From assembly GCA_031761405.1 (NCBI GenBank), contig JASEVX010000003.1, forward strand, positions 18,314,489-18,378,488: a stretch of 64,000 nt of DNA, in the 5' to 3' direction. Shown one piece after another: positions 1 through 64,000 of this stretch. Under the pieces are notes generated by a model. It had not been told where the DNA came from, ran no database searches, and worked only from the letters and a program-made list of their open reading frames with translations. The stretch comes from Serripes groenlandicus (taxonomy: Eukaryota; Mollusca; Bivalvia; Cardiida; Cardiidae). Made by a program: the position numbers and the translations under genes. How positions within the stretch are numbered: the stretch's first letter is position 1; the number at the start of each line of letters is the position of its first letter.

Positions 1-137
1 CTACTAAGCCATTATTTCTTATTATTTATCCGTTGTTGTCATTTAGTAATTGTCTGTACCAAAGGGTTTAATTACCTACAGTACATGCATGTTTACATTT
101 TTCTGGTTTTCAACAAAATTAATAACAATGCAGCCAG

Positions 138-308
138 AGCTCTAGATAAGGGATGTTTTGCTTGTTCTAAAATAGCTTATTTTATCCGCTTACTCTATGT
201 TGTGGGTACCTAAAATACGATTCTTCAGAGTACTCACAACATAGGGTTTGGTTGGATAATAAGAGATATATTGTGGGGAAACAGCTGTAAATCCCTCCTT
301 ATCTCGAC
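138..308. mobile_element. Palindromic MITE, GATAAGG-ended family, copy 1
   Basis: Ends are inverted (CTCTAGATAAGGGA at left, TCCCTCCTTATCTCGACC at right) and the centre carries an imperfect hairpin built on CTATGTTGTGGGTAC / GTACTCACAACATAG. Three more copies are in the window (3196-3408, 14826-14990, 54333-54528). No ORF. Confidence 0.75.
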
Positions 309-917
309 CCCTGATGATGTTTGTCTGTAATCTGCAAGTTCAGTTAACAATTTGTTTGCAATAGTGGATAATAATATTGAATAATGTTATGATTTATCTA
401 TAAATAGCTGATATGACAGGGCAGACAGTGCTATGAAGCTTGATTACAAAAGAAGTTATATAATCACAATAAGACACACTATTATTTAAATATATCTAAT
501 TTCACAATTTTTGGCAACAACCCATATAGATAGTAAACATATTTTCAACAGTAAACAATCTAGAAAGTAATCCTATTTTGATAACAATGTAGACACTAAT
601 TCTACTATTCATGCCAATATTCACTTTGTTTTGGTTGACTTGACAGCCAAATAGTCACGGTTTTGCTCTTTTCAAATAAATCTTTGTTACCATGCAATGC
701 CTGAAAAAATGTACTGACTGTAGTCATTGCATTTATTGAAGGCCAATAAATTTGATTTTAAATTTGTTATAAATTTGATTATGAGAGAAGCTCTGCTAAA
801 ACAAACCATTAGGCCGGCCATATAAGGCTGTAATGCTACCAGTGTAAAATCAGAGTAGCCTACACATCTATGCAGTTGGATCTTGCTGTGCACTGTTTGC
901 CAATAAGTCACAGAGAT

Positions 918-1140
918 GTTAAACCTTTTCCACACACAAACACTTTCTGACACCTCTGCAGCAGACTTTTGAAAACATTGTGATAAAAGTAGAAATTGCT
1001 CAAAATGTTACCACACTGTTACAACTTTTATTTAATTATCATACTTTCAGTTAATATAGAGATCTGCCTTATTTTAGACTTAGTATTGTTTGAGAAAAAG
1101 AGAAAACTCATGTCTTCAGCGATTTAACCCTTATCTCATT
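918..1140 (+). mobile_element. Degenerate TTAA MITE
   Basis: Left end reads TTAAACCTTTTCCACACAC followed by CACTTTCTGACACCTCTGCA and GCAGAC, the usual left terminus. The right part is eroded and merges into ordinary sequence near a TTTAACCC at about 1125. Confidence 0.55.
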
Positions 1141-1617
1141 GTTTTAAAAGTAAATTGCTGCAAAGGTGTCCAATGTTGACTTTAATAGGGGAAACATAAA
1201 CTGACGTGCTATTGCATGCAAATCTTAAATTGTCTGTTTTGTGGTTTTATTGATAAATGATAGAATTCAAATATTCTGACAAACATCTTGAAAAGTGTAT
1301 GTAGAATTCACAAATCTTATAATTGTTCCTTAATGAAAGCACTATATACATACTAAGAGTAATGATTGTCAAGATTACTCATTTCCATTACTGTGTATGA
1401 TCAATAATTAGTTGGCTGTGTGTATGGTCAACCTACTTTGGAATGGAGATTGATCATAAACAATGAATTGCTTCAATTATCATTCACTTCGTTGACAAAA
1501 CAATGCAAGTTATGATACATTTTCACTTGACCCCGCCCCTGATGTTCCAATATGCCCCTAAGTTGATAACTGTTTATTCAACTACTATAATGTTAGTGTT
1601 ATGCATAACTGCTGTAT

Positions 1618-1659
1618 GCATTTCCGGCGACATTGATGCTTTGCATCAACTTTCTCTTG
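1618..1659 (-). repeat. 5' tip of a CAAGAG-type element
   Basis: On the minus strand it reads CAAGAGAAAGTTGATGCAAA then GCATCAATGTCGCCGG: the CAAGAG start followed by a TTGATGC/GCATCAA hairpin. A second copy of the same tip is at 6956-7000 on the plus strand. The 3' end was not located. Confidence 0.5.
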
Positions 1660-2086
1660 TGTTATAAATATATTACAAATACAATTTACAAAGGAGATAA
1701 CCAAAAGCTACTGACCAGGGACCATAGAACCACTGCTGATTTGGCAGCCTGAAGCAATTTTTGGATGTAAGAGTAGAAAGGTCTTTTACCACCAAACATG
1801 AAATTATCATGGTAAAGTTGATTTTGCAAAGCATTGCTCATATCTATAGACTTTCATTCAATACAAGATAACTTTTAACGCTTTCAGACATCATGCAAAT
1901 TTGCCATATGTTGACGTATCTGTAGATACAGCTATGGAAAATATTTGACAAAAGGAGACATGATCAGGATTGATTACTTGAAAAGATCATCTCAGAGTAA
2001 TCTGGAAGCTTTACAGCATTAAGTTATAAGAAGCCTGTGATTTCATAATGATGGGAATCTGAAGTCTTATACATACAGAATGTTGT

Positions 2087-2340
2087 TTATAAGTGGATAA
2101 GTTGTGGGTATTGATAGGAGTTTAACACAGTTTTCAAAAACGTTTCAGTCATATTTATCACACCAGCCAGTTCACCTATCCATGTGTTTCCTGGCTTTTG
2201 CGTATACCAGTACTCCAAACAATAGACTACTTTTACAAATAGCATGTTAGCACAATGGCGAAAAATGTACGAAGATTGTCGCATTGGGTCCCTTGTAACA
2301 TGTAGATTCACAGAAATTGACTTACCACTCATCGAAATTG
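2087..2340 (-). repeat. Truncated copy of the 2490-2818 SINE
   Basis: Shares with the neighbouring copy the stretches for GTTTAACxCxGTTTT, CCAGCCAGTTCACCTA and CCAGTACTCCA in the same order, but lacks the tRNA-like end. Its apparent 81-codon minus ORF is a by-product of the repeat. Confidence 0.55.
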
Positions 2341-2489
2341 ATGTATGATTTTATGATTTATGTTATATACTTTAAACAATAAAGTAATAATAAGATACAT
2401 AATGTATTAACAGTTTCTATATTTTGTTTTATTAAATTTATATATTCATATATTTTAAAATTGCATACAACACTGTTAAAGGGATATAA

Positions 2490-2818
2490 CTTCAATTGAT
2501 TGATTGGGGTTTAACGCTGTTTTTAACAATTTCTCAATTATATCACTGCAGCCAGTTCACCTACTCATGTATTTCCTGGTTTTCCCACACCTGAGTACTC
2601 CACACAACGGGAAAATACCAGTACTCCACACAACAATCTTCCCAAGCAACTGGCTGCTTTTCCACATAGACTTAGCCCATTGGTGGAAGACGAATGACGC
2701 ATGTCGCATTGACTTTTGTTAAACTTCAGAAAGAAAGTTGGCCGAACCGGGATTCTTACTCACGAACGCTGGATTGACAGCCCATGACGCTACAAACTGA
2801 GCTACCGGGGCTCCTCTA
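2490..2818 (-). repeat. tRNA-derived SINE
   Basis: Read on the minus strand from about 2818 it begins with a tRNA-like head: TAGCTCAGTTTG resembles a Pol III A box and a region with CCCGGTTCGGCC resembles a decayed B-box arm. It ends at the low-coordinate side in an (AATC)-rich tail next to 2490. Typical of molluscan tRNA-headed SINEs. Confidence 0.65.
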
Positions 2819-3195
2819 TAACTACAATGTAAAGTCTTGAAGTTGAATCACCCTGGTAAATGACTAAGTTATTTCTTACATTTTTTTTATCAAATAAACA
2901 CCAATGTATCTTATAATTACTTGTTTAGTATATATAACATAAAGCATATGATAATATTATATGTCAATTTTGGTAAGTGTGAAGTTGATTTCGGAGGATT
3001 TCAGTTTTGAGGACATTTCTGTGAATCTAGGGACCATGTCACATTGGCTTTATAACACATTGGAAAGAATGTTGTCAGACTGAGCGGGAGTTTGAATTCA
3101 CAGCCCCCAACAAATTGTGAGCACCTGGTTGTTTACAGGGATTGACTCTAATTATAGTAAGTGTTTCATGTCCAAGGATTCACACTCTAAACAGA

Positions 3196-3408
3196 GGTCC
3201 AGATAAGGAGGAGTATACCGGTACCCGGATTATACAGCTCTTTTTCCCACAATATCTCACATATCATCTTACCAAACCCTATGATGTATGAACTAAAAGG
3301 AACCCCTCATTGAGACGATTCTTTTGAGTCCCCACAACATAGGCTTAGAGGGTAAAACAGGATTTTAGAACGTACAAATCCCCCCTTATCTAGGTTTCTG
3401 TCTTATTT
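3196..3408. mobile_element. Palindromic MITE, GATAAGG-ended family, copy 2
   Basis: Inverted ends GGTCCAGATAAGGAGGA and CCCCCCTTATCTAGG, with a central GATTCTTTTGAGTCCCCACA segment. It lies about 260 bp downstream of the ULK exon-1 donor. Confidence 0.75.
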
Positions 3409-3669
3409 ATAAAGATACCACTGCTTTGGCTTAATGTTTGATGCTTCAATTTATTTCTTCAATTCATGTATAAAGTGATTTTTCAAAAGCGAAACGCTTG
3501 ACATGAAGATGTCAATGTACAATACATAATCAACATGTATTTAGGTGTAACAAAATCATAACACTTATGATGCAACATTGTACAATACTTCTCTTTGTAC
3601 ACATTCAGTCATGTGTAAATTGAATAACATTGGACTAGTAACAAAGAAATCAAAGCTTGTGTAATATAC

Positions 3670-3759
3670 CTTTTTCACTCTGCCCTTGAAGACCACAGCA
3701 AACGCTCCATGACCGATAAGGTCCTTCTTACTGTATTCAAAATCACCAATAATCTCCAT
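3670..3759 (-). CDS. ULK1/2: ULK1/2 (Atg1) serine/threonine kinase, first coding exon (partial gene)
   Basis: Thirty codons beginning at an ATG encode the very N-terminus of an Atg1-type kinase: a [14 protein letters not shown] start followed by the glycine-rich ATP-binding loop [11 protein letters not shown]. The exon ends in phase 0 at a GT donor (GTATAT) just below position 3670. Vertebrate ULK2 and ULK1 begin almost identically, so family assignment is strong although only about 30 residues are seen. ULK1/2 is the initiating kinase of autophagy, acting with ATG13 and FIP200 under TOR and AMPK control (family knowledge). Remaining exons must lie left of the window; I found none in 1-3669, so intron 1 is at least 3.6 kb. 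The gene is divergent from AKAP1. Confidence 0.88.
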
Positions 3760-5250
3760 TTCATGTGCCTATGTGTGTATGTTTATAGCTTTATTTTTCG
3801 TCTGATGGCTTCGGGTTGCCAAATATTGGCTATTTTCTGCCATCCTGATTTAGATTTTCACATCATCATCCTCAAGAAAAACACAATTCACAAAGAAAGA
3901 ATATATCTAGCTATTATCTGTCATCGTTTCCAGTACTAAGAAATATTCACGTCAGGTTTAGCCTATTCTTAGTACGGAGTCTGCGTAATATATGAGAGCA
4001 TAATTTATTCCTGTAGATCAATAGTCTTGTCATCTGATTATGTTTTCATTTTTGACCGAATCACCAATTGTGCACATCCACCTGTCAAATCACATAAAGT
4101 AGTTCGATGCTAAAGCATTATTGACTATTCTGTTGAAAATACATAGGTATAATTGAATTGTAGTGAATTTAATTCAGCTATATGATAGTATAAAGACATT
4201 AACTAAGCGAGCAAACTTAATTTTAACTTTTCACTTTGTTTGTAATTCGCGGATAGATAATGAGGTCACACGCACATAGTTCGGGTACACAAAATGTTAC
4301 CTCTCGTGAGATTTTGCGATATTAACCTGATTAGACGTGAAATTGTTTTGCAAGACAAGACCACGTGTGGACTTGCTGATAAAACTAACGATTTTAAGTT
4401 TGTCAGCTGTATCTCATCGTCATCAATGCTTCCTACAGACACTGAGTATGTTTATTATCTAACTGTCACCTTAGAATTATGTGTAATATCTCAAAATAAA
4501 TTGTGCGTATCGCATCGCAAATTTTGGTTGATGCCACTGTTCGCTCAGTAAAAGAGTGGGTGGGGTAGTAATATATTGCGAAACAAGGTCGTAGTAAAAT
4601 TCACCAGCATGCCTTAATTAGCATATTTGTTTTATGAATTCAGCATTTATTATTATTGTGTCATTAAAGTCAAATGCTTATTGTGTTACCATTGAAAATG
4701 TCACACTTTTGGCTAAAAACATGTTGATAAAGTGCGATTTGTCAGAATTAGTCATGGATTGCTTGCTATTGATTCCACAACAATCTTTCTCTGTTTCACA
4801 ATTCCATGAAACTGCACAGTAAAATAAATGTATCCTGGAGTATTCTTCTTATAAACATAATGTTTTACAAATGCTTGTTATCCTCGTCTAAGAACATGTG
4901 TATACATGTTCTTTATGGAATCCAGAGTTAATTACAATTGCACTCAGTGAAATAAAACCAGCTACTTGCTAGTACCATGATTTGTTACCTAAGATTCCTT
5001 GCACATTATCAGGGTTTCATTATAAGAAAAGTCCATAGGACTTATATTGTTTGCATTTATATGTTTATAACTGAACAAAAGTCTTGTTAGTGAGTTTACG
5101 ACACCTGAAGACTCATACTTGACACTTGTAAAAGCATAACTTGTCTTGTATTGTGAAAAGCAATTGACAGGTGATTCATAACAACATCATTTGATTTACT
5201 GCACTTAAAAAAAATAGGCACACCATGATCCATCCCGTATGAATGTTACT
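3760..5250. other. ULK-AKAP1 divergent intergenic region, left part
   Basis: Immediately upstream of the ULK start codon, so it should contain the ULK 5' UTR and promoter. I see no TATA box at a convincing place and no conserved ORF; the short ORFs at 3709-3939, 4294-4551 and 4634-4822 have no recognisable product. The AKAP1 transcription start may also lie in this gap. No TTAA MITE was found between 3.4 and 9.0 kb, unlike the rest of the window. Confidence 0.4.
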
Positions 5251-5689
5251 TTTCAGTGGTGTAGGTAGATCGTTCGCCTCAGGTATAGGAGGTTGCAGGG
5301 AATGCCAGTTAACCCGACACCTAGTTATCTCGACACCCAGTCAACCCGTCCCTATTTGGTAGACCCGACACCCTATATAAATTTCATGTGTGAAATTCGG
5401 TCAACCCGACACCTCCCTATATTTTACCGTATACATGAAAAATTATTGAAACTGTATTTCCTGATCTTTGACTCAAATATATCACATTTCATGTATCTTC
5501 AAAGACTCAAAGTTCTCAAAACAGTATGTTTTCCTAACCGATTTCAAATAATGGTAGAAATCGTTAAGGCTCCTTTTAGTTTTCAGAGAATCAGTATATC
5601 ACATTTCATGTATCTTCAAAGACTTCTCAAAACAGTATGTTTTCCTAACCGATTTCAAATAATGGTAGAAAACTCGTTTTAGTTTTCAG

Positions 5690-6360
5690 AGAATCAGTTT
5701 ATCACATTTCATGTATCTTCGTTAATAATTAACGAAGGCTCCTTTTCTCCAAGAATTATGCATTTTTCTCTAAGTTTTCAACTCATCAAAATTACGGGAA
5801 TCATTATATCACATACAGTCAATTCTTAGAAGAAAGGTAGAAATCGTTAATAATTAACGAATGCTCCTTTTCTCCAAGAATTATACATTTTTCTCTTAGT
5901 TTTCAACTCATCAATATCACGGGAATCAGTATATCACATACAGTCAATTCTTAGAAGAAAGGTATAAATCGCTAATAATTAACGAATGCTCCTTTTCTCC
6001 AAGAATTATACATAAGTTTTCAACTCATCAAAATTACGGGAATCAGTATATCACATTCATTCACTAATCAATTCTTTGAAGAAAGGTAGAAATCGTTAAT
6101 AATTAACGAATGCTCCTTTTCTCCAAGAATTATACATTATTCTCTAAGTTTTCAACTCATCAATATCACGGGGAATCAGTATATCACATTCATTCACTAG
6201 TCAATTCTTAGAAGAAAGGTAGAAATCGTTAATAATTAACGAATGCTCCTTTTCTCCAAGAATTATACATTATTCTCTAAGTTTTCAACTCATCAAAATT
6301 ACGGGAATCAGTATATCACATACAGTCAATTCTTAGAAGAAAGGTAGAAATCGTTAATGT
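5690..6360 (+). repeat. Tandem array, about 5 units of 125-135 bp
   Basis: Units repeat TAGAAATCGTTAATAATTAA, CCTTTTCTCCAAGAATTATA, CAACTCATCAAAATTACGGG and ATCAGTATATCACAT in order. Each unit carries the perfect 13-bp palindrome GTTAATAATTAAC. Shorter copies of the ATATCACATTTCATGTATCT part precede it from 5478. The array is internal to the MULE-like element. Confidence 0.8.
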
Positions 6361-6724
6361 TTCTTGTAAATTATATATTTTATAAATTTTTAAATATCGT
6401 GTTTTTTTCTCTTTAACTTGCCCTTAGACACCATTCAACCTGAAAAATAAAAATTATCATCTATGATATATCGTACGAGATATTCTAGGCTCGAATTGTA
6501 AGTTATGGTAACAACAACAATAAAACGTGGTCAAATCGAAAACAGATGTGAATAAGCAACAAGCTGTGATGGAGTTTCAATGGATCAGAATAGTTTGACC
6601 GGTCAACAAAGCAAAACAGCCCTAGAAACATTGGCGCCAAATTATTTTAATAAAGGGCCATAACTTAATTAAGTTGTCACTATTATACAAATAAGGAATA
6701 TGAGTCCCATGGACATTCAACTAT

Positions 6725-7000
6725 CCTCAAAAACTCAACATGAACACTTCGTGCTCATGTGAGCTAAAAATGAAAAATATATGAACTAACGACAAACAAG
6801 TATCACAGAAAAGTACACATTAAATATGTTAAATTGAAATAAAGTAACAATAATTTGTTTAATCTCACCTGAGCACAATTAAAGGGCTCTGAGTGAGCTG
6901 TTGTCTCATATTCAAACTTAGCCTAGACATCATCAAGAACTTTTTCTTAAAGTTACAAGAGAAAGTTGATGCAAGGCATCAATGTCGCCGGAAAAGACTG
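6725..7000 (+). repeat. Fragments of CAAGAG...GAGCTAAAAA elements inside the MULE-like element
   Basis: A 3' end (hairpin with CTTCG loop, then GTGAGCTAAAAA) lies at about 6738-6775, and a 5' start with the TTGATGC/GCATCAA hairpin at 6956-7000. Between them is a short AT-rich piece with further element-like sequence (TCTCACCTGAGCACAAT). These look like older nested insertions. Confidence 0.45.
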
Positions 7001-9066
7001 CATTGATTTATTTTTTAACACACATGTATTCTTGACTTTCATTAGTCTAAACATACACATAATGTTTTCATAAGGACTAATTCCAGGATTTTTGAAATTC
7101 CACATAGATCTACAAATTTCAGGATTTCTTTTGGTCAGGATTTTGGATGTTTTGTATTTGTCAATAAAACCACAACAAATTATACATTTTGGGATTTAAA
7201 TCAACATGCAATAAAAAGCTATTAAATATTTCCATGTCTGAAGCAACAATGAAAACCCTTAAACATTGAGAAAACGGTTAAATTGCTGAAGACATGAACT
7301 TCCTCCTTTTTAATAATAATTATAATAAATATTTCACAGATGTTAAAATTTATCCTTGTATGTTTAAAAAGTAGACCACACTTGAAACAACATATCAGCT
7401 AAATTGTTTATCTAAATCGTTGATGCATACAATATATGTTTGGCGCAAGAGAAATGCCAGTTGCGAGTCCCATTACTATTTAATAGGTGGCAAGTATGAA
7501 ATTAATTGGGTGCGAAAGAGCAGATTTTCTTTATTTCTAAATCTATTGTTTATCAGAGTTTTTTCTTCTCTCAATTTGTTTCAAGCCAAATAATCATTTA
7601 ATTCACATATATTTAAACTTTTAAGTGTGTAATATTAGCTATCTATCTGTTATAAGGTGTTTGAGCATTCTTTCGAAATGTTGACCCTCGTTTCAAAATC
7701 CGAGTCGTAGTGTCAAACATCGAAGAAAGTGAATAAAAAATCAGGCAAAGCTTTAGTGCATTCGAGAGAAAAAAGCATTTCTGTAGTATCTGCCTTTCTC
7801 CTATATTCGACCCATGCACTCGTTTCGTGACGTTTAAGAAATCAATTTGTCGTGCGACATTTTTTGTATGCATAAAAAAGTCACTTTTCTAAGTTTACAT
7901 TTTACTTCCGGTTACTTCGCTTTGTTTACATTTTGGCAATATGAAACTAGGTCACAAACTGAGGAAAAGGCGTTTCGACGTTCACGACCGATAAACAGGC
8001 TTATATTTGAGACATATTTTCACCAATTATTCTTATTTTTGTTTCTGTTACCAGTTTATGTTGATACTTATCTATTAAAAGGAGAATTCGACGTTATTTT
8101 AATATCGATAATCGGCTGCAAGCAGGTGCGCGTATGTAATCAAATTAGACTGTGCGACGTAAAGGTTTGTAGTTATCGCCTTTTGATTACATAGTTTATG
8201 AAAATAAAGTATCCCAGTCTAGCTAATAGGGACTATTTGTCTTCGTAAATAAAACACAAAAACGTAAATGCCAGTCAAAATAAAGAAACTGCACATACTT
8301 AAAACATCGGAATATTTATTTCATTTTAGATGTGTCATAACTTAGTGTTTTTAAACAAACGCAATTGTAATATGTTCAAGACATTTAAAAAAAAATATAT
8401 AATAATAACCCCCCCTCCCATGTCATTTCCGAAAACCTATTAAAAATAGAAGTCGCGGGCTTCTGCCCGGCGACTAATAAATAACGCCCGATACTTAAAG
8501 TAATAATTTTTAAATGAGGTGTCGGGTTATCCAAAAAAGGTGTCGGTTTAACCGAAAAGGGGACGGGTTGACTCCGAATTTTACCTCTAGGTGTCGGGTT
8601 AACCAAAAAAGGTGTCGGATTAACCGAAAAGGGGACGGGTTGACTGGGTGTCGAGATAACTAGGTGTCGGGTTGACTGGATACCGGTTGCAGGTTGTGGT
8701 ACGGTAGTTAAAGGGTAAGCATTACCACAGACATTCTGGTGTCAGAATAAATAGACCAGTAGTACTGGTAACTTACCTAGAAAATACTGTGATATAACTG
8801 AAACTATGTTGAAAGAGGTGTGAAACACCAATCAATCAATCAACCCTTAGGAATAGTCATGGGCTCGTGGAACATAGCAAAACTCACTGGATTATGTGAA
8901 CATTCACACAGAGAACATGTCTACTTATTTCAGAGTGTAGTTGTACAAATGATATAATATGCACATGTTGGTGTTAAAATATTTTCCACAACATCTAGTA
9001 ACATTTAGACAATGCTATTTTCTCTTCCAAGTGTAGATCTATATGTAAATATTTTTTTCTTTTCAG

Positions 9067-9100
9067 ACGGTTGGGAAATTAAAGAACAAAAGCCTGAAAT
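9067..9100 (+). other. AKAP1: AKAP1 5' UTR at the start of the first coding exon
   Basis: A long pyrimidine tract ending TTTCAG (AG at 9065-9066) lies 34 bp before the ATG, so the first coding exon is probably exon 2, with a non-coding exon upstream that I could not place. Confidence 0.55.
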
Positions 9101-10129
9101 ATGTCTAACTTAAAAACAGTTATTACATTTGCCATTCCGGTTGTGACCGCCTTGTTTGGCTTGCTATGGTTGCTTGGGAAAAAGAAACCCCCAGCTCGCA
9201 AGAAACTAAAACTTGATGATGAAAACGATATAAAGGTTAATCAGATAAGAAAAAGTACTGATGAACAAAGGAATGACAACAATTCAGCAGATTCCTTGAA
9301 TGCATTGTCAAACATACAAGAACAAATGGTTTTGGAATCCAACCTAAAGTCAAGCCAGGAGCCAGAAGCAAATAAAATACCAGACACTGTTGTTGTTGAG
9401 CAAATAACTCCAGTCATTGAAACCAAACTTAAGAGTCAGGCTGTGAATGAAACATTTGTGAAACCTGTTAAAGATGAACCAGTGCTGAATGATGTAAATG
9501 ATTCATTACTTTCACAAATTATTGTCACAGATATGCATGTTGGATCTTCAAATGACAAAAATGGGCTAGAGGACATTACTTGTAATGGAAATGAAATGTC
9601 AACATTTGTATGTGAAAGGATTGTACCAGATGTTGAGGACAGTCTAAACATATCACCAGAAATTGTTAATAAGGATCAAGCTGAAATTATACAGACAGTT
9701 GAATTTAGTTCCGTTTTAGAAACAAATTCTGAAAAAGTAACACATGAATCACAAACACCAACTGACATTGTACCAGAAGAAAATGTTATTGAAGTTTCTA
9801 ATGAAAAGCCCTCCTCACAAATGTCAAAGTCATGGCATGAAGATGTTGAGGAAAGTGAAAAGAATTCAAATGGTTTTCTTGAAGAAAGTGAAACCAATGT
9901 AAGCAATGTGGAATCAGACAAAAAGCTGCCTGCTGCAGTTAACAATTTTATAAAAGATTCATGCAGCCCTATAAAGCATGTGAATGACATGCGTAGTTTG
10001 TCAAAGGATAGATCCTCAATGTCGCCACAATCCAAAAATTCCAGCCCAGTCAGCAGAAATATTAAAAAAGTTAAAGATGAAAGTCTTAATCACTCTGAAT
10101 CGTCATCAAGCTGTGATAACTCGAGTGAG
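9101..10129 (+). CDS. AKAP1: AKAP1 coding exon 1: mitochondrial anchor and acidic linker
   Basis: 343 codons. The frame stays open 18 bp past the donor, to a TGA at 10145-10147. I place the donor at GAG|GTTCGT (10130), which joins in phase 0 to exon 2; an alternative GT at 10125 would be out of phase. The linker is rich in E, S, N and V; candidate amphipathic stretch QAEIIQTVEFSSVLE is a guess for PKA binding. Confidence 0.9.
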
Positions 10130-13100
10130 GTTCGTAAAACTGTTTGAAGTTGTTGACTCGTTTTCCAGGGTTTGGCTTGAAATGACCTTGAAATCTTAAA
10201 GAACATGAAACCTGTATTATCAGTATAAATGGCAAAGCAAGGCTCATCCCACAACCCTTTCCCACATTCAGAAGATTTCTGAAGTTTCTGCAACAATTGA
10301 AAACATTGTGGCAAAAAAAGAAACTTATGATGGAGGATTTTTTTCATATTTATTGTCTAGTTGTTTTCAAAACTGTCTGTTGCAGAATTCAATTGTTCAA
10401 TTGTTGTTTATGGGAAAGGGTTAATGAACTTAATTTATCCATGTCATTAAATTGATTATTTCAACATAATATCCATATTATCAGATTATTATGACAAATA
10501 TGGGTGAAAGAGAAGCAAACAGCAAACAAAATTTGACTGCACGTTTGTGCCTTTAACCCCCTTTCCCATGTACAGACATCTGAAAATATTGTGCAAAAGA
10601 TGATTTTGTGTAGGTGCTCAGTCAACATGGTATTAAATCTCTGAACAAACTGAAACTGCAAGCATCTGGAAAAACAGGAGTACTTAGCTTTGGGATATTT
10701 GAGAGCCAGTGTTAAGACCCAGGTTTGGAGCCCTGTAAGTGACTGTCATGGAAGAGTTCCCTAGGGCTTGGTCATCAATAAGTGTACCGTCTCATACCAA
10801 CATCAAGTTTGAAAGCAATTCTGATGAAATGTTCTACCATAACCCTTTCCCTCATATAGACGCTTTCTGACGCCTCTGCAGCAGACAGCTTTTTGAAAAC
10901 ATAGTGACAAAAGAAGAAATTGCACAAAACGTGCAATTTCTCTTTTTGCCACAATGTTTACCACTTGTTGTCATAGTAACCATTCAATTATTGAGATTTT
11001 CTATGTTTAGACAAAATACGTTCAAAGTCGTCTGCTGCAGAATTGTCGTATGAGGGAAAGGGATAACCCTGTTCATCTATTTTAATGGTAATTTACCTTT
11101 TCCCACATCGTATTTTAAATGTTGTCGGACTACAAAGGTGTTGAATGTATAATTTTACTGTTACAGGCATCCAATGACAGTGGTAAAGGTGGAAGCCTTG
11201 GTGACAGTCTTGTTTCACATCCTGAAGAAGATAGAGTGTTTGAGTTCAATATTCCCTCAGATATGTGTGGACTTTTCATTGGAACGCGAGGCAAAACTGT
11301 CAAACAAATACGGGATCAGTCCGGTGCAAGGATAAGACTAAAAAACAATCCGTACACAAGGGATTTCCAAATTTGTGTGGTAGAAGGTTTGTAGAGTAAT
11401 GCATATAATTTTACCCTTTCCAATGACAAATCTGCAGCAGACGACTTAAAAAACATATTTTGTCAAAAAATGGAAACTCTTTAATTGAATAGATAACCTA
11501 TGACTAAAAGTGGGAAACATTGTGGCAAAAGGATAAATTGCTCGTTTCGAGCAATTTCTTTTATTGTCACTGTTTTCAAAAAGCCGTCTGCTGCAGAGGC
11601 GACAGAAAGCGTCTATATGAGGTAAAGGGATAACTGATTCAACTTTTTTGTCGCATAGATCTGCAGCAGAAAACTTTTGAATACATTTAGACAAAGGTAG
11701 AAATTGCTCTTGATGAGCAAATTCTCCTTTTACAACAATGTTTTGAACTTTATTAATTAAATAATTGTTCTTTCATAAATATATAGATTTTCCATATTTT
11801 TGACTATATGTTTTTCAAAAGTCATCTGCTGCAGATTTGTTGTATGTGGGAAAGGGTTTAAGGGATGACTTGTCTGGTTCTTGTACAATCTCCATTGTCT
11901 ATCATGATTTGACTTGACCCTTTCCCTCTTATAGACGCTTTCTGACGCCTCTGCAGCAGACGACTTTTTGAAAACGGTGTCAAAAGAAGAAATTGCTCAA
12001 AACAAGCAATTTCTCCTTTTGCCACAATGTTTTCTACTTTTAGTCATGGGTTATACTTTCAATTATAGTGATTTTCTATGTTTTCACAAAATATGTTCAA
12101 AGTCATCTGCTTCAGAATTGTCGTGTGAGAGAAAGAGATTACAGTTCCTGCAGGCAACACATATTTCTTGGAACAGGCTTGTTAATTCCTCTCCGTCTTA
12201 TAAATTGCCATTGGACTTTTTCGTGATAAATTACTTTTTGAAATGTTTAAATTGACAAAATTACCAAACAAGATACCTGAACATAGTGTTAACATATGAA
12301 TGATTTTGTACAAAGATCAAGATAGCCACATGCTTCTGGTCACACCCATCAGTTTGATTGTATTTCCAGGAACTGAAGTGATAATCAACAGAGCATGTAA
12401 GATTATCAAAAGAAAGTTTCCAAGTATAAGTATCCCAGGGATTGATAGCGGAGCAGTTAGTAGTACAGTCATCATGCCAGAAATCATGCAGGTATTGTGC
12501 TGTTATACTTATATACCCTTTCCCACATACAACACATCTGTAGCAGACAAATGCTAAAATGTCTACGCAAAATAGTGAAACTCTGAAACTCGGTATGAAA
12601 GAAAGTGTAATTATGAGCAATTTCTACTTTTGTCACTATGTTTTCAAACATTGTCTGCATGTGGGATGACATGTAGTCCTCCTGTTGTGGAATAAAAGGT
12701 AGCTGTTTCTTTAATTTTATAATTATGCTCTTGAAGCATTAGATAGGTTTTATGACATTTAACTAAATGGAGATATTTGGGAGGAACAAGTCTCCTATTA
12801 CTTTTCAAGGCTTCATAGCGTGTGGCCAAAAGGGGTCTTGTGCCAAGTGTGTCCAGTGAGTCATTAATTAGTTAATGAGGCAAGTCTACTATAAATATAC
12901 TAATCAAAGCAAACACTGTCCAAATACGGTACCTCTAAAATAAACCTTGGTTACCAAAAAATGTAACAGCAGTCATTATATGGGACACACACTTGAAGAC
13001 ATTCAAATAAATACTTTTGTTTGTAGCTTTTTGTCGCAATCAATACTTTCCTGATTAAATGGGAAAGAAGGAAGATCCTTATTACATTTTACAGTGGCAT

Positions 13101-16100
13101 AGACAAATCTGGACGAACCCTTTTCACAAAGTTCTTAACCCTTTTCCAAAAACAACAAGTATGCAGCTAATGACTTAATGAACATAATATGCAAAAATAC
13201 AGATTTTTTTATAAATGAAAGTATATTTCTTGATAGCATTGTGACAAAAGAAGAAATTGCTCATTGCTAATAAATGTTTTCAAATGTTGTCTGCTACATA
13301 TGTTTCAAAATCATGCATCTACAAATAAGAAAGGGTTAACCCTTTCCCACACACAACAAATATGCAGCTGATGACAGAAACACATAGGCACAATTGTGGA
13401 AATGAAAGTACAGTGAGTGAGAAAAGTTGAATCATTGTGATATTAGAAGATTTTGCTCGTCATATAGGAGTTGCTGTGTCGGTCGGTCCGCTTATTTGTC
13501 TGTAACTCGGCAATCACATGGTGAAATTCAATGAAATCATATTGAAATGTTAAAGGAAGATTCTATACCAATAGGAGCTCAATAGTGCCTGAAGCCATTT
13601 CAGTTGGATGTTATGGCCCCTTGGTTATTATACATAGTGTTATACAATACCAACATTCGTGTCAGCGCAGCGCTGTTTCTCTGCAATTATTGTTGGAATT
13701 CGATGAAAATTTTTAAGAAGTTTTAATACAAAGAGGAATAAGAATAATATTTGTACAATTAACCCTTCCCACATAAAGCCTTTTGACGCATCTGCAGCAG
13801 ACGGCTTTTGAAAATATTGTGTCAAAAAGAAAAATTTCTCATGAGAAATTTCTTTTGACACAATGCTTTCAACTCTATTCAATAATTATAGTACCTTCAT
13901 TTATATCAAATTTCTATATTTTTTCCTAGATGTTTTCAAAGTCATCTGCTGACCATTTTTTATATGTGGTAAATAGTTAGTTTTTGATGTATTTTATTAC
14001 AGCTGAACCTTGCAGAGAGTGTATCTATTGATGTAGTCGTGTCGAGTATAGTGGATGCTGGTCGTGTCTTCATACAACAGCCCACCCATCCTTCCTTCCC
14101 GTCACTTGAACGTCTCAACTCCTTCATGAACCAGTGCTATCATCACGACGGAGCTGTACCTGATATACCCAAACCTATTGAAAGTAAGAGTTTACTCTTC
14201 TCATCCTATTTTAACCCTTTCCCTCATACGACAATTCCACAGCAGATGACTGAACATATTTTGTCAAAAAATGGAAAATCTATAATTGAATGGATAACCT
14301 ATGTCTAAAAGTGGAAAACATTGTGGCAACAATTTCTTCTTTTGTCACTATGTTTTCAAAAAGCCATCTGCTGCAGAGGCGTCAGAAAGAATCAATATTA
14401 GGGAAAGTGTTAAGTGGCTCCTTTTAATGGTGTTTTCTCCACTTTCAACAGTATTCCAGTTACAGCACAGCCTTACTTTGGGAAATATATCAATACAACA
14501 TGTATTATTTATCCCTTCACAAGTGCTTCAGTCACAGTAATATTTCCTGTTATGCCAAGCACCAAGGAGGGAAGCCTTTTCTACGATTTTATGCCTTTGG
14601 TTTGACCTTACTTGAAGTAGGATCTTTGAGCTTCAAGCCTTGTTCAATACAAGTTGGCTTTTGTGAACATTATAGACCCTGATTGGCCTGTGCATTTGCA
14701 CAGTCAGATTAACTTGAACATCATTAAGAACTACATTGTTCACAATCGCATATTATTTATACAAGCCTGTTAGAAGATTATGTTAATTTGTGTAGATTCT
14801 GTAAAAACAGGATATGTACACAGAGTCCTAGATAAGAGGGAGTGAACAGGTCTTTTACAGACAATATTTTTCGTATTACTCAACCAAATACTATCTTACA
14901 TGTAGACGATTCTTTTGAGTACCCGCAACATAGGATTTGAATGTCAAATAAGGATTTAAGAACATGAAAAATGCCCCTCTGATCCAGGCTGAACCTACAC
15001 TGTTCAGAGATGCCAACTTGGATCTTTTCCCATGGTCTGGGTTATATAGGATAATTATACATTCCTGCCACCGACACTGAAAACTTTTGAAAACATTGTC
15101 GGAGAAGCAGATTATCTCCTTGATAGTCCACCCAAGCTTGCAAAGGGGAATATTGGGGTCACTTTGTGTCCAGCATCCGTCATGCAGTGTCAACAATTAC
15201 TTGATAACTCCTAGATAGTCCCTCAGTAGCATAAGAAAGGATGTAACAAAATGGAATATCTTCTCCTGAAATTTTTGGCTTGATTTGACAAAATATCACA
15301 TGAATGATAACTAAACCCTTTCCCTCATATATACGCTTTCTGATGCCTCCGCAGCAGACAGCTTTTTGAAAACATAGTGACAAAAGAAGAAAATGCACAA
15401 AATGTGCAATTCTTCCTTTTGCCACAATGTTTTCCACTTCTTGTCATTGGATAAATCCATTCAATTATTGAGATTTTACAAAATATGTTCAAAGTCGTCT
15501 GCTGCATGATTGTTGTATGAGGGAAAGGGTTAAACTGAAATTGATTGACCTAAAAATGTGGTCCCCAAGTGCTGACAGTTATTTTACATAGTGTATAGTG
15601 AAATCTTGAAAATTATCTACTGAAAATTTGTTATCCAGATAGAGATCCCCAAGATATGACGTTGTGACACCATTTCTATTGAATTTCTGCTACATTAGCT
15701 TTGTTTCCTCTCTTACATGAGAATATTCTTTTCCGACCTTCGCCTCTCTTGGTCACAATCCTTATGTGTATAATATTTTGGCCAAGTTCAGATTACCAGA
15801 AACACAATAATTAAAATAATGACCCCTTCATTTGTGTATATTATGTCAGTTAGGAACCTTTTCCTTTTCGGAATGCAACATTTTCTTCACAGATGTTTTT
15901 TAATGGAGATAAAGACTTCCATACCACAATTCTGCATCAAAAAACTTTGAAAACATCGTGGCAAAAATATTAAAAATATAATTATACAAAATATAGCTGA
16001 AAACATTGTTGCAAAAGGCAAAATTGCTAAATATGAGTACTTCTCCTTTTTATGCCCCCGGAATCACCGATTCGGTGGGCATCTAGTTTTTGGTCTGTCT

Positions 16101-19100
16101 GTCGAAAAAAACTTTTAACCTTGACCACTTCTTTTGAACCATAACAAGTATGGCTACCATATCTCACATGTGTATTCCTTGTGACATGAACTTTCTGTCA
16201 GTACCAAATTTTTTGACATTTGCGACCTTGACCTTTGACCTAGATATCTTTGTCTGTCTGTCGAAAAAACCTTTAACCTTGACCACTACTTTTGAACCAT
16301 AACAGGTACTGCTACCATATTTCACATGTGTATTCCTTGTAACATGACCTTTCTGTCAGTACCAAAATGTTTGACTTTGCGACCTTGACCTTTGACCTAG
16401 ATCTCTTTGTCTGTCGAAAATAACTTTAACCTTGACCACTACTTTTGAACCATAACAGGTACGGCTACCATATTTTACAGGTGTATTCCTTGCGACCTTG
16501 ACCTTTGACCTAGATGTTGCCATTCGGGGGCATCAGTGTTTCACAAACACATCTTGTTCCACAATGTTTTCCTAAGCAATTTTTTACAGATGCATCTATA
16601 TGTGAGAAATTGTTCCATGTTGTTATGGTCAGTTGTACGCTCAAACTATGTTATCTCTTTTTATTGTGACATCTGCTATGGCTTTGACTTTTCCATACAT
16701 AGAACAAATCTGCAGTAGAGAACTTAAAAAATAACTTGGCGAATATTTGTAAAACCAGTTATAATCAAATTAAGAAACATTGCAACCAAGGATAGAAATT
16801 GCTCATGATGAGCAATCTCTCCCTTTTGTCTGCCTGCATGTGGAAAATAGCTAACTGGCTGGTGACACATATTCCTTTGAGCTCTCTATCCCAAATATAT
16901 TTTGTAGGTGGGGTAATATGTGCAGCCCCTATGTTAAATGGTTGGTACCGAGCCCAGATCATGGTGTATTATGAGGATACAGACGAATGTGATATCAAAT
17001 ATGTGGATTATGGTGGATACAGTCGGATCTCTAGTCTCTGTCTCAAACAAATACGAAGTGATTTCATGACCTTGCCTTTTGAAGCTATAGAGTGCTACCT
17101 GGCAAATGTCACGCCTCTTGAAAGTAAGTGGACATTTTTCTGTGTTAACCCTTTCCCTGATACAGTTTATTTTCAAAAAATAGTGCAAGTACAATAGGCA
17201 ATTTTGTCTTCAAGTTTTCATAGCATATAAATGTTTCCATAGGAAAACCTAGACTATTAGATTGCAGTCAATGGGCGTGCAGATGTCAACAATTGGTGTT
17301 GATCCTATAGCTTCTCTTTGCATTGTTAGAATATAAATAATTTTGCTAAAGTGTCAACCATCACCTTGATATGTTACAAAAAAAAATTCCATATTGATCT
17401 GATCTAAAGAGCAATTTCTCCCCTTGTCATTATGTTTTCAAAAGTGTTCTGCTCTATAAATTTGAAATAACATCAGTTTATGTGATTACAGATGAAAGTT
17501 ACTTTAGCCCTGAGTCGTCTGTTGTACTAGAAGAATTAACCCAGGGTAAAATGTTACAAGCTCAGGTTGTTGGGAAAGCAGAGGATGGGATTCCATACAT
17601 ACATGTTTATATGATTAGTGGCCCAAACCAGGTATTGATTGCTTTACTCTTTCTAACATCTGAAGTACACAACTTTTGAAACATAAGGCATAAGGAGAAG
17701 TTGCTCATGATATGCAATTCCTCCTTTTGCTTCAAAGTTTTTAAAGCTGTACAATAATTATGCTTCCTTTTAAAGAGATTTTCATATTTCTGTACCTGAC
17801 GGTCCCATAATATGGTGTCTGTGATTTTGTGTTACATCACAAACTGTGGTGTCCTCTTTTGGTGTGATGTAGCAAGACACCAGAGACTGCACAAAGTGTG
17901 TAACAGAGGGCACCAAACACTGAACAAATCACATAAAGGCATAAACCTGTTCGGTATAAACTATTCTACATTGAAATGAATATGAATTTATTATGCAGTG
18001 TGGCTACGAAAGTAGAATATTATGTCCATTTCACCCGACGTAACAAGAGACACAAATCGTCATTTTCTTCAATCAAAATTGAATAAAAAAATATTTGTAG
18101 TGAATTAATTAGGTTTGCAAACATCTTCAGACAATTTAAATCAATAAATAAAAAGCGAACATTCATTGCAAAACATTCTGAGCAACCACTGATAAAATGA
18201 ATCTGTGAGTGATGAGGACTGTCAAAGTTTTCCAAGTTTCACAGCAACCATTCTTGACCCGCAATATTGACACACTGTCATAAACGGTTCAAACTTAAAA
18301 ATCTTTTCAATAGTTAATGTCATAAATAGATCGGAAAATTTCATGTTTCTCCTTTGGCGATAGACAAAGTATTTGTTAATTATAAAAAAAATGTTATGTA
18401 ATAAAAAAAAAAAAGACAATTTTCATACTCGATACGTTGACTCTGTGTGTCAGAATTATACTATGTGTCAGAGAACAATCTGTTTTTGACATTAACATAG
18501 AATTGTAGCGAACACATGATTATAATGCATTGGTAATGAGCTAAAATGCTTTTAAGACATGACATAAATTTCTCACAAATAAGTTTGCTTAAAAGAGGGT
18601 AAAAAATGATTTTGGTTTTCAAACACCAATTGTGGGCGAGGACACCTGCAAAATGCACCAGAAAAGTTCAATTTAAATGAATGAACCGTTCTTTTAAAGG
18701 TCAATATCATATATCATTTCATACAGTTAGTTGTTTCAAACTCTTTCTGACATATTTTACAACTATTTAACACATATTTAATATGAGTAATCAAATAACA
18801 AATCTGTGATATAACACAATACCCCAGACACCATATTATGGCTTACCTGGATATTTTCAAGGTTGTTTATCGCAGATATGATGTACTGGTATACGTGAAA
18901 GACTGCTAACAGATTTAATCAATGGCAAACGATGTGTCAATGTGTTGAAAACATGTGAAGTAGTCTGTCAGTTTTGTTTTATGTGGCAAAGTGTTAACTG
19001 TCTTCTGCAATATCTATAGTCGCCTGCTTTGAAACAATTTGAGTAGAAAATCCTAATGTCTTGAAAACTGAAAGAATGACTTGGAGATGCTTCTTTTGAT

Positions 19101-20426
19101 TAACCATAACATAGATATAGATGAGTGCTTAGAAATATTGTGGAAGCAAGTACTGTTTACTCCTCCTTATCTAGTCCTAGTATGATTATTGATGATAATT
19201 TCTCTTTGATCAGAATGTTTTCTCTTGTGTCAAAATAAATTCCTATTTACTAGATGTTAGATGTTTACCTCGCCTGAGTGATCGGGATGAGCTATTGTGA
19301 TCACTCACTGTCTGTTGTCATCATCCATCGCCAGATATTTCCATTTTAACAACTTCTCCTACTAAACCGATGGACCAATTTCAAAATGTTTTCACATAAA
19401 TATTCTTAACATCCCCCTTAACCCTTTCCCACCTGCATACGCATTTTGACGCAATAGCAGCAGACGACTTTTGAAAACATTGTGACCAAAGGCGAAATTG
19501 CTCATGATTAGCAATTTCCCCTTTGGCCACAATGTTTTCAACTTTATTTAACAATTAAGCTATCTTTTATAGAGATTGTTCAGGTTTTTGTCACCATGTT
19601 TTCAAAGTCGTCTGCTGCAGATTTGTTGTATGTGGGAAATTGTTAACCAAAAATGTTCAAAGCATTCCTCTCCACTACACAAGATGGCTGCAAGAGCTAA
19701 AAATCAAAAAAAAACATCTAAGCTCAATTTTTAAAATATATACATACACAATAACGTTCCTTTTAGTGGGTCTAACAAAATTGTTCCACTCTGATGCAAA
19801 GGATGACTACCAAAGCTAATGGTAGAAAAATCTTTAAATAACCTTTCCCAAGTCATAGAGGCTCAATTTCAAAATATTTTCACACAAATGTTCATTATGT
19901 CTACCAAAATTGTTCATATCTGTTTGATACATGACACAAGATTGCCACTACAGTTGAAATAAAGAAAAAAGTTCCAACAAATTTCAAAATAAATTTACCC
20001 TAGATTACTGGTTATTAAGTGACACTTCCAAACTTTTCCAAACACTTCCCCTCTGCTGCTATAGCTGCAAAGAATAGAGTATTAATATTGATCTTGGGTG
20101 ATCAATACAGGACCATCATGGGTCTCTTGTGTCGGTTTTTTTTTGATAAATTATTTTCCAACCAGCCATAGTATTGTATCAGTTTCTTTTCAGTGAATAA
20201 GTCTTGTTAGCCCCACAATGAGCACAAATAGCTGTTTTGTCGCCATGATGTAATTATAATTCTGTTGAAAATTGTGTAAAGCCCAAAAGCAAAACTTTTA
20301 AGTGAAAGGGTTACGCATTTTGGGAACTACGTTTGATTGAAAATTTTATATTTCTTTCAGACCGTGCTTGTTAACAGAGAGTTGGTGAACCGCGGTGTAG
20401 TTAGGTGGCTGGAATTACTCTCGTAG
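9101..20426 (+). CDS. AKAP1: A-kinase anchor protein 1, mitochondrial (complete, 7 coding exons)
   Basis: Joined exons 9101-10129, 11167-11386, 12370-12491, 14003-14183, 16908-17123, 17492-17631 and 20361-20426 give 657 codons plus stop, phases consistent throughout. Residues 7-26 are a hydrophobic segment followed by a basic stretch (27-37), the signal anchor that places AKAP1 on the outer mitochondrial membrane. Residues 38-343 are acidic, Ser/Asn-rich and probably disordered. A KH domain covers about 366-435, with the RNA-binding loop GTRG at 382-385. A Tudor domain covers about 518-589 and contains YVDYGGY. The C-terminus VLVNRELVNRG...W matches the vertebrate end. AKAP1 tethers PKA and RNA at mitochondria (family knowledge). 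The protein is shorter than vertebrate AKAP1 (about 900 aa) because the middle is short. I could not identify the PKA RII-binding helix with confidence. Confidence 0.93.
10246..10426. mobile_element. TTAA MITE, degenerate, in AKAP1 intron 1
   Basis: Left end AACCCTTTCCCACATTCAG, right end GTTTATGGGAAAGGGTTAA. The centre keeps only the GAAAACATTGTGGCAAAA segment and its partner. Confidence 0.7.
10552..10625 (-). mobile_element. TTAA MITE left-end remnant
   Basis: TTTAACCCCCTTTCCCATGT and ACAGACATCTGAAAATATTG, then the similarity stops. Confidence 0.45.
10838..11066 (+). mobile_element. TTAA MITE, near-complete (family description)
   Basis: Representative copy. Left end AACCCTTTCCCTCATATAGA with GACGCTTTCTGACGCCTCTG and CAGCAGAC; right end TCTGCTGCAGAATTGTCG and GAGGGAAAGGGATAA. 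Between them are GTGACAAAAGAAGAAATTGC and its inverted partner GCAATTTCTCTTTTTGCCAC, so the whole 229 bp folds as a long hairpin, with an inner GCACAAAACGTGC palindrome. Intact copies start and stop with TTAA, as piggyBac-type elements do; a TIR beginning CCC also fits piggyBac. No ORF. Plus orientation here means the GACGCTTTCTGACG end is on the left. Confidence 0.9.
11167..11386 (+). CDS. AKAP1: AKAP1 coding exon 2: first part of the KH domain
   Basis: Follows a TTACAG acceptor and ends at GTAGAAG|GTTTGT in phase 1. Encodes VFEFNIPSDMCGLFIGTRGK, including the GXXG loop. Confidence 0.93.
11409..11633 (-). mobile_element. TTAA MITE, near-complete, 22 bp after AKAP1 exon 2
   Basis: Opposite orientation to the 10838 copy: AATCTGCAGCAGACGAC at left, GCCGTCTGCTGCAGAGGCG and GTCTATATGAGG at right. 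Inner palindrome TGCTCGTTTCGAGCA is perfect. Confidence 0.85.
11640..11863. mobile_element. TTAA MITE, older copy
   Basis: AGATCTGCAGCAGAAAAC at left, CTGCTGCAGATTTGTTGTAT and GTGGGAAAGGGTTTAA at right; inner palindrome AATTGCTC(TTGAT)GAGCAAATT. The extreme left end is eroded. Confidence 0.75.
11912..12141 (+). mobile_element. TTAA MITE, near-complete, in AKAP1 intron 2
   Basis: Left ACCCTTTCCCTCTTATAGAC, right GAATTGTCGTGTGAGAGAAA. The inner palindrome has one mismatch (GCTCAAAACAAGC). Confidence 0.85.
12370..12491 (+). CDS. AKAP1: AKAP1 coding exon 3: end of the KH domain
   Basis: Acceptor TATTTCCAG, donor CAG|GTATTG, phase 1 to 0. Encodes TEVIINRACKIIKRKFPS, the last KH helix. Confidence 0.92.
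12515..12668 (-). mobile_element. TTAA MITE, deleted copy
   Basis: TACCCTTTCCCACATACAAC and ATCTGTAGCAGAC at left, ATGAGCAATTTCTACTTTTG and TGTCTGCATGTGGGA at right. It begins about 24 bp after the exon 3 donor. Confidence 0.6.
13134..13338. mobile_element. TTAA MITE, old copy
   Basis: TTAACCCTTTTCCAAAAACA at left and AAATAAGAAAGGGTTAA at right enclose ATTGTGACAAAAGAAGAAAT and TGTCTGCTACATATG. Shares its right TTAA with the next remnant. Confidence 0.65.
13335..13440 (-). mobile_element. TTAA MITE left half
   Basis: TTAACCCTTTCCCACACACA and ATATGCAGCTGATGAC, then AATTGTGGAAATGAAAG; the rest is missing. Confidence 0.55.
13450..13660 (-). repeat. Old relative of the 26347 and 42068 elements
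   Basis: Contains GTCGGTCGGTCCGC, GGTGAAATTCAATGAAAT, GATTCTATACCAATAGGAG and GTTATGGCCCCTT in the order found in the TACCCCC-type elements, but without recognisable ends. Confidence 0.45.
13757..13978 (+). mobile_element. TTAA MITE, ends 25 bp before AKAP1 exon 4
   Basis: ATTAACCCTTCCCACATAAA at left and TATATGTGGTAAATAGTTAG at right. Inner arms are a perfect palindrome, AATTTCTCATGAGAAATT. Confidence 0.75.
14003..14183 (+). CDS. AKAP1: AKAP1 coding exon 4: linker between KH and Tudor
   Basis: Acceptor ATTACAG, donor A|GTAAGA, phase 0 to 1. Encodes GRVFIQQPTHPSFPSLERLN, a stretch strongly conserved in animal AKAP1. A TTAA MITE starts 28 bp after the donor. Confidence 0.93.
14211..14414 (-). 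mobile_element. TTAA MITE in AKAP1 intron 4
   Basis: TTAACCCTTTCCCTCATACG at left, AGGGAAAGTGTTAA at right. The centre has lost one arm of the inner palindrome (GGCAACAATTTCTTC). Confidence 0.85.
14660..14800 (+). repeat. Dispersed repeat, second copy near 21590
   Basis: Shares TTTTGTGAAC, CCTGTGCAT..GCACAG, and GTGTAGATTCTG with 21590-21740 in the same order. It contains the short palindrome CTGTGCATTTGCACAG. Class unknown. Confidence 0.4.
14826..14990. mobile_element. Palindromic MITE, GATAAGG-ended family, copy 3
   Basis: TCCTAGATAAGAGGGAG at left and GCCCCTCTGATCCAGG at right enclose GATTCTTTTGAGTACCCGCA. One hairpin arm is reduced. Confidence 0.7.
15312..15534 (+). mobile_element. TTAA MITE, near-complete, AKAP1 intron 4
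   Basis: Left TAAACCCTTTCCCTCATATA, right TGAGGGAAAGGGTTAA; inner GCACAAAATGTGC palindrome is perfect. Confidence 0.88.
15890..16620 (-). mobile_element. TTAA MITE split by the 16051-16556 element
   Basis: The left part runs through ATTCTGCATCAAAAAACTTT and GCTAAATATGAGTACTTCTC, stops in CTTTTT at 16051, and resumes at 16557 with TTCCACAATGTTTTCC and GATGCATCTATATGTGAG. The interrupted host sequence (CTCCTTTTTgCCACAATG) is the normal MITE interior. Confidence 0.65.
16051..16556 (-). mobile_element. Helentron/HINE-like element, TGCCCCC family, with three tandem core units
   Basis: On the minus strand it starts CAAGATGTGTTTGTGAAACA (hairpin GTGTTTGTGAAACAC), has the subterminal inverted repeat TGCCCCCG / CGGGGGCA, and ends with a CCACCGAATCGGTG hairpin and GGGGGCATAAAAA. 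The core repeats GTCTGTCGAAAA, ACCTTGACCACT and TTTGACCTAGAT about every 130-170 bp. Inserted in a MITE within AKAP1 intron 4. Confidence 0.75.
16690..16858. mobile_element. TTAA MITE remnant just upstream of AKAP1 exon 5
   Basis: CATACATAGAACAAATCTGC at left, AATTGCTCATGATGAGCAAT palindrome, then CTGCCTGCATGTGG. It ends about 50 bp before the exon 5 acceptor and may overlap its branch region. Confidence 0.6.
16908..17123 (+). CDS. AKAP1: AKAP1 coding exon 5: Tudor domain
   Basis: Acceptor TTTTGTAG, donor A|GTAAGT, phase 1 to 1. Encodes GVICAAPMLNGWYRAQ, then YVDYGGY and the QIRSDFMTLP signature. A MITE remnant ends about 50 bp before it and another begins about 20 bp after it. Confidence 0.93.
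17145..17466. mobile_element. TTAA MITE, degenerate, between AKAP1 exons 5 and 6
   Basis: TTAACCCTTTCCCTGATACA at left; GAGCAATTTCTCCCCTTGTC and TTTTCAAAAGTGTTCTGCTC at right, with unrelated sequence in between. Confidence 0.5.
17492..17631 (+). CDS. AKAP1: AKAP1 coding exon 6
   Basis: Acceptor GATTACAG, donor CAG|GTATTG, phase 1 to 0. Encodes YFSPESSVVLEELTQGKMLQ, matching the post-Tudor region of AKAP1. Confidence 0.92.
17655..18997 (+). mobile_element. TTAA MITE split by the 17799-18843 transposon
   Basis: Left part includes GTTGCTCATGATATGCAATT and AGAGATTTTCATATTTCTG. After the insertion the host resumes with GGATATTTTCAAGG..CGCAGATATGATGTA, and a MITE-like right end TATGTGGCAAAGTGTTAA lies at 18978-18997; the latter could belong to a second remnant (18925-18997). 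Confidence 0.55.
17799..18843. mobile_element. TIR DNA transposon, 1,045 bp, AKAP1 intron 6
   Basis: A 36-bp inverted repeat begins CCATAATATGGTGTCTG at 17805 and is matched to 18841, with only a few differences. The flanks carry a direct repeat TACCTG (17793-17798, 18844-18849), a probable 6-bp target duplication. Minus-strand ORFs at 18020-18658 are short and carry no transposase motif I recognise, so I call it non-autonomous. Superfamily not determined. Confidence 0.7.
19268..20129 (-). mobile_element. Helentron/HINE-like element, CAAGAG family, with a MITE inside
   Basis: Minus-strand start CAAGAGACCCATGATGGTCC (hairpin ACCCATGATGGTC), then ATTGATCACCCAAG; the end near 19268 has TCACAATAGCTCATC and a GTGATCACT region. 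It is interrupted by the TTAA MITE at 19418. Confidence 0.65.
19418..19646 (+). mobile_element. TTAA MITE inserted in the 19268-20129 element
   Basis: TTAACCCTTTCCCACCTGCA at left, GTATGTGGGAAATTGTTAA at right, both TTAA tetranucleotides intact. Inner palindrome ATTGCTCATGATTAGCAAT. Confidence 0.85.
20361..20426 (+). CDS. AKAP1: AKAP1 last coding exon and stop
   Basis: Acceptor TTTCTTTCAG. Twenty-one codons ending VVRWLELLS then TAG at 20424-20426. The first AATAAA downstream is at 20686-20691, inside a decayed MITE; its use as the poly(A) signal is only possible, not shown. Confidence 0.9.
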   Translation, partial: TVLVNRELVNRGVVRWLELLS

Positions 20427-20602
20427 TAGAAACCCAAGACAGTTTTTCTTTCCTACATCATTCTTTAGATTCCTTATATCTGTGGTATTAACCTGTGTAA
20501 ACTTTGTAGAAAGATTTGCCATAGGTATATTTGTTTATTGAAAGTCATAATGTGAAAGCTAAATATTAAGAGGAAAAGATCTAAATACCCAACATTTAAG
20601 AA

Positions 20603-20856
20603 TTAACCTTTTCCCACATGTACATATGTTTTGACAGTTCAACAGCATTTAAACAAAATGTAGCAAAAGGAGAGTAATTTGTCAAAATAAAAGCTATTGA
20701 GTTTGACATCTAGGCAAAACAAATGGCATATCTCTATACATGAAAGTATAATTGTGGAATAAAATTGAAAATTTCTCTTTTTAAAACAATGCTTCAAAAG
20801 TTGTGTGCTGCAGATGCGTCAAAGTGCATCTGCAAGTGTTTTTTTTTAAAGAGTTA
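20603..20856. mobile_element. TTAA MITE, old copy
   Basis: ATTAACCTTTTCCCACATGT at left; CAAAAGTTGTGTGCTGCAGA, TGCATCTGCAAGTG and GAGTTAAG at right. Confidence 0.65.
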
Positions 20857-21589
20857 AGATGTATCTAGGGTCAGGATCCTGAGGTTCCTTATTGCCATGA
20901 ATTTCTGCTTTCCTCCAAAAAACCTGAATATGAGACTCACATAACAAGAGCTTGTGTAAAGTTGTAAGTCGAGCACTATTAGAAATGAGATGAAACAGAA
21001 GAGGTTTGTCTCTATTAAAATAATTGAGAGGGATTTATGGAAGTGAACGATGTCTGGCTAGAATACTTGTGTTTCATCAAAACATGTATTAGAGGTCTGG
21101 CCAAGAATTAGTTAACTGAAAAAATACCCAAACCCCCCCCTGTTATACTGTTTTTTATTTAGATGTAAAGAATCTGAAGAAATGTAATCCTACAATTATT
21201 ACCTTTACATGCCATGTATTACTTAACAATATTGACCTGATCTTGGCCTTTTTAATAAATTGTACGAGTGGCTCTCTGTGAACACCAACTGTGACCATTG
21301 AAGATACAGTTTGGCCAGCACATCCATGCAGTCTGACTTGGCTCTGCAATGGTTGCAATTATTTGTAGAAGGTTTCAAGGAACTTCTATAAAGAAGAATC
21401 CATTTGGATCTGCAGGCAAGTCTCTTTTCCGCATGTTTTCTTGAAATATTGCCATTATATTATTACGACATGCATGTGGTTTTATAGAATTTACACTATG
21501 CCATATTGTAACTATGCATGTTTTCGTTAAACAAATAACTGATTTAATGAAACTCCTATAATTATATGAACCTGTTTATGGAAATGGTA

Positions 21590-21740
21590 CAAGATTATTT
21601 TTGTGAACCGTGAAGATCCACATAAACCTGTGCATCCACACAGTGTGAACCAGATCTACACTATTAACTAGCCCTTACTTACACATGCTAGAAACTTCTG
21701 TCAACTTGCGTAGATTCTGATAAGACAAAGGAGAGACATA
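21590..21740 (+). repeat. Dispersed repeat, partner of 14660-14800
   Basis: See 14660: same order of short matches, here with CCTGTGCATCCACACAGTG. Confidence 0.4.
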
Positions 21741-22314
21741 CGGACATGGAACCTTCACTGTGCAGATTTGTCGACTTGTGCCTTTTTACAGAGACGGGCA
21801 CATTTACAAAACAGTCAGGCACAGGTCAAAGTTGTAGAGTAATACCATTAGTGATCTCTCTTGAGTTTAGTTTTTACATTCTTTATTGTGTTGTTGTGTT
21901 CTCCTTGTTTTTATTTAACCTTTCTGCATACAGAAAACTTGAGATGCCGCTGCATTGAAGGTAAATGTGAAAATGTGAAATTGCTTAATGCAATAAAAGT
22001 TAACTATTCAGTAGCCAGAGTATGTTTCCAATTTCTGATAACTTGCATACATATACATAAGATATTTTGAAGGCAGACAACACTTAAAATATCAAATTGG
22101 GTAAACTGTTAAATTGGTTTGATTTTGTATTTGTAATTTATGTTTAAAGTTTTGATTAAAATATCAGATATTCTAGAAGAAAAACAGGACCAACTTGAGA
22201 CAACGGATTAGAAATTTCTTTTGAAAATTAATTGCAAAAAGCAGTTAATCTCATTTTCAAGAAATTATAAAAAAATTACTGCATACAAACATGTAGTTAG
22301 CTTTTCAAACAAAC

Positions 22315-22508
22315 AATAAATCTGCACAGCAGACAACTGAAAAATTAAAAGGCAAAACTATGAAGAATCTCTTAATCAAACTAGTTTTATTGAATTTAGC
22401 TGAAAGTATTGTGGCAAAAGGAGAAATTGCTTATTAACTTCAATGCTTTAATATGCAACATTCTGCAGATGTGTCGTATTGCGTCTTTAATTGGCAAAGG
22501 GTATAAGC
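22315..22508 (-). mobile_element. TTAA MITE, old copy
   Basis: AATAAATCTGCACAGCAGAC at left; GTATTGTGGCAAAAGGAGAA, ACATTCTGCAGATGTGTC and GGCAAAGGGTATAA at right. Confidence 0.55.
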
Positions 22509-22713
22509 TATTGGAATAGGGTAAAGAGTTGAGCATTTAATCTTCCATTTCATCTGTGTTGGCAATCATTATATTTTCTATAGATCTGCTCCCTGGTTGT
22601 ACATTATTGTTATTACATATGATGGAATGGGTTGGTATAAATCATTATTTATAAGTACAGCTGCTGTCCATTTTGTGTTCAAAGGCTCCTGATCTGTTAT
22701 ACTGTACAAACTG

Positions 22714-22922
22714 TATTAACCCTTTCCCACAGGCAGACACATTTTGACAATTCTGCAGCATATAATTATTGAAAACGTTGTGGTAAAAGGAGAAATTTCT
22801 CGTCATGAGCAATGTTTTCTTTTTTTCCCCAATTTTCCATCTCAATTCAATAATTGTACTTCCATTTATAGAGATCAGTTGAAGTTATCCGCTGCAGTGT
22901 TTGTGCTATGTGGGAAAGGTAT
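22714..22922 (+). mobile_element. TTAA MITE
   Basis: ATTAACCCTTTCCCACAGGC at left, GCTATGTGGGAAAGGTATA at right; the inner hairpin arm is partly deleted. Confidence 0.75.
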
Positions 22923-23015
22923 AGATTTGCCATCATTTTGTCAAACTATAGTGATGAAACTGTACATTGCTTCATCATTCCTTAATCCATACCATGGTGA
23001 CCTTCTCTCTAACCA

Positions 23016-23092
23016 GTGTGTTTTTCCCACATACAGACGCTTCCTGACGCCTCTGAAGTGGACGACTTTTGAAAACATTGTGACAAATAATA
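23016..23092 (+). mobile_element. TTAA MITE left third
   Basis: TTTTTCCCACATACAGACGC, TTCCTGACGCCTCTGAAG and GAAAACATTGTGACAAA; right side missing. Confidence 0.6.
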
Positions 23093-23223
23093 AACCAGTA
23101 GAATCTTCAGCTTAGGAAAACAACTGAGGAAAAGAATAAAAGCAAAGCTAAAATTTCATATGCTGTTGAAGTCATTGTTTGAATAGATAAAATTAGTTGT
23201 TTTTTGAGAAATATCTGCTTTTT

Positions 23224-24178
23224 AGCTCATCTGTGCACAAAGTGCTCAAGGTGAGCTATTGTGATCACATGTTGTCTGTTGTGCGTCTTCAACAAGTGCC
23301 TTGTTAACACTCTTCAGGCAACATTTTACATTCAATCTTCATGAAAGTTGATTAGAACATACATCTCCACCAAATCTTGGCCAATTTCGAAACTGGGTCA
23401 TGTGAGGTCAAAAACTATGTGACGTGATCAAATTGGAGGTAAATCTTGTTAACACTCTAGAAATGTTGTCAGAATGATTGTCTTCATCTAGGCCAAGTTC
23501 GAAAACTGGGTCAAAATGTAGAAAAATCTTGTTAACTCCCTGGAGGCTGTATCTTGGGCATGTTAAAATTATCAGAATAATTGTCTTAAATGATATCTAG
23601 GCCAAGTTAAATATAGGTCATATCCCGTCATAAACTAAGTCACTAGGCTAAATTGAAGGAAAATCTTGTTATAACTCGAGAGGCTGCATTTTCTGCTTCA
23701 GCAGCTTGAAACTTTGTCAGAATATTTTGTCTTGATGATATCTAGACCAATGTTGAAACTGGGTCATTTGAGATAACAAAAAAAATACTAGTTGCAAGGT
23801 CAAATTGAAGGAAAATCGTGTTAACGATCTGGAGGCCACACTTTTATCTTAAATATGTTGAAACTGTCAGAATAATTGTCTTGAAAATATATAGGCAAAG
23901 TTGTGTCACATCGGGTCATAAACAAGGTCACTAGACCAAATTGAAGGAAAATATTGTTAAAACTGATTGCAGCATTTTTATTTTTGCAAGAATGTTTGTC
24001 TTGATTGTATCTCAGCCAAGTTCGAAATGGGTTATGTCCGGTTAAAAACACGGTCACGTGGCCAAATTGAAGGAAAATCTTGTTAACACCTTATTACAAT
24101 GCAATACCACATAATGAGGTAGTGTGAATGACTTGACACAACTGAGGTGAGCGATCCGGGGACATAATGGCCCTCTTG
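23224..24178 (-). mobile_element. Helentron/HINE-like element, CAAGAGGGCC family
   Basis: Minus-strand start CAAGAGGGCCATTATGTCCC then GGATCGCTCACCTCAG; end has GCTCACCTTGAGCACTTTGT, a hairpin, and GATGAGCTAAAAA. The core repeats CCAAGTTCGAAA, GGTCACTAG and AAATTGAAGGAAAATCTTGT about every 110-130 bp, at least six units. Confidence 0.82.
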
Positions 24179-24220
24179 TTTGATAAATGTTTTCTGAAGT
24201 TGTCTCTATAGGAGAAAGCA

Positions 24221-24438
24221 TTAACCCTTTCCCACATACAGGAAATCTGCAGCAGACCACTTTGAAAACGGCTAGGCAAAAGTCTGTAAAATCTTTACAA
24301 ATGATGATATACTTATTGAATACAAGTGAAAACATTGTGGCAAAGGGATTATGAGCAATTTCTCCATTTGCCACATTGTTTTCAAAAGTTGTATGCTGCA
24401 GATGTGTCAAAATGTTTCTGCAAGTGGATAAGGGTTAA
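24221..24438 (-). mobile_element. TTAA MITE
   Basis: TTAACCCTTTCCCACATACA at left, GTGGATAAGGGTTAA at right; loop region shortened. Confidence 0.8.
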
Positions 24439-24712
24439 AACTGAATTCTGTGTGACTCAAGTTCTTTAAAAGTGAGTGAATTAAGATAAATTGTATGTGT
24501 GAAAGATACAATGAGTGTAGGTGAATTTAGATATGGCAAGTGCGAGTTAATCGTGAAAGCCTGTACCTGATAAACTATTTTTAGACAAATCTTAAATTAC
24601 ACAACTATAAGTTAAATGAATGTTTATAAAAACGATGATTTGCGTACAATTTATGTTTGCACAATGAATTCACAGAACATTGAATTGACAGACTTAGTTG
24701 AGAAGCATAACA

Positions 24713-24924
24713 ATTGAACTCTTTCCCACATGAAGAAAATCTGCAATAGACGGCTTAGAAAACTTTTTAGTCAAAAATATGGAAAATTTCTATAAATGAA
24801 AGTTAATTGTGGCTAAAGGAGAAAAAACATGTTGACAATGATGTTTCTCCTTTTGCCACACTGTTTTCAAAAGATGTCTGCTGCAAATGTGTCATATGTC
24901 GTCTGTATAAGGGAAAAGGCTATC
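24713..24924 (-). mobile_element. TTAA MITE, worn ends
   Basis: GAACTCTTTCCCACATGAAG at left, GTCTGTATAAGGGAAAAGGC at right; GTTTCTCCTTTTGCCACACT in the centre. Confidence 0.65.
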
Positions 24925-25314
24925 TAAGACATCTGATGAAAAGAAGGTGAATCATTTTGATAAAGTAAAAGAAATGTTAGAAATAATTGCTAGTTCATTG
25001 TGGTAAATTTCTACTGCATTCATAAGTTGTTTGCTACAGATGTGTTCAAAATTATGTTTACCAGGTAAAGGTTTTAATGACGTTGATATGATGTGGGTTT
25101 ATTTTATTTTGGTATATGTTGGATATAGAATGAAAGAATTCAATATTCTAGTTGTTTTATTTGTTGAGTATTTTATAGTTTGAGGTTAAATGATGTAAAT
25201 ACTAACTAAAGTAAAATTAAAACTGAAAATAATTTTTTGGATGTACAAATGATATACTTAATTACAAATGTACAAATTTAAATAATTTGCCACATTCTAC
25301 AAAATCTGCTGCAG

Positions 25315-25480
25315 ACGAATATTATGATCAATTTCATGTTTTAAAAAGGCTGCAAACACACCTGCAGCAGATGAGCATTATGATCAATTTTCTTTTAATC
25401 ATGTTTTAAAAGGCTGCAAACACACCTGCAGCAAATGAGCATTATGATCTTTTTTTTTTCAAAAGGCTGCAAAATGCACC
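25315..25480 (+). repeat. Threefold tandem repeat of about 65 bp derived from a TTAA MITE
   Basis: GCATTATGATCAATTTTC, CATGTTTTAAAAGGCTGCAA and ACACACCTGCAGCAGATGA recur three times with small changes. The pieces match the right half of the MITE (ATGAGCAATTTC, TGTTTTCAAAAG, TGCTGCAGA). Confidence 0.65.
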
Positions 25481-25642
25481 TCATCAAAATGTGTCTGCAT
25501 GTACGAAAGGAAAGGGGATGTAAGGCATCTGTATACTATACATATATATTTATGTATGAATGACTTTTGGAAATTTGGGGATCCAATGTCCCTCGATAAA
25601 GGTAAATTGGCGTACCACTAGTGGGGTTTCACTCCTCCAATC

Positions 25643-25648
25643 TTTATT
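25643..25648 (-). terminator. Poly(A) signal AATAAA for the 25672-25784 exon
   Basis: TTTATT on the plus strand, i.e. AATAAA on the minus strand, 24 bp beyond the stop codon, in context AAATAAAGATTGG. Confidence 0.45.
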
Positions 25649-25671
25649 TAAAAGATGCATCCATGACTAAA

Positions 25672-25784
25672 TTACATGCAGATGGATAGTGAAGACTGGT
25701 GAGACTGTGAATTCACAGACTTGTCAGAGTCCTCACTGAATGCAGGTTCATCCAGACCCCAAATTGCTAGACGCAGCTCTGTAT
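25672..25784 (-). CDS. Candidate terminal coding exon of an unrecognised gene
   Basis: A TTTCAG acceptor (25785-25787 on the minus strand) is followed by 36 open codons and a TAA. The peptide, including LRLAIWGLDEPAFSEDSDKS and ending LSICM, is serine/acidic-rich and looks protein-like rather than repeat-like. An AATAAA signal on the same strand lies 24 bp after the stop. The exon enters in the frame needing one base from an upstream exon, which I could not find between 25790 and 34900. It does not belong to AKAP1 (opposite strand) and does not extend the complete aldolase. A retrocopy or non-coding explanation remains possible. Confidence 0.42.
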
Positions 25785-25789
25785 CTGAA

Positions 25790-26346
25790 ATCTTTATAAA
25801 TGTGGCACCAATCCATACAATATAACCAATTCAAATGCACTGAATAACCTCCGATGCTGCCTCCAAAGAAAATGATAATGAATGAAAGAGTGGACTGTGG
25901 TACATGACTATATTGTATATTAGATTCAATGAGTGCTTTTTCCTTTGTCATTCAATGTTACTGTTTCAACTCTTTTTGCTGGAATAATAAATTAAAAACT
26001 ATAACCCTTGTTAAATGTTATTGTTTTTTATGCCCACCGATTCATGATGGTAGGGTTTCGGAATTTAGGAAATACTTTTCTGTTTAAGACTTTTATGTTG
26101 TACATATATGTACATCACATGTATCTCCAAAAGTATTTGACTTGCAAATTGTGAAACATTACTGAACTGTTCTTCATAGAGTGAAGCTTCGTACCTGGCA
26201 TTTGTAATGGAATCAAAGCAGTAAGACTACCTGTTAGCGAAGTGGTGCAGTGTCCAAAGGTCCCAGCTTCAAATCTCATGAGCTGCATCTACCATGAAAA
26301 CGGCAAAAGCACTCGATAAAGTCTGCAGGAAGCTGGTATCAAGCAT
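25790..26346. other. Intergenic, mostly featureless
   Basis: Contains a fragment of the TGCCCCC-type element end at 26026-26060 (TTTTTATGCCCACCGATTC). Nothing else is supported. Confidence 0.4.
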
Positions 26347-26625
26347 GATTATACCCTTGAAGAAGAGGGGGTATATATGAGTCGCTCTGTCTGTCTGTCG
26401 GTCGGAAGCCATATTTTGTCTGGCCTATTTCTTACAAACCACTGGGTGGAATTCAATAACATTTTACATGAAGCTTCTATACCAAGAGATGTACATATCC
26501 TAAAGGTCTTGCAATTGCATGTTATTTTACAGAGTTATGGCCCTTTTACTTATTAAGTTATGGTGTAGGTCAAGGTGCTGTTTAGGGGGTATTTATCATC
26601 TTCAGTGATAGTTCTAGTTAATTTA
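26347..26625 (-). mobile_element. TACCCCC-type element, copy 1
   Basis: Nearly the same sequence as 42068-42366 but inverted. Left end ATTATACCC with the hairpin side GAAGAAGAGGGGGTATA; right end GGGGGTATTTATCATCTTCA followed by GTGATAGTTCTAGTT. Inside, TGGGTGGAATTCAATAA and GTTATGGCCCTTTTAC are shared. Confidence 0.75.
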
Positions 26626-26669
26626 AACTGAAGGCTTGTTTCGCAATTGATGCAAAATGAATAAGTTTT

Positions 26670-26805
26670 AACCCTTTCCCACATACATTAAATCTGGATG
26701 GTGTGTACATAGTTTTAAGTTTCCAGGTATTCATAACATTTTCCAACAAGCAGACAACTTTTAAAAACAATTTGTGGCAACCACAATGAGCAAGATATTT
26801 GTTCA
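26670..26805. mobile_element. TTAA MITE, heavily altered
   Basis: TTTAACCCTTTCCCACATAC at left, then AGCAGACAACTTTTAAAAAC and AATGAGCAAG in wrong spacing. Confidence 0.45.
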
Positions 26806-27064
26806 TCACTTTTTTTCTGCGTGGCGGATCTATTTCAAACTTACAACATTTATACCCAGTGATCCGGATGATGGAACATAACTAGAGTGCGTCAATTTTT
26901 GGAATTGTCTCCCTTTTCTATGTTTCTAGTTTGACCGTTTCTGTCTGGAGATATATCTCAAAAGAAACTATTTCTTTACTTCTGACAATGTTTCTTACTC
27001 TGTATCAAAATTATACTACAATTTTTCCAAACGAGTGCTGCCCAAACCAACCTTAACATAATTA

Positions 27065-27095
27065 TTAGCTCCACTGGCATCAGCCAGTAAACTTC
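27065..27095 (-). repeat. 3' tip of a GAGCTAAA-ended element
   Basis: Minus strand reads CTGGCTGATGCCAGTGGAGC then TAATAA, matching the tip at 28150-28174. Confidence 0.4.
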
Positions 27096-27317
27096 AAATG
27101 ACTTCTATGTTATTACTAGGCCAATTGTGATATGTAGCATACTCTCGATGTCCCCTCCTAAATTCTTACAACTTTTTTGGATCTTAACATATTTCTTGTT
27201 TCCATGGCAAAGGAAGGAAGAACATGTATATGGTCGATTTCCATCTAATTTTGTAGAACTCTATCCTTGACCTTGTACCAGATACCTTCAAGTCATGTTT
27301 ATTGGGCTAAATGCATG

Positions 27318-27443
27318 GTCTTTTGCCACAATTTTTTCCACTTTTAGTCCGGTTATTCATTCAATTATAAAGATTTTCTATTTTTTTTGATAAAAGTTTA
27401 AGTTGTCTGCTGCAGATTTGTCGTAAGAAGGAAAGGGTTAACA
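27318..27443 (+). mobile_element. TTAA MITE right half
   Basis: CTTTTGCCACAATTTTTTCC through GTCTGCTGCAGATTTGTCG to GAAGGAAAGGGTTAA; left half absent. Confidence 0.65.
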
Positions 27444-27510
27444 AGTTTTTCATTAGAAATCTGCTGCAGATGAAGGAAACAGCTTCTGCATTTGGGAAAG
27501 AGTTAACCAT
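27440..27510 (+). mobile_element. Mini TTAA-flanked derivative
   Basis: Seventy bases between two TTAA sites with CTGCTGCAGATGAAGGAAAC and TTTGGGAAAGAGTTAA. A related stretch is at 63402-63458. Confidence 0.5.
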
Positions 27511-27524
27511 GTTTTCGACATGAT

Positions 27525-28174
27525 TGAAGGAATCTGATAGAGGGTCTCCCAAGGAACATTTCTACAAAATTATTTGAAAATTGGGCAAACATTTTCGGTG
27601 ATGATTTTTTAAGTTTTCACTATAGCCATATAAGGCAAAATATTCCCGCCCCCCTGGTGGCCATGTTTTTTGACCAATCAATTTGGCTTGAAGGAATCTG
27701 ATAAAGAGTCACCCAAGGAACATATCTACAAAATTATTTGAAAATCAGACCGACACTTGCAGAGGATAAGTTTTATTTAGTTTTCACTATAGCCATATAA
27801 GGCAAAATAGCCCCGCCCCCTGGTGGCCATGTTTTTCGTCCAATCAATCTTGCTTGAGGGAATCTGATAGAGGGTCACCTAAGAAACATTTCTACAAAAT
27901 TATTTGAAAATCGGCCAACCACTTTCGGAGAAGATTTTTTGAGTTTACACTATTTCTTTCTTTCGGTTGCCATGGAAACCAGAAATTTTGCATGGATCTA
28001 AAAAATTTGAAGGAATTCAGGAGAGGACATTGAGAGGATGCTTCCTATGAAGTTTCATCCTAATTGGCCCAGTGTTTAGGGAGGAGAAGTCGTTTGAAGC
28101 AAAACGTTAACGGACGCACGCACGGCGGACAATTCGCCATGACATAAACTTGACTGGATTCAGCCAGTGGAGCT
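27525..28174 (+). mobile_element. Helentron/HINE-like element, 5'-truncated
   Basis: Tandem units of about 170 bp (GAAGGAATCTGATAGAGGGT, AACATTTCTACAAAATTATT, CCATATAAGGCAAAATA, GGTGGCCATGTTTT), then a unique 3' part with CGCACGGCGGACAATTCGCC and the terminal hairpin CTGGATTCAGCCAG before TGGAGCTAAAAA. Confidence 0.72.
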
Positions 28175-29035
28175 AAAAATGAAATTATAAAGTTTTGCCA
28201 TTTTGCGCCTTTCCTGATGCCGCCTGACTGCCATGTTTTTCAATCAATCAGTACTTGAACAACTTTTGTAGAGGGTCAGCCAAGGAACATTTCTACCAAA
28301 TTATATTGGAATCTGACAAGCTGATTCAGAGGAGAAGATTTTTGAAATTTGGAAATTTCACACCCCTTCTGATGCCCCAGCAACCAAAGTTCTCCATGGA
28401 ATTTAAATCTTCGAACAATTATGAAAGAGGACCACCAAAGGATCATTCCTGTGAAGTTAACTTGAAATTGGTCCAGTGGAATGGTAGGAGTTGTCATTTG
28501 TAGCTAAGTTCTATTTACCCCTTTTGTGATGATGCCTGGTTGCTATGATTTTGTAACCAACCAGTAAGGCTTGGTCAAATTAAGTAGAGGATCACTGAAG
28601 TAAGTTATTCAAGTTTTTTTTTAAATCCGACAAGCATTTTCATAAAAATGGAATTTTCAAATTTTGCCCTTTTCCTGATGCCGCCGGACTGCCATGTTTT
28701 TCAACTAATTGGTATGACTTGAACAACTTCTGTAGAGGGTCACCCAAGGAACATTTCTACTAAATTATATTGGAATCTTACAATCAGATTCAGAGGAGAA
28801 GATTTTTAAAGTTTAGACATTTTGCCCCCTTTCTGATGCCGCAGCAACCAAAGTTCTCAACGGAATTTAAATCTTTGAACAATTTTGAAAGAGGACCTTT
28901 AAAGGGACATTCCTGTGAAGTTTGTGATGACGCCTGGTTGCTATGATTGTGTAACCAATCAATACGGCTTGATAAAATTAAGTAGCGCATCACTGAGCTA
29001 AGATTCTTATTTAATTTTCTTTAGAACTTTAATAA

Positions 29036-31626
29036 CAAGAGCTGTCGGAGGACAGCGCGCTCGACTATTCCACCTCTTATTTAAGTTACTGAGATAGTGG
29101 TGTAGTTGCATGCAAAACATTATCAACATTTCTTAAAGGGTGATAATTTGTATTATATGCAGGATAGAGTTATTTAATTTGATTATTTTCATAGGTGTGA
29201 TGGTTAGGAAGGGTTGTATAACGTTTCAATGGAATGCATCAAGTAGTCACTAAGATATGGACTCTTAATGTAGTTGCATGCAAACCTTAACAATTTGCAC
29301 CATATGCAGGATAGAGTTATCTTAATTGGTTGTGGTTATAGTTGTGAAATTGGGAAAGGTTGTATAAAGTTTCAATACAATGCTTCAAGTTGTTACTGAG
29401 ATTACACTCTAAATGTAGATGCAAAACTCTTACCAGAATTTCTAAGTCCAAAAAGGGCCATAACTTGCAATTTTTTTACATAGGTGTGATGGTTGGGAAG
29501 GGCTGTAAAAAGTTTCAATGCAATGCATCAAGTAGTTACTAAGATATGGTCTCTTAATGTAGTTGCATGCAAAACTTTAACCAGAATTTCTAAGTAAATA
29601 GGGCCATAACTTGCATAAAATGCAGGATAGATTAATCATTTATTTAACTCGAAAATCAACATATTTGTGATAGTTTGGAAGGGTTGTATAAAGTTTCAAA
29701 GTAATGCATCACGTAAATACTAGGATATCTACTCTTAATGTAGTTGCATGCAAAACTTTAACCAAATTCCTAGTTTAAACAAGAGGGCCAAGATGACCCT
29801 AAATCGATCACCTGATTGATAGTAAATTAGTAGAAATATCTGGGAAAAAGATCAAGGAGTGAACACTTCTCAAGAAACAGCTTATAAGTAAAGGTCATTT
29901 ATATCTTGAAATCTAACAAGAACTTCAATTAGAATTGAATTATAAAGTTTTTGTCATTTTGCACCTTTCTTGATCTGTTTTTCACCTTGCTGTTGAGGCC
30001 AGAAATGTTGCGGTTTTAACCTTCAACTTCCTGTTCAAGACAACCCTTGCATAATACTCTGCCAAGTGTTACCTCCCAATACATTAACTGTAGTATTTGA
30101 GTTCATATTTACCTCTTCACCAACTATGATATCTTTAACAATAGTTACAAGGACAAATCATGTCATAATTGCTTGTTCACTTTCAATAACAATTTTTTAT
30201 TTCCACCTTGCTGTTGAGACCAGAAATGTTGCGATTTTAACTTTCCACTTCCTATTCAAGACAACCCTTGCATAATACTCTGCCAAGTGTTACCTCCCCT
30301 AGACCATCAATCTAATAACCATATGTCATTTGAAGAAAAAAGTTAATTTTACTCCTTTTCTGATGCTGCTTGGTTGCTATGCCTTTCAACAAATCAATAT
30401 GGCTTGATAAAGTATGTAGATGATCAATGAAAGAACATTTCTACAAAACTATCTTTAAATCAGACAAGCACTTTTATAAGGATGCTTTATTAAAGTATTG
30501 TCATTTTGCCCCTTTTTTGAAGCCGCCTGACTGCCATGTTTTTCGACCAATCAGTATGGAACAATTTTTATAGAGGGTCACCCAAGGAACATTTCTACCA
30601 AATTATATTTGAATCTGACAGGCAGATTCGGAGGAGAAGATTTTTAAAGTTTGGACATTTTGTCCCCTTTCTGATGCCGCAGCAACCAAAGTTCTCAATG
30701 GAATTTAAATCTTTGAACAATTTTGAAAGAGGACCACCAAAGGAACATTCCTGTGATGTTTGATGGAAATTGTTCTTGCGGTTCAGGAGGAGATGATGTT
30801 TAAAGCTAAAAGTTAACGACGGACGACGGACGATGGACACAGAGTGATCAGAATAGCTCACCTTGAGCCTTTGGCTCTAGGTGATCTAAAAAGGGCCATA
30901 TATTGCAAAATATACTGGATAGAGTTATCATACTTAATTGTTTACATAGGTGTGATGATTGGGAAGGGTTGTATAAAGTTTCAATGCAATGCATCAAGTA
31001 GTTACTAAGATATGATCTCTTAATGTAGTTGCACGCAAAACTTTAACCAGAATTTCTAAGTAAAAAAAGGGCCATAACTTGCATGAAATGCATGATAGAG
31101 TTATCTAACTTGATTATCTACACAGGTGTGATAGTTGGGTAGGGTTGTAGAAAGTTTCAATGCAATGCATCAGGTAAATACAGAGATATGGACTCTTTTA
31201 ATTTACTTGCACGCAAAACTTTAACCAGAATTTCTAAGTACAAAAAGGGCCATAACTTTCATAAAATGCAGGATAGAGATATCTAACTTGATAATCTACA
31301 TAGGTGTGATGGTTGGGTAGGGTTGTATAAAGTTTCAATGCAATACATCAAGTAAATACTGAGATATGGACTCTTAATTTAGTTGCACGCAATACTTTAA
31401 CCAGAATTTCTAAGTAAAAAAGGGCCATAACTTGCATAAAATGCAGGATAGAGTTATCTAACTTGATAATCTACATAGGTGTGACAGTTTAGTAGGGTTG
31501 TAGAAAGTTTCAATGCAATACATGTAGTATTTAAGTACTTGCATGCAAAACCTTAACCAAAGTGTGACGTGGACGCCGACACCAGGTTGAGTAGTATAGC
31601 TCTCATATTCTTCGAATAGTCGAGCT
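29036..31626 (+). mobile_element. Helentron/HINE-like element, GCTGTCGG family
   Basis: Starts CAAGAGCTGTCGGAGGACAG (hairpin GCTGTC-GGAG-GACAGC), then CGCTCGACTATTC; ends with ATTCTTCGAATAGTCGAGCT and an A run, so GCTCGACTATTC / GAATAGTCGAGC form subterminal inverted repeats. The core repeats GTTGCATGCAAAACTTTAAC, AAAAAGGGCCATAACTTGCA and GGGTTGTATAAAGTTTCAAT roughly every 130-170 bp. It contains the 29780-30887 insertion. Confidence 0.82.
29780..30887 (+). mobile_element. HINE-like element nested in 29036-31626
   Basis: Starts CAAGAGGGCCAAGATGACCC then TCGATCACCTGATTG; ends CTCACCTTGAGCCTTTGGCT, then AGGTGATCT and AAAAA. Flanking sequence joins to rebuild the host repeat (TTCCTAGTTTAA...AAAAAGGGCCATA). 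Confidence 0.8.
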
Positions 31627-32035
31627 AAAAATGAAATTATAAAAAATTGTCATTTTTCGCCTTTCCTGATGCTTACTGACTGCCATGTTTTTCAACCAAT
31701 CAGTACGACTTGAACAACTTTTGAAGAGGGTCGCCCAAGGAACATTTCTACCAAATTATATTGGAATCTTAAAAGCAGATTCAGAGGAGAATATTTTTAT
31801 AGTTTGGACATTTTGCCCCCTTTCTGATGCCGCAGCAGCCAGTTCTCAATGGAATTTAAATCTTTGAACAATTTTGAAAGAGGACCACCAAAGGAACATT
31901 CCTGTGAAGTTTGGGTTGAAATTTGTCCTGTGGTTTAGTAGGAGATGATGTTTAAAGCTAAAAGTTTATGACGGACAGAGAGTGATAAGAATAGATCACC
32001 TTGAGCCTTCGGCTCAGGTGATCTAAAAATATGGA

Positions 32036-32196
32036 AAATCTCTGTAAAAGAAAGCATAATTAATTTATAGAGTTAAAAACATTCTGCCGAAATGAGAAAT
32101 TGCTCATCATGAGCAAATTCTCCTTTTAACACAGTGTTTTCAAAGGTCGTATGCTGCAGAGGCATCAGAAAGCATCTGTATGTGGGAAAGGGATAG
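32036..32196 (-). mobile_element. TTAA MITE right part
   Basis: ATATGGAAAATCTCTGTAAA, the palindrome ATTGCTCATCATGAGCAAAT, and CTGTATGTGGGAAAGGGATA. The left part is separated by or lost at the element ending at 32024. Confidence 0.7.
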
Positions 32197-32252
32197 AGCA
32201 AAGCCTCACAGATTGGATGGACTGGCTGGTCTGGCTCTATACTGGTGGCACA
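32195..32252 (+). repeat. Dispersed repeat shared with the window's right edge
   Basis: About 55 bp (GAGCAAAGCCTCACAGATTG, GATGGACTGGCTGGTC, CTATACTGGTG) match 63943-64000. Another part of such a repeat may be 32695-32830 on the minus strand (GGTCGCAAATGCCTGG). Class unknown. Confidence 0.5.
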
Positions 32253-32837
32253 GGCTTTCAAACAAGAGCCACTGCTCGTCGACTTTTGAACATTTTCATG
32301 ACAGTTTTTTCAACATTTACTTCCAAAATAGTTTTGAACTTTTTATTACTTACTTTGTTGTCACAATTAGCATAATTTGCAGAAGTTTCAACATTTCAAC
32401 ATTTCAAAATGATGATCTCCACCTGGAGTTCATCACCTTTTACATGAATACAGTACATAATACATATACATTGGTAACTACATTGAAATACCATTTCTGA
32501 TTATCACAAAATATAATTCACTAATTACATTTACAACTATTTATCAATGGCCTGTTCTTTAAAGAATGTTGTAGTATGTTACAACTTATGGGACAAAATT
32601 GTGTTTATTTAATAAACTTTGTTACATATTAACATTTGTAAAATACACAAAAAGACAATGATTGAATGAAAAGACATAATTGTTGGTGATACCGGTAACA
32701 AAGGCAATTCAATAAAGCGAGCGGTGCTCTGGGAAACCAGGCATTTGCGACCAGTGAAGATTGAAGTCAGCCTGCACACCGCACAGTTTCTGTTTACATC
32801 CGAAAGCATGGAAGGTTGGTCTTCCTGGCACACCACT

Positions 32838-33025
32838 CAAATGATGCATAGTTCAAGAGCATAGTAAATTATTGTGTAATTCAAGAATATAGAAAATTAT
32901 TATATGATTCATAAGCGTAGTAAATAATTGTGTAATTCAAGAATGTAGAAAATTATTATGTTATTCAAGAGCGTAGTAAAATATTGCGTAATTGCGTAAT
33001 TAAAGAGTGTGGTAAATTATTGCAT
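32838..33025 (+). repeat. Minisatellite, about six imperfect 30-bp units
   Basis: Units vary around GTAATTCAAGAGCGTAGTAA followed by ATTATTGT. No flanking ends. Confidence 0.75.
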
Positions 33026-33151
33026 ACTCAAGAACAAGTAAAATTTCACACTCTTCCTTGAAACCTGGAAAAGAATTTAATCATCTTTCTCAATAGTTCC
33101 TTGAAATTTAAAAGAGCATGCAGATAACAATTCTGTTGTAGAATTTGTGTG

Positions 33152-33320
33152 CTTATCCCTTACCCACATACAGCAAATTTGCAGCAGACGACTTTGAAAA
33201 CATCTTGGCAGAAGTATGGAAGCTTTATGCAGATGAAAGTTTAATTATTTAACAGAGTTAAGAAATTGCTTGTTACTGAAGAGGCGTCAGAAAGCGCCTG
33301 TATGTGGGTAAGGGTTTAAG
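33152..33320 (-). mobile_element. TTAA MITE, internally deleted
   Basis: TTATCCCTTACCCACATACA at left, CGCCTGTATGTGGGTAAGGG at right. Confidence 0.7.
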
Positions 33321-33615
33321 AGAGTGAAGAATGTAGACAAGTTTAGACAGCACGAAAGACTAAAAAAAACTGAAAGACTGCATTAGAGTAATTGAGGAAT
33401 TTAACTTTGAATTCAATTTCAAATATAATTTTAAAGAGGTTTTTACTATTTGGTAGTCCTTTTCAGAGTTTATACTGTACTTCACATGTATATTCACATT
33501 TCTATGGAACTGGAAACAGTCTTATACAAATCATAAATGATATTATGATAGTTGTTGATTTTTACGTTTTGAAAATGCAGTGTTAACTAAGAAGGATTAA
33601 TGATTGTACCTTTAG

Positions 33616-33818
33616 TAACCTTTTCCCACATACACCAAATCTGCAGTAGTCGACTTTGAAAATATCTCAACAAAAGTATGGGTAATCTTCATAAATGAAA
33701 GTGTTATTACTGATTTGAGTTGAAAACATTGTGGCAAGTGGAGAAAATGCTCAATATGACAAATTTCTCCATTTGCCACTTTGTTTTCAAGTCATCTGCT
33801 ACTGGGAAAGAGTTAAGC
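33616..33818 (-). mobile_element. TTAA MITE
   Basis: TAACCTTTTCCCACATACAC at left, CTACTGGGAAAGAGTTAA at right; GAAAACATTGTGGCAAGTGG and CAAATTTCTCCATTTGCCAC are the inner arms. Confidence 0.72.
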
Positions 33819-33967
33819 GGTACATTTCTGATCCCAGAAACTGGGGTCAGACAGTTTTTATAGATCTTTGGTGAAATACATTTGTACATAAAAAATATAT
33901 TTAAAAGGAAATGCTTTAATACATATAAATGATTGTGAACTAGCATGATTGTGTACAGATTTACCCC

Positions 33968-34105
33968 TTAACCAGGTACAGATGACATTTAACGCCTCTG
34001 CAGCAGACTACTTTTGAAAGCATGGTGCAAAAAGGAGAAAGTGCTAAAAAAATCCAGCAATTTTGTCTTTTACGCACTATGTTTCGACTCTTCATCACAT
34101 TCATA
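33968..34105 (+). mobile_element. TTAA MITE left half
   Basis: TTAACCAGGTACAGATGAC, AACGCCTCTGCAGCAGAC and GAGAAAGTGCTAAAAAAATC; right half missing. Confidence 0.55.
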
Positions 34106-34398
34106 CAATTTTTTTTCCAGAAATGTGTTTTATTTTTTCTTCCCAGAAAATGATACCTTCATTTGGCAGTTTTAGATTATGATCTGTAATAATGAAGATT
34201 CTAAAACAAGCATTATTATCAAAAATTGTGTTTTTTTGCAATACATTTTTAGGACGACATGATCTAGTACCAAGTCATTAAAGTTCTAAAATTCAAATTT
34301 TCATTCAATACAATATATGTATGTTTATATTTTTCAAAAATTTATGTGAAACAGTATTTGGAAAATGATGAACAATTTGGTGCAAACAACATTTTATC

Positions 34399-34605
34399 TG
34401 TCTGACGCCTCTGCACCCGACAGCTTTTTGAAAACATAGTGACAAATGAAGAAATTGCACAAAACATGCAATTTCTCCTTTTGCCACAATGTTTTCCACT
34501 TTTTGTCATAGGTTATCCATTCAATTATGGAGATTTTCTATGTTTTGACAAAATACGTTTAAAGTCGTCTGCTGCAGAATCGTCGTATGAGGGAAAGGGT
34601 TAATG
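34399..34605 (+). mobile_element. TTAA MITE lacking its left terminus
   Basis: Begins inside at TGTCTGACGCCTCTGCACCC and runs to CGTATGAGGGAAAGGGTTAA. It lies about 320 bp after the aldolase stop codon, so it could be in the 3' UTR. Confidence 0.82.
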
Positions 34606-34641
34606 TCTTTCACTGATTTCATTATATCTCCCCATTCCTGT

Positions 34642-34738
34642 TAGACTATTTTTGAAAACATTGTGAGCAGAGTAGAAATAATCCAAATGAGCAGTTTCTC
34701 CTTTTTCTCACAATGTTTTTTACTCTAGAAAGGTTAAC
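34642..34738 (+). mobile_element. TTAA MITE central fragment
   Basis: GACTATTTTTGAAAACATTG and GAGCAGTTTCTCCTTTTTCT, ending at AGAAAGGTTAA. Confidence 0.5.
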
Positions 34739-34923
34739 CTCATATATTCTACAGGCTATATGTTACGCCCCTGAATATATTTAATGCATATAGTTCTTTA
34801 TCTCTTAAATATCTTATTTTGGTTTAAAGGATCAATTACAACTCTTCTTGTCCCAATGTTTCCCATAAAGATTATGTATCCATGGTGTGTTTGCATCCTT
34901 TTTCCAGTGAGTATAGCCATTGT

Positions 34924-35016
34924 TTAGTATTGGTGTTTCGCTACAAACAGTGATTCTCCTCCTGCAGCCGTCGACATGTCACCTTTATACTGTCCGCAAC
35001 TGGCTAGACCATTTGC
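34924..35016 (-). CDS. ALDO: Aldolase coding exon 8 and stop
   Basis: Acceptor TTTCAG; thirty codons ending [12 protein letters not shown] then TAA at 34926-34924. Too short for standard ORF listing but the family C-terminus is clear. A minus-strand AATAAA near 34128-34133 could be the poly(A) signal. Confidence 0.95.
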   Translation of the reverse strand, partial: ANGLASCGQYKGDMSTAAGGESLFVAKHQY

Positions 35017-38000
35017 CTGAAATATTATATTCATATATGATTATTACAGTCATGGAACACTAGACGCCATTCTTTGGAGCAAAGTTGAAAAGGGCCACAA
35101 CACTAAATTGGTGCATTGTAACCAAATATGAATATGTTCTGTATTTTATTGTCTTAACCCTTTCCCTCATATAGGCGCTTTCTGACGCCTCTGCAGCAGA
35201 CAGCTTTTTGTAAACATAGTGACAAAAGAAGAAATTGCTCAAAACGAGCAATTTCTCCTTTTGTCACAATGTTTTCCACTTTTAGTCATAGGTTATCCAT
35301 TCAATTATAGAGATTTTCTATGTTTTGACAAAATATGTTCAAAGTCGTCTGCTGCAGAATTGTCGTATGAGGGAAAGGGTTAACCTGTGTATAAACAAGA
35401 ATGCCGCCAAGGGAATGCCAACGCTCTTCTGTTTTTTCTTTCTCTGTCGAAAAAGGAGCATTTCTGAATAATTATTAAAGCCAGAGTTATGTGACTTGGT
35501 ATAGACATGCATAATGTTTTTAGAAACATGTGTACCAAGTTTCATTTGAAAATGTTGAATAGTTTTTGAGTTACGAGGTAAGTTAAAGTTTTGTGATGAC
35601 ACAGACTAAAATCAGTCAACCCTTGCATGAGTTATGGTCAGGTCGTTGTTGTTTTTTGCAATTTGTAAGTTGTCAAGGGGGCAAAATATGGGTGGCTTGT
35701 GCCCAAAGTTCAACTTGACCTGTATTTTATTGTCTTAACCCGTGTCCCTAAATTTATTTAATAAATCAATCAACCCTTTCATGAGTTCTAGCACCAACAG
35801 ACTGACTGATGGACCAACTGACAGACAAACTCACACCCATATACTGCGCTTAACTTCTTTGTTAAGGTATATTTATTAGATATCAGCTAAAAAATGAATT
35901 TTAATGAAGTAGAATCCTTTTCCCGACAACAAATCTGCAGCAGACAATTTTGAAAACAATTAGACAAAAATTGAAAGTATTGAATAGAGTTGAAAACATT
36001 GTGGAAAGAAATTGCTCATTATGAACAATTACTTCTTTTCAAACAAAGGTTTTGAAAAGTTTTCTGCTGCAAATGTGTCTGCATGAAACAAAGGGTTAAA
36101 ATCCAAGGGTGACAAACTTTACCTTAGCTCTGACCATTAACTGATTCTGCGCTGCTTCTATGTTCTTATCTTCACCCTTCCAGGCTTTGAGAACACTTGC
36201 TTGTAGAGCTCGCCCGAATGAGAAGCTGAGAGCCCATGGTTTGGGTCCCGCACTCGTATTTATGGCGTTAAGATTGAGGGTGGAATCTTCCTCGGACTGC
36301 CCGCCAGATAAAAACACAATTCCTGAAAATCAAATTATAACATTATCAGAGCTTAACCCTTTCCCTCATACAACAATTCTGCAGCAGACGACTTTGAACG
36401 TATTTTGTCAAAACATAGAAAATCTCGATAGTTGAATGGATAACCTATGACAAAAAGTGGAAAACATTGTGGAAAAGGAGAAATTGCATGTTTTGTGCAA
36501 TTTCCTCTTTTGTCACTATGTTTTCAAAAAGCCGTCTGCTGCAGAGGCGTCAGAAAGCGTCTATATGAGGGAAAGGGTTAAAATAAGGAGCATTATTCAT
36601 ATGCATAATTCCAGATGATGATAATTTAATTCATTTACCCTCACCATGCAGAATAACTATTTGTAAAGCAAAATTACTGAAACAACTCCAATTCCTACAT
36701 ATATCTATATATGGGGGAAAAGCCCCACCCTCTGGTGCCCATGTTTTTAACCAATCAACAAAGCTTGTTTAGAAATTTCAAGTCTTTTCTCATGGAGAGG
36801 CTAAATGTTTAACCCTTTCCTACAAATAGATGCTTTCTGACGCCACTGATCAAAACGAGTATGTTTTCAACTTTTTTCAGTAATGATACTTTCATCAGGG
36901 ACGTCTTATCTACATCCCTGCTTTCATTTACCCTTTCCCTCATAAGACAATTCTGCAGCAGACAACTTTGAACATATTTTATCAAACAAGAGGGCCATGA
37001 TGGCCCTTGAATCGCTCACCTGATTTTTATTTTTTTTTCACTTTAGCTATATAAGCCATGCCCCCTGGCAGCCAGTTTCCGACCAATCAACTTGGCTTGA
37101 AGGAATCTGATAGAGGGTCACCCTAGGAACATTTCTACAAAATTATTTGAAAATCGGCCAGATACTTTTGGAGGAGAAGATTTTTTAAGTTTTCACTATA
37201 GCCATAAAAGGCAAAATATCCCCCATGTTTTTTGACCAAACAACATGGCTTGAAGGAATCTGATAGAGGATCACCCAAGGAACATTTCTACAAAATTATT
37301 TGAAAATCGGCCTGACACTTTTGGAGAAGAAGATTTTTTAAGTTTGCACTATAGCCATATAAGGCAAAATAGCCCCGACCCCCTGGCGGCCATGTTTTTC
37401 GACCAATCAACATGGCTTGAAGGAATCTGATAGAGGGTCACCCAAGGAACATTTCTACAAAATTATTTGAAAATCGGCCTGACACTTTCGGAGGAGAAGA
37501 TTTTTTTAAGTTTTCACTATAGCCATATAAGGCAAAATAGCCCCGCCCCCCTGGCGGCCATGTTTTTCGACCAATCAACATGGCTTGAAGGAATCTGATA
37601 GAGGGTCACCCAAGGAACATTTCTACAAAATTATTTGAAAATCGGCCTGACACTTTCGGAGGAGAAGATTTTTTTAAGTTTTCACTATAGCCATATAAGG
37701 CAAAATAGCCCCGCCCCCCTGGCGGCCATGTTTTTCGACCAATCAACATGGCTTGAAGGAATCTGATAGAGGGTCATCCAAGGAACATTTCTACAAAATT
37801 ATTTAAAAATCTTCCAACCAGTTTGGGAGAAGAAGAATTTTGAAGTTTTTTTCGTTTCGTTGCCATGGAAACCAGAATTCTGCATGGATCCCTAAAATTT
37901 GAAGGAATTCTGGTGAGGTCATTAAGAGGATGCTTTCTGTGAAGTTTCATCCCAATTGACCCACTGGTTACTGAGGAGAAGATGTTGAAGATTTTTTAAG

Positions 38001-41000
38001 TTTTCACTTTGGCCATATAAGGCAAAATAGCCCCCGCCCCCTGGCGGCCATGTTTTTTGACCAATAACATTGCTTGTAGGAATCTGATATAGGGTCACCC
38101 AAGGAACATTTCTACAAAATTATTTGAAAATCGGCCTGACACTTATGGAGGAGAAGATTTTTTAAGTTTTCATTATAGCCATAAAAGGCAAAATAGCCCC
38201 GCCCCCTGGCGGCCATGTTTTTTGACCAATCAACATGGCTTGAAGGAATCTGATAGAGGATCACCCAAAGAACATTTCTACAAAATTATTTGAAAATCAG
38301 CCTGACACTTTTGGAGAAGAAGATTTTTAAGTTTGCACTATAGCCATATAAGGCAAAATAGCCCCGCCCCCCCCTGGCGGCCATGTTTTTCGACCAATCA
38401 ACATGGCTTGAAGGAATCTGATAGACGGTCACCCAAGGAACATTTCCACAAAATTATTTGAAAATCGGCCTTACACTTTCGGAGGAGAAGATTTTTTAAG
38501 TTTTCACTATAGCCATATAAGGCAAAATAGCCCCGCCCCCCCCTGGCGGCCATGTTTTTCGACCAATCAACACGGCTTGAAGGAATCTGATAGAGGGTCA
38601 TCCAAGAAACATTTCTACAAAATTATTTGAAAATCTGCCAACCAATTTGGGAGAAGAAGAATTTTGAAGTTTTTTCAGTTTCGTTGCCATGGAAACCAGA
38701 ATTTTGCATGGATCCCAAAAATTTGAAGGAATTCTGGTGAGGTCATTGAGAGGATGCTTTCTGTGAAGTTTCATCCAAATTGACCCACTGGTTACTGAGG
38801 AGAAGAAGTTGACGCACGACGGACGACGCACGACGGACGCCGGACAAAAGGCGATCACAATAACTCACCTTGAGCAAAGCTCAGGTGAGCTAAAAATGGA
38901 AAATCTCTATAATTGAATGGATGACCTATGACTAACAGTGGAAAACATTGTGGCAAACGGAGCAATGCTCGTTTTGAGCAATTTCTTTTTTGTCGCTGTG
39001 TTTTCAAAAAGCCATCTGATTCAGAGGCGTAAGAAAGCTTCTATATGAGGGAAAGGGTTAAAGAGATTTTTCCATGATTGTGTATGATTATTTTCTAAGT
39101 TGTCTGCTGCAGAATTGCTGTATGTGGGAAAGGGTTAAGGTTGATTTTCATGTGATTTGGAATGAGACAAAGAGTATCATCTTACCAGGAACAGCTGCTG
39201 GTACCCCTCGACTCAATGCTGCCACTGTAGCCTGACCATTTTGTTCATGAGTGTATTTCTTTGTACAGCTTTGACCTGCAGTTACCATGTTGGGTTTAAG
39301 CAGGGTACCTTCCAGATACACATGGTGATCACTGAGAGCTTTGTAAGTAAATGCAAGCACCTGCAAGAAGAGGAAGAAAACTTTTTTCCACTTGTAGACT
39401 AAATACATTTTGACACATCTGCAGAAGACAACTTCGGATTTGTATTTCTACTTTTGCAACATTGTTATCAGCTCTATTTAATGATTATAATTTCATTTAC
39501 AGTGAGTTTTTTATTTTAATCTTGATAGCTTTCAAAGTCATCCGCAGCAGACGGCTTTTTCAAAACATAGTGACAAAAGAAGAAATTGCACAAAACGTGC
39601 AATTTCTCCTTTTGTCACAATGTTTTCAATTTTTAGTCATAGGTTATCCATTCAATTATAGAGATTTTCTATATTTTGACAAAATATGTTCAAAGTCGTC
39701 TGCTGCAGATTTGTGTTGTCTGTGGGAACAGGTTTATAACTTTTGGAGTTTAACCCTTTCCCTCATGCAACAATTCTGCAGCAGACGACTTTGAACATAT
39801 TTTGTCAAACTATAGAAAATCTCTATAATTGAATGGATAACCTATGACTAAAAAGTGGAAAACATTGTGGCAAAAGGAGAAATTGCACGTTTTGTGCAAT
39901 TTCTTCTTTTGTCACTATGTTTTCAAAAAGCCGTCTGCTTTAACCCTTTCCCTCATACAACAATTCTGCAGCAGACGACTTAGAACATATTTTGTCAAAA
40001 AATAGAAAATCTCTATAATTGAATGGATAACCTATGACTAAAAATAGAAAACATTGTGGCAAAAGGAGAAATTGCTCTTTTTGAGCAATTTCTTCTTTTG
40101 TCACTATGTTTTCAAAAAGCTGTCTGCTGCAGAGGCGTCAGAAAGCGTCTTTATGAGGGAAAGGGTTAACCCCTTTCCCACATAATAAAACTCTGCAGCA
40201 GACAACCTTGAACAGATCTTGTTAGAAAAATTGAAAACCTCTACAAATAAATGTTTAGGTATTGAATAGAGTTGAAAAAATTGTGGCAAAAGGAGAAACT
40301 GATCATTATCAGTAATTTCTCCTTTTGTTACAATGTTTTCATATGTGTCAGAATGAGTTATAACTAAATAGATTCCCCAAATTGTGAAGTCTCCAGTCAC
40401 TTATCTAAAACAATTCATATTGCGCAAAAATGAGATCAGTAGTGGCATAAATTTCTCCCATTTCCATAATAAACTGTCTGCTGGTTAACCCTGTCCCTCA
40501 TATAGAGGCATTTTGATTCATCTACAGCATACAACTTTTGACAACATTTTGACAAAAGGAGAAATTATTCATTATGATCCATTTGTCGTTTTGTCACAAT
40601 ATTTTTTAAATCTATTCACTATATATGAAGATCCATTTTATAAAGGCCTCGCTCAAATACGGTCACCAAAATTAGCCTACCTGTTCTGTAACTTTCTGGG
40701 CTGTCTCAAGGTCATGTTCCCCGTCACACAGAACTTCGGGCTCCACTATGGGCACAAGACCATTCTACGAAGAAAAATATCTGATCATTTCTGACACCAT
40801 TTAAATCAAATTTGATGGTAAGCCCTTTCCCACCTGTAAAGGTATTTTGACGCTACATAGAGCACAAGATTTGAAGACATTGTGGCAAAAGGAGAAATTG
40901 GTCATCATGAGCAATTTCTCCTTTTGTCCCAAGGTTTTCAACTCTATTTAGTAAATTTATATCTAGCATTAATAATAGCAAGCATAAATCCATTTAAAAG

Positions 41001-44000
41001 GCTGGTCTGTTGTATGAATTATTTAATAAACAAGAGCTCATAATGAGGCCCTTGGATTGAGACTTGTTACTAGTTCAATACTAAACGTATAACTCAAGTT
41101 ATACTTTTAGTATTGAACTAGTAACATACATGCTTTTTGAGTAATCGAATTTAAAATTCCTGAAGAAGGCCGTCAGGCCAAAAGCTTGAATATTGAGTGT
41201 TATTTTATACATATATGGAAAGGGTTAAGTATATGAAATATATTTCTAATTCAGAGTTCTTGTGAAAATAAATACAAAACCATTGTACATGACAAACATA
41301 ACTTGGAAAGTTTGGCAGATAACTTTTCAAATTATTGTGGGAAAAGGAGAAATTGCAAGAGCTCTGTATTCTTGTCCTTACCTGTTGGCAGATGCTAGCG
41401 TATCTAGCAAGAACGTTTCCATTTTCAAACATGGACTGAAAGGAGGGTGTGTGCTCACCAACCTTCAACACACATCGCCATTTTGCAAACTGAGCACCGT
41501 CTTTTTTGTACTGGGCACATCTCTCGTTCAAACCATCCAAACCTGGAATATAACAAGATACTTTTAAAAAGACTCAGCATCAGAAATCTTTTGAAAACAT
41601 TGTAGAAAAAGGAAGAATTTGCACATAATGAGCAATGTCTCCCCTTCAAAAGATGTACCTGATACATGTAGTCATGTATTAAGCAACTCACTGTTTTCTT
41701 ATATTAACCATTTATATCATATGATATCCCTTAATAGAAAATTTCCTTTGTTTTTAAACCTTTTCCCAAATACCTTAACGACAGGGTTGAACAAATAGTT
41801 GCAAAAGGAGAAATTGCTCATTATGAGCAATTTCACCTTTTGCAATAGTGCTTTTGAAAACTATCTTCTGCTAAGGAGTCAGAAAACACATGTACATGTA
41901 TGTGGGAAAACATTAAAAGATTAATGCCAATATTTCCTGTAATATTCAAGCTACATAGCAGAACAAAATACATGTTAGAGTAATGGATGTTGTAAAACAG
42001 CTCCAAAATTCAGCGCAAAAAGCTTATATAGTTTAGGAATCTGCAGCAGACAACTTTAAGTCAAAATTAAGATCAACTAGAACTATCACTGAAGATGATA
42101 AATACCCCCTAAACAGCACCTTGACCTACACCATAACTTAATTAGTAAAAGGGCCATAACTCTGTAAAATATCATGCAATTGTAACCCCATTAGGATATG
42201 CACATCTCCTCTTGGTATAGAAGCTTCGTGTACAATTTTATTGAATTCCACCCAGTGGTTTGTGAGAAATAGGCCGGACAAAATATGGCTTCCGACCGAC
42301 CGAACGACAGACTGCCCAACACAGTGACTCCTATATACCCCCTCTTCTTCGAAGGGGGTATAATTATGGAATGAAGTTTAAATAATTGGTCATGTTTTAA
42401 AAAGTTGCTTGCTGCAGAGGCGTCAGAAAGTGTCTGTATTTTGGAAAGGGTTAACAAAGACAACATTTAAGTGGTGAACATTGCGCTCTTTTTTTATTTT
42501 TTTTTATAAAAGACGGTTAAAAAATAGAAAATATCTTTTGAAATAAACAGTTGAAACCATTGTGAGAAAATGCTCGTTTTTCTCCTTCAATGTTTTCAAA
42601 AGTTGTCTCATATAGCAACGATTGCTATAAAATAACTTTGAAAGTGTCTTAAAAAAAGTATGATAAATCTCTTGCATTGCAAATTTATTATTAAATAAAA
42701 TTTGGAGAAAGGAGAAGTCGTTCAAAAGGAGCAGCAATTTCTCATTTTACCACTATGTATTTACAAATTGTCTGCTGCTAACTCGTCAAAATGCATCTGC
42801 ACCTGGGAAACAGTTAGCCCATTCCCAACATATAGACGCTTTCAGACGCCTCTACAGCAGACAACTTTAGAAAACATAGTGACAAAAGGTGAAATTGCCC
42901 AAAACAAGCAATTTCTCCTTTTGCCACAATGTTTTTAACACTTTTCAATAATTAAACCCTTATTTATTGAGATTTTTCACGTTTTTGCCGATATGTTCTA
43001 AAAGATGTCTGCTGCAGATTTGTTGTATGTGGGTAAAGGCTAAAGGTTAGACTTTACCTTGTACGGTAGATTCACCATCTGTACCAGCCAATGGCACTAC
43101 CCCTTTATCTACTTTGATCCCTGGGATGATATTTTTGTCTTGTAAAACCTGAAACAATAAATTATGTCACTTCAAATTATCCCTTTCCCACATACTACAA
43201 CTCTGCAGCAGACGACTTTGAAATAATATTGGCAAAAACATTGAAAAATCTCCATGAAAGAGAGTTTGATTAATAAATATTCTACTTTGGCCGCAATGTT
43301 TTCAAAAGTTGTCTGCTGCAGAAGCGTCAGAAAGTGTCTGTATGTAGGAGAGGTCTATATTCTATTGATACTCTCATCCCTATTCGACTCTTTAGCATAT
43401 CCGACATTCTTCAGCAGACAAGTTTTTAAAAACATCCAACATCGTCTTCTGCAAATGAGCCAAAATGTGTTTACAGGTTGGAAAGGCTTAATGTCATCTG
43501 CGTCTTTTCCACCTAATGATCATTTTAACCTTGGCCACAAATTTCGCATCTGTATAACAAAAGTGTAACACTGAACATGGTTATAGATGAAATAGTTATA
43601 ACACGTTCCCTGGTCATTAGGTTTGTTGATTCTGCAGGAGACAATTTTCAACAAGAGGGCCATGATGGCCCTAGATCAGTCAACACTCACAATTAGTTAT
43701 GCAATGAGATTTCTAATGCAAAGCATATGACAGAATCTCAAACTGCTGATATAAATGACCCATATTCTAAATTGACCTAGGTATCATTTAGACAAACATT
43801 CTGACTAAATGTTAAGTTAATGAAGCAAAAAACGCGGCCTCTAGAGTGTTTACAAGATTTTGCTAAAATTTGGCTTCTGACCTAATTTTTTACCATACAT
43901 GACCCTTATTCAAACTTGGCCTACATATCATCATGACAATTATTCTGACAAAGTTTCAATATTTTCAAGTTAAAAATGAAGCCTCCAGAGTGTTAACATG

Positions 44001-47000
44001 ATTTTCTTTCAATATGACCTAGTAACCTAGCCATGCTTACCAACCTTTTCTCATTCTCTAGGGGGAGTTTCATGATCTCAAAGTGAGAGATTGGGGTTTG
44101 AAGGGGGAGATTTTCAGTGTGATGAATTTAACAGGAGAAATTTTCACGAAAGAACGGAATTTAGATAACTATGCAGGAGACAATACTTTCAATATTTATA
44201 GGAAAAGAATAAAATAGACTCATTTTGAGAATGTTTTCTATTTAACAGAATATTTTCAACTGTATGTTAGCATTTAAATATTATTTTGGCACGTTTTCAA
44301 ATTCATGCATTAATATTAAAACAAGAGGCCCATGAGGGCCTATGCTCTACTGGTATGGTTCTTTGGTCATTTTCAATCCAGAGCATGTATGTATGGTGAA
44401 GATCGGATAGTAAATGGAGGCTCTTTTGTGTTCACAAGCTGTATTATAGCAATTTTTACAATTTCATGGACCATAATCCAATCTTGCATGGGCGGATCTG
44501 GCTGATTTTCAAAAGGAACCAAGCTCTCATCAATATTTAACTACTATCTAAGTTTGGTGAAGATCAGATAGTAAATGGAGCCTCTATTGTGTTCACATGC
44601 TCAATTATAGCAATTTGGACAATTTCAAGGGCCATAATCCAGTCTTGCATGGGCGGATCTGGCTGGTTTACAAAAGGAACTGAGCTCTCATGGATATCTA
44701 ACTACTGTATAAGTTTGGTTGAGATACAATCAAAAGTGAAGACTGTATCGTGTTAACAAGCTCTTTTATAGCAATTTTGACCATTTCAAGGGCCATAATC
44801 CAGTCATGCATGGGCGGATCTGGCTGGTTTTCGAAAGGAACCGAGCTCTTATGGATATCTAACTACTGTATAAGTTTAGTTGAGATACAATAAAAAAAGA
44901 AGACTGTATCGTGTTAACAAGCTCTTTTATAGCAATTTTGACCATTTCAAGGGCCATAATCCAGTCATGCATGGGCGGATCTGGCTGGTTTTCGAAAGGA
45001 ACCGAGCTCTCATAGATATCTAACTACTGTATAAGTTTAGTTGAGATACAATCAAAAGTGAAGACTGTATCGTGTTAACAAGAAATCGTTTACGGACGGA
45101 CGCACGGACGACGGACAAATCGCCACGACATAAGCCCTTCTGGCCTTTGGCCAGTAGAGCTAAAAACCTTTTAATTGTGGTTATCTAGAAAATCAAGCAA
45201 GTTGTCTGTTGTGTCAATGACTTTTCATATTGCATCCAAGAAAGAAAAATCTTAACCACATTTAGATTAGACCTACTTTTGAATGAAATACTGAGTACCA
45301 ATTGAATCTTTGTTAATCTAATGACACAGGGAGAAATAATTTAGTTGACAGATTTAAAAAAACAAGAGGGCCATGATGGCCCTGGATCGGTCACCTTAAT
45401 TATACAATGTACTGCAATGTAAAACACATCAAGACAATTATTCTGAATGCAACCTCCACAATGTTAACAAGATGATTTTCCTTCATTTGGCCTAGTGATC
45501 TATATTTTGTTACCTGATATGACCTATATTCCAACATGGACTAGATATCATCAAGACAACATTCTGACAAAGTTTCAACTTGCTCAAAGTAAAAATGCGG
45601 CCTCCGGAGTTTGAACAATATTTTCCTTTATTGACCTAGTTTCTAATCCAATATGACCCATATTCGAACTTGACCTAGATATAATTCAGACAAACATTCT
45701 GACCAAATTTCAAGCTGCTGAAGCAAAAAATGTGGCATCCAAAGTGTTCACAACATTTTCCTTCAATTTGATCTAGTGACCTAGTTTTTGACCCAGCATG
45801 ACCCATATTTGAACTTGGCCTACATATCATCAAGAAAAACATTCTGATAAAGTTTCATCATGCTGAAATAAAAAATGCAGTATCCAGAGTGTTAACAAGA
45901 TTACCCTTCAATTTGGCCTAGTGACCTAGTTTTTAACCCGGCATGACCCATATCCGAACTTGGCCTAGATATCATTTAGACAAATATTCTGACCAAATTT
46001 CAAGCCTAAGCAAAACATGCTACTTCTACAGATTTTCCCTCAATTTGGCCTAGTGACCTAGTTTCTGATCCAATATGACCCATATTTGAAATGGACCTAG
46101 ATATCTTTAAGACAAACATTCTGCAAAATTTCAAGCTGCTGAAGCAAAAGATGCGGCATCCAAAGTGTTAACAAGATTTTCCTTCAATTTGGCCTAGTGA
46201 CCTAGTTTTTGACCCGGCATGACCCATATTCGAACTTGGCCTAGATATCATTCAGCTCAACATTCTGAACAAATTTCAAGCCGCTGAAGCAAAACATGCA
46301 GCTTCTACAGAGTTAACAAGATTTTCCCTCAATTTGGCCTAGTGACCTAGTTTCTGACCCAATATGACCCATATTTGAACTTGACCTAGATATCTTTAAG
46401 ACAAACATTCTGACCAAATTTCAAGCTTCTGAAGCAAAAAATGCGGCATCCAAAGTGTTAACAAGATTTTCCTTCAATTTGACCTAGTGACCTAGTTTTT
46501 GACCCGGCATAACCCATATTCGAACTTGACATAGATATTTTGAAGACAAACATTCTGAGAAAATTTCAAACTGTTGAACCAAAAATTGCGGCCTCTGGGG
46601 TGTTAACAAGATTTTCCTTCAATTTGACCTAGTGACCTACTTTTTGACCCGATGTGACCCATGTTCGAACTTGACCTACATATCATCAAGACAAACAATC
46701 TGATAAAGTTTCAACATGCTCAAGTTGAAAATGTGGCCTCCAGAGTGTTAACAAGATTTCCCTTCAATTCGACCTAGTGACCTTGTTTTTGACCTCATAT
46801 GGCCCAGTTTCGAACTTGTCCAAGATTTTATGGAGATGAATGTTCTAATAAACTTTCATGAAAATTGGATGTAAAATGTAGCCCGTAGAGTAACAAGCTC
46901 AAATGTTGACGACGCACGACGCACGGACAAAATGTGATCCCAATAGCTCACCTTGCACTTCGTGCATAGGTGAGCTAAAAAGAGAAGAGAGTTTTTACCT

Positions 47001-50000
47001 CACGATCGTGGGGGTGGGGTTACCCTATTCAAATCGTGAGACTCACAATCGAATCTGGAGGGTTGGTAAGCATGCCTAGTTTTTGACCCAATATGACCCA
47101 TATTCAAACTTGGCCTAGATATCATTTAGACAAACATTCAGAAAAAATGTTCAAGCTGCTGAAGAACATAATGAATGAATGTATATTGTTTTATGGCGCA
47201 TCGACAGCTAAGGTCATTTAGCGCGCATTTAAATTTTATTATTCATGTTCCCTGGGTGAACAAACCAGTACTAGGCTAGAAAATGTGCCTTGCCCAAGGG
47301 CACTCCACCATGACCGAATTGCCGCGACCTGAAGAACATAGTGTAGTCTCAAGAGTTTAAACAAGATTCTCCATCAATTTGGCCAAGTGACCTTGTTTTT
47401 GACCTGACATGACCCATATTTGGACTTGTTCTACATATTATCAAGACAAACATTCTGATTAAGTTTCAACATGTTAAAGTTAAAAATGCAGCCTCCAGAG
47501 TGTTAACAACATTTTATTCAATTTGACCTAGTGACCTTTACTGAATTACGACTCTTGGCTGTTGGTGGAGGTAATGATGGTAAAAAGACTTTTGTAAGTG
47601 TTTAAGCTATATCTCTAATTGTTTTGAAAAATTTGATTTGGTATGAATAACTTTAAAAAAATATTTGACAGATTCATGTACTCTTGTCTGTTGATGGAGG
47701 GGTAATGGTGGATAATAAGTATTGTAAGTGTATAAGCTATATCTCTTATGGTTTTGAAAAAAACCTGGGGTGGTACGAAAAACTTAACCAAAATTCCAAG
47801 TCGGAAGAGGGCCATAATTCCTACAAAATCATGGACAAAGAGTCTGTTGATGGAGGTTATGATAGTAAATAAGTTTTGTAAGTGTATAAGCTATATCTGT
47901 AATGGTTTTGAAAAAAAATGAATTGGTACAAAAATCTTAACCAAGGTGTGACACCAATGTCGATGCCGAGTAGTATAGCTAGCCTTTTCTTCGAAAAGTC
48001 AAGTTAAAAATTATCGAAACAAACATTTCTCCTTTTCAAACAATAGTTTTTACATTGTATTAAAATACAGCTACAGATCTGATGGTTTTTTTTTCTTCTT
48101 CATTTCTCTTCAAAGCTAATAAATCTAAAAATATCATATCAAGGCAAGAATTATGTGTAATTAATTGAATGTCGTGTTTACACAGGCTTTGTTCATGTAT
48201 GAAAGAAAGTGTACTAGACAAAGACAAATTGTGTGCACACAAATTTGAAGACAATCTAACAACAACAAAAATGTAGTGTCTCAAAATCCAGCAAATTTCA
48301 TGTTTTTTACCCCAAAAATAGGTTACAGTCAGCATCTATAGCATAAAATGTAGTGAAGGATATATAAGGTGTAACTTTGATCCAAGTTTGAAAGGGCTAG
48401 CATTTATGAAAACAAATGTTTGCCGCCATTGCAGCCGTGTTAAAACCCTTGCTTTCACCCCTTAGTTGTGGAGAAACAAAAACCTTAACCCTTTCCCACT
48501 TGCAGACGCACTTTGATCCATTGAAAGAAGACGAATCTATTCATTAATAAGACTTTCATTTATATCCAATAGAACTGCTGTTATATTGCTAAAATGCTTT
48601 CAAAGTCATCTGCTGCATAAATGTTATATGTGGGAAAGGGGTTAAATTAATTTTAGGCACAAATAAACAACATAAAATGTATATATAAGTTATTTACATA
48701 CTTTAACAAATGGAGTTCCATCTTTTGTTTTCTGATAGAGTGTTTCATGGAAGAGAATAACTCCGCTAATATTCTCGGCAACACGTTTATCCGATGTAAA
48801 GAGAAGTTCTCGGTAGCGACGTCGGTTTTCTTCGGTATTTTCCACACCGATACCCGAGAACCGTTTACCCATCGTACCTGTAAGGCAATAATATTCCAAG
48901 ATTGACATAGGAAAATGGACCTACTGTGTTAGTAAATTATTTAAATAATAATTTGCAATTTCAATTAACCCTTTCCCACATAATTTGTATGACAAATCTG
49001 CAGCAGATTTTTTTTAAAAGAAACCGATATGTTAAATCAATGTAGACGAAAACAGAATTATCAAATAAGAGTTGAAAACAATAGGAGACATTGCATATTT
49101 TGAGCGATTTCTCATTTATCTACAATGTTTATAAAATTCGTCTACTACATCATGTTTATTTTCTTGGATGCAATACGAAAAGTCATTGACACAACAGACA
49201 ACTTGCTTGATTTTCTAGTTAACCACAGCTAAAAGTTTTTTTAATATCAATGCATGGATTTGAAAACATAATAATACTTAATGCTATCATACAGTTGAAA
49301 ATATTCTGTTAAATAGAAAACATTCTCAAAATGAGTCTTTTTTATATCTAAATTCCATTCTAATGTGAAAATATCTACTGTTAAATTCATCGTGCTGAAA
49401 ATCTCCCACTTCAAACCCCAATCTCCGACTATGAGATCATGAAACTCCCCCTTGAGGATGAGAAAAGGTTGGTAATTTATTATTTGTTTTTATTTACCCT
49501 CGCCGTGCAGAATTAACTATTTGGCGAGCAGACAAAGTTAGATACAAGGGAGTCCGGGTGCGATACCCTAGCTCTTTCCGAAAAGACCCCTTGGTTCTTT
49601 TACGTGCCCGGTGTATAGCACCGATACACGCGAGGTTATTTTTCCTGGAAAGGACCAGTACTTAACCTCTAGTTGAGTGGGGATGGTAAGCATGTACATA
49701 TACAACATATACAACAAAATGTGTCAGCAAATGGGAAAGGGTTGCTACTTGTTTGCCAGGAAAAGGTCTCTGACAGGAAATAAATCTACATCTGTAAACT
49801 TAAAAGTATACTTTTGAACAAGAGCTGAAAACAATGTGAGAAAAGGATCATTGCCAATAATAAGTAATTTCGCCTTTTCTTCAAATTTCTCCAAGCGTCT
49901 GACAAGGCATCAGAAAGTGATAAGAGCAGTCTTTAACCCTTCCGTTTTCCACCATTCCTGCAGAAGCAATTGAAAACATTTAGGAAAATGGAGAAATTCT

Positions 50001-50623
50001 TCATAATGAGCAATTTCTCTTTTTTCAACAATTCGATTTTAAAAACTATTCAACAATCATAGAAAGCTTCCTTTATAGAGAAATTTTATATACTTGCCCA
50101 ATTGTTTCAACACATTTATTGTATGTGGCAAAGGGTTAAATGTTTGATCTGTGTTTCAGCAGTCTTTAATGGAGGATTAAATAGAATGCAATTTTGCATT
50201 CATGTTTTTGTTTCCAGAGGGTTTGAAAGGGCAAATTAACCCTTTCCGACATACAAAAGATTTGCAGCAGATGACTGAAAATGTTTCAACAAAAATTGTA
50301 TAAATCATTAAATGCGAGCATAATTATTGAATAGAGTTAAAATATTGTGGAAAAAGGAATTTTTGGTTTTCAACGCTATTCAATAATCATTATGTTCAAT
50401 TGAAGAGATTTTCCATACTTTTGCACATTAAATTTTCATTTCAAAGTCGTCAGATGCAGATTTATTGTATGTGTGAAATGTTTCAAAGTATTTTGTCCAA
50501 AATGACCTTACCTGTGGATTCATCAGCAGCAAGAATCCCTTTGCCCTTGGCTACAATAGCATTGGCGATGTCTCGGAGCTCCTTCTCCTGATCTTTGGTC
50601 AAGTATTGTGGAAAATATGGCAT
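34924..50623 (-). CDS. ALDO: Class I fructose-bisphosphate aldolase (complete, 8 coding exons)
   Basis: Exons in transcript order: 50623-50512, 48877-48702, 43148-43058, 41542-41382, 40764-40681, 39360-39186, 36322-36123, 35016-34924; total 1,092 nt, 363 aa plus stop, the standard length for the family. The enzyme splits fructose 1,6-bisphosphate into DHAP and glyceraldehyde 3-phosphate in cytosolic glycolysis. The Schiff-base lysine is K230 in [11 protein letters not shown]34, K108, K147, R149, E188 and S272 match the known active-site residues (vertebrate numbers one lower), and the protein ends in the conserved C-terminal tyrosine Y363. All introns are GT-AG and phase-consistent. Introns are crowded with MITEs and HINE-like elements. 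Nothing suggests a broken gene. Confidence 0.97.
35154..35383 (+). mobile_element. TTAA MITE, best full-length plus copy
   Basis: 230 bp including TTAA at both ends (35154-35157, 35380-35383). Inner palindrome GCTCAAAACGAGC is perfect. A possible empty site, CTGTATTTTATTGTCTTAAC, is at 35721-35740. Confidence 0.93.
35916..36098 (-). mobile_element. TTAA MITE, 24 bp below aldolase exon 7
   Basis: ATCCTTTTCCCGACAACAAA at left, ATGAAACAAAGGGTTAA at right. It sits in the intron just beyond the exon 7 donor. Confidence 0.75.
36123..36322 (-). CDS. ALDO: Aldolase coding exon 7
   Basis: Acceptor TTTCAG, donor AAG|GTAAAG, phase 1 to 0. Encodes [20 protein letters not shown] and [19 protein letters not shown]. 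Confidence 0.97.
36353..36581 (-). mobile_element. TTAA MITE, full length, 30 bp upstream of aldolase exon 7
   Basis: TTAACCCTTTCCCTCATACA at left, TATGAGGGAAAGGGTTAA at right. On the gene's strand it ends 30 bp before the acceptor. Confidence 0.92.
36927..39061 (-). mobile_element. TTAA MITE, middle layer of the nest
   Basis: Starts TTTACCCTTTCCCTCATAAG, breaks off at TTTTATCAAA (36986), resumes at 38892 with AAAAATGGAAAATCTCTAT and ends GAGGGAAAGGGTTAA. Confidence 0.85.
36987..38891 (+). mobile_element. Helentron/HINE-like element, innermost layer, 10 or more tandem units
   Basis: Starts CAAGAGGGCCATGATGGCCC (perfect hairpin) and CGCTCACCTGA; ends CTCACCTTGAGCAAAGCTCA, GGTGAGCT, then an A run. 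Core units of about 170 bp repeat TCACTATAGCCATATAAGGC, CCTGGCGGCCATGTTTTTCG, ACATGGCTTGAAGGAATCTG and ACATTTCTACAAAATTATTT. Two sub-blocks (near 37850 and 38660) with GTTGCCATGGAAACCAGAAT are themselves duplicated. Confidence 0.88.
39186..39360 (-). CDS. ALDO: Aldolase coding exon 6 (Schiff-base lysine)
   Basis: Acceptor CTTGCAG, donor CTG|GTAAGA, phase 0 to 1. Encodes [20 protein letters not shown]230 is the covalent catalytic residue. Confidence 0.97.
39404..39735 (+). mobile_element. Two fused TTAA MITEs
   Basis: A first copy (39404-39545) runs out at AAAGTCATCCGC and passes directly into the left arm of a second (GCAGCAGACGGCTTTTTCAA, to 39735). The junction lies at the shared CTGCAGCAG palindrome, as expected from recombination between the two termini. 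Confidence 0.65.
39750..39943 (-). mobile_element. TTAA MITE lacking its right terminus
   Basis: TTAACCCTTTCCCTCATGCA at left; ends GCCGTCTGCTT directly against the next copy's TTAA. Confidence 0.88.
39940..40169 (-). mobile_element. TTAA MITE, full length
   Basis: 230 bp with TTAA at both ends; inner palindrome TTGCTCTTTTTGAGCAA. Confidence 0.93.
40166..40364 (-). mobile_element. TTAA MITE abutting the previous copy
   Basis: Shares TTAA 40166-40169 with its neighbour; ends GTCAGAATGAGTTATAA, a worn right end. Inner palindrome ACTGATCATTATCAGT. Confidence 0.75.
40483..40640 (+). mobile_element. TTAA MITE left two-thirds, next to aldolase exon 5
   Basis: TTAACCCTGTCCCTCATATA, ATTATTCATTATGATCCATT and TCACAATATTTTTTAAAT; similarity ends about 40 bp from the exon donor. 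Confidence 0.65.
40681..40764 (-). CDS. ALDO: Aldolase coding exon 5
   Basis: Acceptor TTCGTAG, donor CAG|GTAGGC, phase 0. Encodes [20 protein letters not shown], with E188. Confidence 0.95.
40817..41228 (+). mobile_element. TTAA MITE interrupted by a hairpin-bearing insertion
   Basis: Left part AAGCCCTTTCCCACCTGTAA to AATTTATATCTAGC; after the insertion (about 41031-41210) the right tip CATATATGGAAAGGGTTAA closes it. Lies between aldolase exons 5 and 4. Confidence 0.6.
41031..41210 (+). repeat. Insertion with a 60-nt perfect hairpin and a hammerhead-like motif
   Basis: Begins AACAAGAGCTCATAATGAGG. A 20-bp perfect inverted repeat (41066-41085 with 41106-41125, GTTACTAGTTCAATACTAAA) encloses a second one (TATAACT/AGTTATA). 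At 41148-41184 a GAATT/AATTC stem is followed by CTGAAGA, a GGCC-GTCA-GGCC stem and AAAA, close to a hammerhead core but with the GAAA box changed. Class unknown; a Penelope-type remnant is one idea. Confidence 0.45.
41382..41542 (-). CDS. ALDO: Aldolase coding exon 4
   Basis: Acceptor TTCCAG, donor CAG|GTAAGG, phase 1 to 0. Encodes [20 protein letters not shown] then WR, with K147 and R149. Confidence 0.96.
41566..41648 (+). mobile_element. TTAA MITE centre, next to aldolase exon 4
   Basis: AGAAATCTTTTGAAAACATT, TTTGCACATAATGAGCAATG and TCTCCCCTTC, without ends. Confidence 0.45.
41755..41918 (+). mobile_element. TTAA MITE, short copy
   Basis: TAAACCTTTTCCCAAATACC at left, GTATGTGGGAAAACATTAA at right; inner palindrome AATTGCTCATTATGAGCAAT is perfect. 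Confidence 0.75.
42035..42456 (-). mobile_element. TTAA MITE interrupted by the 42068-42366 element
   Basis: Left GGAATCTGCAGCAGACAACT to AGTCAAAA, right AGTTGCTTGCTGCAGAGGCG and GTATTTTGGAAAGGGTTAA. Confidence 0.68.
42068..42366 (+). mobile_element. TACCCCC-type element, copy 2
   Basis: Starts near AACTAGAACTATCACTGAAG (hairpin TATCA-TGATA) with ATACCCCC; ends with CCCCCTCTTCTTCGAAGGGG then GTATAATTA, a strong terminal hairpin. Opposite orientation to 26347-26625. The general plan (5' hairpin, subterminal inverted repeat, 3' hairpin) resembles the CAAGAG elements. Confidence 0.75.
42520..42628. mobile_element. TTAA MITE centre fragment
   Basis: CAGTTGAAACCATTGTGAGA, TGCTCGTTTTTCTCC and TTTTCAAAAGTTGTCTC. 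Confidence 0.45.
42700..42818 (-). mobile_element. TTAA MITE right half
   Basis: GCAGCAATTTCTCATTTTAC, TGTCTGCTGCTAACTCGTC and CACCTGGGAAACAGTTAG. Confidence 0.6.
42814..43046 (+). mobile_element. TTAA MITE, near full length, 12 bp below aldolase exon 3
   Basis: GTTAGCCCATTCCCAACATA at left, TATGTGGGTAAAGGCTAA at right. It almost touches the exon 3 donor. Confidence 0.85.
43058..43148 (-). CDS. ALDO: Aldolase coding exon 3
   Basis: Acceptor TTTCAG, donor CAAG|GTAAAG, phase 0 to 1. Encodes [20 protein letters not shown], with active-site K108. Confidence 0.96.
43177..43357 (-). mobile_element. TTAA MITE, deleted, upstream of aldolase exon 3
   Basis: ATTATCCCTTTCCCACATAC at left, GAAGCGTCAGAAAGTGTCTG at right; central hairpin lost. 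Confidence 0.72.
43385..43492. mobile_element. TTAA MITE remnant
   Basis: CGACATTCTTCAGCAGACAA and GAGCCAAAATGTGTTTACAG to GGAAAGGCTTAA. Confidence 0.45.
44322..45161 (+). mobile_element. HINE-like element, GCTCTACTGG family
   Basis: Starts CAAGAGGCCCATGAGGGCCT (hairpin) and GCTCTACTGG; ends TTCTGGCCTTTGGCCAGTAG, AGCT, then AAAAA. Core of four units of about 170 bp (GGGCCATAATCCAGTCATGC, ATGGGCGGATCTGGCTGG, AACCGAGCTCT). The paralogous empty site is at 49236-49242. Confidence 0.88.
45363..46976 (+). mobile_element. HINE-like element, CAAGAGGGCC family, about 10 units
   Basis: Starts CAAGAGGGCCATGATGGCCC; ends AGCTCACCTTGCACTTCGTG, CATAGGTGAGCT, A run. Units of about 150-165 bp repeat TTTTCCTTCAATTTGGCCTA, GTGACCTAGTTTTTGACCC and ATTCTGACCAAATTTCAAGC. 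Confidence 0.88.
47163..47345 (-). repeat. SINE-like insertion with target duplication
   Basis: Flanked by CTGAAGAACATAATG / CTGAAGAACATAGTG, a 15-bp direct repeat with one difference. The insert includes TATGGCGCATCGACAGCTAA and CTTGCCCAAGGGCACTCCAC, ending near an AATG-rich tail on the left, so it reads on the minus strand. Confidence 0.65.
48486..48647 (+). mobile_element. TTAA MITE, deleted, 55 bp below aldolase exon 2
   Basis: TTAACCCTTTCCCACTTGCA at left, ATATGTGGGAAAGGGGTTAA at right; internal hairpin missing. Confidence 0.78.
48702..48877 (-). CDS. ALDO: Aldolase coding exon 2
   Basis: Acceptor TTACAG, donor AAA|GTATGT, phase 1 to 0. Encodes [20 protein letters not shown] and [14 protein letters not shown]. 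Confidence 0.96.
48966..49743 (-). mobile_element. TTAA MITE split by a CATGCTTACC element
   Basis: Left TTAACCCTTTCCCACATAAT to AATTCGTCTACTAC; right tip ATGTGTCAGCAAATGGGAAA, GGGTT at 49719-49743. Confidence 0.6.
49160..49700 (-). mobile_element. Second copy of the 44037-47083 TIR element, without the HINE at 44322
   Basis: Inverted relative to the first copy and clearly alike over 49170-49480 (TCAAGCAAGTTGTCTGTTGT, AACAGAATATTTTCAACTGT, AACTCCC and CCAACCTTTTCTCAT on the minus strand). The right end GGATGGTAAGCATG is the other terminus. At the position of the HINE it has just seven consecutive A residues. A further repeat, GAGTCCGGGTGCGATACCCT with TGCCCGGTGTATAGCACC, occupies about 49495-49690. 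Confidence 0.65.
49785..49927 (-). mobile_element. TTAA MITE, worn
   Basis: AACAATGTGAGAAAAGGATC, TAATTTCGCCTTTTCTTC and GGCATCAGAAAGTGATAA. Confidence 0.5.
49932..50139 (+). mobile_element. TTAA MITE
   Basis: TTTAACCCTTCCGTTTTCCA at left, GTATGTGGCAAAGGGTTAA at right; inner palindrome AAATTCTTCATAATGAGCAA. Confidence 0.72.
50237..50484. mobile_element. TTAA MITE, ends 28 bp below aldolase exon 1
   Basis: TTAACCCTTTCCGACATACA at left, TTGTATGTGTGAAATGTTTC at right, next to the exon's donor site. Confidence 0.7.
50512..50623 (-). CDS. ALDO: Aldolase coding exon 1
   Basis: Start ATG at 50623-50621; encodes [20 protein letters not shown] and ILAADEST. Donor CAG|GTAAGG, phase 1. About 21 nt of 5' UTR precede it, up to a TTGTAG acceptor (50645-50647), so a non-coding first exon is expected further right. 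Confidence 0.96.
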
Positions 50624-50706
50624 TTTTCTTTTTGTTCTTTATCACTACAACAGAAACTTAATATTTTAGAACGTTTGAATAATCTCTTTACCTTTGTATA
50701 ACAGTA

Positions 50707-50932
50707 CTCTTAGGCGCTTTCTGACGCCTCTGCAGCAGACGGATTTTGAGAAAATTGTGGCAAAAGGATAATTTACTCATCATGAGCAATTTCTCCTTTT
50801 GCCACAATGTTTCTAATTCTATTCAATGGTTATACCTTCATTTGTAAAGAATTTCTACATTTTTGCCCTGATGGTTACAAAGTCATCTGATGCAAATTTG
50901 TTGTATGTGGGAAAGGGTTAAGAGTTATCTGC
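50707..50932 (+). mobile_element. TTAA MITE lacking the outer left tip
   Basis: CTCTTAGGCGCTTTCTGACG at left, GTATGTGGGAAAGGGTTAA at right, 85 bp upstream of the aldolase start codon, within the 5' intron. Confidence 0.82.
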
Positions 50933-50952
50933 TTTGAAATTATATTTTTTCT

Positions 50953-51066
50953 TCAAAACATTGTGGTTAAAGAAGAAATTGCTTACTATGCACGATTTCC
51001 AATTTTGCAACACTATTTCGACAGTGTTCTACTGCTGATGCGTCAAATTCTGTCTCCATGTTTAAC
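50953..51066 (+). mobile_element. TTAA MITE centre-right fragment
   Basis: TTCAAAACATTGTGGTTAAA, GAAGAAATTGCTTACTATGC and CTACTGCTGATGCGTCAAA. Confidence 0.5.
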
Positions 51067-51498
51067 CCTTTTCCACATGCAGTCACTTTCTGACACATTT
51101 GCAGCAGGCTGCTTTAACCCTTTCCCTCATATAGACACTTTCAGACGCTTCTGCTGCAGACGGCTTTTTGAAAACATAGTGACAAAAGAAGAAATTGCTC
51201 AAAACGAGCAATTTCTCCTTTTGACACAATGTTCTCCACTTTTAGTTTTAGGTTATTACATTATAGAGATTTTCTATTTTTTGACAAAATATGTTCAAAG
51301 TCGTCTGCTGTAGCATTGTCGTATGAGGGAAAGGGTTAAAAAACATTGCGGCAATTGATGAGCAATTTCTCATTTTTACACAATTTTGTCAACGCTATTC
51401 AGTTATTTTATTTTAATTAACAGATTTTTTCAAACTTTTGCAAAGATGTTTTAAAAGATGTCTGCTGCTGAGTTTTTGTATGTGGGAAAGGGTTAAAT
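51062..51498 (+). mobile_element. Older TTAA MITE split at an internal TTAA
   Basis: Left arm 51062-51113 (TTAACCCTTTTCCACATGCA, GCAGCAGGCTGCT) and right arm 51341-51498 (AAACATTGCGGCAATTGATG to GTATGTGGGAAAGGGTTAA) are separated exactly by the younger copy. Confidence 0.85.
51114..51340 (+). mobile_element. Younger TTAA MITE inside the 51062-51498 copy
   Basis: TTAACCCTTTCCCTCATATA at left, TATGAGGGAAAGGGTTAA at right; inner GCTCAAAACGAGC. Both TTAA copies are retained. Confidence 0.92.
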
Positions 51499-51670
51499 TA
51501 CAGAAATATAATTAAATTTAGATAAACATGTATACCAGGATATGAACATATCCGGTTTGGAGAGCTTGGGTAATCATGCAAAAAATAGTAGAAAGAGTAA
51601 AGTAAATAACCCATATTATGTTAACATGAGAATCCGGATATGTTTCTGCTAAATCATTCATCTTTATAAC

Positions 51671-51891
51671 TTAACCCTTTCCCTCATATAGACGCTTTCC
51701 GACGCCTCTGCAGCAGACAGCTTTTTGAAAACATAGTGACAAAAGAAGAAATTGCACAAAACATGCAATTTCTCCTTTTATCACAATGTTTTCCACTTTT
51801 TGTCATAGGTTATCCATTCAATTATGGAGATTTTCTATGTTTTGACAAAATACGTTCAAAGCAGAATTGTCGTATCAGGGAAAGGGTTAAG
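51671..51891 (+). mobile_element. TTAA MITE, full ends, short deletion on the right arm
   Basis: TTAACCCTTTCCCTCATATA at left, GTATCAGGGAAAGGGTTAA at right; AGTCGTCTGCTG is missing between GTTCAA and AGCAGAATTG. Confidence 0.9.
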
Positions 51892-52014
51892 TACTCAGGT
51901 TTCTCCAACTCTTTACCCTCAAGTAAAATTTCTCTAAAAGAGGAGTCTTTTAACGCCTCTGCAGCCAGCATTCATACACATATTTGAAAATATAATGAAA
52001 CAACAGCTTATTAG

Positions 52015-52244
52015 TTAACCCTTTCCCTCATACGACAATTCTGCAGCAGACGACTATGAGTATATTTTGACAAAAATAGAAAATCTCTATAATTGAATGG
52101 ATAACCTATGACTAAAAGTGGAAAACATTGTGGCAAAAGGAGAAATTTATCGTTTTGAGCAATTTCTTCTTTTGTCACTATGATTTCAAAAAGCTGGCTG
52201 CTGCAGAGGCATCAGAAAGCATCTATATGAGGGAAAGGGTTAAG
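52015..52244 (-). mobile_element. TTAA MITE, full length
   Basis: TTAACCCTTTCCCTCATACG at left, TATGAGGGAAAGGGTTAA at right, 230 bp. Confidence 0.92.
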
Positions 52245-52291
52245 CATAACAACATAGCATACCTACTGGCACAGGCAGATAACTTTGCAAA

Positions 52292-53525
52292 CAAGAGGCC
52301 CAAGAGGGCCAGTATCGCTCCACGGCCATAATGCAAAAATCAAATCTCCAAACAGCCCTGCCCCCTGGTGGCCATGTTTTTTACCAACCACCATGGCTTA
52401 AAGGAATCGTGTAGAGTGTCACCCAAGGAATGTTTCTTCAAAATTATTTGAAAATTGGCCCGACACTTTCGGAGGAGAGGATATTTTATTTAGTTTTCAA
52501 TAAAACCATATAAGGCAAAATAGCCCCACCCCCTGGTAGCCATATTAGCTTAGGAACATTTCTACAAAATTATTTGAATATCAGTCAGACGCTTTCGGAG
52601 AAGAAGATTTTTTAAGTTTTCACTATAGCTCTATATAAGGCAAAATAGCCCCACCCCTAGCGGCCATGTTTTTCAACCAATCAACATTTCTTGAAGGAAT
52701 CTAATAAAGGGTCACCCAAGGAACATTTCTACAACATTATTTGAAAATCGGCTGGATACTTTCGGAGGAGAAGATTTTTTTAAGTTTTCACTATAGCCAT
52801 ATAGGCAAAATAGCCCCGCCCTCTGGCGGCCATGTTTTTCGACCAATCAAAATGGCTTGAAGGAATCTGATAGAGGGTCACCCAATGAACATTTCTACAA
52901 AATTATTTGAAAATCGGCTTAACACTTTCGGAAAAGAAGATTTTTAAAGTTTTCTCTTTAGCCATATAGGCAAAATAGCCCCGCCCTCTGGTGGCCATGT
53001 TTTTTTTACCAATCAACATGGCTTGAAGGAATCTGATAGAGGGTCACCCAATGAACATTTCTACAAAATTATTTGAAAATTGGCTGAACGCTTTCGGAGA
53101 AGAAGATTTTTTAAATTTTCACTTTAGCTATATAAGGCAAAATAGCCCCGCCCCCTGGCAGCCATGTTTTTCAACCAATCAACATTTCTTGAAGGAATCT
53201 AATAAAGGGTCACCCAAGGAACATTTCTACAAAATTATTTGAAAATCGGCCAAACACTTTTTGAGAAGAAGATTTTTTAAGTTTTCACTATTTTTTTCTT
53301 TTGCTTGCCATGGAAACCAGAATTATGGATGGATAGATAAAAAAAATTTGAAGGAATTTAAGAGAGGACATTGAGAGGATGCTTCCTATGAAGTTTCAAC
53401 CAAATTGGCCAAGTGGTTAGGGAGAAGAAGTTGTTTAATTAGGAAAAAGTTAACGCACGCACAGACGCACCCACGACGGACAATTCGCCATGACATAAGC
53501 TCGACTGGCTTTCAGCCAGTCGAGC
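52292..53525 (+). mobile_element. HINE-like element, CAAGAGGCCC family, about 6 units
   Basis: Starts CAAGAGGCCCAAGAGGGCCA; ends with GCTCGACTGGCTTTCAGCCA, GTCGAGCT and an A run. The core units are the same CCCCGCCC-TGGCGGCCATG type as in 36987-38891, so different termini share one core family. Sits in an old MITE (AACTTTGCAA...AAAATTGTGGGGAAATG). Confidence 0.85.
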
Positions 53526-53699
53526 TAAAAATTGTGGGGAAATGAAAAATTCACATTTTGTCTCGAGGTTTTCAACTTAACACACTTCTACTCTTTAGAT
53601 GCCTTTAAAGCCTTTTTTCTACAATGTTCTTAAGGTAGATTAAAACAACATGCTAAGCATACATATACAATTATGATGTCATTACAGCAGTAGACAGAA

Positions 53700-53889
53700 T
53701 GAACCCTTTCTCACATGCAGATGAATTAAGATGCATCTGCAGCAGACAACATTTGAAAACATGGCAGCAAATGGAGAAATAACAAGCTTTGTTTTCCATT
53801 CTATCCTAAATTTTCTCTATTTTAACCTACCGGTAACTGTTTTCAAAGTCGACTACTGCTAATTTTTTATATGTGAGAAAGGGTTAATG
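53700..53889 (+). mobile_element. TTAA MITE, old
   Basis: GAACCCTTTCTCACATGCAG at left, TATGTGAGAAAGGGTTAA at right; central hairpin mostly lost. Confidence 0.7.
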
Positions 53890-54037
53890 AATATAAAGTG
53901 ACTATAATGAACAAAACTTAACAAAATCATGTGTTGCAATTACCTGTCCTCAATAACCTGTTAAATTTTCACAATCTTTTCAGCCTAATACCGGAGTACT
54001 AGCAAGTAACGTTATCTGTCTCCCTATATATAACAGA

Positions 54038-54279
54038 AATCCTTTCACTCATGCAGGTGCATTTTGAATCATCTGCAGCAGACAACTTTTTAAAACAGTG
54101 TGGCAAAAGGGGGGAAAATGCTCATAATAAGCCATTTCTCCTATGTGATGATGTTTTCAATTCTATCAGATCAAATAATTACACTTTCCACTTTATATAT
54201 CTTCCATCAATTGATTCAATTTGCATAGATGCTGTCAAAGTTGTCTCCTGAAGATATGCTGTATGTAGGAAAGGGTTTA
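54038..54279 (+). mobile_element. TTAA MITE, old
   Basis: TCCTTTCACTCATGCAGGTG at left, GTATGTAGGAAAGGGTTTA at right. Confidence 0.65.
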
Positions 54280-54332
54280 TCCTCCAATCTGGACATATAT
54301 GGAGAATGTAGGACAACCTGCCTGATAACATA

Positions 54333-54528
54333 TTACAGACCTCTAGATGAGGGGTCTTTTTTATGTTCCGAATTCCTTATTTGATACTAAAACCCTATGT
54401 TGTGGGTACTCAAAAGAATCTACTCGGTCAGACAATTCTTTTGAGTACCCACAACATAGGGTTTGGTTGAGTATTAAGAGAGATATCGAAGGGAAAAAAC
54501 AGTTAACTCTCCCTTATCTAGTCCCCTA
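54333..54528. mobile_element. Palindromic MITE, GATAAGG-ended family, copy 4, with a perfect 30-bp hairpin
   Basis: Ends CCTCTAGATGAGGGGTC and CTCCCTTATCTAGTCCCC. The two arms 54390-54419 and 54435-54464 are exact inverted repeats (30 of 30) around a 15-nt loop, core CCTATGTTGTGGGTACTC. This is the best preserved of four copies. Confidence 0.85.
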
Positions 54529-54711
54529 ACGTAGTCTAGGCTTAGTGTGACCTCAAACGCATAGGTTACCATCTTCTTAAGTCATGCAAGATATCTCTAA
54601 ATAAATTATAATAACCTTTATGATATGGAAAATTATCTGAAAATTCCCTTGTGGTGTTAACCATTCAGTCATTGAAATTATCTTTGTCACAAGGAGAGAA
54701 AAACATGCAGC

Positions 54712-54787
54712 CAGTCCGGGGCTCGAACCCGGGACCTCTCGCTTTCAGGGCAAGTACTCTACCGTCTGAGCTAACCGGGCCGCTAAC
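54712..54787 (-). repeat. tRNA-like sequence in the downstream LTR (minus orientation)
   Basis: A box TAGCTCAGACGG, B box GGTTCGAGCCC. D stem GCTC/GAGT, anticodon stem CTTGC/GCGAG with 7-nt loop CCTGAAA, and T stem CCGGG/CCCGG all pair. An acceptor-like stem GCGGCC/GGCTGC pairs with one G-T but is offset. I do not call it a working tRNA gene: position 33 is C, and the acceptor is irregular. Confidence 0.75.
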
Positions 54788-54989
54788 ATGAAGTCCCTCC
54801 AACTGTGTACAAGTTCAGAGTGAGACCGTGACATACACCCCTGGTTAATTGGAAATTCGTCCCCGAATTTCGGAATTCCAGTGCCAAGGATGTCATAAAT
54901 CGCACTGCAAGCGCTATTAAACTGACCAAGCAGTGCTTTCACAGTCCCTTATTGGGCGCCAATGTCACAAGGAGAGAAAAACATGCAGC

Positions 54990-55065
54990 CAGTCCGGGGC
55001 TCGAACCCGGGACCTCTCACTTTCAGGGCAAGTACTCTACCGTCTGAGCTAACCAAGCCGCTAAC
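54990..55065 (-). repeat. tRNA-like sequence in the upstream LTR (minus orientation)
   Basis: Same as the other LTR except that the anticodon stem is CTTGC/GTGAG (still pairable by one G-T mismatch or wobble) and CCGG near the 5' end is CTTG. A and B boxes unchanged. Confidence 0.72.
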
Positions 55066-55254
55066 ATGAAGTCCCTCCAACTGTGTACAAGTTCAGACCG
55101 TGACATCTTTTAAAGAGCACTGGTCTGAAAATCATAAATGATGGTGAGTCTTGTTATATAATTAATTATAGAATTATATTGGCCAAAGAATTTTCACTGG
55201 CCCGAACCAAAGTTTACTGGCCAGGGACATTCGGACCATTACTAATCTCATAGA

Positions 55255-55350
55255 CTACCCTTTCTCTGATACATTTGATGCCTTTCAGCTATTGTAGCAA
55301 ACAATTTTTAAAAATGTTTACTTTTCCTTCAAATTTTTCAACTCTGTATA
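55255..55350 (+). mobile_element. TTAA MITE left remnant
   Basis: CTACCCTTTCTCTGATACAT, GATGCCTTTCAGC and CAAACAATTTTTAAAAATG. Confidence 0.4.
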
Positions 55351-55497
55351 AAATCTGTCCAAAAATACATTTCTTTGCTCCTTCTCAAAAGAGAAAACAA
55401 TTCAATACAATTAACTTTTAAGTGTTTTTTGTTGTTGTAGGATTCAACACTTCTATAGCACAAATCAGTTTTCATGCCTCTGCAGCAGATTACTTAA

Positions 55498-57531
55498 CAA
55501 GAGTTGTCGGAGGACAATATAGCTCGCCTATCAGGGCCATCGTATATCAGGGCCTACTTCAGAACAGTTAAAGTATTAGGTAAAGTCGCACAGTATCACC
55601 TATTGCAAGATAATACACCTTTTCAATACTTTTGACAAAAATTCTAAGTTCAACTAGAATGGAGTGCTCCCCGGAGCACGTGTGTCACCTGCCGGCGCCT
55701 TGTCAGAAAATTTTAATTTTTGATAGAAAAGGGGCAATAACTCTGATATAAAAAAATATTTGGATTATCCCCCTTTTGTGAACCCATCACAAAAATTGAT
55801 ATAAACATTTGTCAGAAGTTTCAATCCAATCCTTTGAGCAGAAAAAAAGTAATTTGAATATTTGACAGAAAAGGGGCAATAACTGTGATATAAAAATATT
55901 TGGATTATCCCCCTTTTGTGAACCCATCATACACATTGATATAAACATTTGTCAGAAGTTTCAATCCAATCCTTTGAGTAGATTAAATTTTTGACAGAAA
56001 AGGGCCAATAACTCTGATATAAAAATATTTGGATTATCCCCCTTTTTGTGAACCCATCATACACATTGATATAAACATTTGTCAGAAGTTTCAATCCAAT
56101 CCTTTGAGTAGAAAAAAAGTTATTTGAAAATTTAAATTTTTGACAGAAAAGGGGCAATAACTCTGATATAAAATTATTTGGATTATCGCCCTTTTGTGAA
56201 CCAATCACACACACATTGATAAAAACATTTGTCAGAAGTTTCAATCTAATCCTTTGAGTAGAACAAAAGTTATTTGAAAACGTGACGAAAAAAGTGTGAC
56301 GGACAGACAGACAGACAGACGCCGGATAAAAAAAAAAATAGACAGACGTCGAATAAAAAAAAAAGTAACATTTGTCAGAAGTTTCAATCCAATCCTTCGG
56401 GTAGAAAAAAAGTTATTTGAAAATTTAATTTTTTGACAGAAAAGGGGCAATAACTCTGATATAAAATTATTTGGATTATCCCCCTTTTGTGAACCAATCA
56501 CACACATTGATATAAACATTTGTCAGAAGTTTCAATCTAATCCTTTGAGTAGAAAAAAGTTATTTGAAAACGTGACGAAAAAGTTAGATTTTTTGACAGA
56601 AAAGGGGCAATAACTCGGATATAACTTGACCTTGACCCAGGGTCAGGACGGGTGTAGTGGGGTGCGTAGATGGACCAATAGTTCCTAAATGTATAAACTA
56701 AATATGAAAGCAATCAATGTCATAATAGTGAATGCAGAGTGATATGTTAAACGTTAAACGCAAACCTTAAACCTTGTAACTGAACCAAGTAGAAATGACC
56801 TTGACCTTGACCCAGGTGCAGGACGGATGTAGTGGTGTGCGTAGATGGATGACCAATAGTTCCTAAATGTATAAACTAAATATGAAAGCAATCAATGTCA
56901 TAATAGTGACTGCAGAGTGATATGTTAAACGTTAAACGCAAACCTTAAACCTTGTAACTGAACCAAGTAGAAATGACCTTGACCTTGACCCAGGGTCAGA
57001 ACGGGTGTAGTGGTGTGCGTAGATGGATGACCAATAGTTCCTAAATGTATAAACTAAATATGAAAGCAATCAATGTCATAATAGTGAATGCAGAGTGATA
57101 TGTTAAACGTTAAACGCAAACCTTAAACCTTGTAACTGAACCAAGTAGAAATGACCTTGACCTTGACCCAGGGTCAGAACGGGTGTAGTGGTGTGCGTAG
57201 ATGAATGACCAATAGTTCCTAAATGTATAAACTAAATATGAAAGCAATCAATGTCATAATAGTGAATGCAGAGTGATATGTTAAACGTTAAACGCAAACC
57301 TTAAACCTTGTAACTGAACCAAGTAGAACCAAGTAGAAATTACCTTGACCTTGACCCAGGGTCAGGACGGGTGTAGTGGTGTGCGTAGATGGATGACAAA
57401 TGGTTCCTAAAGGTATAAACCCTTAAAACCCAAATGAAAACCTTAAACACAAACCTTAAACCTAGGTGTCTACGCCACCGCCGACGCCGGGGGTAACACA
57501 TAAGCTCTCCTGTACTTCGTACTGGTGAGCT
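55498..57531 (+). mobile_element. HINE-like element with two different tandem arrays
   Basis: Starts CAAGAGTTGTCGGAGGACAA (hairpin TTGTC-GACAA) and GCTCGCCTATCAGG; ends CTCTCCTGTACTTCGTACTG, GTGAGCT, A run. First array (55640-56600): GACAGAAAAGGGGCAATAAC, TTTGGATTATCCCCCTTTTG and GTCAGAAGTTTCAATCCAAT in about 140-bp units. Second array (56610-57420): four nearly identical units of about 180 bp with GACCTTGACCTTGACCCAGG and ATGTTAAACGTTAAACGCAA. Confidence 0.87.
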
Positions 57532-57633
57532 AAAAACTGATGAAAAAGGAGAAATGTCTAATAAAGACTATGAGACAAAATTTCTTTTCCCACAAACTTT
57601 ACACTTTGAATTTGATAATATTTTGAAAATTCA

Positions 57634-57842
57634 TTAACCCTTTCCCTCATATAAACGCTTTCTGACGCCTCTGCAGCAGACGGCTTTTTGAAAACATAGT
57701 GACAAAAGAAGAAATTGCTCAAAACAGGCAATTTCTCCTTTTGCCACAATGTTTTCCACTTTTTGTCATAGGTTATCCATTCAATTATGGAGATTTTCTA
57801 AAGTGGTCTGCTGCAGAATTGTTGTATGAGGGAAAGGGTTAA
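57634..57842 (+). mobile_element. TTAA MITE, full ends
   Basis: TTAACCCTTTCCCTCATATA at left, GTATGAGGGAAAGGGTTAA at right; 20 bp deleted from the right arm. Confidence 0.92.
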
Positions 57843-57871
57843 AAGGTTTAGAATGAAATATCTTTCACCAA

Positions 57872-58005
57872 TTACCCTTTCATGCATGCAGACTCATTTT
57901 GATCAGCACCATAGACTTTTTGAAAAATGTTTTCAATAACATTATAGATGCTTCAACATTTCCTCATAGAATGTTTTCAGATTTGATGAATGTGGGAAAG
58001 GATTA
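57872..58005 (+). mobile_element. TTAA MITE, internally deleted
   Basis: ATTACCCTTTCATGCATGCA at left, TGAATGTGGGAAAGGATTA at right. Confidence 0.65.
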
Positions 58006-58013
58006 TGTAGAAT

Positions 58014-58244
58014 TTAACCCTTTTCCACATACAACAAATCTGCAGCAGACGACTTTGAAAACTTACCCAAATTCTTTTGGAAACTCCCTTTAAAACAAAA
58101 GATCATTATTTGAATAGAAGTTAATATATGGTGACAAAAGGAGAAATTGATTGTTTTGGGCAATTTCTTCTTTTGTTGCCAAGTTTTCAAAAAGCTGTCT
58201 GCAACAGGGGCGTCAGAAAGTGTCTATATGAGGGAAAGGGTTAA
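58014..58244 (-). mobile_element. TTAA MITE, full length
   Basis: TTAACCCTTTTCCACATACA at left, TATGAGGGAAAGGGTTAA at right. The left arm matches the older subfamily, the right arm the younger one, so it may be a recombinant. Confidence 0.88.
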
Positions 58245-58354
58245 AGACACACATAACAAACAGTACACAACAGTTGAACTGCTATTAGGTTGACTTGCAA
58301 ACACATGTATACTTCATTTGGTCTTTTGACCTTTACATACATATCTTCTATCAT

Positions 58355-58562
58355 CAGTGCCTCGGTCGTGTTGTGGTAGATTTTCAGCCTCGGATACGAG
58401 AGGTCACAGGTTCAATCCCGAGTCGGGTCATACCAAATATTTTAAAAAAGGTACTTATGTCCGCCTTCCTTGGTGCTCAGGTTTTCGGGGTTAACATTAG
58501 GACTGACTGGCTTGTGTCAGGATAAATGGACCGGTAGTACTGGTTACCTACCCAGGAAAACA
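58355..58562 (+). repeat. tRNA-derived SINE
   Basis: tRNA-like head with TGTTGTGGTAGATTTTCAGC, and B box GGTTCAATCCC at 58411-58421, then a body with AGTACTGGTTACCTACCCAG shared with 8743-8790. The head folds only roughly, so it is a SINE, not a tRNA gene. Confidence 0.78.
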
Positions 58563-58564
58563 CA

Positions 58565-58712
58565 ACATCTGCACATGAAGAATTGGAAAACATCTTGGCG
58601 TAAAAAAGGATAATCTCTCCAAATAAAAGTTTCATTATTGAATAGAGTTGAAAACATTGTGGCAAAAGAAGAATTTCTGTTTATTGTCTGCATTTAGGAA
58701 AGAAGTTAGTAG
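58565..58712 (-). mobile_element. TTAA MITE, deleted
   Basis: AACATCTTGGCGTAAAAAAG, GTTGAAAACATTGTGGCAAA and GTCTGCATTTAGGAAAGAAG. Confidence 0.6.
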
Positions 58713-58724
58713 TTAGGGAATTAT

Positions 58725-58920
58725 TTAACCCTTTCCCTAATATAAACGCTTTCTGACGCCTCTGCTGAAGACAGCTTTTTAAAAACGAATTATATTTTAC
58801 CACAATGTTTTCAACATGATTTGATAATTATTCTTTAATTTATAGAGTTTTTCTTTGCTATTGCGTAGAAATGTTTAATGTCGTCTGCTGCAGAATTGTT
58901 GTATGTGGGAAAGGGTTTAT
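58725..58920 (+). mobile_element. TTAA MITE, part of the left arm deleted
   Basis: TTAACCCTTTCCCTAATATA at left, GTATGTGGGAAAGGGTTTA at right. Confidence 0.85.
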
Positions 58921-59099
58921 GTTGTTGTGTGCATTGTTCATGAGGACAAAAAGTTACATCTTGAAAATGGAAGAAAACAATGAACAGCTGAAAACTTTTT
59001 TGGAAAAATAGAAATTGTATGTTCACAGCAGGTTCTACTACATTTGCAAAGATGTGACAACAACACAATAAACATTTATTGATCTTAGCTAAATGATGC

Positions 59100-59528
59100 A
59101 ATGAATGAAGGCTTTATTTTATCATATTTACGAAGTTAAGGGAAAGTCCTGTATTCAGGTCTGTAGCCTATCAACCCTTCACTATTTATTTTATTTTTGT
59201 CCCTCAGTACACACATATAAGGAGGAGCGTCGGGGCGTCTACAAGTATATACATCACTACAAAGAACAACGCAACTAATAAACCAAAATATATCAATTGA
59301 CAGAATGAAACTTATTACGGATGATGATGCAAAGAAAATTATGTTTGCGTCCTTAGCTATATCAGAGACCTAAATATATATGTCTCTGGCTATATTCAGA
59401 AAAACAGAGACTTCTATTTTTTGTTTCTGAAAAAAAAAATATCGCTAATAAATTGAAGAACAGATATTATCTCAATCTAAATGTTGTACGTTTGAAGAAA
59501 GTTTCCAAAAGAAAATTGCTGTTTTTAC
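59100..59528. other. Stretch without recognised features
   Basis: AT-rich, no MITE copy. ATATCAGAGACCTAAATATA / TATATGTCTCTGGCTATA near 59360 forms an imperfect inverted repeat. Confidence 0.35.
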
Positions 59529-59605
59529 CTTCACTCTGTATTAAATGCTGCGTTCAAAAATCCTCTAAGATCAGTGTTTCGTCAGGTGTTGTTTACTCCG
59601 ATTGT
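59529..59605 (-). other. Possible non-coding first exon of aldolase
   Basis: On the minus strand a CCAAT motif (CAGCCAATCAAAA, 59640-59652) and ATATATAC (59619-59626) precede a 75-90 nt stretch ending at AGAGTGAAG|GTAAAA, a fair donor. Since aldolase exon 1 begins after a 5' UTR acceptor at 50645, a non-coding exon upstream is required somewhere; this is a candidate only, 8.9 kb away. Confidence 0.25.
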
Positions 59606-59635
59606 ACGTGTCAGTTTGTATATATTTTTCTTTAT

Positions 59636-59669
59636 TTTGATTGGCTGATCAACGCACACCTATAAAAGA
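59636..59669. promoter_or_regulatory. CCAAT/TATA-like promoter module
   Basis: Plus strand GATTGGCTGATC (inverted CCAAT) is followed 18 bp later by CTATAAAAG. Usable in either direction; the minus strand has ATATATAC at a suitable place. No coding exon follows on the plus strand. Confidence 0.3.
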
Positions 59670-59869
59670 GAACAAGGATAAACGCCGTATAATTCGGATG
59701 TTTGTTATCATCATGTTTAACTTGCGGCTATTCTTCCTTGATATACTGAGGACCGCACTGTAAACATTCACGTCGGGTAGCGCCATAGGAAAACCGAACT
59801 AAAGGACTTTACGCCCCGCAAAAACTTATTAGAATTTCATCTCAACTCTTGAAGATTCCTAAGCCATAT

Positions 59870-60056
59870 GTCTCACATACAACACATCTGCAGCAGACGG
59901 CTTTGAAACCATCCAGGCAAACATTCGGAAAATCTCTATAAATGAAGGTTATATTATTGAATAAAGTTGATCAAATTGTGGATAAAAAATAAGATTTTCA
60001 TTTCTTCTTTTGTCACAATGTTTTCTAAGTCATCTGCAATGGAGCATGGGTTACAT
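59870..60056 (-). mobile_element. TTAA MITE, worn ends
   Basis: ATGTCTCACATACAACACAT and CTGCAGCAGACGGC at left; TTTCTTCTTTTGTCACAATG and GGAGCATGGGTTA at right. Confidence 0.65.
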
Positions 60057-60387
60057 ATTATAAATGTTTTATAGACTAACTGGTGAACAGTGGTAACAAT
60101 GTTCGGATTGGAAGCCTTCGCTGAACTTGATCACTTCCAAACTGTTATGCATACGACAGTATAAAGTAGTCATGCACTATATACAAATAGTACAGGAATG
60201 CTGGAGCTGAAAGCAAACAATAAAATCACCTGTCCCAGTAAACACCGACGCCATTCCAACGTTGGATCAAAGCTGGATTAAGGTTGCGACGTCGGTGATC
60301 ACAAACCAACGTCTATCCGTCGTTGTTTCCTAACGTCGATGTAAAGTCATGTATTAAATGTTATTTAAAAGTTCTATTCCGTAAGTA

Positions 60388-60500
60388 ATTAACCATTTAC
60401 CTCATACTTCAAATATGCAGCAATCGACTTTGAAAACAAATTGCCATAAATATGAAAAAACTCTATAAATAATAGTATATTTAATGAAAAGAATCGTAAT
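60388..60500 (-). mobile_element. TTAA MITE left half
   Basis: TTAACCATTTACCTCATACT, ATATGCAGCAATCGAC and AACTCTATAAATAATAG. Confidence 0.55.
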
Positions 60501-60883
60501 GCTAACCCCGCAACGCTGAGCGCCAAGGATGGCAACCATAACTACCATTTTTTAAGTCTTCAGGATATTACAAAGATCACAAACTATGGTGTGTCCATTT
60601 TGAAAACTATGAATATGGAGACTGACATGATGATGGTTGTCAATGATATTCATTACATGTGTACCGTAGTTATTCTTAGATTTTGATTATGTAGCATGAT
60701 ATATATTATAGGTTTTTAGGCTGGATTTACAATTTAGTTAAATCATAAATATATGGTAACCTTCTTCGGTATTATTTTCGTTCTCGCTAGGTCTGGTTAT
60801 AAATATGTGACATTTGATGTTACCGTTTTTATCCTTACACATTTCTTTAGTTATAGAACTTAAAAAATATATTGATTATACTA

Positions 60884-61473
60884 CACTTCGACGAATTTCT
60901 AATTGGCCACCACATAAGATATGATATTATGCGACATATTTAATCAATAAATATAAAGTTTGGTTATTTTTGTATTGTACACACCAATATATCGATTTAC
61001 AGAAAGAAAACGCGTATTCATCTACAAAATCATCCATGCGGAACGGTAGGTCCGAAAAAAGCCTATGTGCTCGCGTTGCTCGTGCACGGCATGGTAGTTA
61101 TCGTATTTGGTAGGAATGTATTCTTCGTGGAAAAACATTAAATATGGCGAAAATGAGCATTGCAGAACGCGCTGAAGCCGTCGGAATGATTCGTGCCGGC
61201 ACTATGTTACGCGTCGTTATAACAATAACACGGGTTGTCAGCCATACGATACCTGTGTAATACGTAATTTGATCTTGCAGTTTTTGTTTTAAGGGTGCCC
61301 ATGTTAACTCTCTCTGTTAAGTTTGTTCCCGTGATCACATTTGAATGAAGTTTTGTTTTACATATTAGGAATAAATTGTATTAAAATTATATTTGGTTAT
61401 TTGTATTTTTCTCCGAATACCTTTCCTAAAATATGATAAAAACTAGGTAGCCAATTAGAAATTCGTCGAAGTA
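60884..61473 (+). mobile_element. Tc1/mariner-type relic, 590 bp
   Basis: Inverted ends of about 24 bp (ACTTCGACGAATTTCTAATT then GGC; matched at 61449-61472) are flanked by TA on both sides (60882-60883, 61474-61475). Inside is a fragment of transposase N-terminus (61144-61260). Confidence 0.75.
61144..61260 (+). pseudogene. Transposase N-terminal fragment, Tc1-like helix-turn-helix
   Basis: Thirty-eight codons, beginning MAKMSIAERAEAVGMIRAGT, resemble the first helix-turn-helix of Tc1/Pogo-like transposases; after that the second helix is garbled and a stop follows. Broken, no catalytic domain. Confidence 0.6.
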
Positions 61474-61479
61474 TATAAG

Positions 61480-62129
61480 CGACCAGGTCTGTATCAATAT
61501 TCTGATTCATACATGGTCTATCGTAGACCCTGATAAATACAACCTACAAAAATAAATATTTGCGCAAACGCAATGAAAAGTATAATAACATAAAGGTTTA
61601 ACAAAACCAATTAACCAAAAAGTATGCTGTTGTTGTCATTTAGTATGTATTACGCGCTTAAAATCTCTTCAATTTCTATAAAGACAAGTGTAATCTAGAA
61701 AGGAAATATGGTCTAGCATGACGTCACACCCGAATTTGTCACGTGACAAAAAAACCCAAACGATTTCGCCTCGCGGCTGCGGTAAGTTTAAAGCTAAAAC
61801 AAAGAGGGTTTTTTTCAATGATGAATGGAATTATATATGCTTAATTTCTTATTCGTGCAGTTTCCACGACATGCTGAAACTGTTGCATGTCCACTTTAAT
61901 GTCCAATATACAATGTCTATGCGACGTTGGTACAGTGTTTTACAACATTGTAGCAACGCTAGTTAGATGAGGATTAGAAGAGACATAAGTCTCTGGGGTA
62001 AGGGAAAGATGGGGAAATTTTAAATGTTATTTTATTGTTTACCTTGTTGTCGAGATTATTATAAGCTTCAGCGGCTCTGGTCCGTTTCATCAGTTTGTTT
62101 TACATACGACGCTGTTGGTGGTCCTACAT
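61480..62129. other. Stretch with no supported gene
   Basis: Apart from the CRE/E-box module, I see an 82-codon plus ORF at 61718-61966 that overlaps it and shows no family. No repeat copy recognised. Confidence 0.35.
61719..61786 (+). promoter_or_regulatory. CRE and E-box pair followed by a strong 5' splice site
   Basis: Perfect TGACGTCA at 61719-61726 and CACGTG at 61740-61745, then a locally CG-richer stretch (TTTCGCCTCGCGGCTGCG) and GTAAGT at 61782. This could be a promoter with a short first exon reading right, but no downstream exon is recognised in the window. Confidence 0.28.
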
Positions 62130-62935
62130 TCAAAAACTGAGTTTTTCCAGCTCTTATTTTTTAATTAATTTATAAAATTATTTACACTCTTTCCATTATG
62201 ACTTTTTCAGGCTGCCTTTTCAATAGCTCTATCACTCTTTGTGAAAAGAAGTATTTACGAATGTTGGTTATACAGTGGCATTTATACAGTTTCTTATTCC
62301 GTTGTACTGTAGGGTTGGTAGTCCAAGTTCCCTGAGTTTGTCTGGGTACTTTTTCTTTTAAGTAATGTTATTAATTTTTATCTCACATTTTTATATTTTC
62401 TAGTAGTATGTTTCCTTTTTTGTTAATTAACGCCCAGGTTCAGTTTCCATATTCTAAATTTGGTATAACTAGGCTTTTATACAGAACTAGTAACATTTCC
62501 TTGTTCATATGGGTAAAAGATCGTTTAATGATGCCGAGCATTTGATTTGCCCTTTTTTACTTTTATATTTTAATATGCTGTTAACTTCGATACCTTTGTC
62601 CTTTTCTTCAGTAGTTTTTAATAATATTTTGAATAAGTCTAGTTGGTAGATGTAGGTGTTTCTTACATTTGTTTTTCTTTAAATCTTAGGAGCCACATAT
62701 TGGACCATTTGATTAGATTTACATCTTTTTGTGTGTGTTCCTTATCGTTAAATTGTTGAGAGAAATGTTGTGTCTTCGGAAAATAGTTTAGCTGAAATTG
62801 GTTACCACTTCTGGGTGGTCGTTTATATAGATAGTGAACAACACTGCCTTGAGGGATACCATTTATTAAAGGCGGAAAATGTTTTCTGCCGTAGCTGGCC
62901 CCTACACAACTTACTCCCCTTTCTTTGGTCCACAT
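62130..62935 (-). pseudogene. LINE reverse-transcriptase fragment (CR1/Jockey-like), broken
   Basis: Minus strand, several frames: GIPQGSV (RT motif B) about 62855, then KWSNMWLLRFKEKQ, then ANQMLGIIKRSFTHMNKEML and LYKSLVIPNLEYGN (62440-62550), then LRELGLPTLQY and an FFSQRVIEL-like tail down to 62200. The order is that of the RT C-terminal half of CR1/Jockey-type LINEs. Many stops and frameshifts; inactive. Confidence 0.8.
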
Positions 62936-62959
62936 CCCCGTTGTACGTCGCGATATTCA

Positions 62960-63189
62960 TTAACCCGTTCCCTCATACGACAATTCTGCAGCAGACGACT
63001 TTGAACTTATTTTGTCAAAACATAGAAAATCTCCATAATTGAATGGATAACCTATGACAAAAAGTGGAAAACATTGTGGCAAAAGGAGAAATTGCACGTT
63101 TTGTGCAATTTCTTCTTTTGTCACTATGTTTTCAAAAAGCCGTCTGCTGCAGAGGCGTCATAAAGCGTTTATATGAGGGAAAGGGTTAA
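62960..63189 (-). mobile_element. TTAA MITE, full length, 25 bp from the LINE fragment
   Basis: TTAACCCGTTCCCTCATACG at left, TATGAGGGAAAGGGTTAA at right, 230 bp; inner GCACGTTTTGTGC palindrome is perfect. Confidence 0.93.
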
Positions 63190-63401
63190 GTCTAAATGCT
63201 TTTTTTCCATCTGCTGATGAACAGTTATGTATATTGCTTATATAAAATGATTGTATTTTGGTTTGAAAATAGTTTGATTTTGAGTCATATTATTGCTGGA
63301 CAATATTTTAGTATTCGTCGTGAATTATCATATTCTGGCGGAGGAAAGATGTCGTGATTTATTCATGTCTAACCAGTTTGCAAAACAACAAAAATCCAAC
63401 T

Positions 63402-63458
63402 TCAACATATCTGCTGTAAATGCAGGAAACAGCTTCTGCATTTGGGAAAGAGTTTTAA
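63402..63458 (+). repeat. Relative of the mini-derivative at 27440
   Basis: ATATCTGCTGTAAATGCAGG, AAACAGCTTCTGCATTTGGG and AAAGAGTTTTAA match 27457-27510 closely. Confidence 0.5.
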
Positions 63459-63635
63459 CTCTTTCGTCGATACAGTTGACTGTTAGCATCTCTATTGTAA
63501 GGAAAGAGAAAACTACTCCAATTTATTTTTTGCCATTTCTGCTTTCCCCAAAAATGCCTTTGCGTCTACCCTAAGAAAATACTGCCAATTTCGAAGATGT
63601 TGATCACTTTTACTTGGATTTCTTTAAAGCAGACA

Positions 63636-63804
63636 CCTTATTCTTTTCCCATATACAGACGATTTTTGAAAACATTGAGTCATAATGAGCAATTTCTCCT
63701 TTTGCCACAATAATTTCAACTTTATTTAATAATTTCCATAGTTTTTACGAAATGTTTCCAAAGTCATCTGCTGCAGATTTGTTGTATGTAGGAAAGTGTT
63801 AAAA
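63636..63804 (+). mobile_element. TTAA MITE, left arm deleted
   Basis: TTCTTTTCCCATATACAGAC at left, GTATGTAGGAAAGTGTTAA at right. Confidence 0.72.
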
Positions 63805-63942
63805 GTAGCATGTCAGGGAATCATTTATTAACCCTTTCAATGCTGACATTCTTAAAATTGACATCTCCAGCTTTGCATTTGGAAGAGTTCAAAGCCAATT
63901 TCAGGAATATCAAGAGAAAACTTTGAGTTTGGAGGGCAACAG

Positions 63943-64000
63943 CATAGAGCAAGGTCTCACAGATTGGATGGACTGGCTGGTCTTGTTCTATACTGGTGCC
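63943..64000 (+). repeat. Dispersed repeat running off the window
   Basis: Matches 32195-32252 (CTCACAGATTGGATGGACTG, GCTGGTCT, CTATACTGGTG). Confidence 0.5.

Follow-up and report, generated by a model that had tools for sequence, protein, structure and literature searches.

Structure of the element

The window, that is, the whole stretch of 64,000 nucleotides analysed here, contains a complete miniature LTR element of 421 bp on the minus strand, at positions 54685-55105 (Table 1). The initial annotation, made from the sequence of the window, had described two direct repeats of about 98% identity with TG...CA ends, a primer-binding-type site one base inside, a 4-bp TCTT duplication and boxes A and B in each LTR, and all of these features could be recovered. 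The LTRs are identical at 140/143 aligned bases (97.9%) and differ additionally by one 6-bp gap; their TG...CA termini sit within 6-bp inverted ends (TGTCAC/GTGACA). The duplication is present on both flanks, and both boxes occur in both LTRs. On the minus strand, TGGCGCCCAA begins one base inside the 5' LTR: the first base past the LTR is a T, which is followed by the primer site TGGCGCCCAATAAGGGACT.

Table 1. Coordinates of the element and its parts, in positions of the window
Feature	Position	Strand	Basis
5' LTR, 143 bp, TGTCAC...GTGACA	54963..55105	-	sequence
3' LTR, 149 bp; differs from the 5' LTR by 3 substitutions and 6 additional bases	54685..54833	-	sequence
Internal domain, 129 bp, non-coding	54834..54962	-	no overlapping ORF of at least 110 aa
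Target-site duplication TCTT, adjoining the 3' LTR	54681..54684	.	sequence
Target-site duplication TCTT, adjoining the 5' LTR	55106..55109	.	sequence
Primer-binding site TGGCGCCCAATAAGGGACT, separated from the 5' LTR by one base	54943..54961	-	complementarity to tRNA-Lys-like genes plus CCA
Polypurine-tract-like AGGGGTGTA, directly 5' of the 3' LTR, weak	54834..54842	-	sequence
GGACGAATTT motif close to the polypurine tract, common to family B	54853..54862	-	sequence comparison
tRNA-like unit, 5' LTR	54986..55058	-	Rfam RF00005, 39.5 bits; ARAGORN
tRNA-like unit, 3' LTR	54708..54780	-	Rfam RF00005, 48.1 bits; ARAGORN
Box A TAGCTCAGACGG, 5' LTR	55040..55051	-	sequence
Box A TAGCTCAGACGG, 3' LTR	54762..54773	-	sequence
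Box B GGTTCGAGCCC, 5' LTR	54997..55007	-	sequence
Box B GGTTCGAGCCC, 3' LTR	54719..54729	-	sequence
Candidate Pol III terminator TTTTT in the 5' LTR, 4 nt past its tRNA-like unit	54977..54981	-	sequence
Candidate Pol III terminator TTTTT in the 3' LTR, 4 nt past its tRNA-like unit	54699..54703	-	sequence

Each LTR contains a tRNA-like unit of 73 nt. What had been noted as a nearly complete tRNA cloverleaf per LTR is detected in both by the Rfam model RF00005 (cut-off 29 bits) and by ARAGORN, which labels both units Ser-TGA. The anticodon loop of a usual tRNA has a U33, and a tRNA-Ser is expected to have a long variable arm. Since the unit lacks U33 in its anticodon loop (CCTGAAA), shows a C-C mismatch in its acceptor stem and combines a TGA anticodon with a short variable arm, it is probably not a functioning tRNA.

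Copies in the genome and their age

We searched the assembly that contains the window (1.76 Gb in 1739 contigs) for further copies. Of 1770 candidates, 40 were scored, which yielded 55 matches, and the best 30 loci, including the window copy (L001), were fetched. The element is present in the genome in dozens of copies at least. One end was unreadable in 6/30 fetched loci (L002, L020, L023, L028, L029 and L030). Among the 24 loci with both ends readable, the window copy counted, 22 are flanked by exact 4-bp duplications of varied sequence (the other two are L016 and L027); as the flanks of L006 and L017 are the same, this amounts to 21/23 distinct places. In the same 24 loci, the start TGTCAC is found in 22 (exceptions L016 and L019) and the end GTGACA in all. 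The initial annotation had named as support many copies that share the same ends, have duplications of 4-6 bp and contain the tRNA-like part always within the LTR. The copies read, with their duplications of 4 bp, agree with this and support the description of the locus as a miniature LTR retrotransposon whose LTRs contain a tRNA-like unit.

Several loci are head-to-tail arrays of LTR-internal units (L002/L020, L014, L019, L021, L024 and L027). Five of these arrays can be read at both ends, and in four of them (L014, L019, L021 and L024, not L027) the duplication flanks the entire array. In a more diverged set of loci (L031-L090), an exact duplication was kept in 6/18 distinct complete insertions, one of which (L035) is the place of L017 again; with mispaired flanks as a control, agreement was found in 7/306 cases.

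The two LTRs are identical in 5/19 single-unit elements compared (the window copy among the 19), hence the family has been recently active. The window copy itself, to judge by an LTR divergence of 2.1% and an indel, is older than several of its sister copies. The earlier suggestion that high LTR identity reflects recent movement is to be corrected to this extent. The 6 extra bases of the 3' LTR look private to the window copy, since most other full-length matches among those listed are 415 bp long.

A scan of viral contigs with two patterns of the element gave 0 matches. At C1:103.97-104.22 Mb there are degenerate A-type Helenus arrays (L041-L046), six repeats with a spacing of about 47-62 kb, an indication of a large segmental repeat in tandem.

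The probable primer tRNA

A genome search for tRNA 3' ends ending in TTGGGCG gave 104 places, compared with 15 for the reversed pattern. We read GTTCGAGTCCCTTATTGGGCG in 38 among 100 listed places (counted by eye), and 33 of these 38 lie in four local clusters. Three of the genes were read (L095, L096 and L098); with CCA added, each of them is complementary to the primer site of the window at 19/19 nt. In other words, a PBS complementary to a host tRNA lies just inside the 5' LTR, as in Helenus elements, and the tRNA genes are found in the same genome. In the anticodon region, all three genes have ACTTTTA and then about 20 additional bases, and ARAGORN reports genes of this type as an unnamed tRNA of 93-94 nt with the anticodon 'tt'. 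They are probably tRNA-Lys-UUU genes, in which the extra bases would be an intron.

A further gene, L097, which ARAGORN calls a tRNA-Lys, matches the primer site of the window over only 10 nt. It matches an alternative primer site, TGGCGCCCAACGTGGGGC, that is present in three B-type copies (L091-L093; see below). In a direct pairwise comparison, the tRNA-like unit of the LTR is identical to L097 at 49/73 positions. The 3' end of the unit is not complementary to the primer site of the element; likewise, the tRNA-like 3' ends in published Helenus families lack complementarity to the primer site (Kojima 2024, PMC10886601).

Clusters of tRNA-Lys-like genes are located at C224:11.276-11.278 Mb (with a period of about 163 bp), C1:162.14-162.15 Mb, C1:185.55-185.56 Mb and C446:16.487-16.495 Mb.

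A second family and composite insertions

A pattern that joins box B, the LTR end and the primer site had 229 matches in the genome, compared with 2 in the reversed control; the first 100 or so were listed, and 30 were fetched. Besides copies of the window type (family A), we find a family B, which has an LTR of about 146 bp (TGTAGCC...GTTACA) and an internal domain of about 104 bp. Family B has its own, different tRNA-like unit in the LTR, for which Rfam gave no report at the gathering cut-off in the three loci tested (L039, L062 and L080). Common to both families are the primer site and a GGACGAATTT...AGGGG stretch ahead of the 3' LTR. The polypurine region of the window copy consists of a short AGGGG followed by TGTA, while family B has AGGGGG, and AGGGGGTATA stands at this position in most family B matches of a search with a pattern for the polypurine neighbourhood. 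Among the matches to the pattern with box B, a few with GGTTC...TGGCGCC (L050 and L060) look, by eye, like SINEs rather than Helenus.

Three loci, L039, L076 and L047, are built from mixed A and B modules. For example, the order of modules in L039 is B LTR, A internal domain, A LTR and B internal domain. L047 is an inverted composite in which both outer ends are starts of B LTRs, with A internal domains and an A LTR between them. CGCA is found on both sides of L047, and the match between the flanks ends at 4 bp; L056, an inverted composite made of A modules only, has CTTA on both sides. Random 4-mers taken within the window were equal in 0.6% of trials. Five composites were examined in total: three (L039, L049 and L076) have one truncated end, so that a duplication cannot be assessed; L047 and L056, whose outer ends are both complete, each have one. 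The simplest reading is that L047 and L056 were each inserted as one molecule; the duplication around the chimeric L047 suggests that in this case A and B were copied together. A chimeric insertion of this kind gives access to the question of how one replication machine may be shared by two non-coding families.

At C852:132.505-132.506 Mb (L082-L085) lies a tandem array of family B with a period of 246 bp, in which a reading frame stays open over at least 316 codons; a period divisible by three is the likely reason.

Relation to known elements

Helenus elements are TRIMs with a tRNA-derived sequence in their LTRs, a PBS and a PPT; 51 families have been described from five orders of pteriomorph bivalves (Kojima 2024, PMC10886601). 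In animals, they have 4-bp duplications and tRNA-Lys is among their primers; they were assigned to Gypsy by the likeness of their primer sites (PMC10886601). By the traits described for Helenus, the element of the window belongs to this published kind. It matches in the tRNA-like sequence with boxes A and B in the LTRs, in the PBS and in the 4-bp duplication, and its polypurine tract is weak. The length of 421 bp with LTRs of 143 and 149 bp agrees with what defines Helenus in terms of size, i.e. two LTRs, a total below about 1.3 kb and no coding capacity. Our results provide an independent confirmation of Helenus at the level of individual copies, together with an exact match to a primer tRNA in the same genome.

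In the part of the main text of PMC10886601 available to us, the word 'terminator' occurs once, concerning Cassandra, TTTT does not occur, and neither a Pol III terminator nor chimeras between families are mentioned for Helenus. Within the literature as far as it was accessible, a meeting report (PMC12859917) is the one other text in which we found the name Helenus.

Cassandra of plants is likewise a TRIM with a small-RNA gene in its LTR. The initial annotation had pointed to an animal, tRNA-like counterpart of Cassandra; the analogy is apt, but such a counterpart has already been published as Helenus. The RNA of Cassandra is described as starting and ending within the two small-RNA units, with an R repeat of 18 bp (summarised in PMC10886601). 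Cassandra is derived from 5S rRNA and has this 18-bp RNA repeat, whereas the element of the window is tRNA-like and its predicted repeat is about 80-90 nt long. Arrays of Cassandra are treated in PMC7215508, as far as the accessible part of that paper goes. In the accessible part of the biv-TRIM paper (Satovic 2019, PMC6934838), a bivalve TRIM is described that forms tandem arrays, like the family of the window. On the other hand, biv-TRIM has TDRs of 202-218 bp, an internal domain of 77-80 bp and no unambiguous PBS, and the same part of the paper does not mention that its terminal repeats contain a tRNA-like unit. Finally, tRNA-derived SINEs (SINE2) are also short and non-coding and have a tRNA-like head with boxes A and B, but they have neither LTRs nor a PBS and are copied by LINE machinery.

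There is also a practical side to this for annotation: LTRs of this kind can be counted as tRNA genes by gene finders, which happened here with ARAGORN.

Proposed transcription and replication

A box A and a box B together make a type 2 Pol III promoter. In both LTRs, TTTTT starts 4 nt past the tRNA-like unit, and the sense strand of the element has no other run of four T. In shuffled sequences, the chance of a lone T-run this near to the unit, with no other, is about 0.02. From its position, TTTTT is a plausible Pol III terminator. It is retained in 69/72 LTRs from the other fetched loci, some of which are counted twice as L002 and L020 overlap. GGTTC is present in 62/64 distinct A-type LTRs, and in these 62 a T-run follows box B in 58 and precedes it in none. 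The conservation of the T-run is mostly due to recent common descent. We see T-runs in 0/31 internal domains of family A, which says little, because A-runs of 4 or more are rare there too (2/31); in family B, 3/18 internal domains have T-runs. A T-run upstream of box A is found in 25/34 LTRs of family B; with such a T-run the RNA would stop earlier and R would be much shorter.

We conclude, with a probability of roughly 0.88, that the element is a non-coding TRIM of the Helenus type, that Pol III likely transcribes it, and that its reverse transcription and integration are likely the work of proteins from a Gypsy-type partner. Transcription by Pol III would place it among the TRIMp3 elements (Pol III TRIMs). 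The RNA would start in the 5' LTR, at its tRNA-like unit. Pol III would read past the first TTTTT, which would have to be leaky, and end at the TTTTT of the 3' LTR. The tRNA-like unit itself would then be the R repeat at both ends of the RNA, and would serve in the first strand transfer. A tRNA-Lys would prime at the primer site, and the reverse transcriptase and integrase of the partner would complete and insert the copy. The placement of TTTTT thereby gives a concrete and testable RNA map for an LTR element driven by Pol III.

A more specific version, in which the tRNA-like unit serves at once as promoter, leaky terminator and R, and in which families A and B share a single tRNA-Lys primer as well as a single partner, in whose particles they recombine, is offered tentatively, as we consider it somewhat less probable than not. 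If it is true, one and the same tRNA-like fold would stand at both ends of the RNA, and L047 with its 4-bp duplication would record a recombination between A and B inside the particles of the partner.

A Gypsy partner, if present, would be expected to carry the primer site TGGCGCCCAATAAGGGAC and a GGACGAATTT...AGGGG stretch before its 3' LTR. We looked for a coding partner with three limited patterns, which cover a minor part of the LTR elements of the genome; the places read contained no such partner and gave only Helenus or Helenus-like sequence. The pattern for the polypurine neighbourhood had 44 matches, and all 30 loci read contain family B modules. The pattern for the tRNA-Lys primer site had 7 matches, of which 3 were read, and a looser primer site with the neighbouring LTR end had 10 matches, of which 1 was read. 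Of these four loci, three (L091-L093) are B-type copies of Helenus and the fourth (L094) is a degenerate B-like end. The only ORF longer than 110 aa in L091-L093 has 134 aa and is antisense, and L094 is without an ORF of 60 aa.

Alternatively, RNA polymerase II could transcribe the TRIM by means of the usual signals of an LTR, and the tRNA-like unit would be the fossil head of a SINE without any promoter function. The unit is indeed poor as a tRNA, given its missing U33, its acceptor mismatch and its TGA anticodon with a short variable arm, and Kojima 2024 (PMC10886601) states that a Pol III function has not been validated. However, box B reads GGTTCGANCCC in 59/64 and box A reads TTAGCTCAGTCGG in 42/64 distinct A-type LTRs, two families with different LTRs both retain a tRNA-like unit at this place, and a T-run at this distance from the unit is rarely seen in shuffled sequences. 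We therefore regard transcription by RNA polymerase II with a functionless unit as unlikely.

Two tRNAs called by ARAGORN, and tandem arrays of LTR-internal units, could also suggest that the locus resembles an LTR element but consists of two tRNA genes in tandem or of a dimeric SINE. Such a pair or dimer is highly improbable, and is ruled out in the copies read by the near-constant TGTCAC...GTGACA ends, by the 4-bp duplications, which in most arrays enclose the whole array, and by the 19-nt primer site beside the 5' LTR. A separate nested insertion of the tRNA-like part in the window copy alone is less probable still and is ruled out as well, since the unit is present inside the LTRs of the copies read and the LTRs can be aligned across it both in the window and in the other fetched loci, with the share of the commonest base averaging 0.991. 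Both outcomes that had been set in advance as refuting the initial annotation, namely a SINE dimer and a nested insertion missing from most LTRs, are thus absent among the copies read, and a Helenus-type TRIM with a likely Pol III transcript is the reading we prefer.

Other features of the window

About 220 bp from the element, at about 54390-54464, there is a near-perfect inverted repeat with arms of about 30 bp. Its folding energy is -53.8 kcal/mol for 111 nt (z -10 compared with shuffles), and it could be a small MITE or the precursor of a hairpin RNA. Three separate tandem arrays (27515-28184, 37022-38812 and 52350-53532) have a common unit of 166-169 bp. Another tandem repeat, at 45446-46858, has a unit of 145 bp, and a related inverted sequence is found about 21 kb off, at 23218-24092. 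An ORF of about 347-349 aa with a hydrophobic start lies at 9098-10147; a protein search returned one match for it, an unnamed protein with 39%. Finally, positions 16796-17197 contain a Tudor-domain exon (Pfam E 1e-14).
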